Assembly (NCBI GenBank): GCA_944325085.1
Contig: CALUYT010000009.1
Coordinates: 1-63,812, forward strand
Reading direction: 5' to 3'
Length of the DNA: 63,812 nt
Source of the DNA: Candidatus Gastranaerophilales bacterium
GTDB taxonomy: Bacteria; Cyanobacteriota; Vampirovibrionia; Gastranaerophilales; Gastranaerophilaceae
Numbering within the stretch: the first letter of the stretch is position 1; each line of letters starts with the position of its first letter. Made by a program: the position numbers and the translations under genes. This document shows, in pieces, positions 1-63,812 of the stretch. The notes under the pieces were generated by a model, which saw only the letters and a list, made by a program, of their open reading frames with translations, had not been told where the DNA came from and made no database searches.

Positions 1-158
1 ATGAAATTAATTATACCCGATATATTCGCAATTTCTTCTATTTCATTATAGTTACTGCAAAAATGATCTATTACAACCAACGAATGGTAAATTCTTTTGC
101 TTTTAGCGTACAGAAATTGAAATTCTTCATTTGTAATAATTCCACTTATTTCTTTCAT
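1..158 (-). CDS. Partial hypothetical protein running off the left edge
   Basis: An open frame starts at the ATG at 156-158 (reverse strand) and runs off the window with no stop, giving 52 residues that begin MKEISGIITNEEF. A good ribosome site (AGGAGG, reverse strand, about 163-168) lies just upstream of the ATG, so the start is credible. The peptide is acidic and helix-prone, with no motif I recognise. It is divergent from the small genes at 290 and 474. No function can be assigned. Confidence 0.5.
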   Translation of the reverse strand, partial: MKEISGIITNEEFQFLYAKSKRIYHSLVVIDHFCSNYNEIEEIANISGIINF

Positions 159-289
159 CATAGCCTCCTTTTATGCACAACACATTAGCGTGAAAGTAGA
201 TAAAAAGCATTTAAACCTTTACATAGCAACACATTTAGTTGAATTAAAAGGTAAAGCAATCAATTAATGTAAATAAAAAGGAGTATATT

Positions 290-490
290 ATGCTTAAAAA
301 AGATCGTACTTTATTTGGAACAAAAATTTTAAATTTAAAAACACAAGAAATAGGATTACTTGTTTGCTTATGGGAAAATAAATTTGCCGATAAAATAATA
401 GATTTTGCTACTTGTGTTGATATAAATGGTAAAAGATATAACATAGAACTTGATAATATAAGAGGTTTTGAAGATGATTTTGAAAAATAA
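290..490 (+). CDS. Small hypothetical protein (66 aa)
   Basis: This 66-residue protein follows a strong ribosome site (AAAGGAG, 8 bases before the ATG). It contains alternating beta-type stretches (KILNLKTQEIGLLVCLW, then DFATCVDINGKRYNIELDNI), which suggest a small beta-rich fold. I do not recognise a family. Its 3' end overlaps the next small gene by 17 bases in another frame, so the two are probably translationally coupled. Both precede the adenine methyltransferase on the same strand and may be cargo of the same defence island, but nothing ties them to restriction-modification directly. Confidence 0.6.
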   Translation: MLKKDRTLFGTKILNLKTQEIGLLVCLWENKFADKIIDFATCVDINGKRYNIELDNIRGFEDDFEK

Positions 491-701
491 AAGAAGCCGA
501 GAAACATTAAATATCACTTTATCTGATTTCAAAATAAGTTTTAACAAAGAACTCAAAACTGCACTTGAAAGTTATATCCGTTCTGAAAAGGTAAAACTAT
601 ACTATAAAATAAAAAAGACCTATGAGTCTGATTTTTATTTAAATTTACAATGGAATTTTAATCATCTTGCTTGTACTGATTGGTATATAGAACAGTTGTA
701 A
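474..701 (+). CDS. Small hypothetical protein overlapping the previous gene
   Basis: About 75 residues, basic at the N-terminus (MILKNKRSRETLN) and rich in Tyr and Lys, ending in an aromatic stretch (NLQWNFNHLACTDWYIEQL). I chose the ATG at 474 over the upstream TTG at 468 because an AGAGG ribosome site inside the preceding gene (461-465) is spaced 8 bases from that ATG. It overlaps the end of the upstream gene, so coupled translation is likely. No family is recognised. Confidence 0.5.
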   Translation: MILKNKRSRETLNITLSDFKISFNKELKTALESYIRSEKVKLYYKIKKTYESDFYLNLQWNFNHLACTDWYIEQL

Positions 702-768
702 CTTATTAGATATATTTAAGCTTAATAAAAAATTTTATGGTAACATATAAGAACAAAGGAATGTTTTA

Positions 769-2784
769 ATGTTGGATGTAAAAGCTTATGTCGAACAATT
801 GAATAGACTTGAATTAGATTTATTAAACAAATTTTTTACAAATTGTAAAATAGATAATAAATTTGCTAAAGATGATTTACAGTATTTACTGATAACAATT
901 GATAAAAATAAAAATATTCGCTTTCAAGCTTATTTATGTGTATTAAAAAAAGTATTTGCTTATTATATAAAACACTATATAGATACAAATTTTAATGAAT
1001 ATTTATTTGAAAATATAGAACTTTTTACCAAATTTTCTAATACTTATAACTTTTCAATAAAAGATGAAGTTATAGAAAATATCTTTAATGAAATTAATCC
1101 AGATATCATAATGCAAATATTGGAAGATTTTCATAATAAGTTTTTAAATACAGAAATAATAGTAAAAAATGGTACATTTCAATTTGAAGCTTCAAAAATA
1201 AATTCTAAAAATACAGGTTCTGTATACACTAAAAATAATATTTCAAAAGAAATTTGTGAAAAAAGTATAAAAAATAAGTTAGTGACAATAGGAAATTCAA
1301 GTGATGTAAAATTGCTGGATTTTGGTTCGGGAACAGGTCGTTTTTATTTTGAAGCACTAAAAATATTAGAGTCAGTTATTTCTAGGTCAAAACAAGAAAT
1401 TATACTAAATAATTTATATGCTATAGATATTGATGAAGTAGCAATAAACATTTTGAGATTAAAGGCTTTAGGTTATATTGAAAAGTTGAATATAAATAAA
1501 ATTACAAAATTATTTAATAATACTATTTGCAGAAATATGCTTATGATCCAAAAATTAATGTTATTTAAAGCAAATGATAATTTATTAAATATGAGTAATG
1601 ATTTCCAAGATGTAATATCAAATGGAGGGTTTGATATAATAGTTTCAAATCCTCCATATGCAATACTAAAAGTAAATAAAAAAGAAAATAAAAAAGAAGC
1701 ATACCGAAAATATTATGATGAATTAACTGCAAAAATTAATAATGAAGTCAGTTATTTTAATAAATCAGAATATTATCAGTATTCAACAGAGGGAATGCTC
1801 AATTATTATAAATTATCAATTGAAATGATGTTAAATCTTGCAAAAAAAGAGGCAAGTTTTGGAATAATATGTCCTGCAACACTTTTTACTGATTGTAGTG
1901 CAAAAAAGTTACGCAAATTTCTATTGCTAAAAAATAGAATTTCAGAAATTAATTATTATCCTGAAAATGCGAATCTTTTTGATAATGTATCTCAAGCAAC
2001 AGTTATTTTCTATTTGACAAAAAACGAAAAAACTACCGATATAAATATAAAAATTAAAAATGACTCATTTATTGTTAATATTAAAGATATAGAAAAATCA
2101 TTTTCAAACTTAGAAATACCTTATATAAATAAAATTGGATGGGAAATCATACACAAACTATCAAAATTTAAGAAATTAAAAGAAAATGGTAATATAAGAA
2201 ATAAACGAGGAGAACTTGATTTAACCTTATATAAAAAATTTATTACTAATACCCCGACTAAATTCCGTTTAGTACGTGGTAATATGATAAGTGAAGAAAA
2301 GGGTATTATTGATAAAAATAATGAATTTGTTATGGAAGAATTTATTAATAACAAATCTGAAGATTATTTGACAAATGATTTTAATCAATCAAGGTTAATT
2401 TGTCAGCAAATATCAAACATAGATACATTAAAAAGATTAAACTTTACCATATCGAATAAGAATGATATTATTGCAAATTCTTGTAATTACTTGACAATTA
2501 AGAATAAAAAATCAATAAAGCCATTATTAGCAATTATGAATTCATATTTATTAAATTGGAGATTTAAAATATCAAGTGGGAATAATCATATAAATAATTA
2601 TGAACTTGATGAACTTCCAATATTAGAATGTAATCAAGATTTTAAATCCAAAGATAAACTAGATTTAAATATTGAAATTTGCAAAAAATATACTCTTACA
2701 AATGAAGAAATTAAATATATTCTTAAAGATTATTATAGCAAAGACGAGCTATCAGATAAATTAGGGGAAGTATTAAATGTTTAA
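769..2784 (+). CDS. Type II DNA N6-adenine methyltransferase
   Basis: A 671-residue DNA adenine methyltransferase. The SAM-binding motif I is visible as LLDFGSGTGRFYFEAL (about residues 181-196) and the catalytic motif IV as SNPPYAIL (about 293-300), the NPPY form typical of N6-adenine enzymes. The C-terminal part (LLAIMNSYLLNWRFK ... ELDELPIL) looks like the target-recognition end of Type II gamma-class enzymes. A ribosome site (AAAGGA) precedes the ATG. The next gene, a cytosine methyltransferase, overlaps its end by 8 bases, and an Alw26I-type endonuclease follows on the opposite strand. Alw26I, Eco31I and Esp3I modify an asymmetric site with one adenine and one cytosine methylation on opposite strands, so this enzyme would protect one strand of the site. 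The specificity itself is not readable from sequence. Confidence 0.88.
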   Translation: MLDVKAYVEQLNRLELDLLNKFFTNCKIDNKFAKDDLQYLLITIDKNKNIRFQAYLCVLKKVFAYYIKHYIDTNFNEYLFENIELFTKFSNTYNFSIKDEVIENIFNEINPDIIMQILEDFHNKFLNTEIIVKNGTFQFEASKINSKNTGSVYTKNNISKEICEKSIKNKLVTIGNSSDVKLLDFGSGTGRFYFEALKILESVISRSKQEIILNNLYAIDIDEVAINILRLKALGYIEKLNINKITKLFNNTICRNMLMIQKLMLFKANDNLLNMSNDFQDVISNGGFDIIVSNPPYAILKVNKKENKKEAYRKYYDELTAKINNEVSYFNKSEYYQYSTEGMLNYYKLSIEMMLNLAKKEASFGIICPATLFTDCSAKKLRKFLLLKNRISEINYYPENANLFDNVSQATVIFYLTKNEKTTDINIKIKNDSFIVNIKDIEKSFSNLEIPYINKIGWEIIHKLSKFKKLKENGNIRNKRGELDLTLYKKFITNTPTKFRLVRGNMISEEKGIIDKNNEFVMEEFINNKSEDYLTNDFNQSRLICQQISNIDTLKRLNFTISNKNDIIANSCNYLTIKNKKSIKPLLAIMNSYLLNWRFKISSGNNHINNYELDELPILECNQDFKSKDKLDLNIEICKKYTLTNEEIKYILKDYYSKDELSDKLGEVLNV

Positions 2785-3955
2785 AAAGAAAAAATTATAT
2801 AATCATATATCTCCTACGTTCAGTGATTTAGAAAAAAAAATGGTAGTTTGTATTCCACCTGGTGGAAACTGGAAGGATATTCCTGAAAGTATTCCTTCTC
2901 AAAGATTGGCACAAATTCGAAAAAGTGGTGGTAGAACAACCTACTATGGTAGATTAAAAAAAGATGCTCCAAGTTACACTATATCAACATATTTTAATAG
3001 AATGGGCAATGGATGTTTTATTCATCCTTCACAAGATCGCTTAATTTCTATTAGAGAAGGTGCGAGATTACAATCCTTTCCGGATGATTATATTTTCTAT
3101 GGTAGCAAAACCTCTCAATATAAACAAATTGGGAATGCAGTACCACCTCTTTTGGCAAGACAAATAGCCAGTTTATTGGAACCTTATATAAAAAATAAAA
3201 CTTTTGTTGATTTATTTGCAGGTGCAGGAGGTATGTCTTTAGGTTTTTCAATGCAAGGTTATAAGTTATTAGGAGCAATTGAAATAGAAAAAAACTTTTT
3301 TGAAACATATAAAATGAATCATCCTGAATTAGCTGAAGAACATTTAATAACGGGGGATATTTGCTTAGAAGAAAACAAACAAAAACTTGTCAATAGTTTA
3401 AAGGAAAAACCTGATGTCATTGTTGGGGGACCACCTTGTCAAGGATTTTCAACTGCTGGATGGAGAAATCCAAATGATAAACGTAATCAGTTATTTAAAG
3501 AATTTGTTAATATTGTAGATAAATTAAAACCTGATTTCTTTGTTATGGAAAATGTTCCTGGAATTCTTACTATGAGAAAAGGGGCAGCATTTAAAGAAAT
3601 TATTGAGTCCTTTGAAGAAATAGGTTATTTTGTAAATGAACCTATTAAATTAAATGCAGAAGAATTTGGAGTTCCCCAAAAACGTAAAAGAATTTTTATA
3701 ATTGGTTCAAAAAATGGAATTATCATAAAACAGCCAAAACCTATTTTCTCTGCAAATGCAAATTTACCCAAACCTGTAACTGTTGAAGAAGCGATTTATG
3801 ATTTACCTGTACTAGGTATTGCTGACGGAAATTATTGCATTGAATATGATTCAAATCCTCAGTCGCCTTATCAAAAACTAATGAATGGATTAATCAATTT
3901 CAATGAATTCGTCCACCTTATGAGTAATAAATGCTCTTTGGGTAATATTGGATAA
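2777..3955 (+). CDS. Circularly permuted C5-cytosine DNA methyltransferase
   Basis: A 392-residue m5C methyltransferase with its motifs in permuted order. Residues 20-105 hold what is normally the C-terminal target region and motif IX (IPPGGNWKDIP, then RLISIREGARLQSFPDDY), and 117-131 hold motif X (QIGNAVPPLLARQIA). Motif I then follows (FVDLFAGAGGMSLGF, 143-157), the catalytic PPC with Cys221 (GGPPCQGFS), ENV (258-260) and motif VIII (QKRKR, 301-305). All catalytic motifs are present, so the enzyme should be active. Permuted m5C enzymes are known (for example M.BssHII). The gene overlaps the adenine methyltransferase by 8 bases and the convergent endonuclease by 66 bases at its 3' end. It is the second modification enzyme of the system. 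Confidence 0.9.
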   Translation: MFKKKKLYNHISPTFSDLEKKMVVCIPPGGNWKDIPESIPSQRLAQIRKSGGRTTYYGRLKKDAPSYTISTYFNRMGNGCFIHPSQDRLISIREGARLQSFPDDYIFYGSKTSQYKQIGNAVPPLLARQIASLLEPYIKNKTFVDLFAGAGGMSLGFSMQGYKLLGAIEIEKNFFETYKMNHPELAEEHLITGDICLEENKQKLVNSLKEKPDVIVGGPPCQGFSTAGWRNPNDKRNQLFKEFVNIVDKLKPDFFVMENVPGILTMRKGAAFKEIIESFEEIGYFVNEPIKLNAEEFGVPQKRKRIFIIGSKNGIIIKQPKPIFSANANLPKPVTVEEAIYDLPVLGIADGNYCIEYDSNPQSPYQKLMNGLINFNEFVHLMSNKCSLGNIG

Positions 3956-5329
3956 TTCTTCAATAATAGAATTCATAGTTATTTTTGCTTCTTTATATTT
4001 CTTGCAACTTAATTCTTTATATAGAACTGTAAGAAATTTTTCTATTTTATCATTTATAATATTTTTAACTTTTCTATTGTCTTTCTCTTTATAATTAGCG
4101 AGTTCTTCAAAGGAAATCCTTATATATCGTTGTGCATTACTCGTCTTATTTGCAGAAGAACATTCTTTAGTTATCGGAATATATGTGCTTTTATCCATAG
4201 GATTAAAGTTGGGAAACTTATGATCATAATATGAATATTCAGGATGTAAATATGTTTTTAAAAACTCTTTATAACCTTTTTCATAAATATCAGATAAAAT
4301 AAGTAAAACATTATGTAAATGTAGACGCATAACTTTACTTAAAGCTAAAGCTTTATCTTCGGTATCAATAGCAGTCTTTAATTTATCCCATAATGGTTTT
4401 GTATGCCACGAAATAACTTGTTCGCCATTTGCTTCGTCTTTAATTAGTTGTTTTACATCACTTAATGTTATCCTATTATTTTTTTTACTGTTACAAGATG
4501 AACACATTGGGTTAAATTTACCCCTATGAGTAAAACCTAATGAAATAGGACCTATGTGATCAGCACTCATTCTTGCCTTTTTACCACAAATCGGACAAAT
4601 TTCTTCTTTTGTATAACTCTGAAAAGCACCCATAAGACGATTTGCTAATGTATAATCTCCTTCTGCCCAATTTTCATATGCTCTTCTATCTTGAGTATAT
4701 CTTGCTAAATTTTCTTTGTGTCTTCCTGTATCTTCTTCGCTTCTGCAACATGCGTTGTAAGTGTGAAATCCATCTAAACGATCAGGAGGATTACACATAA
4801 CTCCTGGACTGAGTTTGCCCTTTGCACACTTATTAACATAATTAATACGAATATATTGTTTGTATTGACTTATATCAATATTACTTGGAATTTTAAATAT
4901 TCTTTGAAAAACATTTTTTGCTGTTTCAGGATTTTTTCCGTATAAATCATCAAAAATTTGAAAAATATCTAAATCATATATTTCATAACTAGAATTCGCC
5001 AATTCATTTATTTTTTTAAGAGTATTTTTATTTGGATAAACATAAAAAATACTCATTTCTCTTCCACATATTTGACAAGGTTTCATACCTTTTAGTTCTT
5101 TTGGGTGGATATACCTTGCAACATCTGCTCTACAATTGAGCTTAAGTTTTTTTACCATATCGTCCCACCATTTTGTTAAAACCGGATCAGACTTTCCTGT
5201 TCTCACCCAACGAATATTGCCGTTATCGTCAAATTTATTAGGCATATCTTTGTAATTAGGATGTTTTACAATATATTCCATATATTGTAAAAACTTTTCA
5301 TGCCATTTTCGTTGGTTTCTTTTAGCCAT
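3890..5329 (-). CDS. Type IIS restriction endonuclease, Alw26I/Eco31I/Esp3I family (HNH)
   Basis: A 479-residue protein with a zinc-braced HNH (beta-beta-alpha-metal) nuclease site: CPIC (245-248), ADH with Asp257-His258, then CSSC (276-279) followed by Asn280. A second Cys pair (CQIC, 85-88) and a Cys-containing middle region lie upstream. The signature around the active site (SADHIGPISLGFTH ... CNSKKNNR) and the total length match the Alw26I/Eco31I/Esp3I family, which cuts outside an asymmetric GTCTC-containing site. Two adjacent methyltransferases, one adenine and one cytosine, are exactly what those systems carry. The gene is convergent with the cytosine methyltransferase and overlaps its last 66 bases. 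A ribosome site (AGGAGG) precedes the ATG. The family call is from recognition. The exact recognition sequence is unknown. Confidence 0.8.
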   Translation of the reverse strand: MAKRNQRKWHEKFLQYMEYIVKHPNYKDMPNKFDDNGNIRWVRTGKSDPVLTKWWDDMVKKLKLNCRADVARYIHPKELKGMKPCQICGREMSIFYVYPNKNTLKKINELANSSYEIYDLDIFQIFDDLYGKNPETAKNVFQRIFKIPSNIDISQYKQYIRINYVNKCAKGKLSPGVMCNPPDRLDGFHTYNACCRSEEDTGRHKENLARYTQDRRAYENWAEGDYTLANRLMGAFQSYTKEEICPICGKKARMSADHIGPISLGFTHRGKFNPMCSSCNSKKNNRITLSDVKQLIKDEANGEQVISWHTKPLWDKLKTAIDTEDKALALSKVMRLHLHNVLLILSDIYEKGYKEFLKTYLHPEYSYYDHKFPNFNPMDKSTYIPITKECSSANKTSNAQRYIRISFEELANYKEKDNRKVKNIINDKIEKFLTVLYKELSCKKYKEAKITMNSIIEELSNITQRAFITHKVDEFIEID

Positions 5330-5351
5330 ACATCCTCCTACTTGGAAAGAG

Positions 5352-5373
5352 AAAAAGCCTCACATGGGCTTTT
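5352..5373. terminator. Hairpin between the endonuclease and Hachiman promoters
   Basis: AAAAGCC (353-359) pairs with GGCTTTT (367-373) around a 7-base loop, with T/A runs on both sides. It lies about 25 bases upstream of the endonuclease start codon on its strand and upstream of hamA on the other. It could be a bidirectional insulator or a weak attenuator in the endonuclease leader. Confidence 0.4.
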
Positions 5374-5467
5374 ATTAATATTATATTATAAAAAGTTACA
5401 AATTTATTGTTAATTATTTTTGAAGTATAATAAATCCCTAGAGAGTGGTATTTTCAGGAAATTTGTA

Positions 5468-6412
5468 ATGGAAATAATGCAAAAATATGTTAAACCATTT
5501 AACATTTATTGTTATGAAAATAACAAATATACTTTCTTTCATATTGATATAGCAAATAAAGAGATTTTTTATTCAAATCTCTTTGATTATTTTTTCGATG
5601 AAAATAAATTAATTCAATATATTGAAAATCAAAAAGGTATTCATTTTAATCCTTCAAAGAAACAATATATTACTTTATATAAACATCTTAAAAATTATAT
5701 TGATATTGAAAATATTGAAATAACAATTAATATGCCCGATTGTCAAGAATTTATTCAAACTTTATCCGAAGAAACAACTATACAAAATGAAAATAAAAAT
5801 TTAAAGGTTCGGCTTGATAAATTTGGAAAAATTGGAGAATATTTTTTCAGTATAATACTATCTATTTTTTTTAAATTTGACTGTATTATACCTAAAGTTC
5901 ATTATATTACAGATAATAATATGAATGTATACGGAATTGATACGCTTTTTTATTCAAATCAAGATAATTTATTATTATTTGGGGAGTCTAAGTTTTGTAT
6001 TAATCTTCAAAATGGTATAAATCTAATAAATGAATCTTTGAAACAATATGAACAACAAATAGAAGAAGATTTCAGATTAATTCTTAGTGGAGGATTTAAA
6101 AATCAATGCAATAAGGTTTTTAATGAAAAATTTGGAACAATAAGGGATATAAGCTTGACAATGAAAGATTTTATTGAAAAAGCTAATATAGAAAGAATTG
6201 GAATCCCTATATTCATTACACATGGAACAGAAACTGACGAAAAATATATTTTAAAAAAATTAAATAATATAAAAAAATATTCATTTTTTGATATTGATAC
6301 TACGTATTATTATATTTCTTTGCCCATTATAGATAAAGAAGAATTAATAAAAGTTTTTATAAAAAAAATAAATAGCAAATTGGAGTATTATTCGAATGAA
6401 GCAAAAAAATAA
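5468..6412 (+). CDS. hamA: Hachiman anti-phage system nuclease subunit HamA (DUF1837)
   Basis: HamA is the DUF1837 effector of the Hachiman system, a PD-(D/E)XK-like nuclease that acts with the HamB helicase. The protein shows the family signature: FGKIGEYFFSIIL, then YGIDTLFY and LLLFGESKFC, giving the catalytic Asp and the E-x-K pair (residues about 158, 173 and 175 from this start). I start it at the ATG at 5468 because an AGGAA ribosome site (5456-5460) sits 7 bases upstream and a TATAAT box lies at 5426-5431. A TTG at 5420 would extend the frame 16 codons but lies upstream of that promoter element. The stop overlaps hamB by 17 bases, so the pair is coupled. Length from this start is 314 residues. 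Confidence 0.85.
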   Translation: MEIMQKYVKPFNIYCYENNKYTFFHIDIANKEIFYSNLFDYFFDENKLIQYIENQKGIHFNPSKKQYITLYKHLKNYIDIENIEITINMPDCQEFIQTLSEETTIQNENKNLKVRLDKFGKIGEYFFSIILSIFFKFDCIIPKVHYITDNNMNVYGIDTLFYSNQDNLLLFGESKFCINLQNGINLINESLKQYEQQIEEDFRLILSGGFKNQCNKVFNEKFGTIRDISLTMKDFIEKANIERIGIPIFITHGTETDEKYILKKLNNIKKYSFFDIDTTYYYISLPIIDKEELIKVFIKKINSKLEYYSNEAKK

Positions 6413-8465
6413 AACCATTCAAGAATTAAGAGAAGATTATATTAGGGCATTAAACCCTGATTGCTCTACAGCAAAGAGTAATGCTTATCTTGCTGATGAT
6501 TTATATAATTTAGATTTAACGATGTACTCAGAAAATGAAACATTTTCATCTATTATATATAATGCATTTGCTCAATCACATGTAGATGAAAACATTTCGT
6601 TACATCCTGAGCAAATAAAAATACTATTTCAAATAGAAAACAATGATGCGACTATTATTAGCGCTCCAACAAGTTGTGGAAAAACTTTCTGCATTTTTGA
6701 ATATATCGCAAAACATAAACCTCAAAATGTCGTTTTAATTGTTCCGACTTTAGCTTTAATTGAAGAATACTTTAAAAAAATTATTAAATTATATAAAGAT
6801 AAATTTGAAGAATATAGAATACATACAGGTATTGATGAAGATAAAACATATGATTTTTCTCAAAAGAATATTTTTATTTTAACTCATGATAGAGTTGTTC
6901 AAGAAGAAAGTTATGAAAAATTAGAAAAAATTGATTTTTTAGTTATCGACGAAGTGTATAAATTGAAAACAGATAAAAATGATCGTGTATTAGTTTTAAA
7001 TATGGCATATTATTATTTATCTCAAAAAGCAGATAAATATGTGCTTTTAGCTCCATTCATAGATGATGTTGATGGAAAAGAAAAACTGGAGAAACAGCCA
7101 TCATTTTACAAAACAAACTATTCGCCTGTTGTAAATGAAGTAATACCTTGTGAAATTGATAATGAAAATGATCGATTTAAAAAATGTGAAGAAATACTTT
7201 ATAATGATATAAATGATGCAGATAAAACTTTAATATATTTTCCTACTGTTAGGAGTTTATATCAATATGTAAATGAAGTTTTGATTCATAAACCGAAATG
7301 GTCATCTCCGCCTAAATATATTGCTACATTTTTAAAATGGGCAAAAGAAGAAATTCACGAAGAATGGTGTGTGGTTAAAGCTTTAGAAAGGGGTTACCTT
7401 ATTCACAATGGGCAAATCCCTTTAGGCGTTCGCGTATTTCAATTAGATCGTTATGGTGATATGGATTTATATAATAGAATGCTATGTACTTCTACATTGC
7501 TTGAAGGTGTGAACACTACTGCCAAAAATATAATTATTATAAAACCTTCTAATGGTACAAATAAAGAGGGAGAATCTTTTACTGCTTTTGATTTCTATAA
7601 TTTAGTAGGCAGAACTGGAAGATTAAGAAAACATTATGTCGGCAATGCTTATTATATTAAAAGTCCTTATGATCCAGACTTTTTAAAATCTGATGCTACG
7701 ATAAAAATCCAATTTGAAATAAATGACGAAAGCAAAGATATTGATATTCAAAAAGGAGAAATAGATAAACACAAAGATGTAAATGATTTTCTTGAAACTT
7801 TGGGAATTGATATAGAAAAGTATAAAGAATTTATTGGTACCAAAGCTCGTTTTGAAACAGTAAAAAATTTATATTACAACTATTGTAATTATAAAAAATT
7901 ATTAATTCAGTCTTTAATTAAAATTATAGAACACCCTACAACTACAAGTAAATTTGAAATTGTTAATGTAGTATATGCTATAATTTATGGAAAAGAAAAT
8001 AAATATAAAGCCTCATTAATAACAAAATTAATAGATCAACGAAGATTAAAAGTAAAAGATATAATTAAGGACACATTAAAATATAGTAGTCAGAGTGTTG
8101 ATGAAATTATATCTGAAATTATAAGACTTAAAAATAGTATTATTGAACATACTTTTTATAATCAAAGTACAATTATAAAATTCTTTATGCAAATAGATCA
8201 AATTAATAATAAATTAATTAATGTTTTTAATAAAAAAATATTAGAATCTATAGAAATTTTATATTTTTCTAATGAGAAACAAGAGAAAATGCTCTTAGAA
8301 TTAGGTATTTATGAATATGATATTCCTAAAATTATACGAATTATCGGAAATAGTTTTGATGATGCATTTGAATTAAAAAATATCTTAGCGAAAAATTTAA
8401 ATAATATTCAGAGTAATCCAAGTATAACCTTTTTATCTAAATATATAATTGAGCAACTTTTATAA
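6396..8465 (+). CDS. hamB: Hachiman anti-phage system helicase HamB
   Basis: A 689-residue superfamily 2 helicase. Visible motifs are Walker A (SAPTSCGKT, 89-97), Ia (LIVPTLALIEEY), Walker B (VIDEVYKL, 183-190), motif III (LLAPFIDD, 217-224), motif V (CTSTLLEGVNTTAKNI, 364-379) and motif VI (NLVGRTGRL, 402-410). The remaining 280 residues are helical with no motif I recognise. In Hachiman the helicase senses DNA and releases the HamA nuclease. The start codon overlaps the end of hamA by 17 bases, and gene order and sizes match known hamAB pairs. No further gene follows on this strand, so the system is the minimal two-gene form. Confidence 0.87.
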   Translation: MKQKNKTIQELREDYIRALNPDCSTAKSNAYLADDLYNLDLTMYSENETFSSIIYNAFAQSHVDENISLHPEQIKILFQIENNDATIISAPTSCGKTFCIFEYIAKHKPQNVVLIVPTLALIEEYFKKIIKLYKDKFEEYRIHTGIDEDKTYDFSQKNIFILTHDRVVQEESYEKLEKIDFLVIDEVYKLKTDKNDRVLVLNMAYYYLSQKADKYVLLAPFIDDVDGKEKLEKQPSFYKTNYSPVVNEVIPCEIDNENDRFKKCEEILYNDINDADKTLIYFPTVRSLYQYVNEVLIHKPKWSSPPKYIATFLKWAKEEIHEEWCVVKALERGYLIHNGQIPLGVRVFQLDRYGDMDLYNRMLCTSTLLEGVNTTAKNIIIIKPSNGTNKEGESFTAFDFYNLVGRTGRLRKHYVGNAYYIKSPYDPDFLKSDATIKIQFEINDESKDIDIQKGEIDKHKDVNDFLETLGIDIEKYKEFIGTKARFETVKNLYYNYCNYKKLLIQSLIKIIEHPTTTSKFEIVNVVYAIIYGKENKYKASLITKLIDQRRLKVKDIIKDTLKYSSQSVDEIISEIIRLKNSIIEHTFYNQSTIIKFFMQIDQINNKLINVFNKKILESIEILYFSNEKQEKMLLELGIYEYDIPKIIRIIGNSFDDAFELKNILAKNLNNIQSNPSITFLSKYIIEQLL

Positions 8466-8477
8466 GTTATTTTAAAT

Positions 8478-8524
8478 TTTTCTCAAACTCCCCTGTCACT
8501 TTTTCTCAAACTTGGTGTCACTTT
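8478..8524. repeat. Two short direct repeats, possible insertion-sequence end remnant
   Basis: Two adjacent units share the core TCTCAAACT, 3-4 variable bases, TGTCACTTT (8478-8502 and 8501-8524). Closely spaced terminal repeats starting TGTCA are typical of IS21-like ends. No transposase is present, so this would be a solo remnant. It lies directly after hamB at the right edge of the defence island. The rest of the 102-base gap is AT-rich without other signals. Confidence 0.4.
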
Positions 8525-8567
8525 ACATTATATTTAAAATTTTACGAGAATTTATAATATATTGTTT

Positions 8568-9056
8568 CTATATAATAACTTTATGCCATTCTTCATACAA
8601 TTTATCTAATGAATATCTAGCATTAGCTGGACTTGTTGATGGTAATTTATAACATTTATACTGTTGTAATATTTCAGGAAAATATTTTTTAAATGCAGAA
8701 TATGACTTGTTCCCGTTTAGGCATATTTTTTCAATCTTGTAGTCTTTTAGTAATTTTAAAATATTATTTGGTTTTTCATTTTGAATATTTGAATCTAAAC
8801 TACCTATTCTATTACAAGATTTTATAACATCCCAGAGTGCTAATTTGTTATCCAATAAAATTTTTAATTTATCAGAATAATTTAATTTGTATAAATTTTC
8901 ATATTTACAACATTTACCAATTACTTTCCAAAATCTATTTTGTGGATGCGCATAATATTGTTGCTCTTCTAATGATTTTATACCTGGCATGGAACCAAGT
9001 ATTAATATTTTTGAATTTTCATCTATTGAGGGTTTAAAACTTTTGCATACTACCAT
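8568..9056 (-). CDS. DNA-deoxyinosine (hypoxanthine) glycosylase, UDG superfamily
   Basis: A 162-residue base-excision enzyme of the uracil-DNA glycosylase superfamily, family 6 type, which removes hypoxanthine arising from adenine deamination. The N-terminal ILILGSMPGIKSLEEQQYYAHPQNRFW (residues 17-43) holds the family motif G-S-M-P-G and the YYAHPQNRFW signature. The C-terminal LPSTSPANAR matches the second conserved motif. Length fits the family. It lies immediately beyond the defence island and downstream of the hydrolase operon on the same strand, separated from it by a terminator, so it probably has its own promoter near 9060-9070. Confidence 0.85.
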   Translation of the reverse strand: MVVCKSFKPSIDENSKILILGSMPGIKSLEEQQYYAHPQNRFWKVIGKCCKYENLYKLNYSDKLKILLDNKLALWDVIKSCNRIGSLDSNIQNEKPNNILKLLKDYKIEKICLNGNKSYSAFKKYFPEILQQYKCYKLPSTSPANARYSLDKLYEEWHKVII

Positions 9057-9072
9057 TTGGTAATTGTAACAT

Positions 9073-9105
9073 AAAACAGGTAATAAATATTTTATTACCT
9101 GTTTT
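9073..9105 (-). terminator. Intrinsic terminator of the hydrolase operon
   Basis: A 15-bp perfect stem, AAAACAGGTAATAAA (9073-9087) with its complement at 9091-9105 and a 3-base loop. It is placed between the end of the minus-strand hydrolase operon and the start of the glycosylase gene. Tracts of T flank the stem on the minus strand. Confidence 0.75.
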
Positions 9106-9135
9106 AATATTTTAATTAAATAAATTGAAATTAAA

Positions 9136-10203
9136 TTATTTTAAATTTATTTTATAAAATGTTTCTATTTTATCAAATGGGATTTTATTTAAATTATCGT
9201 ATAAATCAACATGATTAGCTCCGGGAATAATTAATAATTCTTTATTAGTCCCTGTTAATTTTTTAAATGCATCTTCAGAAAAATATCTGCTATGTGCATT
9301 TTCTCCATGTATCATTAAAACTGGAGTTTGAATTTCATTTGCAAAAGCTAAAATTGGTTGATTGATTAATGAAAGACTAGAGGTTAAATTCCAATTTCCA
9401 TTGGAGTTAATTGCTCGTGCATGAAAACCTCGTTTAGTTTTATAATATTCCCAATAATCTTTCATAAATTGAGGTTCATCACCTGTCAACTTATCAGGAT
9501 TACTTGGAGCTTTTGCATATGTTCCTAATTTAAAATCTTCTGTTCTTTGATTATTTAATTTCTTCTTTAATTCATAACGAGCTTTTTGATCTACAACATC
9601 ATTGTATCCATATGCAGAAACTCTTGTCATATCATACATTGTTGAAGTAACTGTGGCTTTAATTCGCGTATCTATTGCTGCAGCGTTCAGTGCAAAACCT
9701 CCGAAACCACAAATTCCTAAAATACCAATACGTTCGGGATCTACATTTTTTTGAATACTTAGAAAATCAACAGCTGCAGAAAAATCTTCTGTATTAATAT
9801 CTGGAGATGCGACATTTCTTGGTTCTCCTGAACTTTCTCCTGTATAACTTGGATCAAATGCTAGTGTGATAAAACCTCGTTGTGCTAATGTTTGAGCATA
9901 AAGTCCTGAGGCCTGTTCTTTTACTGCTCCAAATGGTCCGGAAATTGCTATAGCTGCTAATTTATCATCGGCTTTGATATTTTTAGGAATATATAAATCC
10001 CCAACTAAATTTATACCAAATCTATTTTTAAAACTTACTTTTTGAATTGTTACTTTGTCCGATTGTGGAAAAACTTTGTCCCATATTTGTCCTTTTGAAA
10101 TATTATTTGAATTATTCATTTTAAGCTCCTTAGCTTCTGTTGAATTTGTAATACCAATGACAAGTAATCCTATAAAAATTATAGTTATAATTTTATTTAT
10201 CAT
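9136..10203 (-). CDS. Exported alpha/beta hydrolase, dienelactone-hydrolase-like
   Basis: A 355-residue alpha/beta hydrolase with an N-terminal signal peptide (MINKIITIIFIGLLVIGITNS, cleavage near the ANS/TEA region), so it acts outside the cytoplasm. The nucleophile elbow reads G-I-C-G-F-G (IGILGICGFGG, about residues 158-168), a cysteine where lipases have serine, as in dienelactone hydrolases. The acid and histidine are likely in MIHGENAHS and GANHVDLYD. It shares most of its layout with the next gene (SGPFGAVKEQ, LAFDPSYTGESSG), so the two are paralogs, one exported and one cytosolic. It overlaps the upstream gene by 4 bases. The substrate is unknown. Confidence 0.8.
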   Translation of the reverse strand: MINKIITIIFIGLLVIGITNSTEAKELKMNNSNNISKGQIWDKVFPQSDKVTIQKVSFKNRFGINLVGDLYIPKNIKADDKLAAIAISGPFGAVKEQASGLYAQTLAQRGFITLAFDPSYTGESSGEPRNVASPDINTEDFSAAVDFLSIQKNVDPERIGILGICGFGGFALNAAAIDTRIKATVTSTMYDMTRVSAYGYNDVVDQKARYELKKKLNNQRTEDFKLGTYAKAPSNPDKLTGDEPQFMKDYWEYYKTKRGFHARAINSNGNWNLTSSLSLINQPILAFANEIQTPVLMIHGENAHSRYFSEDAFKKLTGTNKELLIIPGANHVDLYDNLNKIPFDKIETFYKINLK

Positions 10204-11150
10204 AAATCTCCTTTCAGATATTGATTGAAGTATGAAACAAGTTTTTTTACAACTTGATCGACAAATTGAGGTTTGTCATATAAATCAACATGGGTAGCAT
10301 CTTGTATAACAAAAATTTCTTTTGGTTCAAGAGCTTTATCATAACAAGCTTGTGTAAAATATAATGTATCTGCTTTAGATCCAACTATTAGTAAAATTGG
10401 TCTTGGTGAAACAGTTTCAATATGAGCAAACGCATCCCATGCTGCAAGTTTATCATTACTAGAAACAAGATATCTATTTACTGAAGTTGGATAATAACAT
10501 CTTTCTGTCCTATAATATTCGCTTGCTTCTTTTGAAATTACTGATGGGGCATTTTTTATTTCTTCTTCTGTTTCTGGTACATATTTCCAATATAGAGGTT
10601 CTTCTCCTTTTGCTGCAAGATTACGAGCATGTGCAACATCTTTTAATAACTTGTTTAAAAAATCTTCTTCATTGACCCCAGGAAAACCATTTTTAGCACT
10701 ATCTCCAACATCCCATGTGCTAATTCCGGCAGCTGCTTTAATTCTTATATCAGTTTGAATAGCATTCATTGTATATCCGCCACCTGCACAAATACCCATC
10801 GCACCTATTTTTTCATTATCAACATATTCAAGTGTTATTAGATAATCTACTGCAGAGCGTATATCTTCTACTCTTGAAGTTGGGTCTTCAAGATATCTAG
10901 GAGTTCCTTCACTTTCACCTTGATAGCTAGCATCAAATGCTAAACATACAAAACCGTTTCTTGCCAAATTCCAAGCATACAATGAAGAACACTGCTCTTT
11001 TACTCCCCCGCCCGGGTGAGTTACTACAATGGCAGGATATTTCTTATTTTCGTCAAAATTGTCAGGTAAAAATAATAATCCGGCAATATTTAAATCAAGT
11101 TTCTTAAAAGAGACCTTCTGTCCTTCTTTATAATGTGTATCGTATAGCAT
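10200..11150 (-). CDS. Alpha/beta hydrolase (cytosolic paralog)
   Basis: A 316-residue alpha/beta hydrolase without a signal peptide. The oxyanion region HPGGGVKEQ (50-58) and the elbow G-I-C-A-G-G (GAMGICAGGGY) show a cysteine nucleophile. The Asp is in GSKADTLYF and the His in DATHVDLYD. It overlaps the exported paralog by 4 bases and follows the acetyltransferase by about 10 bases, so the three genes form one operon (acetyltransferase, hydrolase, exported hydrolase). A LysR regulator is divergent from them. The substrate could be a small ester or lactone. That is inference. Confidence 0.8.
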   Translation of the reverse strand: MLYDTHYKEGQKVSFKKLDLNIAGLLFLPDNFDENKKYPAIVVTHPGGGVKEQCSSLYAWNLARNGFVCLAFDASYQGESEGTPRYLEDPTSRVEDIRSAVDYLITLEYVDNEKIGAMGICAGGGYTMNAIQTDIRIKAAAGISTWDVGDSAKNGFPGVNEEDFLNKLLKDVAHARNLAAKGEEPLYWKYVPETEEEIKNAPSVISKEASEYYRTERCYYPTSVNRYLVSSNDKLAAWDAFAHIETVSPRPILLIVGSKADTLYFTQACYDKALEPKEIFVIQDATHVDLYDKPQFVDQVVKKLVSYFNQYLKGDL

Positions 11151-11160
11151 AAATACCCCC

Positions 11161-11730
11161 TTAAGTTTCTATATATTTTATAATTTTGGCAGGATTACCT
11201 GCTACTATTGCATTTTTAGGAACATCTTTTGTTACAACAGAACCTGCACCAATTATTGCACCTTCATTTATTGTTATACCTGGTAATATTGTTACATTAG
11301 CTCCTATCCATACATTTGAATATATTTTTACTTGTTTAGCAATCATTGAAGCTCTTTTATTTGGTAATATGTCGTGATTTAGTGTTGTTATCGTTACATT
11401 ATGACCAATTAAAACATTATCTCCAATTTCAATCCCGCCTTGATCTTGAAATTTACAACAAGCATTAATAAAAACATTCTTTCCTATATTTATATTTATA
11501 CCGCATTCACTATAAAATGGCGGAAACATCTTAAAACTTTCATCTATATCCTGTTGTGTTAATTTTGAAAATATTTCTCTGATTTCGTTTTGATCATGAT
11601 ATTTATTATTAAGTTCAGTTGTATATTGTCTTGCTCTTTCACTTAATTCAAAAAACTTTTTATGAATTTCTGAATTTGCACTAATATATATTCCATCTGT
11701 CATTTGTTTTAAAAATGTTTTATTATCCAA
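11161..11730 (-). CDS. Sugar O-acetyltransferase, maltose/galactoside type
   Basis: A 189-residue left-handed beta-helix acetyltransferase of the Maa/LacA type. The hexapeptide repeats are plain in the C-terminal half ([44 protein letters not shown], then AGNPAKII), with the N-terminal helical domain ([17 protein letters not shown]) before them. The start is a TTG at 11728-11730, supported by AGGAG 8 bases upstream. The first in-frame ATG lies 9 codons in and has no ribosome site. It is the first gene of the operon with the two hydrolases and is divergent from the LysR gene. The acceptor is likely a sugar or other hydroxyl compound. Confidence 0.83.
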
Positions 11731-11801
11731 GATTTTAGCTCCTATGATTATAAATTCATTATTTATTATTATGTATAAAATAGCAAATACTTATATTACA
11801 T

Positions 11802-11843
11802 AGCATAAAATGCTTGACAAGCATTTCTAATCTAAAATATAAT
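11802..11843 (+). promoter_or_regulatory. LysR promoter with overlapping inverted repeats; leaderless transcript likely
   Basis: TTGACA (11814-11819), an 18-base spacer and TATAAT (11838-11843) form a near-consensus promoter. The expected start of transcription, about 7 bases after the -10 box, coincides with the LysR ATG at 11850. Two inverted repeats overlap the -35 box: AGCAT-n3-ATGCT (11802-11814) and TGCTT-n3-AAGCA (11811-11823). They are natural candidates for autoregulatory LysR binding. Confidence 0.65.
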
Positions 11844-11849
11844 TTAGCT

Positions 11850-12764
11850 ATGGAAATAAGGGTTTTAAAATATTTTTTAGCGGTTGCTAAGATTGGTAAT
11901 ATTACTAAAGCTGCTAATTCTATGCACTTGACGCAACCTACATTATCAAGACAACTTCAAGATCTTGAAAAAGAACTTGGACAAAAACTTTTTGTACGTA
12001 GTAATCATAGTGTATCTTTAACGCCGGAAGGTCTTATACTAAGAAAAAGAGCTGAAGAAATAATTGAACTTGTTGAAAAAACTGAATATGAATTTAATTC
12101 AATAAAAGATGAAATATCAGGAGATATATATATTGGTGCAGGAGAAACAAAATCTATAAAACTCATAGCTGATATAATGAGCAGATTAAAATCTAATTAT
12201 CCAAAAATAAAATTTCATATAGTTTCCGGTGATAGTGAAGATTTATCAGAAAAATTAGATAAGGGTATATTAGATTTTTGTATTTTTATACAACCCTTTG
12301 AAGTTGAAAATTATTCTAATAAATATGGTTATATGAATCTTGGCGAAAAAGATGTATGGGGGATTTTATTAAGAGATGATGATCCTCTTGCTAAAAAAGA
12401 GAGTATAAGAATTGGTGATTTGAAAAATTTACCAATTTTAATTTCAAGACAAGCAATAAAAAAGACTTTTGAAAATAATCCGATATTAAAATGGTTCGGA
12501 GATGATTTTGATAATCTGAATATAGCCGGAACCTACAATCTAATTTATAATGCAGCAATAATGACTGAAAATAAAATTGGATATACTTTAGGTTTAGATA
12601 GGTTAATAAAAGATACTATTGAAAGTCCATTATGTTTTAGACCACTAGAACCAAAATTAGAGGTAGAAATAAATATTGCTTGGAAAAAAAATCAAACATT
12701 TTCTAAACCTGCAAAACTTTTTTTAGATGAATTGTATAATTATTTTGGTAAACAACACAAATAG
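11850..12764 (+). CDS. LysR-family transcriptional regulator
   Basis: A 304-residue LysR regulator. The winged-helix DNA-binding domain fills residues 1-60 (MEIRVLKYFLAVAKIGNITKAA ... LTQPTLSRQLQDLEKELGQKLFVRS), followed by the linker helix and a substrate-binding domain (GDIYIGAGETKSIKLIADIM). I start at the ATG at 11850. The frame is open upstream, but that stretch contains the promoter -35 and -10 boxes and no ribosome site, so translation probably begins at the 5' end of the message. Divergent from the acetyltransferase-hydrolase operon, it is the likely regulator of those genes. The inducer is unknown. Confidence 0.88.
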   Translation: MEIRVLKYFLAVAKIGNITKAANSMHLTQPTLSRQLQDLEKELGQKLFVRSNHSVSLTPEGLILRKRAEEIIELVEKTEYEFNSIKDEISGDIYIGAGETKSIKLIADIMSRLKSNYPKIKFHIVSGDSEDLSEKLDKGILDFCIFIQPFEVENYSNKYGYMNLGEKDVWGILLRDDDPLAKKESIRIGDLKNLPILISRQAIKKTFENNPILKWFGDDFDNLNIAGTYNLIYNAAIMTENKIGYTLGLDRLIKDTIESPLCFRPLEPKLEVEINIAWKKNQTFSKPAKLFLDELYNYFGKQHK

Positions 12765-12796
12765 TAGTATTAATTTGACTATATTAAAAATTATTA

Positions 12797-12828
12797 AAAA
12801 AGAGGGAGTAATTACTATTCCCTCTTTT
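12797..12828. terminator. Bidirectional terminator between LysR and the sulfur oxidoreductase
   Basis: AAAAGAGGGA (12797-12806) pairs with TCCCTCTTTT (12819-12828) around a 12-base loop, with A and T tracts outside. It serves the two convergent genes ending at 12764 and 12856. Confidence 0.8.
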
Positions 12829-12855
12829 ACTAATTTTAAGCTATTTATTACAAAT

Positions 12856-15228
12856 TTATATAAATAAATTAGAGTTAGCTTTATTTGATTCAGAAATATA
12901 TTTAGCAACTCCGCCTATTTCTACACCATCAATTAATTCTTCTTCTTTGATACCCATAACATCCATTGACATATTACAAGCAATAAATTTTATACCACTG
13001 GCTTGAGCTTGGCTGATTAATTCAGTTAGAGTTGAAATATTTTTATTTTTCATTACCCATTTCATCATTATAGAACCTAAGCCACCCATATTCATTTGTG
13101 ATAATGTCAGGTGTTGTACACCTTTAGGCATCATTAAACCGAACATTGTATCTATTAAGCCTTTTTTAACGCTGACATTTGATTTTCTTAAAACATTTAA
13201 TCCCCAAAAAGTGAAAAACATTGTAACATCTTTTCCGCTTGCTTTTGCGCCATTGGCAATTATAAAAGCTGCAAGGACTTTATCCAGGTCATTAGAAAAT
13301 ACTACAATAGTTTGCCCATTTTCAGATGTTTTAATATTATGTTCAATTAGTTCACCTTTTTGTATTGTAGCAATAATTTTTTTATTTTCTGTTTTTAAGT
13401 CAACTAAACTATTACCAGTACTTTCACACCAAGCTGAAATATCGGCTTTGAAACCTTTATCAGTTGATATAATTTCAAATATATTCCCTCTATCAGCATT
13501 TTCTAACGCCTGTGAAACTTTCATAATTGGTCCAGGACATTGCATTCCACTGGCATCTATTGTTGTTATATTAGCATGATTGGTAGATATTTTATTTTCT
13601 ATATTGATTTTACTTAATTCCTTGGGTGTAGCATTTTTAGTCAATTCTTTGTATAGTTCAAAACCACCCATAAATGAATAAACATTATTAAATCCATTTT
13701 GAATTAAAATTCGAGATGCACAATAGCTTGTGTATCCTGTATTGCAAAATAGAATAACTTTTTTATCTTTTGGTATTTCTGTTAGTCTTGTTCTAAGTTC
13801 ATTTATAGGAATATTAAATGAGTTTGGAATAGTATTTGTTTTGTAAGATATTTCAGGTCGTACATCTATTAAATAAGAATTTTCTAAATCTTCAAAAAAT
13901 GCAGGTTTTACATACCCTTTTAAAATATTATCAGCATTCATTCCAAGAATATTTACAGGATCTTTTGCAGAAGAATATGGAGGAGCATAACAAAGTTCAC
14001 TATCTACCATGTCTTGAATTGTTCCACCTAATCTCATTATAGAACTTATTACATCGATTCTTTTTTCTACACCATCTTCTCCAATAGCTTGAGCTCCAAG
14101 AATTTTACCTTCATTTGTAAATAATAATTTAAATAGTATTAAGGTAGAATCAGGATAATACCCTGCGTGAGAACGGGAAAATGTATATGTCTTCCAGTAA
14201 GGAATATTCTTTTGTTGTAATTGCTTTTCATTATTACCTACACTTGCAACTGTTAGGTCAAAAATTTTGATAACAGATGTACCTTGAGATTTTTTATAGC
14301 TTGATTTGATATTGCAAATGTTATCTGCAATAATTCTACCTTGCCTATTTGCAGGTCCTGCAAGAGGTATTAAAGTAGTATTATCGCTAACAAAATCTTT
14401 TATTTCTACGCTATCGCCTGCTGCATAAATATCAGGATCAGTTGTTTGCATATAATCATTTACAATAATTCCGCGATTAACTTCTAACCCTGCATCTTTT
14501 GCTAAGTTTATTTCAGGTTTAACGCCTATTGCCATTATTACGATATCAAAATCAATTCTTTTGTCTGAATTTAATATTATTTGATTTTTATCAAATTCTT
14601 TTACTCCGTCAGATAAAACTAAGTTTACTCCATTTTCTAGCATTGTATTCTGAGCAATTAAGGCAATCTCTTTATCTACAGGTGCTAAAATTTGATTACT
14701 TAATTCTATTAAAGTAGTTGAAATTCCATATTCCACCAGATTTTCAGCCATTTCTATGCCAATAAATCCACCACCTACTACAACAGCTTTTTGTACGTTG
14801 TGTTCTTTTATATAATTTTTTATTTTATCTGTATCAGCAAGTGTTCTTACACTAAAAACTTTATTTTTATCCATTCCGTTAAATGGTGGAATAATTGGGC
14901 TTGCGCCTTGAGTTAATACCAATTTATCGTATGGTATAATTTCTCCGTTTGCAATTTGAATATTTTTTTCATTTCTATTTATTTTTACAACTTCTGCATT
15001 TAATTTTACATCTATATTAAACCAATTCTTAAATTTTTCAGGATTTGAAACAAGAATATTATCTCTATTGCTAATCACATCAGATACGTAATATGGTAAT
15101 CCACAATTTGCTATAGAAATTTCATTAGTCTTTTCTATTATTGTAATTTGCGCAAACTCATCTAACCTTCTTAATCTTGTTGCACAGCTAGCTCCTGCAG
15201 CTCCGCCACCAATTATAACAATATTCAT
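12856..15228 (-). CDS. Four-domain sulfur oxidoreductase: CoA-disulfide/persulfide reductase, rhodanese, TusA, DsrE
   Basis: A 790-residue fusion. Residues 1-445 are a flavin-dependent CoA-disulfide/persulfide reductase: FAD motif IIGGGAAGASC, active-site Cys42 (ANCGLPYY), NAD(P)H motif VVGGGFIGIEMAE (150-162) and a second FAD motif (IYAAGDSVE). Residues about 448-535 are a rhodanese with Cys495 (FCNTGYTS). Residues 555-625 are a TusA domain with C564-P-G-P. Residues about 638-790 are DsrE-like with a Cys in FIACNMSMD. All four active cysteines are present, so sulfane sulfur could be passed along one chain and reduced. The start at 15228 has a GAGG ribosome site. The upstream extension of the frame crosses the promoter. 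The ArsR-type gene is divergent, which suggests control by reactive sulfur species. Confidence 0.88.
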   Translation of the reverse strand: MNIVIIGGGAAGASCATRLRRLDEFAQITIIEKTNEISIANCGLPYYVSDVISNRDNILVSNPEKFKNWFNIDVKLNAEVVKINRNEKNIQIANGEIIPYDKLVLTQGASPIIPPFNGMDKNKVFSVRTLADTDKIKNYIKEHNVQKAVVVGGGFIGIEMAENLVEYGISTTLIELSNQILAPVDKEIALIAQNTMLENGVNLVLSDGVKEFDKNQIILNSDKRIDFDIVIMAIGVKPEINLAKDAGLEVNRGIIVNDYMQTTDPDIYAAGDSVEIKDFVSDNTTLIPLAGPANRQGRIIADNICNIKSSYKKSQGTSVIKIFDLTVASVGNNEKQLQQKNIPYWKTYTFSRSHAGYYPDSTLILFKLLFTNEGKILGAQAIGEDGVEKRIDVISSIMRLGGTIQDMVDSELCYAPPYSSAKDPVNILGMNADNILKGYVKPAFFEDLENSYLIDVRPEISYKTNTIPNSFNIPINELRTRLTEIPKDKKVILFCNTGYTSYCASRILIQNGFNNVYSFMGGFELYKELTKNATPKELSKINIENKISTNHANITTIDASGMQCPGPIMKVSQALENADRGNIFEIISTDKGFKADISAWCESTGNSLVDLKTENKKIIATIQKGELIEHNIKTSENGQTIVVFSNDLDKVLAAFIIANGAKASGKDVTMFFTFWGLNVLRKSNVSVKKGLIDTMFGLMMPKGVQHLTLSQMNMGGLGSIMMKWVMKNKNISTLTELISQAQASGIKFIACNMSMDVMGIKEEELIDGVEIGGVAKYISESNKANSNLFI

Positions 15229-15240
15229 AGAACCTCGCTT

Positions 15241-15284
15241 TCTTGACAATATTAGAATATTATAATATACTAATAATGTCAAGA
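15241..15284. promoter_or_regulatory. 44-bp palindrome with two face-to-face promoters
   Basis: The whole interval is an inverted repeat with few mismatches (centre near 15262/15263). Its inner 24 bases (15251-15274) have a single mismatch pair. Each arm carries a TTGACA: 15243-15248 on the plus strand and 15277-15282 on the minus strand. With 17-base spacers the -10 boxes are TATACT (15266-15271, plus) and TATTCT on the minus strand. The two promoters therefore overlap and share one operator, so a bound ArsR-type dimer would block both genes. Confidence 0.75.
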
Positions 15285-15291
15285 GGTAAAT

Positions 15292-15567
15292 ATGAACGCA
15301 CAAGATTATTCAGAAATATTTAAAGCATTTAGTCATCCCCTAAGATTAAAAATTGCTTGCGGATTATTACATAAAGGTAAATGTAATGTAAATACTATGG
15401 TTGAAAGATTAGGGGTTTCTCAATCATTAATTTCCCAACATTTGAATATATTAAAAAATTGTCATGTTATAAAAGGTTATAGGGAAGGTAATGTAATTTG
15501 GTATAAATTAGAGAATGAATTGGCGGTAAAATTATTGCAGAATGTAGAATTAAATTTGTGTGAATAA
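15292..15567 (+). CDS. ArsR-family transcriptional repressor, possible persulfide sensor
   Basis: A 91-residue winged-helix regulator. The recognition helix region is VSQSLISQHLNILKNCHVI (42-60), followed by the wing (REGNVIWYKL). There is no obvious metal-binding ELCV-CDL motif. Instead four cysteines occur (23, 31, 57 and 90). A Cys near the first third plus one at the C-terminus is the arrangement of BigR/SqrR-type sulfane-sulfur sensors, so C31 and C90 are the candidates. It starts 14 bases after its predicted transcription start with an AAGAGG ribosome site. Divergence from the sulfur oxidoreductase over a shared palindrome makes that gene its clear target. Confidence 0.85.
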   Translation: MNAQDYSEIFKAFSHPLRLKIACGLLHKGKCNVNTMVERLGVSQSLISQHLNILKNCHVIKGYREGNVIWYKLENELAVKLLQNVELNLCE

Positions 15568-15571
15568 AATT

Positions 15572-16507
15572 TTAAAACAATTTTATTTGTTCACACTTTA
15601 CAAGAAAAGATTTTTGATTACTTTGCTGAATTTCATCATTTTCGTTTATATCACCTAAAATGAGTTGTGAGTTTGGATTATGTTTTTCATAATTTAATTT
15701 TGCTATTGTAGGGTTTTGGTTTGCATAGCAATATTTGCAACCGTTTGGACAAGTGTCATAATCTCCAATATTTCGGCATTCTAGGCAATTGCAATCATGT
15801 CTGTTTCCACTATGTTTAATTTGTTTAAATTTAATATTATTTGCTTTGCCTAAAATTTCTGCAGTCAAACAACCTGATTTTAAAATTCCATATTGTTCAT
15901 AATTATTACTGGTTGCACAAGTTTGAATTATTATATTATATTTTTGAGCTATATTACCTATATTTTTTGCTAATTCATCTTTATCTTGATTATTTAATAA
16001 TATTATTTCTGGCATATTTGTTTTTAATTTTTGATACATTTCAACAAAACTAAAAATGCATCTGTCTATATATGGGCTTAGATTTTTAGCCATATAATCA
16101 AAGGTTTTATAATGTATTTCTTTGGTATATTTTTTAGTAAGTAATATTGGATCGTATCTCCAAGCAATTCTTTGTTTACCTACAATTTCAGATAATTGAA
16201 TTAGTGTTTCAATACTTTTATCAATATCAGGAACATTTGGTTCTATATCTTTACCGTAGGCTGTAATTGTATAGTGAAAATAGGTATTAAATTTATCAGT
16301 AATAGTTTTTATATATGGCAAAATAGGTTCATAATTTTTTGAACAAAATATAATACAATCTAAAACTTCAGGATTTAATTCATATTTTGTAATTTTGTTA
16401 GGAAACATAGGGTTTCTAGAATATACAAATCCTTGTTCAAAACATTTTAAAAGCCAAGGCGTATAATATTGAACTGTATCTGTTCTTGAACCTGTATTTA
16501 TTATCAT
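15572..16507 (-). CDS. DUF1848 family protein
   Basis: A 311-residue protein of the DUF1848 family. The N-terminal IINTGSRTDTVQYYTPWLLKCFEQGFVYSRNP and the central R-Y-D-P (AWRYDPILLT) are family marks. The C-terminus is cysteine-rich (CNCLECRNIGDYDTCPNGCKYCYAN), which could bind an iron-sulfur cluster or zinc. The family has been compared to radical SAM proteins, but no activity is established. It is convergent with the ArsR gene, only 4 bases apart. A weak AT-only inverted repeat (15564-15588) overlaps the two stops. Confidence 0.8.
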   Translation of the reverse strand: MIINTGSRTDTVQYYTPWLLKCFEQGFVYSRNPMFPNKITKYELNPEVLDCIIFCSKNYEPILPYIKTITDKFNTYFHYTITAYGKDIEPNVPDIDKSIETLIQLSEIVGKQRIAWRYDPILLTKKYTKEIHYKTFDYMAKNLSPYIDRCIFSFVEMYQKLKTNMPEIILLNNQDKDELAKNIGNIAQKYNIIIQTCATSNNYEQYGILKSGCLTAEILGKANNIKFKQIKHSGNRHDCNCLECRNIGDYDTCPNGCKYCYANQNPTIAKLNYEKHNPNSQLILGDINENDEIQQSNQKSFLVKCEQIKLF

Positions 16508-16657
16508 AAATTTATTTTATATCAAAAGTAGCAATGTTTTTTATTTTTGTGTATTATATTGATGTACCCTATAAATATAAATTTTTGAAAATAAGTCAAT
16601 TTTAAATTATTAGATGTTTTAATTATTTTAGAATAAATCACAAAAGGATATATTAAA

Positions 16658-17440
16658 ATGAAAATACCCCACATACAGAATCCACAGATTAATAGAGCAG
16701 TTAAATCAACATTAGTATCAGGAAGAAAAGTAATAAGAAGTACCAAAAATCACATAAAACAAACTGCGCCTGAAAGTCGCAGACTTATGATGGATGTTTT
16801 GTTTTTGTCAGGCGGATTGAATCCTGCGCCAACAAGTAAATTGACAAGTTTTTTAACTGCAGCACCAAAATTAGCGCCTTTGGGTAGTGATTTATTTGAA
16901 CATAAAACAGCAGTAAAACTGGTAAAAGATTGTATTGGTTCGAATACAAATTATTTAGTAAAGAGAACTACATCAAAAGTAAAAGCTAAAATATCTGCAA
17001 AAAATACTTTACTAATGGATACAACTTCTAAAACACCTGAAGAATTGAACGAATTACTAAATTCGATTTTAATAAAAAGAAAAAACGTAAAAAACCCTAT
17101 ATTAAATAAAGCTCACGTATTTATAGCAAAAGGACGACAATATGGTGTAAATCCAGTTGTATTGATGGCAATATCAATGTCAGAATCAGCAAGAGGTACA
17201 TCAGTTGCAGCGATTAAGAAAAATAATATTGGTGGATTAATTGGCTCAAAAGGTTTGATGCGCTTTGAAAATGTAGATGACTGTATTGAAAAAATGGCAC
17301 AAACAATAGCAAAACATCATAATAAAAGTAATATAAATACGATTTTAGAACTTGGGCATTCCGGCAAATATTGTAATAAAAATGCTGCAGAAGAATGGAT
17401 TAAAAATGTAATGTTTTATGTTAGAAAATTATCTACCTAA
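16658..17440 (+). CDS. Glucosaminidase-domain protein (GH73-like)
   Basis: A 260-residue protein. The C-terminal 110 residues look like a GH73 N-acetylglucosaminidase: FIAKGRQYGVNPVVLMAISMSESARGTS, then KKNNIGGLIG and a C-terminal EEWIKNVMFYVRKL. The Glu in MSESARG is the likely catalytic acid. The first 150 residues are basic, with no recognised domain. There is no cleavable signal peptide, so how it reaches peptidoglycan is unclear. A good ribosome site (AAAAGGA) precedes the ATG. A small hairpin (CTCATT-n3-AATGAG, 17456-17470) follows the stop and overlaps the tRNA promoter. Confidence 0.72.
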   Translation: MKIPHIQNPQINRAVKSTLVSGRKVIRSTKNHIKQTAPESRRLMMDVLFLSGGLNPAPTSKLTSFLTAAPKLAPLGSDLFEHKTAVKLVKDCIGSNTNYLVKRTTSKVKAKISAKNTLLMDTTSKTPEELNELLNSILIKRKNVKNPILNKAHVFIAKGRQYGVNPVVLMAISMSESARGTSVAAIKKNNIGGLIGSKGLMRFENVDDCIEKMAQTIAKHHNKSNINTILELGHSGKYCNKNAAEEWIKNVMFYVRKLST

Positions 17441-17460
17441 GCATACAAAATTTGTACTCA

Positions 17461-17489
17461 TTGACAATGAGAAAAAATTTTTTTATTAT
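17461..17489 (+). promoter_or_regulatory. tRNA-Ala promoter
   Basis: TTGACA (17461-17466), a 17-base spacer and TATTAT (17484-17489). The predicted start lies about 8 bases before the mature tRNA. Confidence 0.75.
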
Positions 17490-17503
17490 GAGAGCAAATA
17501 TTT

Positions 17504-17576
17504 GGGGCATTAGCGCAGTTGGTAGCGCATCACGCTGGCAGCGTGAGGGTCAGGGGTTCAAGTCCCCTATGCTCCA
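17504..17576 (+). tRNA. tRNA-Ala(GGC)
   Basis: The cloverleaf folds fully. The acceptor stem 17504-17510 pairs with 17569-17575 (one G-U), with discriminator A576. The D stem is GCGC (513-516/525-528). The anticodon stem 530-534/542-546 encloses loop CTGGCAG with anticodon GGC at 537-539. The T arm 552-568 has loop TTCAAGT. CCA is not encoded. Confidence 0.97.
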
Positions 17577-17653
17577 TTTATTAATTTGACTGATAGTTAC
17601 TCTAATGGTTTATTATTTTATTTGTCATAACAAATAAAGAAAGGTTGGTGAAC

Positions 17654-18184
17654 ATGAAAATTTTAGTTTTGACCGGAAGTCCAAGAAAGAATGGAAATTC
17701 AAATATTTTAGCTGAGAACTTTATAAAAGGAGCACAAGAAGCCGGGCATGAAGTAGTAAGATTTGACAGCGCATTTAGAAATGTTCATACTTGTGTTGCT
17801 TGTGACAGCTGTGGAACAAAAGGTCAATGTGTCTTTAAAGATGATTTTGAAATAGTAAAAGAAAATTTAATAAATGCAGATATGGTTGTTTTTTCTTCTC
17901 CTGTTTACTATTTTGGTATTTCTGCTCAATTGAAAACTGTGATTGATAGATTTTATTCAATTAATGGAGAAATCCAAACTCCTAAAAAATCTATTCTTAT
18001 ATTGACTTATGCTGATACTTCTAAAAATTTGGCAGATCCAATTATTGCCCAATACACTAATATGATAAATTATTTAGGTTGGAAAGATTGTGCTCAATTT
18101 ATTGTTTCAGGAGTTTGGCAAACTGGTTCTGTAAATCAGACAAATTTTCCTCAACAAATATATAATTTTGGAAAAAACTTATAA
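17654..18184 (+). CDS. Flavodoxin-fold NAD(P)H-dependent FMN reductase family protein
   Basis: A 176-residue flavodoxin-like oxidoreductase. The FMN phosphate loop is TGSPRKNGNSN (6-16). SSPVYYFGISAQLKTVIDRFY is the second flavin-contact region. A Cys cluster (TCVACDSCGTKGQCVFKDD, about 48-66) is typical of the anaerobe iron-sulfur-flavoprotein/NADPH-FMN reductase group. The ATG at 17654 follows an AAGG-type ribosome site. An in-frame TTG at 17645 is less likely. A strong bidirectional terminator follows immediately. The substrate is not predictable. Confidence 0.83.
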   Translation: MKILVLTGSPRKNGNSNILAENFIKGAQEAGHEVVRFDSAFRNVHTCVACDSCGTKGQCVFKDDFEIVKENLINADMVVFSSPVYYFGISAQLKTVIDRFYSINGEIQTPKKSILILTYADTSKNLADPIIAQYTNMINYLGWKDCAQFIVSGVWQTGSVNQTNFPQQIYNFGKNL

Positions 18185-18212
18185 AAAAAGAGGGGCAATC
18201 CCCTCTTTTTTT
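18183..18212. terminator. Strong bidirectional intrinsic terminator
   Basis: A 13-bp perfect stem (18183-18195 with 18200-18212), GAGGGG-CAAT-CCCCTC flanked by A7 and T7. It serves both convergent genes. Confidence 0.92.
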
Positions 18213-18552
18213 ATTCTGATTTGAAAATTGATAATATAACTGAAAAAATTGATATCAAAATAGATGCAATTAATGCACTTAAAAAGCCTTCAACTTCTAT
18301 ACCTTTAACTAAGTATGCTGCAAACATAAATAATAAAGCATTAATTACTAATGTAAAAATACCAAGTGTTACAAAATTAATAGGCAATGTTAAAAACATA
18401 ACAACAGGTTTTATAAATGCATTTATCAATGTAATAACAACTGCAGCAATCATAGCTGTCCAAAAGTTAGCAATTTCTAAACCCGGAGTTAACCAAGCTA
18501 CAAACATTAAAATTAATGCAAAAGCAACCCATCTTAATAAAATTTTCCACAT
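18211..18552 (-). CDS. Phage-holin-4-2 family membrane protein (YvlD-like)
   Basis: A 113-residue, very hydrophobic protein with four predicted transmembrane helices (about residues 5-24, 28-50, 55-78 and 87-110). The signature ITLINAFIKPVVMFLTLPINFVTLGIFTLVINALLF is characteristic of the Phage_holin_4_2 (DUF360/YvlD) family. Despite the name, members are common chromosomal membrane proteins of unknown function. It is a single gene with its own promoter, ending at the shared terminator. Confidence 0.85.
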   Translation of the reverse strand: MWKILLRWVAFALILMFVAWLTPGLEIANFWTAMIAAVVITLINAFIKPVVMFLTLPINFVTLGIFTLVINALLFMFAAYLVKGIEVEGFLSALIASILISIFSVILSIFKSE

Positions 18553-18621
18553 AAAAGTTCTCCTTTTTATGTAATTTTATACCCCAAAGTTATTTTATGC
18601 AATACCATAATGTACAATAAA

Positions 18622-21009
18622 TTAATGCATTCCACGATCTGAGAAAATATCAAAACAATAATCGTTTTTACTAGAAAATAATCGATCATCATGACCTTTT
18701 ATTTTTAGTTCCATTTTATACTCTATAGTTTTGTTATTTCTTCCTGTTTTTTTAATTCCGGAAGTTCCTGTATCTGTAGCAAAAGATGATAGAGCATCTT
18801 CAAACGAATACATATATTCAATACAAGTAGGATATTTATATTTAGCCAAAATTTCTTCTTTTGCTTTTGAAGCTATTGTAACAGGAATAGATTCATCACT
18901 TGTTTTGTGAATATTAGCCATAACTGTTGTATCTGTTTTTACATAATTATTTTCGATAATATATTTCAAAATCATTTTATCGGTTGGATCTTTTTGGTCA
19001 AATAAATCTATAAATTTTGTTATATATTTTTTTTCATTCTCTGCCAATTCTTGGTATGTATCTAATTTCATTAGATACTTTATTGCTAATTCTTTATTTC
19101 CATTATTACGTTCTATTATTTTTGAAACAATATCAGATTCTTTGACAAATGCCAAACTGTCAGGATAAGTATCTACTATTTCAGAATTCATAATGTATTG
19201 ACCGGCTTTGTCTATATCAATTTCTCCGTTTTGGTTTTTAGATACCTCAAGAGCTCTGACAAAGACAGGATTGGTCGCATCATTATTTTTATAATAATTA
19301 AATGTATCCCATCTTGATATTTTAGCTTCTAATTTATATTTATTAATTTCACCAATATTATCATTTGAAAGACTATCATTTATTATTTTTATTATAAATT
19401 CTGAATTACTAATATCTTTAGGATCCAAACTTTCAGGACGATATTTAGAACAAGTGTTGGCAATATTAGTCAAATTATTTTCATAAAGCTTATTTATAGC
19501 ATCATCAAAATTATCTTTTAATGATTTTAATTTAAAAGCTTTTTGTTGTTCTAATTTGATAGCTTCAGCAGCTTTCATACGCTCTTGTTCATTTAATTTT
19601 TCAGTTCCTTTTGGTCTAAGTCCGTCTGTATGAATCGTAAGAATTCCATCATCAAGCGCCTTTTCACCATCTTTCATCAAATCTAATTCTTTTAGAAATT
19701 TTATTAGTAAATTGATATCTTCATCTGTAAAATTGCAAGTATCAAAATCTATAATATGTTTCAAAATTTCTTCATTATCAGATAGAGAACTATTTGCAAA
19801 ATAATTTAATCGAGATTTTAATTCTTGAACACTGAATCTTGGATAATCCCTTTGAGCCAAATGTAAATTCTCTGCGTCAGTAATAAATTTTTTAATTTTT
19901 TCAGGCATTTTTTCAAATTTATAATCTGAATCTTTTAACTCATTCAATGATATTTGAACACCATCTTTAGAATATTTTATATCGTTCAATTTTTGTAAAT
20001 CTAAATAATGATTTCTTACAACAGATAAAACAAAATCATCAAAATCAACAGATAACATTTTCATATCAGTTTCTGTTATTTGTGGAACTTTTATTTTTCT
20101 ATATTCAGGTACAGCAGAAAAACTTCCGCTACTATGCATTGAAGCATATTTTTGGCAAATTATTTCAACAGTCGGATCTATAATTTTATCAAAAAATTTC
20201 TTATTTATATTGTACTTTTTAGGTAAATTTTCACATAAATCAACAATTTTACCTATTACCAAAGTCTGAAGTTCAGATGCTGCTTCTTGATTGTATAATT
20301 CATCAACTTCTTCATAAAAATCTCTAGTTAATACAGCTTCGATTTTCTCAGCCACAACTTGTTCAGGGTGTTTTGGAATTTTTATTTTAGGGTATTTTTG
20401 GCTTAATTCTTCTACTGATGAAACATTATTTAACCCTTCATAATATAGTTTTATAACTTTTCTCAAGTTAAAATCTTCGTTAACTAGTGCTATTTTAAAC
20501 TTATTTAAAAGTTGATAATCTAATTTTTCATCTTGTTTTTTAGCGGGTTTTGATTCTGGTTTTGCTTTGTTTTTTTCAAGCTGTCTTGATTCTTTTTTTA
20601 ATTGGTTTAATTTTTCCAATTTTTGTTGAGGATTTAAATACTTATCATTATATAAATCCTCTGCTTTTGCTAGTAATGCTTCTTGTCTTTTTAGTTTGGC
20701 ACGAAATGCACATAAAGCTTTTCTAAGAGAATCTAATATTGCATCATCTAAATCAGCATCTTGAATATTTGTTTCTAGTAATTCGCTTATTTGTTTTAAT
20801 AATTTGTTTTTCCCTAAATTTATATCTAATTTTTTAGGGTTTACATTATAAATTGCACCAAATGGTATATCTGAATAATGTATTGGTGTTTCGACATAGT
20901 TATTAGTTTTAGATTGATCTAAAACATTTGAACTTTTATTATTTTTGTTCATTTTTAGATAATAACTATTTTTTATTGGGGTATTATATATATTATTTGA
21001 TATGTACAT
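18622..21009 (-). CDS. Large lineage-specific protein with coiled-coil region, unknown function
   Basis: A 795-residue, highly charged protein with no recognised enzyme domain, transmembrane helix or signal peptide. Residues about 115-175 are a Lys/Glu/Gln-rich coiled coil (KLEKLNQLKKESRQLEKNKAKPESKPAKK). A second charged helix lies near 480-510. Near the N-terminus it carries the motif IPFGAIY (48-54), one of several proteins in this window with a short F-G motif close to the start. The C-terminal part (KKTGRNNKTIEYKMELKIKGHDDRLFSSK) looks beta-rich. It may be a structural or secreted effector-like protein. That is speculation. Confidence 0.6.
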   Translation of the reverse strand: MYISNNIYNTPIKNSYYLKMNKNNKSSNVLDQSKTNNYVETPIHYSDIPFGAIYNVNPKKLDINLGKNKLLKQISELLETNIQDADLDDAILDSLRKALCAFRAKLKRQEALLAKAEDLYNDKYLNPQQKLEKLNQLKKESRQLEKNKAKPESKPAKKQDEKLDYQLLNKFKIALVNEDFNLRKVIKLYYEGLNNVSSVEELSQKYPKIKIPKHPEQVVAEKIEAVLTRDFYEEVDELYNQEAASELQTLVIGKIVDLCENLPKKYNINKKFFDKIIDPTVEIICQKYASMHSSGSFSAVPEYRKIKVPQITETDMKMLSVDFDDFVLSVVRNHYLDLQKLNDIKYSKDGVQISLNELKDSDYKFEKMPEKIKKFITDAENLHLAQRDYPRFSVQELKSRLNYFANSSLSDNEEILKHIIDFDTCNFTDEDINLLIKFLKELDLMKDGEKALDDGILTIHTDGLRPKGTEKLNEQERMKAAEAIKLEQQKAFKLKSLKDNFDDAINKLYENNLTNIANTCSKYRPESLDPKDISNSEFIIKIINDSLSNDNIGEINKYKLEAKISRWDTFNYYKNNDATNPVFVRALEVSKNQNGEIDIDKAGQYIMNSEIVDTYPDSLAFVKESDIVSKIIERNNGNKELAIKYLMKLDTYQELAENEKKYITKFIDLFDQKDPTDKMILKYIIENNYVKTDTTVMANIHKTSDESIPVTIASKAKEEILAKYKYPTCIEYMYSFEDALSSFATDTGTSGIKKTGRNNKTIEYKMELKIKGHDDRLFSSKNDYCFDIFSDRGMH

Positions 21010-21063
21010 GTTTTGCCTTTTTAAATACTAAATCAGCTAAAAAATTTTTTTGACACAAAATTC

Positions 21064-21375
21064 TTAAAATCTTGCGCCAGGGAAAATGCTATTATAAAAT
21101 CTGAATTGTGGCATATTTGAATTTGAATTTTCAATAGAATCTCTATTTTGCAAAATAGGTGGAACTTCTACTTCTTCATCATTACCTATATAATCTTCAA
21201 GTGCTTCATCAGATTCTTCATCATAATAAGATTTTTCTGTCGGAACAGATTTTTGGTTATTTATTGTATGTTTTTTAAAACTATGATGTGTAGTATCCAA
21301 ATAAACTTCATCTGCAGCAAAAACTGAAGAAGATGTTAAACATATTAAAAATGCTAATAAATAAATCCTTTTCAT
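21064..21375 (-). CDS. Small exported acidic protein, unknown function
   Basis: About 103 residues with a clear signal peptide (MKRIYLLAFLICLTSSSVFAAD, cleavage after VFA). The mature part is hydrophilic, with an acidic stretch (EESDEALEDYIGNDEEVEVP). I chose the ATG at 21375 over a TTG two codons upstream because the signal peptide begins naturally at MKR. A TATAAT box lies about 10 bases before this ATG, so the untranslated leader would be very short. It follows the divergent HD-domain gene. No family recognised. Confidence 0.6.
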   Translation of the reverse strand: MKRIYLLAFLICLTSSSVFAADEVYLDTTHHSFKKHTINNQKSVPTEKSYYDEESDEALEDYIGNDEEVEVPPILQNRDSIENSNSNMPQFRFYNSIFPGARF

Positions 21376-21481
21376 AACCAAAAATATTATATCATAAATA
21401 AGATAAATTTTATTAATACTTAACTTTTTATAATTAATGCGTTATCATATTAATATAGCTAGGTAACAAAAGAGAAAAACT

Positions 21482-22288
21482 ATGAAATCAGTTAAAGAAA
21501 TTTCAACGGAAACAAAAATTTTAGATAGATTAAAAAATCACCCAATATGTTTAGATTTGGTAAAATACTTATTTGCAGATGAAGAATTGCAAGAAATGCA
21601 AGAATATGCAAATAATGTATCCATAAGAAGACTAGGTTACAATGACCACGGTCCGGTGCATATGAGACAAGTTGTCGGTAATGCAATAAAAATGCTAAAC
21701 ATTTTACACGAATTTAATATAAAAACTTCATTAGAACAAGAAGAAATAGGTTCATTTGAAGATAGTATGTGTGCTGTTATTTTAGCAGGATTGATGCACG
21801 ATTTGGGAATGTCTATTGGAAGACAAGGACATGAAAATATGTCAGCTCTACTTGCTCAACCAATTATAGATAGAGCATTAATGCATATATTACCAAATGA
21901 TTTACATAGAAGAGTAATTATAAAATCTGTTGCAACTGAAGCTATTATAGGTCATATGTCAACTCGAAAAATTCATTCAATAGAAGCTGGAATAATATTG
22001 ATTGCAGATGGTTGTGATATGACAAAAGGTAGAGCAAGAATTCCTATGGCAATAAATACAACACCAAGAGTCGGGGATATTCATAAGTATTCTGCCAATG
22101 CAATAAATCGTATAGGTATTCATAGAGGAGAAAGAAAACCTATCAAGATTGATATTGAAATGTCAGGTGATGTTGGATTTTTCCAAATTGAAGAAGTTTT
22201 ACTAACAAAAATTGATGTAAGTCCGGCTAAACAGTATGTTGAATTGTATGCAGGTGTAGCCGGTCAAGAACGTAAATGCTATTTATAA
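21482..22288 (+). CDS. HD-domain phosphohydrolase
   Basis: A 268-residue HD-superfamily protein. The metal site is visible as H in NDHGPVHMRQV, the HD pair in LAGLMHDLGMS, a further His (GHENMSALL, IGHMSTRKIHSIEAG) and Asp in LIADGCDMTKGRARIP. The last 80 residues (GERKPIKIDIEMSGDVGFFQIEEVLLTKI) form a beta domain like that of archaeal and cyanobacterial HD phosphohydrolases. The substrate is unknown, with nucleotide hydrolysis possible. It is a single gene. An inactive DJ-1 remnant follows. Confidence 0.78.
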   Translation: MKSVKEISTETKILDRLKNHPICLDLVKYLFADEELQEMQEYANNVSIRRLGYNDHGPVHMRQVVGNAIKMLNILHEFNIKTSLEQEEIGSFEDSMCAVILAGLMHDLGMSIGRQGHENMSALLAQPIIDRALMHILPNDLHRRVIIKSVATEAIIGHMSTRKIHSIEAGIILIADGCDMTKGRARIPMAINTTPRVGDIHKYSANAINRIGIHRGERKPIKIDIEMSGDVGFFQIEEVLLTKIDVSPAKQYVELYAGVAGQERKCYL

Positions 22289-22354
22289 TGCCCCTTTAGG
22301 ATGATAGATTTTTTGTATATTTATAATAAACTTTTTAAATAAAAGGAGTTTATT

Positions 22355-22619
22355 ATGGAAAATTATACAAAGAAAATTTTAATAGTTACTACCAATTATA
22401 AAGGTGAAACTGATTCAACAATAAGAAAAAATAAAAAGATTAAATGAAGATGTCCCATTTTTGTTAGAAACAAAGTTGATAGAGCTTGGTGCAGTTGTTG
22501 AGGAATCTAAACCTTGGAGTGAACATGTGTGCGTTAGCAATGAAGGTTTGCTTATAACAGGACAAAATCCACAATCTTCTCTTTTGCTTGCAGAAAAAGT
22601 TATTGAAGCTTTTTCGTAA
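22355..22619 (+). pseudogene. DJ-1/PfpI family gene remnant (internal deletion)
   Basis: A strong ribosome site (AAAGGAG) and ATG at 22355 open a frame reading MENYTKKILIVTTNYKGETDS, which stops at a TGA at 22445. In a different frame from 22425 to the TAA at 22617 the sequence encodes LNEDVPFLLETKLIELGAV ... EHVCVSNEGLLITGQNPQSS. This is the C-terminal part of DJ-1/PfpI (Hsp31/YajL-like) proteins, with the LITGQNP-SS signature. The central 100 or more residues, including the catalytic cysteine, are missing. The best reading is an internal deletion that also shifted the frame. The 3' end overlaps the convergent transporter gene by 20 bases. Confidence 0.75.
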
Positions 22620-23511
22620 GTGAACGCCAATCAAGTTGAGATAAAATTACAGCAGATATCATAAATAAACAACCTGAAATTTCTTTTAGAGTCATTGTTT
22701 CCTGTAGTAGAATAGCTCCGCCAAGGACGGCAAAAACAGATTCTAAACATAAAATTAGTGTTGCAATAATAGGTGTTGTATATTTTTGACCAAAAATTTG
22801 TAATGTATAAGCTACTCCACAAGTTAAAATACCAGCATATAATATTGGAATTTTACAAGCTATAACATTATTTACTGTTGTATTTTCAAATATAAGCATA
22901 AATGGAATTGATAAAATTCCAACTGTAAAGAATTGAACACAAGACATTTTTGCGGCATTAACTTTTTTGGAAAAATGGTTTACAACTAATATGTGTATTC
23001 CATAAAATAATGCGCCGACAAGTAATAAAATATCGTATAGATTAAAGCCTGAATCATTTTTGAAACATAGCAGATATAATCCTATAACAGCAAGTATAAT
23101 GCTTATTTTAATATTCGGACGTAATTTATGTCCAAAAAATACTGATAATATAGGTACAAAAATTATATATAATGCGGTTATAAATCCTGCTTTTCCTGCT
23201 GTTGCATGTAACATACAATATTGTTGAATACTCATCGCGATAAATAATGCAACTCCACAAGATATTCCTGCTTGAGCTAATCTTATATGTTGAACATGTT
23301 TTTCTAATTTTGTTCTATGGTCTTCTTTTACGAGTTTAAAAAAGTATATTACAGGTATAAGGCTTATCCCTCCAAGAATACTTCTTATAGCATTAAAACT
23401 AAATGGTCCTATAAAATCCATTCCTGCTTTTTGTGCAACAAAAGATACCCCCCATATGAGAGCAGTCAAAATAAGAGCTAAATTTGCAAATATACTTTTA
23501 TTGTTTATCAT
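22600..23511 (-). CDS. EamA/DMT-family transporter
   Basis: A 303-residue membrane protein of the drug/metabolite transporter superfamily, with two EamA repeats of five helices each. Typical marks are the first helix LALILTALIWGVSFVAQKAG, the repeat boundary with a positively charged loop (KKVNAAKMSC) and the last repeat PIIATLILCLESVFAVLGGAILLQETMT. It is likely an inner-membrane exporter or importer of a small metabolite. The substrate is not readable. The stop overlaps the DJ-1 remnant on the other strand. Confidence 0.85.
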   Translation of the reverse strand: MINNKSIFANLALILTALIWGVSFVAQKAGMDFIGPFSFNAIRSILGGISLIPVIYFFKLVKEDHRTKLEKHVQHIRLAQAGISCGVALFIAMSIQQYCMLHATAGKAGFITALYIIFVPILSVFFGHKLRPNIKISIILAVIGLYLLCFKNDSGFNLYDILLLVGALFYGIHILVVNHFSKKVNAAKMSCVQFFTVGILSIPFMLIFENTTVNNVIACKIPILYAGILTCGVAYTLQIFGQKYTTPIIATLILCLESVFAVLGGAILLQETMTLKEISGCLFMISAVILSQLDWRSLTKKLQ

Positions 23512-23612
23512 AGAACTTCCTTACAAAAATATTATATATTTAAAAGTGTATAAGTCCACAGCTTTAGGATTGATATATTTATAATATAATTAGATTAATA
23601 AGGAATATATTT

Positions 23613-24101
23613 ATGCAAGAAAAGAATTATAAATATTATATAGATAATGGGATTTATAATATTCAAAATGGTAAATATGAAGATGCTATTGTGGATATTA
23701 ATAAATCAATTGAACTGAAAAATGATTGGGAAATTTCATATTTTTATAGAGCAGTAGCCTATCAAGCTTTAGAAAATTTTGATGAAGCAATGATGGATTA
23801 TACTAAAGCTATAAAAATAAATGCTAATATGACAGATGCTTATTATAATAGGGCAAAGATTACGTTATCAAGAAAGGACATTGAAAATCCTGATATAAAT
23901 AAAGCAATATCTGATTTAGAAAAAGCTTTAGAGTTTGATCCAAAATTTATAGATGCTTTATTTGCTATGGCAGCAGCATATAAAAAACTTGGAGATTATC
24001 ATAAATCCCTTGAATATTTGGAAAAATTGTTAGAAATTGAACCGGATGCTATTAATGCAAAGGCTCTTAAAAAATTGATATTACAAAAATACATTATTTA
24101 A
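23613..24101 (+). CDS. Tetratricopeptide-repeat protein
   Basis: A 162-residue protein made of about four TPR units, for example NGIYNIQNGKYEDAIVDINKSIELK, SYFYRAVAYQALENFDEAMMDYTKAIKIN, AISDLEKALEFDPKFIDALFAMAAAYKKLGDYHKSLEYLEKLLEIEPD. There is no signal peptide, so it is probably a cytoplasmic protein-interaction scaffold. The ribosome site is AAGGA. It is convergent with anmK, with only 3 bases between the stops and no visible terminator. Confidence 0.85.
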   Translation: MQEKNYKYYIDNGIYNIQNGKYEDAIVDINKSIELKNDWEISYFYRAVAYQALENFDEAMMDYTKAIKINANMTDAYYNRAKITLSRKDIENPDINKAISDLEKALEFDPKFIDALFAMAAAYKKLGDYHKSLEYLEKLLEIEPDAINAKALKKLILQKYII

Positions 24102-24104
24102 TTA

Positions 24105-25235
24105 TTAAGCTTGTGTAATTTTTCCAAGTACAACTCTTTTTTTAGCCCCAGTACAACATGGAAGGTTATTTGGAATACCATAATAAGTGCAATAACCTAA
24201 TAGTGCAAATGCCATTACTTCTTTAAAATTATTTGAAATTCCATAATCTTCACACGTAGTTAAATCTATATGTTTTGGCAAATATGTACGAAGCATTTTC
24301 ATTAATGTTTTATTATATGCTCCCCCTCCACATATTACAGCTTCATGAATTCCTACATTAGGATAAATAAAACGTTCATAACTTTGTGCAATTGTTTTTG
24401 CTGTTAATGCAGTTACAGTTGCGATTATATCTTTAGGATCTTGAGGAGCAAATTTTAAAATATTTTCAATATAATTATTAGAAAAATATTCTCTTCCTGT
24501 TGATTTAGGTGGCTCCATAAAATAATATTCATCTGATAGTAAACAATCTAACCAACTATCAGATACAATACCTTCTGAAGCAATTTCACCATCTTTATCA
24601 TAAGGTTTTGAAAAATATTTATTCATACAATAATCTATCATAATATTTCCAAGACCTGTATCAAACCCAAATGTATCATAATCTTGCGAAACTACTGTTA
24701 CATTTGATATTCCGCCAATATTTTGTATTGCAAAATTCTTATTTTTATTTTTAAACCAACATTCATCCGCAAAACAAACTAAAGGTGCTCCTTGTCCATT
24801 TTGTGCTATATCATTTTCCCTAAAATTTGATATAGTCATACAGCCTGTTTCTTGCGCTATAACAGAGCTTTCCCCAATTTGAAATGTGCTTTTTAAACTA
24901 ATATTATCAATACTTTCATCAAATGGATAATGATAAATTGTTTGACCATGGCTTGATATAAAATCAGGTTTACCAAATTCTGATATTAAAGTATTTGCTG
25001 CATTTGCAAAACATTTTCCTATAACAAAATTCATCTGACAAATATCTTTTATAGATGCTTCACCTCGAAACATTTGAAAAATTTTAGCTCTTACATGTTC
25101 CGGATATTGGTAATTAATTCCTTGAATTAATTTTACACTTTTATCAGGAAAAACTTCGCACAATCCGGCATCAATACTATCACAAGATGTTCCTGACATT
25201 AATGCAATAACTTTTTTTGGCTCTAACTCTTCCAT
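24105..25235 (-). CDS. anmK: Anhydro-N-acetylmuramic acid kinase
   Basis: A 376-residue sugar kinase that phosphorylates and opens 1,6-anhydro-MurNAc in peptidoglycan recycling. The N-terminal VIALMSGTSCDSIDAGL is the ATP-binding signature (MSGTSxDxxDAGL). ISSHGQTIYHYP, NIGGISNVT and FDTGLGNIMIDY are further conserved blocks, and EAVICGGGAYN closes the site. I start at the ATG at 25235. An upstream in-frame GTG lies within the terminator hairpin. No MurQ etherase is seen nearby. The preceding 590 bases are non-coding. Confidence 0.93.
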   Translation of the reverse strand: MEELEPKKVIALMSGTSCDSIDAGLCEVFPDKSVKLIQGINYQYPEHVRAKIFQMFRGEASIKDICQMNFVIGKCFANAANTLISEFGKPDFISSHGQTIYHYPFDESIDNISLKSTFQIGESSVIAQETGCMTISNFRENDIAQNGQGAPLVCFADECWFKNKNKNFAIQNIGGISNVTVVSQDYDTFGFDTGLGNIMIDYCMNKYFSKPYDKDGEIASEGIVSDSWLDCLLSDEYYFMEPPKSTGREYFSNNYIENILKFAPQDPKDIIATVTALTAKTIAQSYERFIYPNVGIHEAVICGGGAYNKTLMKMLRTYLPKHIDLTTCEDYGISNNFKEVMAFALLGYCTYYGIPNNLPCCTGAKKRVVLGKITQA

Positions 25236-25248
25236 AATTTTATAATAT

Positions 25249-25278
25249 AAAAAAGCCTGCACTTATGCAAGCGCAAGC
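25249..25278 (-). terminator. Intrinsic terminator upstream of anmK
   Basis: On the minus strand an 8-bp GC-rich stem with two G-U pairs (25271-25278 with 25255-25262) and an 8-base loop is followed by six T. It ends 14 bases before the anmK start, so it terminates an upstream minus-strand transcript or attenuates anmK. Confidence 0.65.
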
Positions 25279-25590
25279 TATTCAAAGTTTACAACTATCC
25301 TTACTAACTCTCTTCTAAAAGTCTTTACTTTCTCCCAAATATAAACTAGATATACATAACTTTCAGATGTAAACTATAAAAATATCCCTAATCTACAGTC
25401 TTTACTGCTTTCCCTCAATAATCTCTTTTCCCTATGGACTTCTTCGCCATCACCTCTATTTCTTCGTCCAACTTTTCTTATTCTTTTTTGTTACTTTTCA
25501 GTAACTAATCCTTCCTTCACTCTGGTAGCCGGTGATTTTTAATTCGGCTTTCTTTATGTTATTTAATTTAGCTCTAATTGAGGTTTATTA
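25255..25590 (-). ncRNA. Candidate structured RNA in the 590-base anmK/WYL gap
   Basis: The gap 25236-25826 has no credible gene on either strand. On the minus strand about 330 bases are purine-rich and contain several hairpins: GTTACT-GAAA-AGTAAC (tetraloop), CAGT-AAAG-ACTG, an AGCCG/CGGCT pair enclosing about 14 bases, and GTTTACA pairing with a downstream TGTAAAC. The stretch ends in the terminator at 25249-25278. I do not match it to RNase P, tmRNA, 6S or a known riboswitch. The 5' end and promoter are uncertain. It could be an independent small RNA, an anmK leader or a decayed gene. The right part (25640-25826) is plain AT-rich sequence with a TTGACA at 25720 but no good -10 box. Confidence 0.35.
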
Positions 25591-25826
25591 CAAGTAAAAT
25601 ATTTTTATTATTTTTTTACATTTGACCATGCCCCTTGATAGCGTAAGCAAAAATTCGTGTTATTAATTCTTAATGAAGAAAATTTAATGAAATACTGTAA
25701 AATTTTTAAAAAATTTTATTTGACATTCTAAAATTACAATTTAAAAATTAAGCATGTATTTTTACAATTAGATAAACCTGAAAATTTGTGATAGACTGTA
25801 TTTTATACAAGTAAGAGATAATTACA

Positions 25827-26765
25827 ATGAAAGAATTTTTAAAAACTAATACTGTGACATATAATCTTATGTCTTTTACAGGATTCAAATCATTATTAAT
25901 ATTTTCTTTATTAATGGAAGGTCCAAAATCATATAAAGAACTTAAAGAATATATTAGTAATCATGAATATTTACATGAAAATATCTCTTACGATACACTA
26001 AGAATTTATCTTAATTCTTTACGAGAAATCGGGTGTAACATATCAAGAACAACAATTGATGGGGTTACAAAATATTCTATTGATTCACATCCTTTTAAAT
26101 TAAAAATTGATGATAAACAAGTAAAAAGTATAATTAAAATTTATAAGGCAATATCTAAGACAATTGAAGTTTCAGATTTAATTGCATTACAACAATTCTT
26201 CAATAAAATTTCACAATATGTTGTTAATGATGATTTAAAAAATAAATTGAAAAATTTATCTCCATTAAATAATATTTCGCCTCAATTAATTGAAGAATTA
26301 AGAGGTTTTGCTCAAAATAATACCGAAATAACTGTTGTTTATAATTCACAAAGAAGTGGTCATAAAAATATAACAATATTAGTTGACAAATTATCTATCA
26401 ATAATGGTAAATTGTATGTATCCGGATATAATTCAGAATATGAAAATTATTCAAGTTTTTTAGTGGCAAGAATAATCAAAATTGTGAGTGTAAATATTAA
26501 AAATCGAACATTAACAGTTCCTGATTTAACTGTTGGTTATGAATATAAAAATATTGATAATGATTTTGATATACTTGGCTGTGAGAAAATTATAAAAAAT
26601 GATAATGACAAACTTATAATTGAAATTACTTCAAAAAATAAGTTTGAAATTATGCAACGAATTATGTTTTTATCAAATAAATGCAAAGTTTTATACCCGG
26701 AAAGCTTTAAAGCTGAAATAATTGAAAACCTCCAAAAAATGAAAGAGGGTTATTTTGAAAAGTAA
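25827..26765 (+). CDS. WYL-domain transcriptional regulator (first of tandem pair)
   Basis: A 312-residue protein of the WYL/PafB-C type. An N-terminal winged helix (GFKSLLIFSLLMEGPKSYKELKEYI ... LRIYLNSLREIGCNIS) is followed by a middle helical part and a beta-rich WYL-like domain (EITVVYNSQRSGHKNITILVDKLSINNGKLYVSGYNSE ... FLVARIIKIVSV). The C-terminal extension (IITSKNKFEIMQRIMFLSNKCKVLYPESFK) resembles the WCX region. It overlaps the next gene, a paralog of the same layout, by 11 bases. Such pairs act as one heterodimer in actinobacteria (PafBC, DNA-damage response). The same role here is inference. Confidence 0.7.
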   Translation: MKEFLKTNTVTYNLMSFTGFKSLLIFSLLMEGPKSYKELKEYISNHEYLHENISYDTLRIYLNSLREIGCNISRTTIDGVTKYSIDSHPFKLKIDDKQVKSIIKIYKAISKTIEVSDLIALQQFFNKISQYVVNDDLKNKLKNLSPLNNISPQLIEELRGFAQNNTEITVVYNSQRSGHKNITILVDKLSINNGKLYVSGYNSEYENYSSFLVARIIKIVSVNIKNRTLTVPDLTVGYEYKNIDNDFDILGCEKIIKNDNDKLIIEITSKNKFEIMQRIMFLSNKCKVLYPESFKAEIIENLQKMKEGYFEK

Positions 26766-27684
26766 TAAAAAACTAAATGATGGATGTTTAAAAATATTTC
26801 GCTTATTAAAATTACTATACGAGGACAAAGCTGATTATAGTAGTGTTATTGAAATATTTAAAGGTGATTTGAATGAGCAATCAACAAATAATATTCAAGT
26901 CGTTCTTAATAAATACATGAATGCCCTAAAAATTTTTGGTATTAAAGTTGTTAAGGTAAATAATAAATATAAATTATTAAATAGTATGTATTTTGTAGAT
27001 TTGAGTCTTGAAGATTTAAAATCAATTAATATTTTAGCAAATTCAATAAAAGATTTTCCGGATGAAGATATCACTCAAGAAATTACAGAATTATTGAATT
27101 CAATTAAATTCAGAATGAATAATAAAGATAAAAACACTTTAAATAATCTATCAAATAATACAAATTATGATTTTAAATTTTATTATTCTGATTTAAAAGA
27201 ACAGTTAAAACAGTGTAAAGAGATTTGTAAGTTAGGTCATATTGTTTATATTTTATATTTACAAAATGGCGAAGAAACTCGTTGCAAATGTACTCCTCGA
27301 GATGTTATATATGATTCTAAAACTGCATATTTACAAATTTATGACCTAACATCAAGACAAAATATTGAAATCCCTATTAATAATATTTTGTCTATAAATA
27401 AATTACCTCAGCTTTCTAATTCAATCGAAATGCCAACTACTGTTGTGTATAAATTGAAAAATAGATTAGCTCAAACATACAAAATTAAAGAAAATGAATA
27501 TTCAACTGGTCATGATGAAGATGGGAATTTAATAATAGTAAATAAAAATGAACCATTTGATAAATTATTACATAGACTGATGAGATATTCATTTAATTGC
27601 GAAATTATCTCTCCAAAATATATGAGAGATGATATGATAAAATTAATCAATGAAACCCTAAATAATTATAAAGACGAAACTTAA
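26755..27684 (+). CDS. WYL-domain transcriptional regulator (second of tandem pair)
   Basis: A 309-residue divergent paralog of the preceding protein. It has an N-terminal winged helix (GCLKIFRLLKLLYEDKADYSSVIEIF), a WYL-like beta domain (LGHIVYILYLQNGEETRCKCTPRDVIYDSKTAYLQIYDLTSRQNIEIPINNILSI) and a WCX-like tail (EPFDKLLHRLMRYSFNCEIISPKYM). The start is a TTG at 26755, preceded by GAGGG inside the upstream gene, so translation is coupled. The stop lies 10 bases from the convergent der stop. Target genes are unknown. Confidence 0.65.
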   Translation: MKSNKKLNDGCLKIFRLLKLLYEDKADYSSVIEIFKGDLNEQSTNNIQVVLNKYMNALKIFGIKVVKVNNKYKLLNSMYFVDLSLEDLKSINILANSIKDFPDEDITQEITELLNSIKFRMNNKDKNTLNNLSNNTNYDFKFYYSDLKEQLKQCKEICKLGHIVYILYLQNGEETRCKCTPRDVIYDSKTAYLQIYDLTSRQNIEIPINNILSINKLPQLSNSIEMPTTVVYKLKNRLAQTYKIKENEYSTGHDEDGNLIIVNKNEPFDKLLHRLMRYSFNCEIISPKYMRDDMIKLINETLNNYKDET

Positions 27685-27694
27685 AAAAGAATAA

Positions 27695-29023
27695 TTATTT
27701 TTTATCTTTTCTTTCTCTAACTGAAATTCTTATTGGTGTTCCAAAAAATCCAAAAGCTTCTCTCAGTTTATTTTCTAAATATTTTTTATAACTATCTTTC
27801 AATAATTCTTCATTATTAACAAACAAAATAAATGTAGGCGGTTGAGTTTTTGCTTGAGTAGTATAATATATTTTCAATCTCTTGCCTTTAAAACTTGTAG
27901 GAGGGTTCAATGCATAAGCTTCATTTACAATTTTATTTAATAATCCTGTAGAAACTCTTTTTATACATTGTTCATAAACTTCTGTGCCTTTATCAAAAAT
28001 TTGTCCTAATCTTTGTTTTGTTAATGCACTAATAAAAATTTTAGGAGCGAAACTTAAGAAAGGAATATCGGCAGATAGCTCTTTTTCAAATTTATTTATA
28101 GTATTTGCTTTCTTTTCTTCAATTAAATCCCATTTGTTTATTGCAACAATTAAACCTTTACCGGCTTCAGTAATAATTGAAGATATTTTTTTATCTTGAT
28201 CTGAAATACCTTCTTTAGCATCAATAACCAAAACAGCTACATCGCAATCTCTAATTGAACGTATAGCTCTATCAACTGCAAATTTTTCAACACCATAATC
28301 AACTTTTGATTTTTTTCTTATTCCTGCCGTATCAACAAGTATAAATTCTTTATCATTATATGTGATATAACTATCAATACTATCTCTGGTGGTTCCTGAT
28401 ACATCAGAAACTATTACTCTATCAGTATTTAATAAAGCATTTACAATAGATGATTTTCCTGCATTAGGTCTTCCTACTATTGCAATTTTAATTCTATTAT
28501 CTTCCTGTTCAGCTTCAATAATTTCAAAATCTTCGGTTATGATTTCTAATAAATCACCAACTCCGCCTGAACCGTGTAAGGCAGAAATACCTATAGGGTC
28601 ACCTAATGCTAAAGAATAAAAATCACTTGTCATCATTAGTGAATTTTGGTTATCGCATTTGTTAACCGCTAAAAACACAGGCTTGCCGGATTGTCTTAAA
28701 ATATTAGCAATATCATAATCAACAGGATTTATACCTTCCTGCCCGTCAACAATGAATACAATTTTATCGGCTTCTTCACAAGCCAACTTAGCTTGATCAA
28801 AAATAGAAACCATAATATCATCATCATCGCCAGGAATAATACCTCCGGTATCAATAACAGTGAATCCTTTATTTTGCCACTCAACATCAAAGTATATTCT
28901 ATCGCGAGTAACTCCCGGTAAATCATCTACAATTGAATGTCTTGCCCCAACAAGACGATTAACAAATGTTGATTTACCTACATTAGGTCTTCCTACTATT
29001 GCTACTATCGGTTTTCTTTTCAT
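27695..29023 (-). CDS. der: Ribosome biogenesis GTPase Der (EngA)
   Basis: A 442-residue protein with two tandem GTPase domains, diagnostic for Der, which acts in 50S assembly. Domain 1 has GRPNVGKST (11-19), DTGG and NKCD. Domain 2 has GRPNAGKSS, DTAG and NKWD. A C-terminal KH-like domain (FKGKRLKIYYTTQAKTQPPTFILFVN) follows. Length and order match the family. It is a single gene convergent with the WYL pair. Confidence 0.97.
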   Translation of the reverse strand: MKRKPIVAIVGRPNVGKSTFVNRLVGARHSIVDDLPGVTRDRIYFDVEWQNKGFTVIDTGGIIPGDDDDIMVSIFDQAKLACEEADKIVFIVDGQEGINPVDYDIANILRQSGKPVFLAVNKCDNQNSLMMTSDFYSLALGDPIGISALHGSGGVGDLLEIITEDFEIIEAEQEDNRIKIAIVGRPNAGKSSIVNALLNTDRVIVSDVSGTTRDSIDSYITYNDKEFILVDTAGIRKKSKVDYGVEKFAVDRAIRSIRDCDVAVLVIDAKEGISDQDKKISSIITEAGKGLIVAINKWDLIEEKKANTINKFEKELSADIPFLSFAPKIFISALTKQRLGQIFDKGTEVYEQCIKRVSTGLLNKIVNEAYALNPPTSFKGKRLKIYYTTQAKTQPPTFILFVNNEELLKDSYKKYLENKLREAFGFFGTPIRISVRERKDKK

Positions 29024-29088
29024 AAAATCATACTATCATGAAAATTTTATTTTACCAATTTGAACAGGTTATGAATTATATAAAATTT

Positions 29089-29745
29089 TTATGTAAGTAA
29101 TAAAAAAATAACAAAACAAAATGTGATTATTGAACAAATTCCTACAAATATCCAATAGCTGGACACTTTTGATTTTCTAGGTGTAGATTTGATAGATGTT
29201 TGTTGTGCTAATTTTTTAGTTGGTTGCTTTTTAGTTTTTTTATTTTGAGTTTTTGGTGAAAGTTTTTTCTTTGCTTGAGAATATTTTTGAGCAAGCGTTT
29301 TATCTTTTTTACCTGTTGCAAGAAGTTCTATATCATAGTGCAAATTTAGATTTTTTTTATCCCCGTTTCTATTGTAAACAGAATAATTTATTGCAACTTC
29401 AAATGCTCTTTGTAAACATTCAAGGGCATTTATTCCATCTTTTTTGACAGATGAAGAGTGAACGGATTTATTTCCGCATTTTTTCAAAAAATATAAATCA
29501 GATATAAATTCTTTTTCTTGTTCAGAACCTTGAGAATTATCTTTTAAGGTTGCAAGCATTTGATCAAATGTGTCTTCTGTAGTTCGTTTTTTTCCAAGAA
29601 CGTTTTTGCAAACATTTTCGGCAAAACGTCTTGTTTGACCCATACATTGTTCAAAATATTCATCACGATACAGTTTTTCGGCTTCTGAAATTATTTCGAA
29701 TAAGTTTTTATCTGTTTTTTTTAAAAAATCAAAATTTGTTGCCAT
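29089..29745 (-). CDS. DUF4145/HEPN-like protein with C-terminal membrane anchor
   Basis: A 218-residue protein. Residues 1-115 are helical and resemble the DUF4145 HEPN-type domain (LYRDEYFEQCMGQTRRFAENVCKNVLG ... LYFLKKCGNKSVHSS). The segment 130-185 is Lys/Thr-rich and probably disordered. A single hydrophobic helix (YWIFVGICSIITFCFVIFLLL) closes the protein, so it is tail-anchored with the domain in the cytoplasm. DUF4145 is common in restriction and toxin proteins. Here it stands alone between der and pgi, so the role is unknown. Confidence 0.55.
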   Translation of the reverse strand: MATNFDFLKKTDKNLFEIISEAEKLYRDEYFEQCMGQTRRFAENVCKNVLGKKRTTEDTFDQMLATLKDNSQGSEQEKEFISDLYFLKKCGNKSVHSSSVKKDGINALECLQRAFEVAINYSVYNRNGDKKNLNLHYDIELLATGKKDKTLAQKYSQAKKKLSPKTQNKKTKKQPTKKLAQQTSIKSTPRKSKVSSYWIFVGICSIITFCFVIFLLLT

Positions 29746-29864
29746 TTATTTTCTCTTACTTCCGAAAATAATAGTACAATGTCATATATGAAAAGTCAAA
29801 GAGGTTAATTTTTCATGTTTATATTACAATGTAGAAAAATGGTATCAAAAAAAGGAGAGATATA

Positions 29865-31163
29865 ATGTTAACAAAAAATTCAGCTGTAAAAACAAGTTTC
29901 TCAGGTGTTGATTTCAGCAAATATGAATCAAAAACATCTGCATTTGTAAAAGAATTTGCATCTCGTGCAAATAAAAAAGGTTATTTCTTAAATTGGGTTA
30001 ATTTGCCATCTGAACAATTAAAAAGAGTTGATGAACTTTATGCAATGGTTGAAAAATTTAAAGCTCAAACTAATGTTAAAAAGTTAAGTGTAATGGGTAT
30101 CGGTGGTTCAAAACATACAGTTGAACATATGTTAGGAATTAATGGTCTTAATGTTTGTCATGATGTAGTTGAATTTTATTCAGATGTTGATTCAATTAGT
30201 TTAGCAAGATTTATGCACAGAATTGGAGATATAACATCTTCAAATTATATGATTGCTTCAAAATCAGGTTCAACATTTGAAACTAAAGATGGATTTTTAA
30301 GAGTTCAACAAATGTTGATTGATGCTTATATGGCAAAAGGTCAATCAAAAGAAGAAGCTGAAAAATCAGCAGCAAAACATTTTATAGCTGTAACTGATGC
30401 TAATAATGAAAAAAGTGAATTGCGTCGTACATCTATTGAAAATGGTTGGATTGGTGATTTATTTATTCATGATGACGTTGGCGGAAGATTTTCAGCATTT
30501 GATGATCACGCATTATTTACTTTAATATGGGCTGGTTTACCAAAAGCTGATATGATTGCATTATTAAATGCAGCTCAAGAAGTTTCTTCTCAATCATTAT
30601 CTGAAGATTTAGAAATAAACGATGCATTAAAAGAAGGTATTTTCTGGGCTGATGCAAAATTAAATGGTATTGAAGCTTCTGTACACCAATATATGGGTTC
30701 AATGTTTGAAAATACTGTTTACTGGCATGCTCAAATGCAAAATGAATCAGTAAAAGATACATTAAAACAAGTTGCAAAAGTTCCGGATGCTATGCACCAT
30801 TCAGCAGAAGCTCATTTTAATCCTGCAAATAAACTTGTATTTGCTCTAACAGTTCCTGTAGATAACGGTGTATGTTCAGAGAATGCTAAAGCATATATTG
30901 GAGCATTAACAAAATCATACGAAATTACAGGTGCATTTTTCAAAGAAGAAGTTGAAACTTCAAATATGGGTCTAACTCCATCAGCAGCTGGTGCAATGAC
31001 TCAATTAAGAGCATTTGCAACTGTATATCAAGAAATTGTTGAATGCGTAATGACAGGTAAAGCATTACCTGAAGTTTTAGACAGTGTACTTCAACCACAC
31101 GTAGAATTTTATAAAAAGAATTTGAAAGGTGGAGTTGTTGTTCCTGGTAGAATTTCAAAATAA
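29865..31163 (+). CDS. pgi: Glucose-6-phosphate isomerase
   Basis: A 432-residue glycolytic isomerase interconverting glucose-6-phosphate and fructose-6-phosphate. Conserved sections are VMGIGGSKHTVEHM (sugar-phosphate loop), ASKSGSTFETKDGF, DDVGGRFSAFDDHALF and a C-terminal QPHVEFYKKNLKGG with the catalytic Lys. The length fits the short bacterial type. A strong terminator follows (31190-31228). The ribosome site is GGAGAG. Confidence 0.95.
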   Translation: MLTKNSAVKTSFSGVDFSKYESKTSAFVKEFASRANKKGYFLNWVNLPSEQLKRVDELYAMVEKFKAQTNVKKLSVMGIGGSKHTVEHMLGINGLNVCHDVVEFYSDVDSISLARFMHRIGDITSSNYMIASKSGSTFETKDGFLRVQQMLIDAYMAKGQSKEEAEKSAAKHFIAVTDANNEKSELRRTSIENGWIGDLFIHDDVGGRFSAFDDHALFTLIWAGLPKADMIALLNAAQEVSSQSLSEDLEINDALKEGIFWADAKLNGIEASVHQYMGSMFENTVYWHAQMQNESVKDTLKQVAKVPDAMHHSAEAHFNPANKLVFALTVPVDNGVCSENAKAYIGALTKSYEITGAFFKEEVETSNMGLTPSAAGAMTQLRAFATVYQEIVECVMTGKALPEVLDSVLQPHVEFYKKNLKGGVVVPGRISK

Positions 31164-31189
31164 GATTTTTGGAATTTAATTTGATTTTA

Positions 31190-31228
31190 GAAAACAGTTT
31201 GTAAATTTTTACAAACTGTTTTCTTTTT
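31190..31228 (+). terminator. Intrinsic terminator of pgi
   Basis: A 14-bp perfect stem, left arm 31190-31203 and right arm 31210-31223, followed by a T-run. Confidence 0.9.
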
Positions 31229-31230
31229 TA

Positions 31231-31260
31231 TTGACAAATTTTTTCTTTAGGGGTTATATT
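31231..31260 (+). promoter_or_regulatory. Promoter of the serine-leader transcript
   Basis: TTGACA (31231-31236) is followed at 17-18 bases by TTATAT/TATATT (31254-31260). The predicted start is near 31267, giving an untranslated leader of about 18 bases before the leader peptide. Confidence 0.7.
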
Positions 31261-31284
31261 ATAAATGTAACAAGAAGGAATATT

Positions 31285-31365
31285 ATGATTAAATTATTCG
31301 CTAAATCAAATACCTCCTCCTCCTCCAAGTTCAAATATTCGGGACTTGGCAGTTTTAGCGTGTAA
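31285..31365 (+). CDS. Serine-rich leader peptide (26 aa)
   Basis: A short frame (ATG 31285, TAA 31363) with a GAAGGA ribosome site. Eight of its 26 residues are serine, including four consecutive TCC codons at 31315-31326 after a TCA at 31306. It is followed by a terminator with a competing alternative pairing (31341-31426). Strong promoter, short leader, run of one amino acid's codons and terminator together are the layout of a ribosome-mediated attenuator responding to seryl-tRNA. Expression as a peptide is inferred only. Confidence 0.5.
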   Translation: MIKLFAKSNTSSSSKFKYSGLGSFSV

Positions 31366-31426
31366 TTTTTTAGTATTAGTATAATTATACATGTTTTGAA
31401 AAAGTCCCGTTTGTTGGGACTTTTTT
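31341..31426 (+). promoter_or_regulatory. Attenuator: mutually exclusive antiterminator and terminator
   Basis: The terminator stem is 31399-31408 with 31416-31425 (AAAAAGTCCC/GGGACTTTTT, 7-base loop) and continues into T. The antiterminator is CGGGACTT (31340-31347, inside the leader peptide gene), which pairs perfectly over 8 bases with AAGTCCCG (31402-31409) and so excludes the terminator. A ribosome stalled on the TCC run (31315-31326) would leave 31340 free and favour read-through. A ribosome reaching the stop codon would cover it. Confidence 0.55.
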
Positions 31427-31455
31427 CGTGTGCAAAAGATTTATGTGGAGATAAG

Positions 31456-32988
31456 ATGAATTTAACAGTTAATAATTATAATTTTAAAACCAGACGAAAT
31501 GAACATTACCCTCAATTTAAAGGCGCATTGGATGGTGCTTTAACGGGAGCCTTAAGAACTTTAGATACAAATGATATGGCAAATGCTGTATTAATAGATT
31601 TAGGGGCTATGGTATTACCTCGTTCATATTATGATTATAATCATCGTAATAAAGAGGCCGGATTTGAAACTTTTTTTAGAGAAATTTGCGGAACTTTTAT
31701 TAATTGTTTATCAGCAGGTTTGTTAGCTATAGGAATTTCTAATATTGCTTCTCGCAAAGTTATGCCTGATGTTAAAATTCGTCCTGATACCTGGTATAGT
31801 ACAGATTCAATAAATGTATTGCATAATGCGTGGAAAAATTCTGAAGGTAACACTAATCAATATGTTCAAAATGTTTTAGATAATATTACAGGACAAGATG
31901 GAAACAAATTAAATAGATTTAGTGATATTGAATGGAACAAAGTTGATTGGATTGATGAAAAGGCTTGGGATAATATTGTATGGAATGATCTTAAATATAA
32001 GGATATAACTAATACTTTAAAAACAAGAGACGGTATTATTAATACTTTTACTCAAATTATTCAAGATGAAAAACTTACCAAAGCTGACAAGAAAAATATT
32101 TTCAAAATATTAGAATCAAGAATAACAAATGGGCTTGGAGCTAATCGAGATTTGCATGTAGAAATAAACGGTGCCAAATGGTCAGAAAAATTGGAATATA
32201 TTTTGCGAGATACGTATGATATGGGCAAAGATATATTTACTAATAAAGATATAAATATTGAACAAGCCTTGAAAAAAGTTACTAAATTAAATCGTATTAA
32301 AATCTTTGGAGCATTAGCTGGAGCTTCAGCTTTAGGTTTAACCAATCAATATATAAATAGAAAATTAACAGAAAAAAGAACCGGTAAAAAAGGGTTTGTT
32401 GGAGATGTTGATTATAATGACAAACCTAAAGATAAAGTTTCAGAAAAAAGTAAGCATTTGTGGTTGAAGAAAATAGCTGCCAGTGTAGGTATGGTTGCTA
32501 TGGTTGTTGCTGTAATGAAAGTGAAAAATCCAAAAGATTTTGTTAATAAATTACAATTTACAGGTCCTGTTACAAGTGGTAATGCTATTAAAACAGTTTA
32601 TGCTTCAACTATTGTTGGAAGATTTTTAGCTGCTGATAATGATACAGAACTTAGAGAATCTGTAACAAGAGATTATTTTGGATTTTTAAACTGGCTAGTC
32701 TTTGGTGGTTTTGCAGCTAAAGGAGTTGCAAATTTACTAGATAAAAATCGTGAAAGTTTGTTTAATGTAACAAAAGAAGGAAAAGGTTTAAAACATTGGT
32801 TAAATGATATCCATTTAAAAACACATGCTGAAATTGCATCTAAAGGAAAGGCTTTTGCTAAAAAGAATATATGGAAATTGAATGTAGCACATGCTTCAGG
32901 ATTGTTGTATTCAGCTGTTACTTTAGGTTATTTACTACCGATGATAAATGATAAATTAACTAAAAAGAAAAACAAAAAAGTTAATTAA
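31456..32988 (+). CDS. Lineage-specific membrane-associated protein, unknown function
   Basis: A 510-residue protein. I start at the ATG at 31456, preceded by TGGAG. The frame is open upstream from a TTG at 31396, but that stretch is the attenuator hairpin. Near the N-terminus it carries the motif YPQFKGALDGALTG (F21-K22-G23). Hydrophobic segments occur near residues 60-95, 285-310, 345-365 and 415-440, and a C-terminal SGLLYSAVTLGYLLPM, suggesting membrane association. The tail is Lys-rich (KKKNKKVN). A tryptophan-rich repeat-like patch (EWNKVDWIDEKAWDNIVWNDL) is notable. No family recognised beyond its likely conservation in Gastranaerophilales. Confidence 0.6.
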   Translation: MNLTVNNYNFKTRRNEHYPQFKGALDGALTGALRTLDTNDMANAVLIDLGAMVLPRSYYDYNHRNKEAGFETFFREICGTFINCLSAGLLAIGISNIASRKVMPDVKIRPDTWYSTDSINVLHNAWKNSEGNTNQYVQNVLDNITGQDGNKLNRFSDIEWNKVDWIDEKAWDNIVWNDLKYKDITNTLKTRDGIINTFTQIIQDEKLTKADKKNIFKILESRITNGLGANRDLHVEINGAKWSEKLEYILRDTYDMGKDIFTNKDINIEQALKKVTKLNRIKIFGALAGASALGLTNQYINRKLTEKRTGKKGFVGDVDYNDKPKDKVSEKSKHLWLKKIAASVGMVAMVVAVMKVKNPKDFVNKLQFTGPVTSGNAIKTVYASTIVGRFLAADNDTELRESVTRDYFGFLNWLVFGGFAAKGVANLLDKNRESLFNVTKEGKGLKHWLNDIHLKTHAEIASKGKAFAKKNIWKLNVAHASGLLYSAVTLGYLLPMINDKLTKKKNKKVN

Positions 32989-33063
32989 ATTATAAATGTT
33001 AAGCTAATGTATTAATTTATTCAAAATGTTATAATTGGATAAATTAATACATGGGGTAATATT

Positions 33064-33696
33064 ATGGATGTAAATGTTTTAAAAAATTTATCATATGGGG
33101 TTTATGTTGTTTCAACACCTAATGAAAAAGACAGATCAACAGGTTGTATTGCTAATAGTTTAATGCAAATAACTTATGATACTATTGCGGTTAGTATAAA
33201 TCATAATAATTATACTAATAGTTGTATTGAAAAATACAAGAAGTTTGCTGTTTCAATATTAGGAGTAGATTCAGATGAGAATATTATTCCTATTTTTGGG
33301 TTTCAAACAGGTAAAGATATTAATAAGTTTGAAGGTGTTAAAACAATAAAAGTTGATGGTATTGATATTATAGAAAATTCGGTTGGGTATATAGTTTGTG
33401 AATTAGTTAATAAAATGGAAACAGAAACTCATACTGTATTTTTAGGAAAAATTATAGATGGGGAAATGTTACATAACCAAATTCCTATGACTTATGCTTA
33501 TTATCACGCGGTAAGAAAAGGAAAAAGTCCTAAAAATGCTCCTACATATATAGAAGAAAAACAAAATCCAACTTCAAAAGTTGCATATAAGTGCAGAGTT
33601 TGTGGTTATATATATGAAGGGGACTTAACTAAAGAACCGGATACTTTCGTTTGTCCTGTTTGTAAAAAAGGTAAGGAATTTTTTGATAAATTATAA
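33064..33696 (+). CDS. High-molecular-weight rubredoxin (flavin reductase domain plus rubredoxin)
   Basis: A 210-residue fusion. Residues 1-155 are a flavin-reductase-like FMN-binding domain (GVYVVSTPNEKDRSTGCIANSLMQIT ... INHNNYTNSCI). Residues 170-210 are a rubredoxin with two Fe-binding knuckles (CRVCGYIYEGD and CPVCKKGKEFF). Such proteins pass electrons from NAD(P)H to flavodiiron proteins or similar in oxygen and nitric oxide detoxification of anaerobes. No flavodiiron protein gene lies in the window. A strong terminator follows. Confidence 0.9.
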   Translation: MDVNVLKNLSYGVYVVSTPNEKDRSTGCIANSLMQITYDTIAVSINHNNYTNSCIEKYKKFAVSILGVDSDENIIPIFGFQTGKDINKFEGVKTIKVDGIDIIENSVGYIVCELVNKMETETHTVFLGKIIDGEMLHNQIPMTYAYYHAVRKGKSPKNAPTYIEEKQNPTSKVAYKCRVCGYIYEGDLTKEPDTFVCPVCKKGKEFFDKL

Positions 33697-33697
33697 T

Positions 33698-33737
33698 AAA
33701 TAGACCCTACATTTTTAATGTAGGGTCTATTTATTTT
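33698..33737. terminator. Bidirectional intrinsic terminator
   Basis: A 14-bp stem, 33698-33711 with 33719-33732 (AAATAGACCCTACA and its complement), then a T-run. It separates the convergent rubredoxin and 33738 genes. Confidence 0.88.
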
Positions 33738-34358
33738 TTATTTTTTTATTCCGAAAAATACAGCTTCTGCAAATTCTTCACCATATTGATTTTTGATTCT
33801 TATGTAGTTTTCGGATTCTCTAATTTTTGCTTTTTTATTTATTTGAGGTTTAACTTCCGCTTTAGGCCATATAATTGGCTCTTTTTTAGGTTTAATCTCT
33901 TGGGTTTGTTCTATTGCTTTAGTTGGTTGTTGTTCGACGGTTTTATTTGGTTCAGGCAAAATTTCTGCTTCAGGTTCTTTTTTTGCCGGCGCGATGTAGC
34001 GTCTTTCATAGCGTCTTTGTTCTTTTGTTTCTTTAGATAGTCTTGTTGGATTTTTTCCTTTTTGAGCAAAGTCTTTTGTCTCAAGTTTATTTTTTATAAA
34101 GGTGTCTAAGTTTTCTTTTGAAATATTATCACCTTCAAATTTTTGAAAAACTTTATAGCCGATCGCTTTTAGTTTTCTAAGAAAATTTTCATCTTCACTA
34201 TCAGGAACTGAAATTCTTGCTTGTCCTGTTTTACTTTTACCAATTAGACCATTTGGGTAAGATTCAATAAGTTCTCTTAATTTGGCTTTTTTAGCACCAT
34301 TAACACCTGCTTGTGTTATAGGAATTCTGTATGTTGATCCAAAACTTATTTCTGTCAT
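33738..34358 (-). CDS. Lineage-specific basic protein with N-terminal F-G motif
   Basis: A 206-residue, Lys-rich protein. It opens MTEISFGSTYRIP, with the F-G motif at residues 6-7. Residues 20-100 look folded (KLRELIESYPNGLIGKSKTGQARISVPDSEDENFLRKLKAIGYKVFQKF). Residues 100-175 are a disordered Pro/Glu/Lys stretch. The last 30 residues (SENYIRIKNQYGEEFAEAVFFGIKK) form a conserved-looking tail. There is no signal peptide or membrane helix. Function unknown. Confidence 0.55.
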   Translation of the reverse strand: MTEISFGSTYRIPITQAGVNGAKKAKLRELIESYPNGLIGKSKTGQARISVPDSEDENFLRKLKAIGYKVFQKFEGDNISKENLDTFIKNKLETKDFAQKGKNPTRLSKETKEQRRYERRYIAPAKKEPEAEILPEPNKTVEQQPTKAIEQTQEIKPKKEPIIWPKAEVKPQINKKAKIRESENYIRIKNQYGEEFAEAVFFGIKK

Positions 34359-34508
34359 TTTATACTCCTTTTTTTTATTAAAGCCAATAATTTTATTTTT
34401 TGCTAGGTGTTTTATTAAATATTATTAAGGTTTAAAAATATTGCATGGCAAAAATTTTTGTTTAGGGATTTTCAATACTCCATAATGTTTTAATATAAGG
34501 ATTTATTT

Positions 34509-36020
34509 ATGTTGTTAAGCATCAATAATGTTAAGTTTACTCCATATGTATCACAAGCACATAATTATGATACAAATAATATTAGTAATAAAAGTTTATT
34601 AAAATCTGAAAATAAAGATACTATTTGTTTTACAGGGAAATCTGCACCTTCAATGTATGCATCAGTTTTTGATTATTTATCTGCTGAAATTCTTGGAGGT
34701 AATAAAAAATTTCAAGTAGATGGAAGTATGTTATCTGCTTCAAAAATTAAAGATGCGGTAGCAAGTTTATATGAAAATGGCAGAGTATATTTACCATTTA
34801 AGCGCAGTAGTGCTGATAAAATTAAGTGGAAGCAATATATTCCGGAAGATATAAGAGTTTTTTCCATAGATAAAATAAATCAAGCACGTGGCGCCAGAAT
34901 GAAACAATGGCAAGATTTTTTACAAAATCCTGAAGCATTATCAGAGTTAGGTGATGCTCATAATCCAGAATTGGTAGCTAAAATAAAAGATAATAATTCT
35001 TTAAAATTTGTTATTTGGGACGCGATAACCAGTGAATTAAAAGAGAATAACAGACATATTCCTGTTCCTTTTAATGAAAAAGCTTTGTTAGAAACAATTA
35101 GAGGTTTTGAAAAAATCGAGCCAAAGGATAGAGCTGTGCGTTGTGCTTCTCCTTCATTTTTAGAAATATATACACATAGATTGCGTGATAACCTGTTGAT
35201 GGATATGAATTTATCTGAAAATGATGCGGTTTGGGTAAAGATTCCTTCATTAAAGCATGATCCTTTTAATCAAGAAAAAAATATAAATACCTTAGAAATT
35301 TTAAGTTGTAAGAATTGGTGTACAAGATCAAGTGTGGATAAAGCTAAAGATGCATTAGATGATGGTGATTTTTATATATATCTTGAACGAGGTAAGTCTA
35401 ATTTATGGGAACCTTTAGTTGGTATGACAACTGTTAAAGGTAAAATTGACCAAATTCAAGGTGTTGAAAATAATAATATTGTTCCTTTAAATTTGGTTGA
35501 TGAAATTAAAGACTTTATTGAAAAAAGTGGATTACATTGTCATTCTGGGATTATTGATGAAGGTCCAAAAGCAAGACAAGCTATTTTAATTAGTGAAAAG
35601 TTAAATGAAGTTTTACCTGATTTTAAAAAGACTTTTGCCAAAGCGATAAAAGATAAAGATGATGTGGCTATATTTAAAGGTTTAGGAGTGGAAGTTAAAA
35701 CATTATTTGATGGAACTTTAGAAATTCCGGGATATAAACCTTCATATAATATCAATCAAAGTAGCGGAATTTCTGTCCCTTACGCAATGCTTGGTATAAG
35801 TGAAAATGATTTACTTAGAAATGTGAAAGTTATAAATGGAAATTTAATATTAGATAGTAAAAATAAATTATTTAATTCATTATTAACAGAATTTCCACCA
35901 AAATTAGAAGTTGTAACAGGTAGGGTTTCTTGTACAAGTAAACAATTTGAGCAATTTGGTGATGATATTATGCGAGTTGTAGGGAATAATCCTTCAAAGG
36001 TAATAGTTCACCAAGTATAA
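34509..36020 (+). CDS. Lineage-specific protein with WCT...GDFYIYL motif, unknown function
   Basis: A 503-residue protein. A disordered N-terminus ends in the motif ICFTGKSAPS (F41-T42-G43). The middle holds CKNWCTRSSVDKAKDALDDGDFYIYLERG (about 260-288), followed by KIDQIQGVENNNIVPL. This W-C-T / G-D-F-Y-I-Y-L / E-I-Q-G-x-x-N-N layout recurs in phage- and effector-like hypothetical proteins, as far as I can recognise, without a known activity. The tail (SYNINQSSGISVPYAMLGISENDLLRNVKVINGNLILDS) is beta-rich. It lies 24 bases upstream of the helicase-nuclease gene on the same strand. Confidence 0.55.
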   Translation: MLLSINNVKFTPYVSQAHNYDTNNISNKSLLKSENKDTICFTGKSAPSMYASVFDYLSAEILGGNKKFQVDGSMLSASKIKDAVASLYENGRVYLPFKRSSADKIKWKQYIPEDIRVFSIDKINQARGARMKQWQDFLQNPEALSELGDAHNPELVAKIKDNNSLKFVIWDAITSELKENNRHIPVPFNEKALLETIRGFEKIEPKDRAVRCASPSFLEIYTHRLRDNLLMDMNLSENDAVWVKIPSLKHDPFNQEKNINTLEILSCKNWCTRSSVDKAKDALDDGDFYIYLERGKSNLWEPLVGMTTVKGKIDQIQGVENNNIVPLNLVDEIKDFIEKSGLHCHSGIIDEGPKARQAILISEKLNEVLPDFKKTFAKAIKDKDDVAIFKGLGVEVKTLFDGTLEIPGYKPSYNINQSSGISVPYAMLGISENDLLRNVKVINGNLILDSKNKLFNSLLTEFPPKLEVVTGRVSCTSKQFEQFGDDIMRVVGNNPSKVIVHQV

Positions 36021-36044
36021 TTTTTATGTTAAATTTATAATATT

Positions 36045-39000
36045 ATGACTCAGATGCAATTACAGTTTGTAAAACCTGAAATAAAGCCAAATGAAAGACA
36101 GCAAGAAGCTATTGATTATTTAAAAGGTCAAGTTATGCTTTTAGCCGGTCCCGGTACCGGTAAGACATTTACTGTTATTCATCGTATTGAAAAAATGCTT
36201 GCAGATAAAGTTAAACCGTCGTCAATTTTGTGTTTAACATTTTCTGATGCTGCAGCTGGTGAAATGCGTCAAAGATTAATTAAAAAGATGGGAGTTGTTG
36301 CATCTTCTGTTGATATTTATACATACCATTCATTTTGTAATGATATAATAAAAACTTATGCTGATAAGTTTGAATTATCCTCAGGTGTAGATTTAATAAC
36401 TGATGCTGAAAAAATTTCTATAATGAAGGAATGTATAGATGAAGCAAATTTAGAGTATTTTGTTCCAACCAGGGCTGATAGATATTATTTTACAAAAGAT
36501 TTTATATCATATGTAGAAAAATTAAAAACAAAAAGACTTTCTAAAGAAGAATATCTTTCTTATATTGATTCAAATCCTTCATTGATGCCTAGATATAAGG
36601 AATTAGAAAGTGAAATTTATGAAAGAGAACAAGCTGGTAAAACTCAAAATAAAGGCCGCTATGCTGAATTAGAAAAAGTAAAACTGAATATCGAAAAAGC
36701 AAAAGAATTATGGACATTATTTGAATTATATTCAGCTAAAATGATTTCAAAAAATTTGATTGATTTTTCAGATATGATAAATCTTGTTTTAAATTTATTT
36801 GAAGAAGACGAAAGTTTTTTAAAAGAAGTTTCGAATAAATATGAATATTTTTTAGTTGATGAATATCAGGATACAAATGATTTACAAAATCAAATAATAT
36901 TTAATTTGGTTGATGGTAACAATGAAAAAAATATATTTGTTGTTGGTGATGATGATCAAATAATTTATGGCTTTCAGGGAGCAAAAAGTGATAATATAGA
37001 AAACTTTTTGACTAAATATCCGCAAACAAAAGTTATATGTTTGAATGAAAATAATAGATCGACTCAAACTATTCTTGATTTTAGTAACTTAGTTGTTAGT
37101 CAAGATGTAAATAGACTTGAAAATAATGAATATTTTAAAAATAAGTATAATATTTCTAAAAAATTAATTGCAAAAAATCCTAAGATAATATCAGAAGATA
37201 AAAAAATAAAAAGAATTCAATTTGGAGAGACATTACAAGAATTTAATTATATTGTTGATGATATTAAAAATTTAGTAAGTTCAGATAACTTTTCAACATT
37301 AGATAATGGTAAAAAAGATTATTCTCAAATTGCTATTATTAGTAAAAAAAGAACTGAATTACAAACTTTTGCAGAACTTTTGAAAAGTAAAAATATTCCT
37401 TTTCAGTTAGATGAAGGTAAAAGTATTTTTTCTATACGTTCATCTATTTTGATATATTTTTATTTAAAAGCATTAAATAATTATTTAACATCAAGTGACA
37501 AATTGTTCGGGTTAATGTTGTCTGAACCATTTAAATTAAACTTAGATGATTATGGCAAGATTCTTCATGAACAACAGCTTTATAAAAAAGATGTACCTAG
37601 TGATTTTATCTCATTAATGAAATTACTAACAGATTGGAAAGAACCTGAGAAGATTAATGAATTTTTAAATACTTTTGAGTATTTACAAAGTTATGCAACT
37701 GCAAATACTTTGTCAAACACAATAAAAGAAATTATAAATCGAACAGGTATTTTGACATATTTTTATAAATGTTCTCAAAATAGAATGGAAAATATTTCAG
37801 GTATAAAAAAAATAATATCTGAAGCTTCAGATTTTCAAAGTTCTGATATGACAAAAAGTTTATCAGATTTTGTAAAGTATTTAGATGATTGTTTACAAAA
37901 TGAAATTGATATTAATGTAGATAAAGAATCTTCCGTATTAAATGCTGTTCAATTGATGACATATCATGGTTCTAAGGGGCGTGAATTTGGTTATGTATAT
38001 CTTCCGAACTTAATCAGCAGCAATTGGGAAAATTTTAGAATGCCGGGAGAGTATAAATTTATAACTGATGAGGTTTTAGATAAAGATATTGCTCAAGAAA
38101 AGAAAGATTCTGAACTATTAAAATTGTTATTTGTAGGTATTACCAGAGCAAAGCATACTTTGGTATTGTCTTTTTCTGATAATAACAATGGTAAGTCTCA
38201 GCAAATTACAAAATATTTATCTGAATTAAATAATTATGATTTTGAAACTATACAATTTGAATGTAATGCTGAAGATTTAACTACAGAATTTTTTAGAAGT
38301 GTATCTTCTGATGTTTTTGATAATCAAAAAGCTTTTAAAGATGAGATAGAAGAAAGAATAAAAAATCTTGTTCTTTCTCCATCAAGGATTAATGAATATA
38401 TCACCTGTCCTCGAAAATTTTTCTATGTGAAGATTTTAGGTATAGAAGTTGAAGAGGCAGATTGGGACGGAGCTAATTTTGGTTCATTAATTCACTTGTT
38501 ATTAGAAAAAGCAGTAAGATATGCCAAAGAAAATGGTACCTATCCATTAATAAATAAAATATTAGATGATTTTAAACTAGGAATGGACAATTCAAGATTT
38601 ACATCTGAAGCAAGAAAAGAAAAATATATGAAACAAGGGATAAATCTGATTAATAATTATTATCCGTATTTTTCTCAAATACCAGTATCACGAGTTGTTG
38701 ATGTAGAATTTAGTTTTTATGGTGTAGATGTTGATGGAGATTTGGTAACAGGAAAAATTGATAGAATAGAAAAGAATTCTGACGGTACATATGAATTGTA
38801 TGATTATAAAACCGGCAATTATACTTCAGATAAAAAAATAGCTCCTGGAGAAGAAAAGCAAGGTTATTATAATCAATTATGTTTGTATAAATATGCTTAC
38901 GAAAAATTGACAGGCAATAAAGTTTCAAAAGTTGGAATTATTTATGTTGAAAATCATGAAAAAAGTGTTTGTAAATCTTTAACAACAGAAGATATGAATT

Positions 39001-39131
39001 ATATTGAAAATTTAATTAAAGATACATATAATAATATAAGACTTTTGAAATTTAACCCTATAAAAGAAGATAAACAAGGTGTTTGTAAAAATTGTGTGTA
39101 TCGACAACTTTGCAAGTTAGATTTGATTTAG
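36045..39131 (+). CDS. UvrD/Rep-family helicase with C-terminal PD-(D/E)XK iron-sulfur nuclease
   Basis: A 1028-residue recombination/repair-type helicase-nuclease. SF1A motifs are Walker A (AGPGTGKT, 34-41), CLTFSDAAAGEMRQR (Ia), LVDEYQDTND (II), GDDDQIIYGFQG (III), MTYHGSKGREF (V) and LLFVGITRAKHTL (VI). The C-terminal domain is RecB-like: SPSRINEYITCPRKFFY, FGSLIHLLLEKAV, GKIDRIE and YDYKTGN, with a final Cys cluster (CKNCVYRQLC, near residue 1018) that with the upstream Cys likely binds 4Fe-4S as in AddB/AdnA. It has no ribosome site and follows the 34509 gene by 24 bases. No partner subunit (AddA/AdnB) is in the window. Confidence 0.88.
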   Translation: MTQMQLQFVKPEIKPNERQQEAIDYLKGQVMLLAGPGTGKTFTVIHRIEKMLADKVKPSSILCLTFSDAAAGEMRQRLIKKMGVVASSVDIYTYHSFCNDIIKTYADKFELSSGVDLITDAEKISIMKECIDEANLEYFVPTRADRYYFTKDFISYVEKLKTKRLSKEEYLSYIDSNPSLMPRYKELESEIYEREQAGKTQNKGRYAELEKVKLNIEKAKELWTLFELYSAKMISKNLIDFSDMINLVLNLFEEDESFLKEVSNKYEYFLVDEYQDTNDLQNQIIFNLVDGNNEKNIFVVGDDDQIIYGFQGAKSDNIENFLTKYPQTKVICLNENNRSTQTILDFSNLVVSQDVNRLENNEYFKNKYNISKKLIAKNPKIISEDKKIKRIQFGETLQEFNYIVDDIKNLVSSDNFSTLDNGKKDYSQIAIISKKRTELQTFAELLKSKNIPFQLDEGKSIFSIRSSILIYFYLKALNNYLTSSDKLFGLMLSEPFKLNLDDYGKILHEQQLYKKDVPSDFISLMKLLTDWKEPEKINEFLNTFEYLQSYATANTLSNTIKEIINRTGILTYFYKCSQNRMENISGIKKIISEASDFQSSDMTKSLSDFVKYLDDCLQNEIDINVDKESSVLNAVQLMTYHGSKGREFGYVYLPNLISSNWENFRMPGEYKFITDEVLDKDIAQEKKDSELLKLLFVGITRAKHTLVLSFSDNNNGKSQQITKYLSELNNYDFETIQFECNAEDLTTEFFRSVSSDVFDNQKAFKDEIEERIKNLVLSPSRINEYITCPRKFFYVKILGIEVEEADWDGANFGSLIHLLLEKAVRYAKENGTYPLINKILDDFKLGMDNSRFTSEARKEKYMKQGINLINNYYPYFSQIPVSRVVDVEFSFYGVDVDGDLVTGKIDRIEKNSDGTYELYDYKTGNYTSDKKIAPGEEKQGYYNQLCLYKYAYEKLTGNKVSKVGIIYVENHEKSVCKSLTTEDMNYIENLIKDTYNNIRLLKFNPIKEDKQGVCKNCVYRQLCKLDLI

Positions 39132-39200
39132 CTATATATTATAGATAGAATGGATTAAGATAAAAAATTTATTTTACCCCAATATGAAAGGAAAAAGGAA

Positions 39201-39791
39201 ATGCAAGTACAACCAACAAGTAATACACAGTTTGGAGCAAGATTTATAAGCTCTCCAAGTGTTATGACAAAATTAGAAAACGGAAAATGGATGCAGGATA
39301 AAGTTAATTTTGTGAAATTGAATACATCAAGCCATTCAGATTTAAAAACATTAAAAGATGTAATTACATTATGGGATGGTCAAAATTTATCTAAAGCAAT
39401 ATCTGAAGAAGCTCATATATTAGGAAAAGAATCTAATGTATATGCTCTTACAACTCAAGTAGGTCATTTTAAAAAATTAAATCCTAAAGATGTTCTAGGT
39501 TTAATAACAACAGGAGATGTTAAAACAAAAGAATCTTCAGTTGAAGTATTTAAAGTAGGAACAGATCCAATTTTTGCGTATGAACAAAATCGCAGAAGCC
39601 GTAATGTAAAACATATTGCAAAAGCAATGTTCCAAGAAGTAATAGGAATGTTACATAAAAATGATAATGTTAAAAATGTGAATGTACATATTGAAGCAGG
39701 TGATGAAAGATTTTTAAGTAGATTAGGTTTTAAACCGTATTCTATTGATCAATATGCATTATCAAAAGATAGTTTTGAAATTTTAGGCTAG
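39201..39791 (+). CDS. Lineage-specific protein with GNAT-like C-terminus
   Basis: A 196-residue protein opening MQVQPTSNTQFGARF, with the F-G motif at residues 11-12. Residues 75-190 have the outline of a GNAT acyltransferase: a strand (DVLGLITTGDVK), a strand with charged ends (SSVEVFKVGTDP), a helix after RRSRNVKHIAKAMFQEVIGML, a strand (VNVHIEAG) and a closing R-L-G-F (FLSRLGFKPY), common in acetyltransferases. The acetyl-CoA loop is not clearly conserved, so activity is uncertain. A terminator follows. Confidence 0.55.
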   Translation: MQVQPTSNTQFGARFISSPSVMTKLENGKWMQDKVNFVKLNTSSHSDLKTLKDVITLWDGQNLSKAISEEAHILGKESNVYALTTQVGHFKKLNPKDVLGLITTGDVKTKESSVEVFKVGTDPIFAYEQNRRSRNVKHIAKAMFQEVIGMLHKNDNVKNVNVHIEAGDERFLSRLGFKPYSIDQYALSKDSFEILG

Positions 39792-39817
39792 TAATTAAAT
39801 TATAAATTTTAATAATG

Positions 39818-39845
39818 AAAAGAGGTGAATTTCACCTCTTTTTTT
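39818..39845 (+). terminator. Intrinsic terminator after the GNAT-like gene
   Basis: AAAAGAGGTGA (39818-39828) pairs with TCACCTCTTTT (39832-39842) around a 3-base loop, followed by further T. Confidence 0.88.
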
Positions 39846-39891
39846 AGTGTACAGTTGTGGGGTCTGTAAAATAAGGATGTGTTAGTTTTGC

Positions 39892-40899
39892 CTAACACTT
39901 ATTGCATAAAAATTTAGTGTGATTATTTTTTTGAGAATTTTTGTCATTTCGATATCCGATACCTGCTCGGTAGCCAGATACTGAGTATAAAATTGGTAAA
40001 GATGGTTCTATCCATTTTAATCCGGATAATACCGCAACTGTTGCTATATCATCTGTGTGTAAGCCTATATCTATTAATTCAGGTGTTCTATTATCCGGTT
40101 TTTGTTTTTTAAATATCAACGGATTAATAAGTTTGTTTCCAATATAATTTGCAATTGTACTTCCCCCGATAACACCGGTTAATATAATTCCCGTAACCAT
40201 ACCAATGCATCTTGCAGATTTTGATTTTATATTGAATTTTTCTAATATCCCTAATGCTGCGCCTGCACCAACATTGCATAAAAATATATTTGCTAAATAT
40301 TGGTATATTCCTTCATTAACTTTGTTTGGAATTCTATTTTTCCAATTTTTTTCTGTTAATTTGTCTGCAATAATTCCTCCTGAAACTCCTCCAATAACTG
40401 GAATTGCTCCAAATATTGAGAGCCAACCTATGTCTTTGAATATATCTTTTGCTTTTATATTTTCAGGAGGAGGAATAAGTTGATCTAGTAAATTTTTATT
40501 TTCTTTTGTATTTAAATAGTTAATTTCATTTAATGATAAAATTTTAGTTTTTGCTTTATTTAAAATTTTGTTTGTTTTGTCTTTTACGTTTGTCTTTGAA
40601 AGATATTCATCAATTAATTTAGTATTGTCTTTTTGTAGTTGTTCAATGGATTTAGGTAGAGGTCTTTTAGTTATAAAGCTTGCAATTTTTGCTGCGTTTA
40701 CTGCAGAAAGAAGTGTTGTACCTAATATAATTGCTGATTTTATCCCTACTTTTTTTCTATCTTTAGTAGGAGTATTGTTCATCTGATTTATTACTAAACC
40801 TGAGCAGCCAAGCGTTAAAACTGTCGGGATATTTTTATTGATTTTTGCTGTTAATAATGGTTGGTCAAGGTATTTGCCAATAGATGAAATTTTTATCAT
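39892..40899 (-). CDS. Multi-helix membrane protein coupled to a DtxR/MntR regulator
   Basis: A 335-residue protein with several hydrophobic segments rich in Gly and Ala (VGIKSAIILGTTLLSAVNAAKIASFI, SIFGAIPVIGGVSGGIIADKL, YLANIFLCNVGAGAALGILEKF, CIGMVTGIILTGVIGGSTIANYIGNKL). No transporter family is recognised. The start codon overlaps the end of the DtxR-type regulator by 4 bases, so the two are one operon under a metal-type operator. That context suggests a role in metal homeostasis, but nothing in the protein proves it. It may be a Gastranaerophilales-specific family. Confidence 0.55.
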   Translation of the reverse strand: MIKISSIGKYLDQPLLTAKINKNIPTVLTLGCSGLVINQMNNTPTKDRKKVGIKSAIILGTTLLSAVNAAKIASFITKRPLPKSIEQLQKDNTKLIDEYLSKTNVKDKTNKILNKAKTKILSLNEINYLNTKENKNLLDQLIPPPENIKAKDIFKDIGWLSIFGAIPVIGGVSGGIIADKLTEKNWKNRIPNKVNEGIYQYLANIFLCNVGAGAALGILEKFNIKSKSARCIGMVTGIILTGVIGGSTIANYIGNKLINPLIFKKQKPDNRTPELIDIGLHTDDIATVAVLSGLKWIEPSLPILYSVSGYRAGIGYRNDKNSQKNNHTKFLCNKC

Positions 40900-41318
40900 T
40901 TTTGTGAATTCTCTTTTCTTAGTTTTTCTAGTGTAGTTTTATTTTTTTCATAAAAATCTATAAATTCTGCCATTTTATTTAAAATATTTTGTGAAATAAC
41001 ATGTTCTATTTTGCAGGCATTTTCGCTAGCTTCTTTTTGTGGAATTTCTAGGACTGTTTCAAAAAATTTTTTTAAGGTATTGTGTTTTTCATATACTTTT
41101 TTTGCTTCTTCCAGCCCTAGAGCTGTCAGTTGTATTGTTTCGTAACTATTATAAATAATTAGATTTTTTGCTACTAATCTTGATAGAGCTTCTGAAACTG
41201 AGGCTCTGGAAATATTTAGTAATCTTGCTAATTCGGCACCTTTAAGAGGTTTATTATTGATATTAGCAATGTAGATTTCTTCTAAATAATCTTCTAATCC
41301 TGATGTGATGTTTTTCAT
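40896..41318 (-). CDS. DtxR/MntR-family metal-dependent regulator
   Basis: A 140-residue regulator. The N-terminal winged helix (SGLEDYLEEIYIANINNKPLKGAELARLLNISRASVSEALSRLVAKNLI) is followed by the dimerisation and metal domain (ALGLEEAKKVYEKHNTLKKFFETVLEIPQKEASENACKIEHVIS), with Glu, His and Cys ligands in the expected order (KH, E-x-x-A-C-x-x-E-H). It lacks the SH3 domain, like MntR. A perfect 20-bp palindrome sits in its own promoter, so it autoregulates. It is coupled to the membrane protein downstream. Manganese or iron is the likely corepressor. Confidence 0.87.
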   Translation of the reverse strand: MKNITSGLEDYLEEIYIANINNKPLKGAELARLLNISRASVSEALSRLVAKNLIIYNSYETIQLTALGLEEAKKVYEKHNTLKKFFETVLEIPQKEASENACKIEHVISQNILNKMAEFIDFYEKNKTTLEKLRKENSQK

Positions 41319-41335
41319 GGTCTATCCTCTAGTTT

Positions 41336-41364
41336 ATTGTAAGGCATGCCTTACAAATTGTCAA
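41336..41364 (-). promoter_or_regulatory. Promoter with perfect 20-bp DtxR/MntR-type operator
   Basis: On the minus strand, TTGACA (41359-41364), a 17-base spacer and TACAAT (41336-41341). The perfect palindrome TTGTAAGGCATGCCTTACAA occupies 41337-41356, filling the spacer and most of the -10 box. The core AAGG-n4-CCTT resembles DtxR/IdeR/MntR sites. Binding would exclude RNA polymerase. Confidence 0.85.
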
Positions 41365-41380
41365 GTTTTTATTGAGCAAC

Positions 41381-41410
41381 AAAAAATCTACCCACTAGGG
41401 TAGATTTTTT
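41381..41410. terminator. Bidirectional intrinsic terminator
   Basis: A 13-bp perfect stem, 41381-41393 with 41398-41410 (AAAAAATCTACCC-ACTA-GGGTAGATTTTTT). It ends the LysM gene on the minus strand. Confidence 0.9.
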
Positions 41411-41430
41411 GTTTGTCCATAAGTTTCGGG

Positions 41431-42333
41431 TTATGCGACTAATTTTAACTTATCGTTTGGTTTAATCAATACGTGGTAACCATCTTCTTCAAATTGTAAT
41501 TTATTTAATTCCATTAACTCTTTTGTATGTTTTAGAATTTCAGCATCTGTTGGTTTGTAGTTTGGATCATTTTTTAATTCTTTTAAATGTTGTTTTGCAA
41601 TGTTCCATACGCAATCACCTTTTTTAACCGTATATTCATTGTTTGCTTGAGCTGGTTTTCCTGGTTCTTTATTATCAGGAGTTGTTGGAGTTGTTGCTCC
41701 CGGTTTTTCTGGTTCTTTGTTATCAGGAGTTGTTGGAGCTGTTGCTACCGGTTTTTCTAGTTCTTTATTACCAGGAGTTGCTGGAGTTGTTGCTTCTGGA
41801 TTTTCTGGTTCTTTATTACCAGGAGTTGCTGGAGTTGTTACTTCTGGATTTTCTGGAGCTGTAGATTTTTGAGCTGGTTGTTCTTTATCTGTTAATTTTG
41901 TATAAAGATAAGCCCCTAATCCTAATAATGCACTTGTTGCTAAACCGATAAGACCGAATTTTTTCAATTTTGGGCTCATTTTTGTAAACATTTTTAGTTT
42001 ATTGGATTTTTTTGCAGTTTCTTCTGCTGCTTCTTTAGCTGCTTTTTTTGCGGCTTCATCTGCAGTTTCAGAAATATATTTACCTGTTTTTTTATCGAAT
42101 ACAGTTACACTTCCTTTTTTCTGCTTTGCTGCTTGTTCAGCTCTTGCATTTCTTTTTGCTTCAACTTGTTTAGGTGTAACAGTTACAGATTTGTATGTAC
42201 CATCTTTACTTTTTACAGTTTTGCCACCAGATTTGTTTTGTCTAGCGGCTTTTTCTGCTTGTTGTTGTTCTCTACGTGCTTTTGCAGCATTAATTTGTTC
42301 TGTTGTTGGTTGATAACCATTAACTTTTGTCAT
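41431..42333 (-). CDS. LysM-domain membrane protein with Pro/Thr repeat linker
   Basis: A 300-residue protein. Residues 1-130 are charged and Ala/Lys-rich, probably cytoplasmic and partly coiled coil. One transmembrane helix (FGLIGLATSALLGLGAYLYTKL) follows, then four 16-residue Pro/Thr repeats (xNPEATTPATPGNKEP type) and a C-terminal LysM (NEYTVKKGDCVWNIAKQHLK ... IKPNDKLKLV). The repeats act as an extracytoplasmic spacer and LysM should bind peptidoglycan. I start at the ATG at 42333, because the GGAGG ribosome site overlaps an earlier ATG at 42348. It could tether an internal structure to the cell wall. Confidence 0.75.
   Translation of the reverse strand: MTKVNGYQPTTEQINAAKARREQQQAEKAARQNKSGGKTVKSKDGTYKSVTVTPKQVEAKRNARAEQAAKQKKGSVTVFDKKTGKYISETADEAAKKAAKEAAEETAKKSNKLKMFTKMSPKLKKFGLIGLATSALLGLGAYLYTKLTDKEQPAQKSTAPENPEVTTPATPGNKEPENPEATTPATPGNKELEKPVATAPTTPDNKEPEKPGATTPTTPDNKEPGKPAQANNEYTVKKGDCVWNIAKQHLKELKNDPNYKPTDAEILKHTKELMELNKLQFEEDGYHVLIKPNDKLKLVA
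41656..41847 (-). repeat. Four tandem 48-bp repeats in the LysM gene
   Basis: Units at 41656-41703, 41704-41751, 41752-41799 and 41800-41847 share the same 48-bp pattern with a few substitutions. Each encodes 16 residues of the Pro/Thr linker. Such in-frame minisatellites vary in copy number between strains. Confidence 0.8.
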
Positions 42334-42480
42334 TCTTAATTCCTCCATTTACTTTTTGATTAAATATCCCCTATGTCTTATTTAAGTTTTTTTGATTTGA
42401 AAAATTGATTTTGGATATTTAAGGTGTATATACTTTACTTAACAATTTGTAATGTTAGAATTTTAAAAATGGACAAAAAT

Positions 42481-42516
42481 AAAGCTATCATTGAGTTTGT
42501 TTCAAATGATAGCTTT
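42481..42516 (-). terminator. Intrinsic terminator of the sugar porter gene
   Basis: AAAGCTATCATT (42481-42492) pairs with AATGATAGCTTT (42505-42516). A T-rich tract follows on the minus strand. Confidence 0.7.
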
Positions 42517-42538
42517 ATAAAATTTATTATTAAAATTT

Positions 42539-43900
42539 TTAAAAATCTCTAGGTTTTATTCCATGTAACCAATTTGATTCAATTTTTTCTAAAGATATTC
42601 CTTTAGTTTCAGGTACAAAGAAGTAAACAAAAATTATACATAGTAAAGAAACTAAAGCAAAGCCCCAAAATGTTAGAGCTCCGCCAATTCTATGTAATAA
42701 TATTGGAAAACTGCTAACAACAAAGAAATTAAATGCAAAGTTTGAAACAGTGCATATACTCATTGCAACTCCTCTGATTTTTAACGGGAATACTTCTGAT
42801 ACAAGTATCCAACCAATAGGTCCTAGACTCATTGCAAAGCATATAATGTATGTTACAAGACTTCCGACTGTTACCCATTTTAAATTGTCACCAAAGAAAT
42901 CTGCAAACGCAAAAGCTCCGCCTAAAGCTATTAAACTTAGCATAACACCTGTTAACCCAAAGTATAGTAGAGGTTTTCTTCCAAGTCTATCTGTAAAGTA
43001 TAATGCAACTATCGTCATTAAGAAATTGATAATTCCAATTCCTGTTGTAGCATATATTGCACTAATATTACTTTCAAATCCAGCATTTTTGAATATTGTT
43101 GGCGCATAATAAATTATTGTGTTTATGCCTGTGCAGATTTGAGCAAACATAATACCAATACCTACAACAAATGGCATAATCATCCATTTTTTAAATCTGA
43201 ATTTTTTGTCACTTTTATTTTCTTCTGTTTTTAAAGTTGCTTTAACATCTTGTATTTCTTTATCAACGTCAATATCAGGTTCTATTTTTAAAAATACTTG
43301 TTTAGCTTCATCTTCTCTTTTTTTGCTAATAAGCCAGCGTGGAGTATCATGCATAAAGCACATTCCGATAAATAAGATTAAGCCTGGTACAACACCTGCA
43401 AATAACATCCATCTCCAGTTATATACAGCTCCGGCAAAAGCAGCATTAATGAAGTAGGAGAATAATATACCTGCAGTAATAGCCCATTGATATAATGATA
43501 CTAAAGTTCCTCTCAAATTCTTAGGAGAAATTTCAGACAGATATAATGGAACAACAAAATTTACAATACCAACGGCAAAACCAACAAATATTCTTGAGGC
43601 AATTAGAACGTATATATTTGGCGCAAAAGCACAAAGGATTGAGCCTAAAATAAATATGACAGCTGTTGCCATAATGATTTTTTTTCGTCCAAAAATATCA
43701 GCTAAAATTCCATTTGTTGCAGCACCAATAACTGCTCCTATTAATACTGAGCTTACTAAAATTCCTTGAACTGTATCTGCTAGATTCCAAGATTCATTTA
43801 TAAATAGTAATGCTCCTGAAATAACTCCGGTGTCATATCCGGATAATAAGCCTCCTAATGATGCAATAATTGCAACGACATACAACCAAAAATATTTCAT
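42539..43900 (-). CDS. MFS sugar porter (sugar:H+ symporter type)
   Basis: A 453-residue, 12-helix transporter of the sugar porter family. Signatures are GYDTGVISGALLF in helix 1, the loop DIFGRKKIIM (D-R-G-R-R-type), VPLYLSEISPKNLRGTLVSLYQWAI (PESPR/E-x-x-P-x-x-x-R-G), DTPRWLISKKREDEAKQVF (PESPRWL) and the C-terminal VFVPETKGISLEKIE (PETKG). It probably imports a hexose or pentose. The start is the ATG at 43900 with AAAAGGTG upstream. No sugar-catabolic gene adjoins it. Confidence 0.92.
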   Translation of the reverse strand: MKYFWLYVVAIIASLGGLLSGYDTGVISGALLFINESWNLADTVQGILVSSVLIGAVIGAATNGILADIFGRKKIIMATAVIFILGSILCAFAPNIYVLIASRIFVGFAVGIVNFVVPLYLSEISPKNLRGTLVSLYQWAITAGILFSYFINAAFAGAVYNWRWMLFAGVVPGLILFIGMCFMHDTPRWLISKKREDEAKQVFLKIEPDIDVDKEIQDVKATLKTEENKSDKKFRFKKWMIMPFVVGIGIMFAQICTGINTIIYYAPTIFKNAGFESNISAIYATTGIGIINFLMTIVALYFTDRLGRKPLLYFGLTGVMLSLIALGGAFAFADFFGDNLKWVTVGSLVTYIICFAMSLGPIGWILVSEVFPLKIRGVAMSICTVSNFAFNFFVVSSFPILLHRIGGALTFWGFALVSLLCIIFVYFFVPETKGISLEKIESNWLHGIKPRDF

Positions 43901-44051
43901 AATAAACACCTTTTTATACTCTTATTCTTATTATAATTCATGTTTTAAAATTTTTAAACTGTTAAAAAATATTTTAAAAATCTCATATATATAGAGTATG
44001 TCAAATTCTTTTATAGTCGTTATACTAAACAGGTGGTGAGAGGTAGGTTTT

Positions 44052-44408
44052 ATGTTAGCACAGACTGTAAGAAATAATTTAACAGATATTAAGAGTTTAG
44101 ATTTAAGAAAAAAGACAACAAAATTTAGTAGTCTTTTTCAATCAGCTCCAACTGTTGATCCTCAAAGAAATGAAATAAGAAAAGTTCTTATGAAAGAAGG
44201 GCTTGTTGAATTAGATCAAGATGATTCTATTTTTGATGAAATTTCTCAACCTGAAGATTTTGATATAGTAGAGGATATGGATATTTCTGATTATATTGTT
44301 GAAAATCCAGATGAGGTAGTTGTTCAATTTCCGATAGTTTCTAATATACAGTTAGAAGAAAAATTACCATTTTTTAAATCAATAAGTTTGAAATTGGCAA
44401 GTTTATAG
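44052..44408 (+). CDS. Hypothetical protein (118 aa), acidic C-terminal half
   Basis: A 118-residue protein with a GAGAGG/TAGG-rich ribosome region just before the ATG. The N-terminal 40 residues are basic (LRKKTTKFSSLFQSAP). Residues 55-95 are acidic (ELDQDDSIFDEISQPEDFDIVEDMDISDYIVENPDEV). It ends in a hydrophobic tail (SISLKLASL). No domain recognised. It is a single gene closed by a terminator. Confidence 0.55.
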   Translation: MLAQTVRNNLTDIKSLDLRKKTTKFSSLFQSAPTVDPQRNEIRKVLMKEGLVELDQDDSIFDEISQPEDFDIVEDMDISDYIVENPDEVVVQFPIVSNIQLEEKLPFFKSISLKLASL

Positions 44409-44432
44409 TACTTGCAAAATATATATGTTTAT

Positions 44433-44467
44433 AAAAATGAGAACTTAAAAAAGGTTCTCATTTTTTT
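44433..44467 (+). terminator. Intrinsic terminator
   Basis: AAAAATGAGAAC (44433-44444) pairs with GTTCTCATTTTT (44454-44465), followed by T. Confidence 0.85.
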
Positions 44468-44522
44468 GTTATACTAAGTTTTAAAATAACTAACTTTTAT
44501 TATTTGAACTTAGGAGAGAACA

Positions 44523-46133
44523 TTGAATATTGACGTGAAAGATAGACTATCAACATTAAAGGGTGATATTTTTGGTGGGATTATAGCGACTATTATAGCA
44601 TTTCCTCAAGCATTAGCTTTTGGTGTAGCATCTGGTATGGGTGCTGCTGCAGGTATTTGGGGGGCAATAATTTTATCTTTTATCGCAGGAATTTTAGGTT
44701 GTAATTTGCCTATAGTTTCCGGTCCAACCGGTCCTACAGCGATTATTGTTGCCGTTATTGTAAGTGCTGCCTCTGGAAATATTGATAAAGTTATTCCTAT
44801 TTTAGTTATGGCTGCAATATTTCAAATAATTATATCCCTTACTCAAATTCCAAGAATGATTAAATATGTGCCTTACCCTGTAATTTCCGGGTTTTTAACA
44901 GGGATTGGTTTGATAATTATTATTCTTCAATTATCTCCTTTGTTGGGTGGTGCAACTTTTTCATCAACAATTAAAGCATTAATGTATTATCCTCAGTTAT
45001 TTTCTAATATTAATTTGCAAGCTTTAATTTTGGGTTGTTCAACTTTGGCTATTTTGTTTTTTACTCCAAAATTTATAACAAAATACGTTCCTTCTCAATT
45101 GTTAGCGTTGGTTTTGATGACAGGTGTTGCTTATTATTTTGGATTTAATGTTGAAAAAATTTCTGGTGTAACATTGTCTATTCCTCAAGCTCATTTACCT
45201 ATATTTAATTTGGATTTGATAATGAAAGATATTCCTACAGCTTTGACATTAGCTTTTATTGCAACAAGTGAAAGTTTATTAACAGGAATTATTATGGATT
45301 CGTTGATGAAGGTTAAACATAATTCTAAACGCCTTGTTGCATCACAAGGTATTGGTAATTTGTTTTGTGCTCTAACCGGTTCAATGTATGGTACTGCGGC
45401 TACAATGAGAAGTGTTGCGGCTGTTAAAATTGGTGCAAAAACAAGATGGAGCGCAATTTTATGTTCTGTAATTATGGCAGTTTTATTGTTTAAATTTACA
45501 GGGTTTATCTCGCAGATTCCAATATGTGTTTTAGCTGCTATTTTGATTAAAATTGGATATGATATTTTGGATTTGAAGGTTATAAAAGTTTTAAAATATG
45601 CACCTAAAGATGATTTGTATGTATTGATAACGGTACTTTTGTTTACGGTATTTTATAATTTGATATTTGCTTTAGGTTTGGGAATAATTTTGGCTGCGCT
45701 ATTATATGCTAAAAGGGTTGCTGATAATACAAATATTAAAGTTAATCAATATGATCCTGCAGCATATACAAGTTTTGAAACTCAAGTTGAACAAGATTCA
45801 CATTATAAAATTAGAATCTTGCATATTGACGGACAATTTTTCTTTGGTTCTATAACTCAAATTGTTTCTCATTTTGACGAACTTTTAGAAACTGAATATA
45901 TTATTTTAAATTATTCTTCTAATTCAGAGTTGGATATGTCTGCGATTTTTGCTTTAGAAGATATAATTGTAAGATTGAAATCTCAAAAGATAAAATTATA
46001 TCTTGTAATTCCAAATGAAAAAGTTTTTAACCAAATAAAATCTTTAGAGATAATTTCACAAATAGGTGAAGATGCTGTATTAACAGATGAAAATGTTGCA
46101 ATTCAAAATGCAATGCAAGATTTGCATATTTAA
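44523..46133 (+). CDS. SulP-family anion transporter with STAS domain
   Basis: A 536-residue transporter. The N-terminal membrane part has the SulP signature (GGIIATIIAFPQALAFGVASGMGAAAGIWGAIILSFIAGILG, then VSGPTGPTAIIVAVIV) over 12-14 helices to about residue 400. A C-terminal STAS domain (IRILHIDGQFFFGSITQIVSHF ... YIILNYSSNSELDMSAIFALEDI) follows. SulP members carry sulfate, bicarbonate or dicarboxylates, and the substrate is not readable here. The start is a TTG at 44523 with AGGAG 8 bases upstream. Confidence 0.92.
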   Translation: MNIDVKDRLSTLKGDIFGGIIATIIAFPQALAFGVASGMGAAAGIWGAIILSFIAGILGCNLPIVSGPTGPTAIIVAVIVSAASGNIDKVIPILVMAAIFQIIISLTQIPRMIKYVPYPVISGFLTGIGLIIIILQLSPLLGGATFSSTIKALMYYPQLFSNINLQALILGCSTLAILFFTPKFITKYVPSQLLALVLMTGVAYYFGFNVEKISGVTLSIPQAHLPIFNLDLIMKDIPTALTLAFIATSESLLTGIIMDSLMKVKHNSKRLVASQGIGNLFCALTGSMYGTAATMRSVAAVKIGAKTRWSAILCSVIMAVLLFKFTGFISQIPICVLAAILIKIGYDILDLKVIKVLKYAPKDDLYVLITVLLFTVFYNLIFALGLGIILAALLYAKRVADNTNIKVNQYDPAAYTSFETQVEQDSHYKIRILHIDGQFFFGSITQIVSHFDELLETEYIILNYSSNSELDMSAIFALEDIIVRLKSQKIKLYLVIPNEKVFNQIKSLEIISQIGEDAVLTDENVAIQNAMQDLHI

Positions 46134-46212
46134 ACTTTTAATTGGCAAGGCTTTGGAGTATTTGTGTAAATTCTGATTTATGTGGTAAAATGAAGAAAAA
46201 AGGAGATATGTT

Positions 46213-46425
46213 ATGTTTCAAGTTTATACATCAAGTGATAAATCTGAGTTGTCAAAAAATTTAGTTGGTGAATTTAAAGATTATGATGAAGCAATGGATT
46301 TTGCAGAAAAATCAATCGAAGGTAAAAAAGGTTTGAGATATATAGTTGAAGAAACTAATGGCTGTGTTAATAGCTATGGCGATCTTATTGCTTCAGTTGT
46401 TGCCGAAAGTGATTTTAATGAGTAG
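46213..46425 (+). CDS. Small hypothetical protein (70 aa)
   Basis: A 70-residue protein with a strong ribosome site (AAAGGAG, 7 bases before ATG). The layout is strand-helix-strand (MFQVYTSSDKSELSKNLVGEFKDYDEAMDFAEKSIEGKKGLRYIVEETNG), a compact alpha/beta fold. No family recognised. The terminator downstream is shared with the convergent HxlR gene. Confidence 0.65.
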   Translation: MFQVYTSSDKSELSKNLVGEFKDYDEAMDFAEKSIEGKKGLRYIVEETNGCVNSYGDLIASVVAESDFNE

Positions 46426-46444
46426 GTTAAATATGTAAGTTTAA

Positions 46445-46476
46445 AAAATGAGCTGATATTTTTATCAGCTCATTTT
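46445..46476. terminator. Bidirectional terminator overlapping the hxlR-type stop
   Basis: AAAATGAGCTGATA (46445-46458) pairs with TATCAGCTCATTTT (46463-46476). The last codons and TGA stop of the minus-strand HxlR gene lie inside the stem. Confidence 0.88.
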
Positions 46477-46812
46477 CATTTTTTCAACTAATTTAATATA
46501 TTTCTTATAATCTTTTCCCCATACTTTCATTGAGTCTAGTACAGGCATGAGGCTATAACCTATATCTGTTAAGGTGTATTCAACTTTTGGCGGAATTTGA
46601 GGATAGACTTTTCGTTCCACAAGTCCTAATTCTTCCATGTCTCTTAATTTTGCAGTTAATACTTTTTGGGTAATCCCTTTTACTGCTTTTTTAAGTTCTC
46701 CAAATCGCATTGTACCGTTTAAAAGCTCTCTTATTATAAGAACTTTCCATTTGCAACTAAGCATTTTTAAAGTTGTTTCAATTGGGCACTTTGGGAGGTC
46801 TTTTGAATTCAT
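46465..46812 (-). CDS. HxlR-family transcriptional regulator
   Basis: A 115-residue winged-helix regulator of the HxlR (MarR-like, DUF24) family: CPIETTLKMLSCKWKVLIIRELLNGTMRFGELKKAVKGITQKVLTAKLRDMEELGLVERKVYPQIPPKVEYTLTDIG. The Cys10 and Cys20 region near the N-terminus is typical of redox-sensing members. There is no divergent target gene. It lies downstream of aroK-aroB on the same strand but has its own promoter with an inverted repeat. Targets are unknown. Confidence 0.9.
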   Translation of the reverse strand: MNSKDLPKCPIETTLKMLSCKWKVLIIRELLNGTMRFGELKKAVKGITQKVLTAKLRDMEELGLVERKVYPQIPPKVEYTLTDIGYSLMPVLDSMKVWGKDYKKYIKLVEKMKMS

Positions 46813-46822
46813 AAATACTCCA

Positions 46823-46861
46823 TTAGTATATTTTGGTTACTATAACTTTTTTATATACTAA
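46823..46861 (-). promoter_or_regulatory. Candidate HxlR operator
   Basis: TTAGTATA (46823-46830) and TATACTAA (46854-46861) form a perfect 8-bp inverted repeat spaced 23 bases. A second small palindrome GTTA-n3-TAAC lies between them. It directly precedes the regulator gene, so autoregulation is likely. Confidence 0.5.
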
Positions 46862-46889
46862 CGCAAGTTTGATGTTTTTTGCAACATTG

Positions 46890-47969
46890 TTAAAATTCTA
46901 AATATTGTTTTATTTCTTCCGGAGTGAATTTGAATTCTTTAACTGTTGCGTATTCTATAGGAAGAATAAATGATATGTATTCATCTGTTGCTTTTTTATC
47001 TGTAGTGATAATGTTTAAAATTTTATTTTTATCAAACTTTGGTAATGGTGAATATTCAAATTTTTTGATTAAATCTTCACATAAAAACTTATATTCTTTA
47101 TCTATAAAATTTTGTTTTTGTGCAATGTTAAGAGCAAAATTTATACCTTCTATAACACAATGTCCATGAGTGTATTTTTTGTATTTTGTGATATTTTCTA
47201 TTGCGTGTCCATATGTATGACCAAAGTTTAGAATTTTTCTAAGATTTCCTTCTTTTTCGTCTTGTTCAACGACTGAAATCTTTAATTCTATACAAATTTT
47301 TATGAGTTCTTTCAGAGTTAGAATATCTCTGGATAATATTTTTTGATAATTTTCATTTAAAAAATTAATAAGTTGAGGTTCTTTATGAGGATTACAACTT
47401 TTTTCTATGAAGCCGTATTTTAGAATTTCGCCTAATCCGCTTTTGAATTGTTTTTCATCAAGAGTTTTTAGGAAATTGACATTTATAAACACAGCTTTAG
47501 GTTGATAAAAACTACCAATAAGATTTTTCCCATATTTAGAATTTATTGCAGTTTTACCTCCTACTGAGCTATCTGTTGATGAAAGTAAAGTTGTTGGAAC
47601 TTGGATTAAATTTATTCCTCTCATATATGTTGAGGCTGCAAAGCCTGCGATATCTCCAACTACTCCTCCTCCAATTGCAATAACAGCATCTTCTCTTTTT
47701 AATTTTTTAGATAATGCAAAATCTAAGATTTTAATGTAATTTTTATAATTTTTTTCGCTTTCACCGTCTTTTAAAACAAATATTTTTTCTTTCGGAAAGT
47801 TAAGTATTTCTCCGTATAATTTATAAACTTTTTGACTAAATATCACAATATAATTTTTATGATCTATTTCATTTAATATATTCTTTTTTAAATTACAGAT
47901 ATCAAAATTATTTATGTGAATAGTGTAATTTATATTTTTTGCGTTAATATCAACGGATAAATTTATCAT
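46890..47969 (-). CDS. aroB: 3-dehydroquinate synthase
   Basis: A 359-residue shikimate-pathway enzyme converting DAHP to 3-dehydroquinate using NAD+ and zinc. Conserved blocks are DGESEKNYKNYIKILDFALSKKLKREDAVIAIGGGVVGDIAGFAASTYMRGINLIQVPTTLLSSTDSSVGGKTAIN, and the metal ligands in LNFGHTYGHAIE and HGHCVIEGI. The start overlaps aroK by 4 bases (ATGA type), so the two are one operon. The length matches the family. Confidence 0.96.
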   Translation of the reverse strand: MINLSVDINAKNINYTIHINNFDICNLKKNILNEIDHKNYIVIFSQKVYKLYGEILNFPKEKIFVLKDGESEKNYKNYIKILDFALSKKLKREDAVIAIGGGVVGDIAGFAASTYMRGINLIQVPTTLLSSTDSSVGGKTAINSKYGKNLIGSFYQPKAVFINVNFLKTLDEKQFKSGLGEILKYGFIEKSCNPHKEPQLINFLNENYQKILSRDILTLKELIKICIELKISVVEQDEKEGNLRKILNFGHTYGHAIENITKYKKYTHGHCVIEGINFALNIAQKQNFIDKEYKFLCEDLIKKFEYSPLPKFDKNKILNIITTDKKATDEYISFILPIEYATVKEFKFTPEEIKQYLEF

Positions 47970-48466
47970 TCCAAAACTCCTGTAATTTCTTCTATAATTT
48001 CGTTTGTTTTTTTATTATCTGTATTTATTATATAAGATGCAGTTTCATAATTATGTTTTCGTTGATTAATAATATTATTTATAGTTTCTATATTCATATT
48101 ATCACAAAGTAACGGACGAGATTTATTATTTTTAATTCTATCAAAAATTTGTTCAGGCGATGTTTTTAGGTAAATTACATTAGAATTTTTTAATAAAAAA
48201 TCGCGAGTTTCAGTATTTTCAAAAGCTCCTCCGCCAAGTGAAATTACACTGTTTGTTGGTGAAAAAATTTTTTTTATTATCTCTTTTTCAATTGTTCTAA
48301 AATGTTTTTCTCCATGTTTAGAAAATATTTCTGATATTTTGATACCTTCTTGTTCTTCGATTAATGTATCTATATCAAAAAATTCTAAATTTAATTTGTT
48401 TGATAATAATTTTCCTATAGTGGTTTTTCCAGAACCCATCATTCCTGTTAGTACAATAGTTTTCAT
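47966..48466 (-). CDS. aroK: Shikimate kinase
   Basis: A 166-residue P-loop kinase phosphorylating shikimate. Walker A is GMMGSGKTTIGK (8-19), then DIDTLIEEQEG, the shikimate-binding Arg in HFRTIEKEII, GGGAFE, and the lid RPLL. It is the first gene of the aroK-aroB operon. No clear ribosome site lies before its ATG. Confidence 0.95.
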   Translation of the reverse strand: MKTIVLTGMMGSGKTTIGKLLSNKLNLEFFDIDTLIEEQEGIKISEIFSKHGEKHFRTIEKEIIKKIFSPTNSVISLGGGAFENTETRDFLLKNSNVIYLKTSPEQIFDRIKNNKSRPLLCDNMNIETINNIINQRKHNYETASYIINTDNKKTNEIIEEITGVLE

Positions 48467-48565
48467 AAGTTTATAATAGCTTAAATTTTATAAAAAATAA
48501 ATATATTTAACTTTTTTGACTTGTAAAATGGTTAATGTATTATGAAAAAAAAAGAGGAAATGATT

Positions 48566-49351
48566 ATGTATAAAAAGATAATATCATTATTGATGTTGGT
48601 AGTTTTGGTATGTTGCGGTTGTGGTAAAAAACAAGATGAACCAATATCAAATGACTTAAATACAATTACACAGCGAGATAAGTTAATTGTTGGAGTAAAA
48701 ACTGATACTTATCCTTTTGGTTATATGGACGAAAAGGGACATTTTGCAGGTTATGATGCTGCCTTAGGCAGGTTAATTGCTCGTGGTATTTTAGGTAGTG
48801 ATAAGAAGGTTAAATTTGTTCCGGTGACGGCTTCTGATAGAATGATGAAGTTATATTCCGGAGATATTGATATGATTATTGCTACAATGTCAGTTACTCC
48901 TAAGCGTTTAGAAATTTTAGATTTTTCTGAACCATATTATACTGCAGGTCAAGCATTATTAGTTAAAAAAGGTAGTGATGTTAAGACTATACAGGATTTA
49001 AAAGGTAAAAAAGCAATTATTGTTTATGGTTCAACAAGTGAAAATAGTTTAAGAACAGCAGTTCCGGGTGTTGGAGTTATAGGGTATAGGACATATCCGG
49101 ATGCTTATAAAGCGTTAAAAGCTGGTAAGGCTGATGCGATTGTTTCTGATGATACTATTTTGCTAGGGTTGGCTTTAAAAGATGATAGTGTAGAGTTGTT
49201 GCCAAAAAGATATTCAAAAGAATTATATGCAGTAGCTTTTAGAAAAGGTCCTGAGTCTAAAGATTTAGTAAGAGCGGTTAACAATGTTATTCAAATAGAA
49301 AAAAAGAATGGAACATTGAAAACTCTTCAAGAAAATTTTGGTATTAAATAA
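48566..49351 (+). CDS. Amino-acid ABC transporter substrate-binding lipoprotein
   Basis: A 261-residue periplasmic-binding-protein family 3 lipoprotein. The signal peptide MYKKIISLLMLVVLVCCGCG contains a lipobox (V-C-C-G-C). The mature part has RDKLIVGVKTDTYPFGYMDEKGHFAGYDAALGRLIA and DMIIATMSVTPKRLEILDFSEPYYTAGQALLV, standard for polar amino acid binding. I start at the ATG at 48566, where AAGAGGA is well placed. An earlier ATG at 48542 overlaps that site. The permease and ATPase genes are not adjacent. The 3' end overlaps the convergent tRNA nucleotidyltransferase gene by 8 bases. Confidence 0.9.
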   Translation: MYKKIISLLMLVVLVCCGCGKKQDEPISNDLNTITQRDKLIVGVKTDTYPFGYMDEKGHFAGYDAALGRLIARGILGSDKKVKFVPVTASDRMMKLYSGDIDMIIATMSVTPKRLEILDFSEPYYTAGQALLVKKGSDVKTIQDLKGKKAIIVYGSTSENSLRTAVPGVGVIGYRTYPDAYKALKAGKADAIVSDDTILLGLALKDDSVELLPKRYSKELYAVAFRKGPESKDLVRAVNNVIQIEKKNGTLKTLQENFGIK

Positions 49352-50441
49352 TATTGAAAAATTTTTTAGCAAGTTGAATTTCCTGAGGTTTTGTAATCTC
49401 AGGATTTTTAATTTTTTCTCTTAAAACATAGTCAAAACATTGTTGATATTTTTCAGAAGGTTTAATGCCTAAATCTTGCAAATCTTTTCCTGATATTTCG
49501 AGATTGATTTTGTTTAATTTATTTAAGTAAAGATTAACTATATCAGTATTGATTGTAGAATACATAATTACTGATTCAATGTTTATGCTTTTAAATGTTT
49601 TATATATTTCAAAATCGTCTTTGAAAGTTTTTGATTTGAGGTTTTTAAAATCATCTACAATTTTTTTCTCTATTTTGGTAAGAGGTAGGTTTTCAATATT
49701 TGGCAACAAACCAATATAAATTATCCAAATATTGTTTGGTTTAATATTATTAATAAGTTTTTCAAAGTTGTAATTTGGAATTGTAAATTCTTGTGGGGCA
49801 ATGAGTTTATATATTTTTTGTTGTATAAATTTTTCAAATGCAGACCAAGAATTCAGATTGAAAGTTTCTATTAATTCTTTCTTTAATCTTTTAAAAGACA
49901 TATCATAATTTATATTGTTCAGATATTTTTCTTGTAGTTGTTTTGTGTGTTCGTCTAATTCAAAATTAAATCGTATTGAAAATTTTAGACCTCTTAATAT
50001 TCTTGTTGGGTCATCGATAAAGCTTTTATCGTGTAGAACTTTTAGTTTTTTTTGTTTTATATCTTCAAGTCCGTTTGTATAATCTATGATTTCTCCTGTT
50101 AATGTCGATTTTGCAAGAGCATTTATTGTGAAATCTCGTCTTAGAATATCCTCTTTTAGAGAACAGCCAATATTATTTACAACGGGTAGATGCCCTTTTT
50201 GTGGGTAAACTTCATCTCTGGTAGAAGCTATATCAATTTCTTGATTATCCAGTTTTATTTTTACTGTACCAAAAGGTTCATTAATTTGGATAATTTGGGC
50301 ATTTGGAATTGTTTGGGCATATTCAATAGCATTCCCAACGTATGTTATATCTATGTCAAAACTATCTAATCCAAGTAGTTCATCACGTACTACTCCGCCA
50401 ATATAAAATAAGTTTTTATCGTGTAAATTGATGATGCCCAT
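49344..50441 (-). CDS. CCA tRNA nucleotidyltransferase/poly(A) polymerase family
   Basis: A 365-residue class II nucleotidyltransferase. The head domain has YIGGVVRDELLGLDSFDIDITYVG, with the catalytic D-x-D, FGTVKIKLDNQEIDIASTRDE, and the DILRRDFTINALA motif. DPTRILRGLKFSIRFNF is the neck ATP/CTP-binding motif. It adds CCA, or only A or CC, to tRNA 3' ends. The tRNA-Ala in this window lacks an encoded CCA, so such activity is needed. It overlaps the upstream lipoprotein gene by 8 bases at the stops. Confidence 0.88.
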   Translation of the reverse strand: MGIINLHDKNLFYIGGVVRDELLGLDSFDIDITYVGNAIEYAQTIPNAQIIQINEPFGTVKIKLDNQEIDIASTRDEVYPQKGHLPVVNNIGCSLKEDILRRDFTINALAKSTLTGEIIDYTNGLEDIKQKKLKVLHDKSFIDDPTRILRGLKFSIRFNFELDEHTKQLQEKYLNNINYDMSFKRLKKELIETFNLNSWSAFEKFIQQKIYKLIAPQEFTIPNYNFEKLINNIKPNNIWIIYIGLLPNIENLPLTKIEKKIVDDFKNLKSKTFKDDFEIYKTFKSINIESVIMYSTINTDIVNLYLNKLNKINLEISGKDLQDLGIKPSEKYQQCFDYVLREKIKNPEITKPQEIQLAKKFFNII

Positions 50442-50503
50442 ACATTGATTTTAGCGTAAAATAGTATAAAATAAAAGAGATTAGTATTTGAAGAAGGGTA
50501 AAT

Positions 50504-53500
50504 ATGTTACAAGAAGCAACCAAAGCTCTTAATTCAGCTTTCAATAATAGTTTTATAAAGAAATTAAGTCAATATCTTCACGATTGTGTTAGAGAAGAAG
50601 TAAAAAGCTCTACATTCAGAAATTTAAAAGGTGATAAGGATAATAAGTGGATATTTTTAAAAGAGCAAGAAACTTTGTTAACTCAAGGTTTGGAATATTT
50701 GAAACTTGATGGGTCAAATCCAAATCTTACAGAATTAATGTTACAAGGAGTTTCAAGCGCAAGAGATAAATATCTTATTTATGGATATATGTTTTTGGTT
50801 GGTCGTAACGGAAAATCTAAACGCAGTAATGAATTTTTAACCCCATTACTTTATGTTCCTTGTAAGTTAGAAAGAAATGGAGTAAGCATAAATTGTATTT
50901 TACAAGATGATGTTTTGTCATTGAACACAGGCGCATTAGCTGCACTTTTGAAAAAAGGTGAAGATGATGACGAAGTAGATTTATTTTTAGAAGGAATTTT
51001 AGATGTTGTTCCTGATTTACCAATTACAAAAGAAAAAATGGATATTTTCTTAACAACATTAAAATCTTTAATTCCTGATATTGAAATTAGCAGTGATCCT
51101 TCCGAAAATGTTGATGAAGATAATGTTTCAAAAGATGAAACTTCATCAAAAGATTTATCTGACGTACAAATCACAGGTGAAAATTTTGATGAAATTATTG
51201 ATGATGAAATTCAAGAGCAGAAACATAAAGCAGCGGTTGGTGATATCAAAAAACTTTCTGTAACATACCAGAGTGCAATTATTTTAACAAAAAGACCTGC
51301 AGTGACTGCCGGGGTTTTGCATGAGTTAATGCAAATTGCAGAAAAACCTAGCGGAGTTTTTAGAGAAACTACATTGAGTGTAATAAATGATGAATATACG
51401 CAATCTGTAGAAAAAAATATACCACTGAAAGATTCTGAAGAGTCTTTTTATCCGATTACTCCACTTGCATTGAGTGATTCTCAAGAAAAAGTAATTAGAA
51501 ATGTTGAAAATAATAAACTTATTGCAGTACAAGGACCTCCTGGAACCGGTAAGTCGCAAACAATTGTTAATTTGGTAGCTCATTTGATAGCAAATGGTAA
51601 AACAGTATTGGTTGCTTCTCGTATGGATAAAGCAGTTGATGTTGTCGCTGACAGATTGAACGATTTAGGAGCTCCATATTTAGCATTAAGAGCCGGTAGA
51701 ATGAATTATCAAAAGCAATTGAGTTTTCAGTTGCAAGAGTTAACTTCCGGAAAATTTTCATTGGATGATGATGTTGAAGATTATATCTTTGCTGATGTAA
51801 AAGATATGAAGCAGCATTTGGATTGTATGAGAGAAACTGAAGCCAAGTGTGAAAAAATTATTAAATTAGAAAAAGACTGGCATGATTTAAAAGAAGAAAT
51901 AAAAAATCAAACAGTTTCTGTTGGTGAAATGCAATATATAAAAAGAGCTTTAAAAAAATCAGAAATAGATAATATTAATGATGTTATTAAAGCTTTAACT
52001 GAAAATATGGAAAAATCAGGATTTTTTGCATCATTTGCAAATATGTCTAATTTACGCCAGTTAAAGAAAATTCTTGATATTAAAGATTTTGAAGTTGAAC
52101 CTGAAAATCTGGATAGATTGAAAATAGAACTAGATTTTATGACTTTAAAATGGAAATTAAGAAAAATAGAAACTGATATTCAAAAAATTGGAAATCTTCA
52201 TGTGATGATGGAACAAATTCGTCAAATGAAGAGAAAACAAAAATTTCTAGCAATAAATATATTGAAAAGTACAAGAAGGGAAGCTTTAAAGGCCTTATTA
52301 AGAGATGCTAAAAAAGTTAGAAGAATTAAAGTTCATTCAAGAGCTTTAGTTGAAAGACGTAAAAAGAAAACAACTCAAATAATGGAAGAAGAAGATTTCA
52401 GACCACTATTAGATGCGTTTCCTTGTTGGTGTGTAACGACTTATGCTGTATCAGATTCATTGCCGCTAAAACCTGGTATGTTTGATGTTGCAATTATTGA
52501 TGAAGCTTCGCAATGTGATATTGCAAGTTGTTTCCCTATTATGTATAGAGCAAAAAGAACTGTTGTTGTTGGTGATGATAAACAGCTTCCTCACCTATCA
52601 TTCTTAGAAAAAGCAAAAGAACAGTCTTTCTTAAGTCAGTATGGAATTCCTGAAAAATATCAATTGATGTGGAGATTTAGAACTAATTCAATGTTTGATT
52701 TAGCTGATTATTATTCAATTAATTCAGTTATGTTAGACGAACATTTTAGAAGTCTTCCTCCAATTATTAATTTCTCAAATCACGAATTTTATAATGATAG
52801 AATTCGCATAATGAAAAACGATTCAATTGAAGATGATGCGATTGATATAATTAAGGTTCCTGATGGTAAAGTTGATATGGATGCAACAAGAAACTTGCCG
52901 GAAATAGAAGCTTTAGTAAAAACATTGCATGAAATAATTATTGAAGATGAACGCAAAAATCCGGATAAGCCTGTAAGTATTGGTATTATTTCCCCATTTA
53001 GAGCTCAAGTTGAGCAACTTAAAATTTCAGTGCCTAAAGTTTTATCTGATTATATGATTAAAAAACATCAAATAGAAATAGGTACAGCACATACTTTCCA
53101 AGGTGATGAGAGAGATATTATTTTAATGTCTTGGGCTTTTGCTAATAATTCTTATCCGCAAAGTATTACGTTTTTACAAAAACCAAATTTATTTAATGTT
53201 GCAATTACAAGAGCACGTTCAAAATGTATAAGCTTTGTATCTCATGATTTGGAAACTATGCCTGATGGACATTTTAGACATTATGTTTCATATTTGAAAA
53301 ATTATAAAGAGCGTAAAGCTGCATTATTAAATAATGAAATTGATGAAAATATCTATAAAAACAAGTTAGAACGTGAAATAGCAGATTCATTAAGACAATT
53401 AGAACACAAAGTTGTTGCAGGTTCAGATATTGCAGGTTTAAGTGTTGATTTGTTAGTTGACAATAAATTTGTCATAGAGGTAGATGGTGTGGAAGATAAT

Positions 53501-53635
53501 AAGAAAACACATATGTCTGAAATGAAAAAACAATCAATCATTGAACGTTGTGGTTATAAGGTTAAACGTATAACATACAGAGAATGGCAATATTCACAAA
53601 AAGCTTGTATAGATAGGGTTTTGTTGGAAGATTAA
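50504..53635 (+). CDS. Large SF1 (UPF1/Dna2-like) helicase with C-terminal Vsr/DUF559-like nuclease
   Basis: A 1043-residue protein. The first 330 residues hold an N-terminal region with an acidic insert (SSDPSENVDEDNVSKDETSSKD). SF1B helicase motifs are Walker A (VQGPPGTGKSQTIVN, about 341-355), AIIDEASQCDIASC (II, near 664), VVVGDDKQLPHL (III), LDEHFRS (IV), IGTAHTFQGDERDII (V) and NVAITRARSK (VI). The last 80 residues (LEHKVVAGSDIAGLSVDLLVDNKFVIEVDG ... RCGYKVKRITYREW) match the Vsr-like endonuclease fold of DUF559/MTES_1575 proteins. Roles in defence or repair are both possible. It is a single gene. Confidence 0.82.
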   Translation: MLQEATKALNSAFNNSFIKKLSQYLHDCVREEVKSSTFRNLKGDKDNKWIFLKEQETLLTQGLEYLKLDGSNPNLTELMLQGVSSARDKYLIYGYMFLVGRNGKSKRSNEFLTPLLYVPCKLERNGVSINCILQDDVLSLNTGALAALLKKGEDDDEVDLFLEGILDVVPDLPITKEKMDIFLTTLKSLIPDIEISSDPSENVDEDNVSKDETSSKDLSDVQITGENFDEIIDDEIQEQKHKAAVGDIKKLSVTYQSAIILTKRPAVTAGVLHELMQIAEKPSGVFRETTLSVINDEYTQSVEKNIPLKDSEESFYPITPLALSDSQEKVIRNVENNKLIAVQGPPGTGKSQTIVNLVAHLIANGKTVLVASRMDKAVDVVADRLNDLGAPYLALRAGRMNYQKQLSFQLQELTSGKFSLDDDVEDYIFADVKDMKQHLDCMRETEAKCEKIIKLEKDWHDLKEEIKNQTVSVGEMQYIKRALKKSEIDNINDVIKALTENMEKSGFFASFANMSNLRQLKKILDIKDFEVEPENLDRLKIELDFMTLKWKLRKIETDIQKIGNLHVMMEQIRQMKRKQKFLAINILKSTRREALKALLRDAKKVRRIKVHSRALVERRKKKTTQIMEEEDFRPLLDAFPCWCVTTYAVSDSLPLKPGMFDVAIIDEASQCDIASCFPIMYRAKRTVVVGDDKQLPHLSFLEKAKEQSFLSQYGIPEKYQLMWRFRTNSMFDLADYYSINSVMLDEHFRSLPPIINFSNHEFYNDRIRIMKNDSIEDDAIDIIKVPDGKVDMDATRNLPEIEALVKTLHEIIIEDERKNPDKPVSIGIISPFRAQVEQLKISVPKVLSDYMIKKHQIEIGTAHTFQGDERDIILMSWAFANNSYPQSITFLQKPNLFNVAITRARSKCISFVSHDLETMPDGHFRHYVSYLKNYKERKAALLNNEIDENIYKNKLEREIADSLRQLEHKVVAGSDIAGLSVDLLVDNKFVIEVDGVEDNKKTHMSEMKKQSIIERCGYKVKRITYREWQYSQKACIDRVLLED

Positions 53636-53644
53636 TTGATTCAA

Positions 53645-54664
53645 TTAATACGGTCGTTCCCACTTTTTTGAATTTCTTAATGTTGCAGGATCTTCGTCTG
53701 TATATTTGCGAGTGTATTTATTAATTAAATCTTGTTTCCCAGAAGTTTTAATAATATTTTCAAATATTTTTAAAACGTATTTATGATGCTTTTTAGGTAG
53801 GTATTGAGGGGATAAAGATAATGATATTATCTCAGGATTAATTTGTTTTTCTTCAATAGTTTTAAAAATATAATAAAAGGTGTTATAGATTCTATTTTGG
53901 GATTTTTTTATTTTAAAATCGATTATAGTATCAAATCCTGAATTACTTGTGTAATCCGCATCGATACTTAAAAAAACAGGTTTGTTCTTGAAATTTGGTA
54001 GGGTATTTCTTGTGCAGGTAATAACTTTTACAGATTTATATGTTTTTTCTTTTTCAATTAACATATTGCTATAGGTATTTCCTTTTATGTATTCGTTCAT
54101 TAAACCTGTTTTGGGTTCAATCCAAAGTTCTTGAGAAAATGCTTTTAGATAAATTGGTGAAAATAAAAAGTGTAATAAGTTAAAATCTTTATCAACACAA
54201 TTCCCATATAGCGGTGTACTATCTTTTAACAAGTGTAAATCATTTTCTGCGAATAATGTTTGTAAAATAGGGTTTCTGGCTTCTTCAATAGGCATAACCC
54301 AATATACTTCTTTTAGCTGTGGGTTTTTAGCAACAAGTTCATTTATCCAGCTTTCAACTCCAGCTTGTCCGTATATCATAACAGGATGATTTAGATAAAT
54401 GTCACTATGGGTGTCAAAGTTTATTAATATTGACGGAATTTTAATATTGTTAGACTTTGCATAATCAGCAACATCAAGAGCTTGATTATGATCTGTATTT
54501 GCATCTATCAATTTAGTGTTTTTAGTTATATTTTTAATTGTTTGGTGAAAATCCTTTTCATCAATTTTAATATTTAAACATATTGATGAAATTAAAAATA
54601 TACAGGTAATAGTTATAAAACAACTAAATATAATTATTAGAAATTTTTTAGATTTAATTTTCAT
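53645..54664 (-). CDS. Membrane-anchored UPF0489-like (arginase-fold) protein
   Basis: A 339-residue protein. A single N-terminal hydrophobic helix (FLIIIFSCFITITCIFLISSICL) is an uncleaved anchor or signal. The body resembles UPF0489 proteins: ILINFDTHSDIYLNHP (about 101-116) and PVFLSIDADYTSNSGFDTI place Asp and His residues as in the arginase/deacetylase metal site. WVMPIEEARNP and SLSLSPQYLPKKHHKYVLKIFENI are other conserved-looking blocks. Activity is unknown. The gene is convergent with the helicase, 9 bases away. Confidence 0.6.
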   Translation of the reverse strand: MKIKSKKFLIIIFSCFITITCIFLISSICLNIKIDEKDFHQTIKNITKNTKLIDANTDHNQALDVADYAKSNNIKIPSILINFDTHSDIYLNHPVMIYGQAGVESWINELVAKNPQLKEVYWVMPIEEARNPILQTLFAENDLHLLKDSTPLYGNCVDKDFNLLHFLFSPIYLKAFSQELWIEPKTGLMNEYIKGNTYSNMLIEKEKTYKSVKVITCTRNTLPNFKNKPVFLSIDADYTSNSGFDTIIDFKIKKSQNRIYNTFYYIFKTIEEKQINPEIISLSLSPQYLPKKHHKYVLKIFENIIKTSGKQDLINKYTRKYTDEDPATLRNSKKWERPY

Positions 54665-54780
54665 TATACTTTATTTTATGTTCAAATATACTGATGGTCA
54701 AATTGTTATTAATTTTACAAACTATATTTTTTAGATAATATAAAAACATACAATAGTTGAAATATAAGAGGTTGCGAATA

Positions 54781-56106
54781 ATGAAAAAAGTCTATATAGA
54801 AACAATGGGTTGTCAGATGAATAAATCAGATACTGAGAGAATGCTTGGTATGTTGTCTAATTTCGGTTATGAAGAAACAACAGAGCCAAAGCAAGCTGAT
54901 TTGTTGATGGTAAATACTTGTTCTATAAGACAATTGAGTGAAGATAAAGCATATAGTTTAATTGGAACTTGGGGAAAGTGGAAAAAAACAAGACCTGAAT
55001 TAAAAATTGGTTTTTGTGGTTGTGTAGCACAACAAAAAGCTGAGCAAATATTTAAAAGAGCGCATTATGTAGATTTTGTTTTAGGAACTCACAAAATATA
55101 TTCATTACCGGATATAATTAAGAAAGTTAATGAAGGTGAAAAAGTTTGTGAATGTGAAGAAACAAATTTAACTGAAGATGATAAAGCCGTTCAATATAAA
55201 ATAAATAGAGTAAAATCGGTTAATGCTTGGATACCTATAACAGAAGGTTGCAATAATTTTTGTACATATTGTATAGTTCCTTATACTAGAGGAAGAGAAC
55301 GTTCAAGATTGCCTGAAACTATTTTAAAAGAAGTTAAAGATGCCCTAAAATCAGGTTTTAAAGAAATAACATTGCTTGGTCAAAATGTAGATAGTTACGG
55401 TAAAGATTTCAAAGATAGAAATTACCGTTTGGCTGATCTATTAAAAGATGTGAATGATATAGAAGGTAAATTTAGAATTCGTTTTGTAACTTCATATCCT
55501 ACAGATATAACAGATAATTTAATTGAAACGGTCGTTAAGTTAGATAAAGTTTGTGAATATTTTCATATCCCTATGCAATCAGGTAGCAGTGAAGTTTTAA
55601 AGAAAATGAACAGACGTTACGATAGAGAAACTTATTTTAAAATAGCAAATAAAGTTCGAGAAATGGTGCCTGATGTTACCATAACCAGTGATTTCATTGC
55701 AGGTTTTCCTGGAGAAACCGAAGAACAGTTTGTAGAAACTCTAACTGCAATGGAAGAAATTGGTTTAGACTATTCAAATACTGCGGCATATTCTCCTAGA
55801 GAAAAAACAGTAGCTGCAAAATGGGTTGATAAATATATCGATGAAGATACAAAATTTGAAAGACTTGCAAGATTAAATGAACAAAATAGAAAATGCTGTT
55901 TAGCATCTAATAAGAAATTCTTAGGTCGAGAAATGGAAGTTTTAATAGAAAATTTTGAAAACCATAAAGGCAAGAATGTAATTACAGGAAGAACTCGAAA
56001 TAATAAAATTGTTCATATTCCATACGATAAGGATTTAACAGGTGAATTTGTGAATGTTAAAATCACCGGTGTAAAGACTTGGTATTTAAATGGAGAATTA
56101 GTTTAG
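54781..56106 (+). CDS. miaB: tRNA-2-methylthio-N6-dimethylallyladenosine synthase MiaB
   Basis: A 441-residue radical SAM methylthiotransferase that modifies A37 of tRNAs. The UPF0004 N-terminal domain carries three cluster cysteines (ETMGCQMNKSDTE, NTCSIRQLSEDKAYS, GFCGCVAQQKAE). The radical SAM site is CNNFCTYCIVPYTRGRERSR (about 157-176), and a TRAM domain closes the protein. The start is the ATG at 54781 with AGAGG upstream. The stop overlaps the convergent pheA gene by 4 bases. Confidence 0.95.
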   Translation: MKKVYIETMGCQMNKSDTERMLGMLSNFGYEETTEPKQADLLMVNTCSIRQLSEDKAYSLIGTWGKWKKTRPELKIGFCGCVAQQKAEQIFKRAHYVDFVLGTHKIYSLPDIIKKVNEGEKVCECEETNLTEDDKAVQYKINRVKSVNAWIPITEGCNNFCTYCIVPYTRGRERSRLPETILKEVKDALKSGFKEITLLGQNVDSYGKDFKDRNYRLADLLKDVNDIEGKFRIRFVTSYPTDITDNLIETVVKLDKVCEYFHIPMQSGSSEVLKKMNRRYDRETYFKIANKVREMVPDVTITSDFIAGFPGETEEQFVETLTAMEEIGLDYSNTAAYSPREKTVAAKWVDKYIDEDTKFERLARLNEQNRKCCLASNKKFLGREMEVLIENFENHKGKNVITGRTRNNKIVHIPYDKDLTGEFVNVKITGVKTWYLNGELV

Positions 56107-56954
56107 ATTTTTTTATAAGAGCCCAAGTATCTAAAAAATGAAGTTTTAGGTTTTATATCATTAATAGCTTTGAGCATATTTTCATTATGTATATGTCCAT
56201 CAAAGTCCACAATAAAAATATATTTTTCAGGGTTTGATTTTGAAGGACGAGAAGATATGTAAGATAGGTTAATGTTGTTTTCTAAAAATATTTTTAAAAT
56301 TTCTAATAATGCACCAGGAGTATTGTTGGTGCTAAATACAGCTGTTGTTTTATCTTTAAAAGATTCTTCCGTTTCTCTATCTCCGATTAAAACATATTTG
56401 GTGCTATTATTTTTATCATCGTGAATATTTTCTTTTAAAATATTTAATCTACAAGTTTCTGCAATTTTTTTGTTTCCTATAGATGCATAAGTTAAGTTAT
56501 AATTATTTAGTTCGTGTGCAGAATCAAGCATTGAAGGTGCTTCTATAATATTGAGATTCATTGGCATTTCGTGTTGAATAAAATCATGGCATTTGCCAAT
56601 TAATCTAGGTGTAGCAATTAAACCTGTAATACTATAAAATTCAGTTGTTTTAGATAATAAACAGTATTCAACAGGCATAATAATTTCCGCTAAAATTCTA
56701 ACATTTGGATTTTTAGAAGCAATTAAACAATCCAAAGATTCTCTAATTGTACCATCAAGTGTATTTTCAATAGGTAAAATACCAAAATTATCTGAATCTT
56801 GTTCTGTAAATTCAACAATTTGTTTAATTGTTTTTAAAGGAGTTGAGTCACATAAAATATCTAATTTCTGACAAAAAGTATCTTTAGCCATTTCAGAAAA
56901 AGAGTTTTCAGGTTCCAGGTATGCAATATTTTTTACAGATTTCAAATTTAACAT
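56103..56954 (-). CDS. pheA: Prephenate dehydratase
   Basis: A 283-residue enzyme of phenylalanine synthesis. The dehydratase domain is recognisable by YLEPENSFSEMAKDTF, FGILPIENTLDGTIRESLDCL and the catalytic STKYVLIG (T in NNSTKYV). The C-terminal ACT domain (TTAVFSTNNTPGALLEILKIFLENNINLSYISSRPSKSNPEKYIFIVDFDGH) includes the GALL and ESRP-type motifs that bind Phe. There is no fused chorismate mutase. It is a single gene. Confidence 0.93.
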   Translation of the reverse strand: MLNLKSVKNIAYLEPENSFSEMAKDTFCQKLDILCDSTPLKTIKQIVEFTEQDSDNFGILPIENTLDGTIRESLDCLIASKNPNVRILAEIIMPVEYCLLSKTTEFYSITGLIATPRLIGKCHDFIQHEMPMNLNIIEAPSMLDSAHELNNYNLTYASIGNKKIAETCRLNILKENIHDDKNNSTKYVLIGDRETEESFKDKTTAVFSTNNTPGALLEILKIFLENNINLSYISSRPSKSNPEKYIFIVDFDGHIHNENMLKAINDIKPKTSFFRYLGSYKKI

Positions 56955-57012
56955 TTACTTAACTCCATATTTCTACTAAAATTATATCAGAAATTAAAAA
57001 AGAAGGGAACTG

Positions 57013-58386
57013 ATGAAAAATATAAAATTTGGTACAGATGGTTGGCGAGCAGTAGTAGGTAAAGATTTTAATTCTGAAAATGTAGGAATAGTTTCTAATG
57101 CAATTGGAAAATATATTTTTGACAATTATGGGATATATAAAACAATAATTGTTGGATATGATCCTAGAAATATGGCGCGAGAATTTTCAATGCAATGCGC
57201 TGAGATATTGAAGAATAAAGGTTTTAAGGTTTTATACAGTGATAAAGTTATACCAACACCTGTATTGGCATTTAATGCAAAATATTTAGATGCTTGTGCA
57301 ATAATGTTTACCGCATCTCACAATCCTCCGGAATACCTTGGGATAAAATTTATTCCGGATTATGCAGGTCCCGCTACAAGTGAAATTACTGATGAAATAG
57401 TTTCTAATTTTGGAAAAGAGTACCCATCTTGTGTAAAAGGAAAGTTGATATATACTGATTTTTCAAGAAATTATTTTAATCATATAAAAGATTTAGTAGA
57501 TTTTGAAAAGATAAAAGAACTTGATACACATATAGTTTTTGATGGTTTATACGCAGCAAGTATTGGATATTTTGATAAATTGCTATCAGACAAAGGTATA
57601 AAATATGATAGTATTCATATGTATCATGATCCAAATTTCGGTGGCGGAATGCCTGAGCCAAAACCTCAATATCTTAAAGAATTGATAGAGTATGTAAAAT
57701 CTCACAAAAATTATGTAGGTTTTGCAAATGATGGTGATTCAGATAGGTTTGGCGTGATAAATGAGAATGGTGAATACGTAACACCTAATGAAATAATCGG
57801 AATATTATTAAAGCATTTGAAAAAACATAAAAAGATGAATGGACCACTTGTCAAAACCGTTGCTGCAAGTTTAATGCTTGATATTTTGGCAGATAAACTA
57901 GGTGTTGAAGTTGTTGAGACTCCTGTTGGTTTCAAACATGTGGGCGAAGCAATGCGCAAGTATGAGCCTATAATAGGAGGAGAAGAATCCGGAGGTTTAA
58001 GTATTCAAGGTCATATTCCTGAAAAAGATGGTATTTTGGCAAATTTACTTATATTAGAAGCAATGGCTTATGAAAACAAATCTTTGGTTCAACTTCAAAA
58101 TGATTTAAGAAAATTTGTAGGGTGTTCATTTATAAATACAAGAGTAGATAAACATCTTAATAGTGTTGATGAAGTTAAGCCTGTATTAGATAAATTTTCA
58201 GAAATGGATGAAATTACCGGTTTTAAAATTTCAAAAAAAGATTTTAAAGATGGTGTCAAGCTTTATTTAGAAGACGGTACAACTTGGATATTGGTCCGTC
58301 CATCAGGTACAGAACCTCTTTTGAGAATTTACATTGAAAGTGACTCTTTAGAAAAAATTGAACAAATAAAAACTTTTGTAAAGTAA
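57013..58386 (+). CDS. Phosphoglucomutase/phosphomannomutase family enzyme
   Basis: A 457-residue alpha-D-phosphohexomutase. The N-terminal KFGTDGWRAVVGKDF, the phosphoserine loop MFTASHNPPEYLGIKF (Ser about 102), the metal loop NDGDSDRFGVI, the sugar loop GGEESGGL and the phosphate loop RPSGTEPLLRIY are all present. It interconverts 1- and 6-phosphates of glucose or mannose. The exact sugar cannot be set from sequence alone. Confidence 0.94.
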   Translation: MKNIKFGTDGWRAVVGKDFNSENVGIVSNAIGKYIFDNYGIYKTIIVGYDPRNMAREFSMQCAEILKNKGFKVLYSDKVIPTPVLAFNAKYLDACAIMFTASHNPPEYLGIKFIPDYAGPATSEITDEIVSNFGKEYPSCVKGKLIYTDFSRNYFNHIKDLVDFEKIKELDTHIVFDGLYAASIGYFDKLLSDKGIKYDSIHMYHDPNFGGGMPEPKPQYLKELIEYVKSHKNYVGFANDGDSDRFGVINENGEYVTPNEIIGILLKHLKKHKKMNGPLVKTVAASLMLDILADKLGVEVVETPVGFKHVGEAMRKYEPIIGGEESGGLSIQGHIPEKDGILANLLILEAMAYENKSLVQLQNDLRKFVGCSFINTRVDKHLNSVDEVKPVLDKFSEMDEITGFKISKKDFKDGVKLYLEDGTTWILVRPSGTEPLLRIYIESDSLEKIEQIKTFVK

Positions 58387-58457
58387 TTTATATAATTGTA
58401 GCAAAAATTTGTTTCTTTCAACTTAAAAATTATTGGAAATAGCAAGGAGTCAAATTT

Positions 58458-58994
58458 ATGCAAATAAGAACAATTACCCAAAGTCAGCCAAATTTTGGTA
58501 TGGCATTTTTGAAACCTGATGATATGGAAGCTTTTACAAAATATGTTACTCATAATCGTAAAGCTTCAGTCGTAAAAAGAGGTATTGAACAGCTAAGACG
58601 TGAACAAAAAAATAATAAGCATTTTGATATCAAATATTTAGATAGTGATGAAATAATGCTTTGTCCAAAAACTAAGGATGCTGAAGCTGTAGCTACTGCC
58701 TTAATTTATAATAAAGAAGTTGGTGGTAGATTAACTAAAGTTCAAACAATTAGTAAATCAATAAATAAGGATTTAGATTCTGCTGAAAAAAGCGGTTCAA
58801 AGTTGAAATCGTTTGCAGCTATGGCCAAAGGATTATTTAAAGCTATAAAATTGCAAGTTATAAAAAAATTAAATCCTAAATATTCACTTCCTAAAAATTT
58901 AGTTTTAGCTGCAGATGATGCAACTGCATTGGAAAAAGCTGCAGAACAAAGAATTAAAAGACATGCACTTATCGAACAAGCGTTTAAAGACTAA
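58458..58994 (+). CDS. Lineage-specific protein, first of two tandem paralogs
   Basis: A 178-residue basic protein with AAGGAG upstream. It opens MQIRTITQSQPNFGMAFLKPDD, with the F-G motif at residues 13-14. It shares with the gene at 59148 the pattern P-x-F-G-M-A-F-x-K-P, then a helix, GI/GLRQ-type helix, NKHFDI(K/E)Y and a C-terminal helical part with LPKNL. No domain recognised. The shared pattern marks a duplicated family. A terminator lies between the two. Confidence 0.65.
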   Translation: MQIRTITQSQPNFGMAFLKPDDMEAFTKYVTHNRKASVVKRGIEQLRREQKNNKHFDIKYLDSDEIMLCPKTKDAEAVATALIYNKEVGGRLTKVQTISKSINKDLDSAEKSGSKLKSFAAMAKGLFKAIKLQVIKKLNPKYSLPKNLVLAADDATALEKAAEQRIKRHALIEQAFKD

Positions 58995-59020
58995 AATTTT
59001 ATATATTTAATATAAAAAAT

Positions 59021-59054
59021 AAAAAGGTATTATGTGTAAGCATAGTGCCTTTTT
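59021..59054 (+). terminator. Intrinsic terminator between the tandem paralogs
   Basis: AAAAAGGTATTATG (59021-59034) pairs with CATAGTGCCTTTTT (59041-59054), with two G-U pairs and a 6-base loop, then T-rich sequence. Confidence 0.82.
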
Positions 59055-59147
59055 TATTAAGTTTGTAAATATCGTATTTTGAATATAGCAAAAAATATAT
59101 TTATGAGTTTTGAAATTTAATATAAATATTAAAAAGAGGACATTTTA

Positions 59148-59717
59148 ATGCAAGTTAGAAATAATACCCCAGTTAGTCACCCCCGTTTTGGTATGGCTTT
59201 TATAAAACCGGAACCAGATGTTATGCCAAAATTAACAGAATATTTAACTAAAAAATCTAATATAAATGTTGCAGTTGAAGGTTTACGACAAGTTATATCT
59301 GATCAAGCTTCTAATAAGCACTTTGATATTGAATATATTCCAGTGAAAAATTCATTTAGAGTTATTCCAGTATCAGAAGAAGGTAAAAAGATGACAAATA
59401 ATCAGCCCAAGATATTTGAGATGTCAAAAGAACCAACTAAATTAGAAAAATTAAAAGAAGAAGTTCGATACAAATCTTCAGTATTAGCAAGAAATGGATA
59501 TAGCAAGATGGAAATTTTGCAATTTAGAGTAAAAACAGTATTCAATTTAGTAAGGGAATATTTAAAATGTGTAGCAAGCCCAATGAAAGAGCTACCAAAG
59601 AATTTGCAAGATGCTGTTGAATATGCAGAATCAAATGCAAATAGGATTGAAGAAGGTATATATAATAATAAACGAATAAGTTCATTATTTGGCTCAGATA
59701 TCAACCTCGAAAAATAA
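59148..59717 (+). CDS. Lineage-specific protein, second of two tandem paralogs
   Basis: A 189-residue paralog of the preceding gene product. It opens MQVRNNTPVSHPRFGMAFIKPEPD, with the F-G motif at residues 14-15, and repeats the NKHFDIEY segment (near 58) and the ELPKNLQDAVEYAE helix. Similarity is clear in the first 65 residues and near the C-terminus, weaker in between. It has its own AGAGGA ribosome site. It precedes the S10 operon promoter but a separate promoter at 59785 serves that operon. Confidence 0.65.
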   Translation: MQVRNNTPVSHPRFGMAFIKPEPDVMPKLTEYLTKKSNINVAVEGLRQVISDQASNKHFDIEYIPVKNSFRVIPVSEEGKKMTNNQPKIFEMSKEPTKLEKLKEEVRYKSSVLARNGYSKMEILQFRVKTVFNLVREYLKCVASPMKELPKNLQDAVEYAESNANRIEEGIYNNKRISSLFGSDINLEK

Positions 59718-59784
59718 AAAATGAAAGTGTAAAAATCATGTAAAAAAGATTGTTACAAAAGTAAACAAACATGAAAAAACACGG

Positions 59785-59813
59785 TTGACAGTGAGTTTTG
59801 TTTATCTTAATAT
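59785..59813 (+). promoter_or_regulatory. S10 operon promoter
   Basis: TTGACA (59785-59790), a 17-base spacer and TAATAT (59808-59813), with transcription expected near 59820. It is the only strong promoter seen before rpsJ. Confidence 0.75.
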
Positions 59814-59819
59814 GGATAT

Positions 59820-59931
59820 GCTTGAAGTATAGTAAGTAAAATATCCGAAATATTTGAAAAATAGCAAACTTCGGGCAAACAGAGAGAAATCTCTGGAGAT
59901 AGTAAGTACATAAAAAGAAAAAGGAATGCAA
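59820..59931 (+). promoter_or_regulatory. Structured rpsJ leader
   Basis: About 112 bases of untranslated leader. A perfect GAAA-tetraloop hairpin, CAGAGA-GAAA-TCTCTG, lies at 59880-59895. The motif AGTAAGTA occurs twice (59831 and 59901). It may control ribosomal protein synthesis. Confidence 0.45.
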
Positions 59932-60249
59932 ATGGCAAGTAGTACTAAGAAAAACAGAATCAGAGTTTGTTTGAAAGCATATGATCACAAACTAATTGAT
60001 GTATCTGCTGAAAAAATCGTAGAAACAGCAAAAAGAACAGACGCAAAAGTAGCTGGCCCTATTCCTTTACCTACAAAAAGACGTATATATTGTGTATTAC
60101 GTTCACCACACGTTGATAAAAAATCACGTGAACATTTCGAAATGAGAACACACAAACGTATTATCGATATATACGAACCAACTCAACAGACAATGGAAGC
60201 GTTACGTAGATTAGATTTACCAGCTGGAGTAGATATCGAAGCAAGATAG
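59932..60249 (+). CDS. rpsJ: 30S ribosomal protein S10
   Basis: A 105-residue S10 protein: [75 protein letters not shown] is unmistakable. I start at the ATG at 59932 (MASSTKK). An in-frame ATG at 59926 is only 2-3 bases after the AAAAAGG ribosome site. rpsJ directly heads the rplC-rplD-rplW-rplB series here, but a 228-base structured spacer separates it from rplC. Confidence 0.97.
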
Positions 60250-60477
60250 TTGCAAAGATACCGGCAAAGTGAAAATTGAATAAGCATTATGCATAAATAA
60301 TGTGATCTACTACCGCCCGGATTAAGTAAGCGAGCTTAATCACAGCGGCGAGGGAGGTGAAAGTCCTCCGAAGGTAAAAGGACAGTACAAAAGTAGCGCT
60401 CGCAAGAGAAAATGCAAACTCGGGAATAGATACCCAAAAGGTGATCTATGACCACGAGCGAGCTAGAAAGGTAGAAT
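60250..60477 (+). promoter_or_regulatory. Structured RNA element between rpsJ and rplC
   Basis: This 228-base spacer is clearly GC-richer than the genes around it and has no credible frame. Hairpins visible by eye are CATTAT/ATAATG (60285-60302), GATTAAG/CTTAATC (60320-60341) nested inside CCGC/GCGG (60313-60348), GGAGG/CCTCC (60353-60369) and TAGATACC/GGTGATCTA with one bulge (60427-60449). CTACT (60308) can pair with AGTAG (60391), and CTCGC with GCGAG near the end. No terminator-like T-run is present. It is a candidate for an autoregulatory ribosomal-protein element. Confidence 0.6.
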
Positions 60478-61113
60478 ATGACACTAGGTGTAATAGGAAA
60501 AAAAGTTGGAATGACTCAAATCTTTGATGAACAAGGTTTGGCAATTCCTGTAACAGTTATCAAAGTTGATGAAACTGTAGTAACACAAGTTAAAACAGTT
60601 GAAACAGACGGATATAATGCAATCCAAGTAGGTACTGTTGCAGCAAAAGAAAAACATTTGACAAAAGCTCAAATAGGTCATTTCAAGAAAAACAACTTAT
60701 CAAATTACAGACATCTACAAGAGTTCAGAGTAGAAAATCCACAAGATTACAAAGTTGGAGATAAAGTTGAACTATCAGTATTGGATAATGTAGAAAAAGT
60801 TGACGTAACAGGTAAATCAATAGGTAAAGGATTCCAAGGTACAGTAAAAAGATGGAATTTTGGAAGAGGACCTATGGCTCACGGTTCTAAAAACCACAGA
60901 GAACCTGGTTCAATCGGTGCAGGTACAACTCCTTCACGTGTTATCAAAGGTAAAAGAATGGCTGGTAACATGGGAAATGAAAGAGTTACTATTACAAAAT
61001 TAAAGTTAGTTAAAGTTGATTCAGCTAACGGATTAGTATTAGTAAAAGGATCAGTTCCAGGATGTGAAGGCAGATTGGTAACAATTGTACCAACAAGAAC
61101 AAAATGGAATTAG
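60478..61113 (+). CDS. rplC: 50S ribosomal protein L3
   Basis: A 211-residue L3. The N-terminal LGVIGKKVGMTQIFDEQGLAIPVTVIKVDETVVTQVKT and the conserved SIGKGFQGTVKRWNFGRGPMAHGSKNHREPGSIGAGTTPSRVIKGKRMAGNMG leave no doubt. AAAGG precedes the ATG. It is preceded by the structured 228-base spacer and followed by another of 106 bases. Confidence 0.98.
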   Translation: MTLGVIGKKVGMTQIFDEQGLAIPVTVIKVDETVVTQVKTVETDGYNAIQVGTVAAKEKHLTKAQIGHFKKNNLSNYRHLQEFRVENPQDYKVGDKVELSVLDNVEKVDVTGKSIGKGFQGTVKRWNFGRGPMAHGSKNHREPGSIGAGTTPSRVIKGKRMAGNMGNERVTITKLKLVKVDSANGLVLVKGSVPGCEGRLVTIVPTRTKWN

Positions 61114-61219
61114 TAAAAACCAGACGAACAGAAAAGTTTTAAAAATCTCGAGTTGCCATATAAAACGGCTTAAACCGAAAGGGGTAACAGGCAGTAGTAG
61201 AAAATAAGGAAAATTAGAA
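61114..61219 (+). promoter_or_regulatory. Structured spacer between rplC and rplD
   Basis: 106 bases without a gene. GTTGCC (61152-61157) can pair with GGTAAC (61183-61188), enclosing CGG/CCG (61166-61177) and an A-rich loop. The spacer is longer than is usual between rplC and rplD. It might be a second regulatory or processing site. It ends in a weak AAGGA ribosome site. Confidence 0.4.
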
Positions 61220-61846
61220 ATGTCAAAAGAAATATTAAGTACAAACGGAGAAAAATTAGGCGAAATTACACTAGAGAAAAGTGTATTTGGCGTAGAACCT
61301 AATATTCATGTAATGCACTTAGCATTAAGAAGACAATTAAATAATGCACGTCAAGGTTCAGCTTGTGCAAAAACAAGAGCAGAAGTAGCAGGCGGCGGTA
61401 AAAAACCTTGGAAACAAAAAGGAACTGGTAGAGCAAGAGCTGGTTCATTACGTTCTCCATTGTTTGCAGGTGGTGGTGTAATCTTTGGACCAAAACCAAG
61501 AAGTTACGCATTCAATATGCCACAAAAAGCAAGACAATTAGCATTAAAATCAGCATTGTCAGCTAGAGAAGCTCAAATTGTTGTAGTAAAAGACTTTTCA
61601 ACAATAGCAGAACCAAAAACAAAATTAATGGTTAGTGCATTAAAATCATTAAACGTAAGTGGTAAAGTTTTAATCGTAGCAAATACAAAAGCTGAAGAAA
61701 ACAAAAACTTAGAATTATCAGCAAGAAATATTCCAAGCGTAAAACTTTTATTACCAACAAACTTAAATGTGAAAGATTTATTGGAAGCTGATTTTGTTGT
61801 TATGACTGAATCTGCTGTAAATGAAATTACAGAAAGGTTACAATAA
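61220..61846 (+). CDS. rplD: 50S ribosomal protein L4
   Basis: A 208-residue L4. The loop KTRAEVAGGGKKPWKQKGTGRARAGSLRSPLFAGGGVIFGPKPRSYAFNMPQK (about 48-100) is the conserved exit-tunnel extension. In other bacteria L4 represses its own operon, which makes the structured spacers upstream interesting. The stop overlaps the rplW ATG (TAATG). Confidence 0.98.
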   Translation: MSKEILSTNGEKLGEITLEKSVFGVEPNIHVMHLALRRQLNNARQGSACAKTRAEVAGGGKKPWKQKGTGRARAGSLRSPLFAGGGVIFGPKPRSYAFNMPQKARQLALKSALSAREAQIVVVKDFSTIAEPKTKLMVSALKSLNVSGKVLIVANTKAEENKNLELSARNIPSVKLLLPTNLNVKDLLEADFVVMTESAVNEITERLQ

Positions 61847-62142
61847 TGAGTAAAGAAACAGAAAAATTATATGACGTAATTAAAAAATCATTAATTACAG
61901 AAAAATCAGTGGCAGCAACAGAAAATGCACAATATACTTTCGAAGTAAGAAAAGATGCAACAAAAATAGAAATTGCTAAAGCTGTAGAATTAGCTTTTCC
62001 AGGCAGAAAAGTTAAAAAAGTAAGAACAGTATATATGCCATCTCACGAAAAAAGAATGGGATATAAGTTCGGAAGAACAGATTCTAGTAAGAAAGCAATC
62101 GTAACAATCGAAGGCGAACCATTAGAATTTATCGGAGTGTAA
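61846..62142 (+). CDS. rplW: 50S ribosomal protein L23
   Basis: A 98-residue L23: LYDVIKKSLITEKSVAATENAQYTFEVRKDATKIEIAKAVELAF, then KVKKVRTVYMPSHEKRMGYKFGRTDSSKKAIVTIE. The start overlaps the rplD stop by one base, so coupling is likely. A 74-base spacer with a GGGG/CCC-containing segment follows before rplB. Confidence 0.97.
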   Translation: MSKETEKLYDVIKKSLITEKSVAATENAQYTFEVRKDATKIEIAKAVELAFPGRKVKKVRTVYMPSHEKRMGYKFGRTDSSKKAIVTIEGEPLEFIGV

Positions 62143-62216
62143 GATATTACACCGCGGGGCGTATGATATAAGTCCCAATCAGGAAAACAAAAGCCAAAAA
62201 TAGGAGAAAATAAAAA

Positions 62217-63044
62217 ATGGCAATTAGAAAAATTAATCCGACGTCTCCGGGACAAAGAGGCATGACAAGAAGTGATTATCAAGAAATCACAACATCAACT
62301 CCTGAAAAATCATTGTTAAGATCATTGAAAAAAACAGCAGGAAGAAATAACACAGGTAGAATAACTTGTCGTCATAAAGGTGGCGGAGTAAAAAAATCAT
62401 ACCGTGTAATTGATTTTAAAAGAGATAAATTTGGTGTACCAGCAACTGTAAAAACAATTGAATACGATCCAAACAGAAATGTAAGAATTTCATTATGTTT
62501 TTACGCAGACGGTGAAAAAAGATACATTTTAACTCCAGAAGGATTGAATGTAGGCGATGTAATCGTAAGCGGTCCAGAAGCTCCAGTACAAACAGGTAAC
62601 GCATTACCATTAGAGTTAATTCCATTAGGTTCAATAGTACACAATATCGAATTAACTCCAGGTTGCGGCGGAGTTATGGTAAGATCAGCTGGTAACTCAG
62701 CTCAAGTAATGGCAAAAGAAGGAAATTATGTAACAATAAAACTTCCTTCAGGCGAAATGAGAATGGTAAGAAAAGAATGTTTAGCAACAATTGGTACGCT
62801 AGGCAATTCTGAATTCAAAAACTTATCAATCGGAAAAGCTGGTAGAAAACGTTATATGGGTATCAGACCAACAGTACGTGGTGTAACAATGAACCCTTGT
62901 GATCACCCACACGGTGGTGGTGAAGGAAAAACAGGTCCTGGCGGACATCCAAAAACACCTTGGGGTAAACCAGCTCTTGGTTATAAGACACGTAAAAAAG
63001 GAAAAGCTTCTGATAAGCTAATTGTTAGAAGAAGAAAAAAATAA
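62217..63044 (+). CDS. rplB: 50S ribosomal protein L2
   Basis: A 275-residue L2, the RNA-binding core of the peptidyl-transferase region. Marks are [47 protein letters not shown] and the C-terminal [43 protein letters not shown], with the conserved His of the HGGG loop. AGGAG precedes the ATG. Confidence 0.98.
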
Positions 63045-63053
63045 ATAAGCTAA

Positions 63054-63080
63054 GGGGGAAAAGTTAATACTTACTCCCCC
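63054..63080 (+). promoter_or_regulatory. GC-rich hairpin between rplB and rpsS
   Basis: GGGGGA (63054-63059) pairs with TCCCCC (63075-63080) in the 70-base spacer. No T-run follows, so it is not a terminator. A role in RNA processing or stability is possible. Confidence 0.45.
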
Positions 63081-63114
63081 CAGCAAATTCACAAATAAGT
63101 AAAAGGAGAAATAA

Positions 63115-63393
63115 ATGGCACGTTCATTAAAAAAAGGTGCATATGTAGAAGAAGCTCTACAAAAGAAAATAGACAAAATGAATGCTAACTCAGAGAAAAA
63201 AGTTATCAAGACTTGGTCAAGAGCATCAATGATAGTACCTGATATGTTAAACCATACAATAGCTGTACACAATGGGAAAACTCACGTTCCTGTATATATT
63301 ACAGAACAAATGGTTGGGCATAAATTAGGAGAATTTGCGCCTACAAGATTATTCAAAGGGCACGCAGGTGCTGACAAGGCTAAAAGAGGTTAG
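63115..63393 (+). CDS. rpsS: 30S ribosomal protein S19
   Basis: A 92-residue S19: [19 protein letters not shown] ... [54 protein letters not shown] is fully typical. AAAGGAG lies 8 bases before the ATG. Confidence 0.98.
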
Positions 63394-63439
63394 TAAAAAT
63401 AATCCAAAGTGATATTTATATTAAATAAAGGATAAAAAA

Positions 63440-63778
63440 ATGGAAGCAAAAGCAAGACAAACAGACATAAAAATGACAGCAAGAAAACTTCGTAGAGTAA
63501 TCAACGAAGTAAGAGGAAAAGCTGTTATAGAAGCTCAAGATATGTTACGTTTTATGCCTTATTTTGCAGCAAGAGTAGTTGAAAAGAACTTAAAAGCTGC
63601 AGTTGCAAACGCTCGTGAGCAATACGGAGTAGCTCCGGAATCATTAAAGATTTCACAAATCTATGCTGATGAAAGCGTTACATACAAACGTGCAAGAACA
63701 AGAGCACAAGGTCGTATGTATTCAAGAATGAAACGTACATCACACCTTACATTAGTAGTTAGTGATACAACAAAATAG
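63440..63778 (+). CDS. rplV: 50S ribosomal protein L22
   Basis: A 112-residue L22: MEAKARQTDIKMTARKLRRVINEVRGKAVIEAQDMLRFMPYFAARVVEKNLKAAVANA, then YKRARTRAQGRMYSRMKRTSHLTLVV, the tunnel hairpin. AAAGGA precedes the ATG. Confidence 0.97.
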   Translation: MEAKARQTDIKMTARKLRRVINEVRGKAVIEAQDMLRFMPYFAARVVEKNLKAAVANAREQYGVAPESLKISQIYADESVTYKRARTRAQGRMYSRMKRTSHLTLVVSDTTK

Positions 63779-63790
63779 GAAAGTAATAAA

Positions 63791-63812
63791 ATGGGACAAA
63801 AAACACATCCAA
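63791..63812 (+). CDS. rpsC: 30S ribosomal protein S3 (5' end only)
   Basis: The window ends 22 bases into a frame reading MGQKTHP, the usual N-terminus of S3, in the expected position after rplV. The ribosome site is AGGAAAG. Confidence 0.85.

Follow-up and report, generated by a model that had tools for sequence, protein, structure and literature searches.

The S10 operon of Escherichia coli is controlled by ribosomal protein L4 through a leader upstream of rpsJ, which acts by both attenuation and translation, and domain I of 23S rRNA competes with this leader for L4 (PMC10931766). Regulatory RNA sites may also lie inside a ribosomal operon rather than at its start, as in the S8-controlled spc operon of E. 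coli (PMC10931766). A predicted L4 leader, its ligand assigned by precedent, precedes rplC-rplD-rplW-rplB in Archaeoglobi (Eckert and Weinberg 2020, PMC7247131). Candidate ribosomal leaders have also been described for Firmicutes, Clostridia among them, within or ahead of the S10 operon, and for Peptostreptococcaceae, ahead of the S10 gene (PMC7247131, PMC11109978). Eckert and Weinberg do not mention cyanobacteria in the main text of their survey of ribosomal-protein leaders (PMC7247131).

A structured spacer between rpsJ and rplC

The window analysed here is the whole 63,812-nt stretch of a Candidatus Gastranaerophilales contig (CALUYT010000009.1). Gastranaerophilales (Melainabacteria) are non-photosynthetic members of Cyanobacteriota. 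In the window, the spacer between the end of rpsJ (60249) and the start of rplC (60478) is exactly 228 nt long (60250-60477) and has no gene inside. Its GC content of 43.4% exceeds that of the window (28.2%), rpsJ (35.5%) and rplC (34.6%), and its predicted minimum free energy of -58.6 kcal/mol lies well below that of shuffled sequences (-44.7 +/- 4.2 kcal/mol; z = -3.31; 0/200 shuffles as good). Hairpins are predicted at 60284-60303, 60313-60348 and 60353-60369, together with a long one within 60413-60463. The sequence-only reading, which had described a GC-richer, multi-hairpin, non-coding spacer matching no known leader, is thereby confirmed on the first point, and it is borne out on the second by an Rfam 15 scan of the spacer, in which no family reached the gathering threshold; with E values up to 10, the sole match was a spurious lncRNA (E = 4). 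The longest closed open reading frame in the window's spacer has 9 codons, and reading frames across 101 family spacers are not longer than in shuffled sequence, which excludes the small conserved gene that would have spoken against a leader. The element occurs once in the window's genome. Taken with the comparisons below, the spacer is read here, with a probability of roughly 0.6, as a ribosomal-protein leader acting on rplC and the downstream genes, in which two helices, P1 and P2, form a switch and initiation is blocked by an operon protein, with L4 as the likeliest candidate. The features concerned are as follows.

59785-59813, + strand: promoter-like motif TTGACA-17-TAATAT ahead of rpsJ, where the operon transcript presumably begins (promoter scan; relatives)
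about 59818-59877: second conserved structure, in the rpsJ 5'UTR (pattern comparison)
60271-60282, + strand: conserved A+U-rich segment GAAAAUUGAAUA, before the core (sequence comparison)
60284-60303, + strand: hairpin P1 (60284-60290 with 60297-60303), predicted ground state (folding; pairing in relatives)
60301-60310, + strand: core helix P2, 5' strand UGUGA-U-CUAC (all complete family spacers; covariation)
60313-60348, + strand: variable hairpin inside P2, differing in sequence and length among relatives (folding; comparison)
60353-60369, + strand: T-loop-like hairpin GGAGG-UGAAAGU-CCUCC (loop consensus; consistent stem variation)
60371-60380, + strand: conserved unpaired segment AAGGUAAAAG, 3' of the T-loop hairpin (comparison)
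60393-60406, + strand: core helix P2, 3' strand GUAG-CGC-UCGCA, then AG (all complete family spacers)
60413-60463, + strand: 3' subdomain closed by GC/GC (covariation in 23 relatives)
60465-60471, + strand: Shine-Dalgarno region of rplC (AGAAAGG), directly 3' of the structure (sequence; kept in relatives)
60478-61113, + strand: rplC (ribosomal protein L3), first gene 3' of the leader (gene call; homologues in 134 family genomes)

Other long spacers in the operon separate rplC from rplD (106 nt, 61114-61219), rplW from rplB (74 nt, 62143-62216) and rplB from rpsS (70 nt, 63045-63114), the last containing a strong hairpin (-16.4 kcal/mol).

Conservation and covariation of the core helix

Spacers were sampled from 134 family genomes with rplC (60, then 40 more) and represent 39 genera. 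They are always long, from 94 nt upward, with one exception that is cut by a contig end. The core, UGUGA-W-CURY paired with RYAG-CNH-UYRCA, is present in all 100 complete rpsJ-rplC spacers, the window included, so that a lack of conservation in close relatives, the other outcome that would have spoken against a leader, is excluded as well. Five spacers, spotted by eye, differ solely in the internal loop, where CGC is replaced by CAA or CGA (GUAGCAAUCGCAAG or GUAGCGAUCGCAAG). Sequences for pair counting were chosen by a pattern of limited variation, within which "invariant" is to be understood, and only these five loop deviants were lost by it. Among 56 distinct sequences, 96% of P2 cells are standard pairs, and 30 cells are changed on both sides compared with 10 in shuffles. 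This covariation, which the sequence-only reading had proposed to look for in the spacers of related genomes, is significant, exceeding 500/500 shuffles and all slid controls; the shuffles ignore kinship, and the changes fall in different clades. Compensatory changes run from CUAC/GUAG through CUGC/GCAG to CUAU/AUAG, and from UGUGA/UCACA to UGUAA/UUACA and UGCGA/UCGCA. The spacer element is a conserved, cis-acting structured RNA found throughout the family. Before the core, an A+U-rich segment follows the pattern RAAAAUUKAAUA among window-like relatives almost without exception, and many distant relatives have (A)CAAUUUAAUA there. An AUG-UGA start-stop inside the core was rejected as a coding signal, as the helix explains these letters, no Shine-Dalgarno sequence precedes them and they are broken in UGCGA members.

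Conservation could alternatively reflect DNA binding, with an internal rplC promoter in the spacer, and TTGAAA ... TATAAT does span the P1 hairpin in many window-like members. However, the spacing of these boxes varies and, at about 19, is long, such a -10 box is missing from distant members, a promoter scan of the spacer stays at chance level except for one weak site that overlaps the Shine-Dalgarno region of rplC, and covariation of base pairs points to RNA; an internal promoter is thus very improbable as the explanation.

Distribution and origin of the element

A gapped core pattern was scanned over one genome per species, covering 84,980 bacterial and archaeal species. It yielded at least 113 loci with one match each, compared with about 0.03 chance matches expected by arithmetic estimate. 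Among the matches listed, rplC comes next after the element in 110, a contig end interrupts the locus in the other 3, and rpsJ lies just upstream of the core in 111 of the 113. A search with R1, a covariance model built on the trimmed core, gave 25 matches, which are no estimate of distribution; because of the long inserts this model searches poorly and misses even the window, and anchored extraction and the gapped pattern were used instead. Two metagenome-assembled contigs titled Clostridia and Acinetobacter (L255 and L279) carry the leader together with rplC genes 78-89% identical to that of the window, and these titles are probably wrong on account of that identity.

The spacer-by-spacer survey covered Gastranaerophilales and, from the rest of the class, 40 genomes of other families. 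None of these 40 genomes carries the core, whereas rpsJ was detected just upstream of rplC in 36 of them, mostly with a gap of 0-170 nt, which indicates that the gene linkage predates the element. The sequence-only reading had suggested an operon leader kept after two parts of the operon joined: its leader holds up, being conserved, covarying and placed just before rplC, but the joining history does not. On this comparative evidence, the element is a novelty of Gastranaerophilales, not something left over from a fusion of two operon segments.

Clade-specific modules and resemblance to 23S rRNA

Further modules accompany the core in some lineages. The T-loop hairpin and the 3' subdomain are found in the window's clade, not in all clades, and many members have no T-loop hairpin. 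In 45/45 sequences with a 7-nt U[GU] loop, the loop reads U-G-N-R-A-N-Y, with U1, A5 and Y7 always present and G2 in 44, and the stem pairs vary consistently among relatives. U-G-N-R-A-N-Y is the T-loop consensus. For the FMN riboswitch, T-loops reading UGAAA have been documented (PMC3764141). In the 3' subdomain of 23 close relatives, an internal loop of GAA opposite AAGUA carries the sequence signature of a bulged-G (sarcin-ricin) module, a module type that is often protein-bound (PMC7247131), and the flanking helices covary (21 cells changed on both sides compared with 6 in shuffles). The window itself has a divergent version lacking the GAA/AAGUA signature, so this bulged-G-like module is not required. 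In another clade (rpsJ-rplC spacers L042, L047, L048, L050, L053, L054, L056-L059, L061 and L062), a different conserved hairpin, YAGAGUUU ... AAACAAAG, replaces the T-loop hairpin, and the 3' strand reads AGCUCUCACA, which is also able to pair with an upstream GAGA.

The T-loop hairpin raises the question of rRNA mimicry, in which the leader would copy the L4 site in 23S domain I. Ribosomal-protein leaders often resemble the rRNA site of their protein, although they need not do so. Its loop, UGAAAGY, resembles the E. coli 23S hairpin at about 328 (GGG-UGACAGC-CCC), whose family counterpart, UGAUAGC, is one of a handful of such hairpins, and the competition of domain I with the S10 leader for L4 would fit. 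However, the resemblance is unspecific: other 23S hairpins fit equally well, among them one in the family with the loop UGAGAAU, which is also seen in leaders. The hairpin is, moreover, absent from many members, and covariance and position-weight-matrix (PWM) searches of the core against two family 23S genes from relatives, used because the window's assembly has no 23S gene of its own, and E. coli 23S gave no significant match. Mimicry of the L4 site is therefore considered improbable, and the T-loop resemblance is no more than a lead. Another candidate, in which UGUGAUCUA/GUAGCGCUC would copy a 23S helix (E. coli GGUGAUCUA at 681-689 and GGUAGCGCC at about 830), was rejected, since the two family 23S genes differ there, the E. 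coli segments are not known to pair with each other, and PWM and covariance searches found nothing significant. An exact 9-mer match, UGUGAACUG, near position 190 of the family's 23S did not reach significance against shuffles.

Two predicted, mutually exclusive folds

The 3' arm of P1 overlaps the 5' strand of P2 at 60301-60303, so that both helices compete for UGUG. Its upstream partner is GCAUUAU in the window's clade and CACAU in others. Over 59 relatives, UGUG is predicted to pair with the 45 nt upstream of it at a mean of 0.73, compared with 0.47 in shuffles; the competition is individually significant in 14 of the 59 sequences, and the claim thus rests on the ensemble, with a few members lacking P1. 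In 93 full spacers P1 dominates, with a predicted probability of 0.78, and forcing P2 costs a predicted median of 2.4 kcal/mol. In one member that changed UGUGA to UGUAA, compensation is seen in P2 (UUACA) and none in P1. P2 therefore covaries and yet is the predicted minority state, which suggests that something stabilises it. The Shine-Dalgarno region is predicted to be about 71% unpaired in both states, so repression would act through an adjoining bound protein and not through sequestration. In the minimum-free-energy fold, UCUACU of the window pairs with the Shine-Dalgarno region of rplC, an interaction that was rejected because it is not conserved.

Exclusive folds and T-loops also occur in riboswitches such as that for FMN (PMC3764141), and the leader could sense a small molecule or an RNA instead of a ribosomal protein. 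Among the matches listed, however, the element is linked to ribosomal-protein genes only, the usual setting of protein-sensing leaders, which makes a small-molecule riboswitch unlikely; sensing of anything other than a ribosomal protein is given marginally lower odds than the internal promoter.

Proposed mechanism and candidate ligand

Like known ribosomal-protein leaders, the element lies in an untranslated region before a ribosomal-protein gene (110 of the 113 matches listed) and has a structure backed by covariation. Location and conservation thus argue for a ribosomal-protein leader, from which protein binding and repression are expected. In a spacer of 94 nt and in those exceeding 300 nt alike, a few nucleotides separate the end of the structure from the Shine-Dalgarno sequence. 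No terminator-like site is predicted on the + strand in 59700-61300, which favours translational control over attenuation, and a similar promoter motif is found upstream of rpsJ in 69 of 105 relatives.

In the proposed model, one transcript from the promoter upstream of rpsJ would carry rpsJ, the leader, rplC, rplD, rplW, rplB and further genes. The leader RNA would form either P1, the predicted ground state, or the long-range P2, which encloses the T-loop hairpin in the window's clade. When the amount of an operon ribosomal protein, L4 being the likeliest, exceeds that of rRNA, the protein would bind and stabilise P2; the resulting complex, whose end adjoins the Shine-Dalgarno sequence, would block initiation at rplC, and genes 3' of rplC would perhaps be repressed too, by coupling.

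Control by L3 or L4, as the sequence-only reading suggested, is plausible, and the sequence itself singles out neither decisively. L4 is named because the published rule of ligand prediction by precedent points to it (PMC7247131) and because L4 controls the E. coli S10 operon. It is nevertheless given slightly less than even odds, with about one chance in four for L3 and one in five for another operon protein. The same leader may respond to L3, or to L2, L23 or L22, with L4 acting on a structure upstream of rpsJ, a scenario that is possible but held to be doubtful. The adjacent gene is rplC in all cases, but adjacency predicts ligands poorly in multi-gene operons (PMC7247131), and no established L3 leader was found in the literature consulted.

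A further consideration is the second conserved structure, AURCU-stem-UCCGAARUAU-AAUAGC-stem, which directly follows the promoter in the rpsJ 5'UTR; of 106 sequences, comprising the window and relatives, 37 match its pattern. Its outer stem changes in sequence with pairing mostly kept in relatives, and it matched nothing in Rfam. Lying at the position of the E. coli L4 leader, it is a candidate S10-operon leader, and the operon may have two leaders. This weakens the case for L4 at the rplC leader, as L4 may act on the structure before rpsJ. A bolder and tentative interpretation is that the rplC leader is bistable, its covarying helix being the less stable state that forms only on ribosomal-protein binding, and that the second leader is unrelated, so that two independent feedback sites would have evolved in the S10 operon of one family. 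Farther upstream of rpsJ, 58458-58994 and 59148-59717 encode a tandem pair of similar predicted proteins (178 and 189 aa), sharing the motifs FGMAF.KP near the start and NKHFDI mid-protein.

Comparison with known systems

No published description of this structured RNA was found, and the mechanism and ligand put forward here are putative. If the preferred reading, an operon-protein leader with a P1/P2 switch, is true, the element adds a new ribosomal leader, carried by gut-dwelling, non-photosynthetic relatives of cyanobacteria. Its compact core, over a hundred natural variants and clear origin on the tree would suit the study of how ribosomal feedback sites arise lineage by lineage, and it is a good case for asking whether ribosomal leaders switch between two folds.

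Among known systems, the E. coli L4 leader is likewise a structured leader in the same ribosomal operon, and feedback by an operon protein is expected here too. However, it lies before rpsJ, whereas the Gastranaerophilales element follows rpsJ, a separation made by position, and its attenuation contrasts with the lack of a predicted + strand terminator here. The candidate leaders of Firmicutes and Peptostreptococcaceae belong to other lineages, and their structures, compared through the Rfam scan only, gave no match. The E. coli spc operon offers a parallel in the internal position of its regulatory site, with no homology claimed. The Archaeoglobi L4 leader, although from an archaeal lineage and likened by its published description, occupies the same place before rplC-rplD-rplW-rplB.
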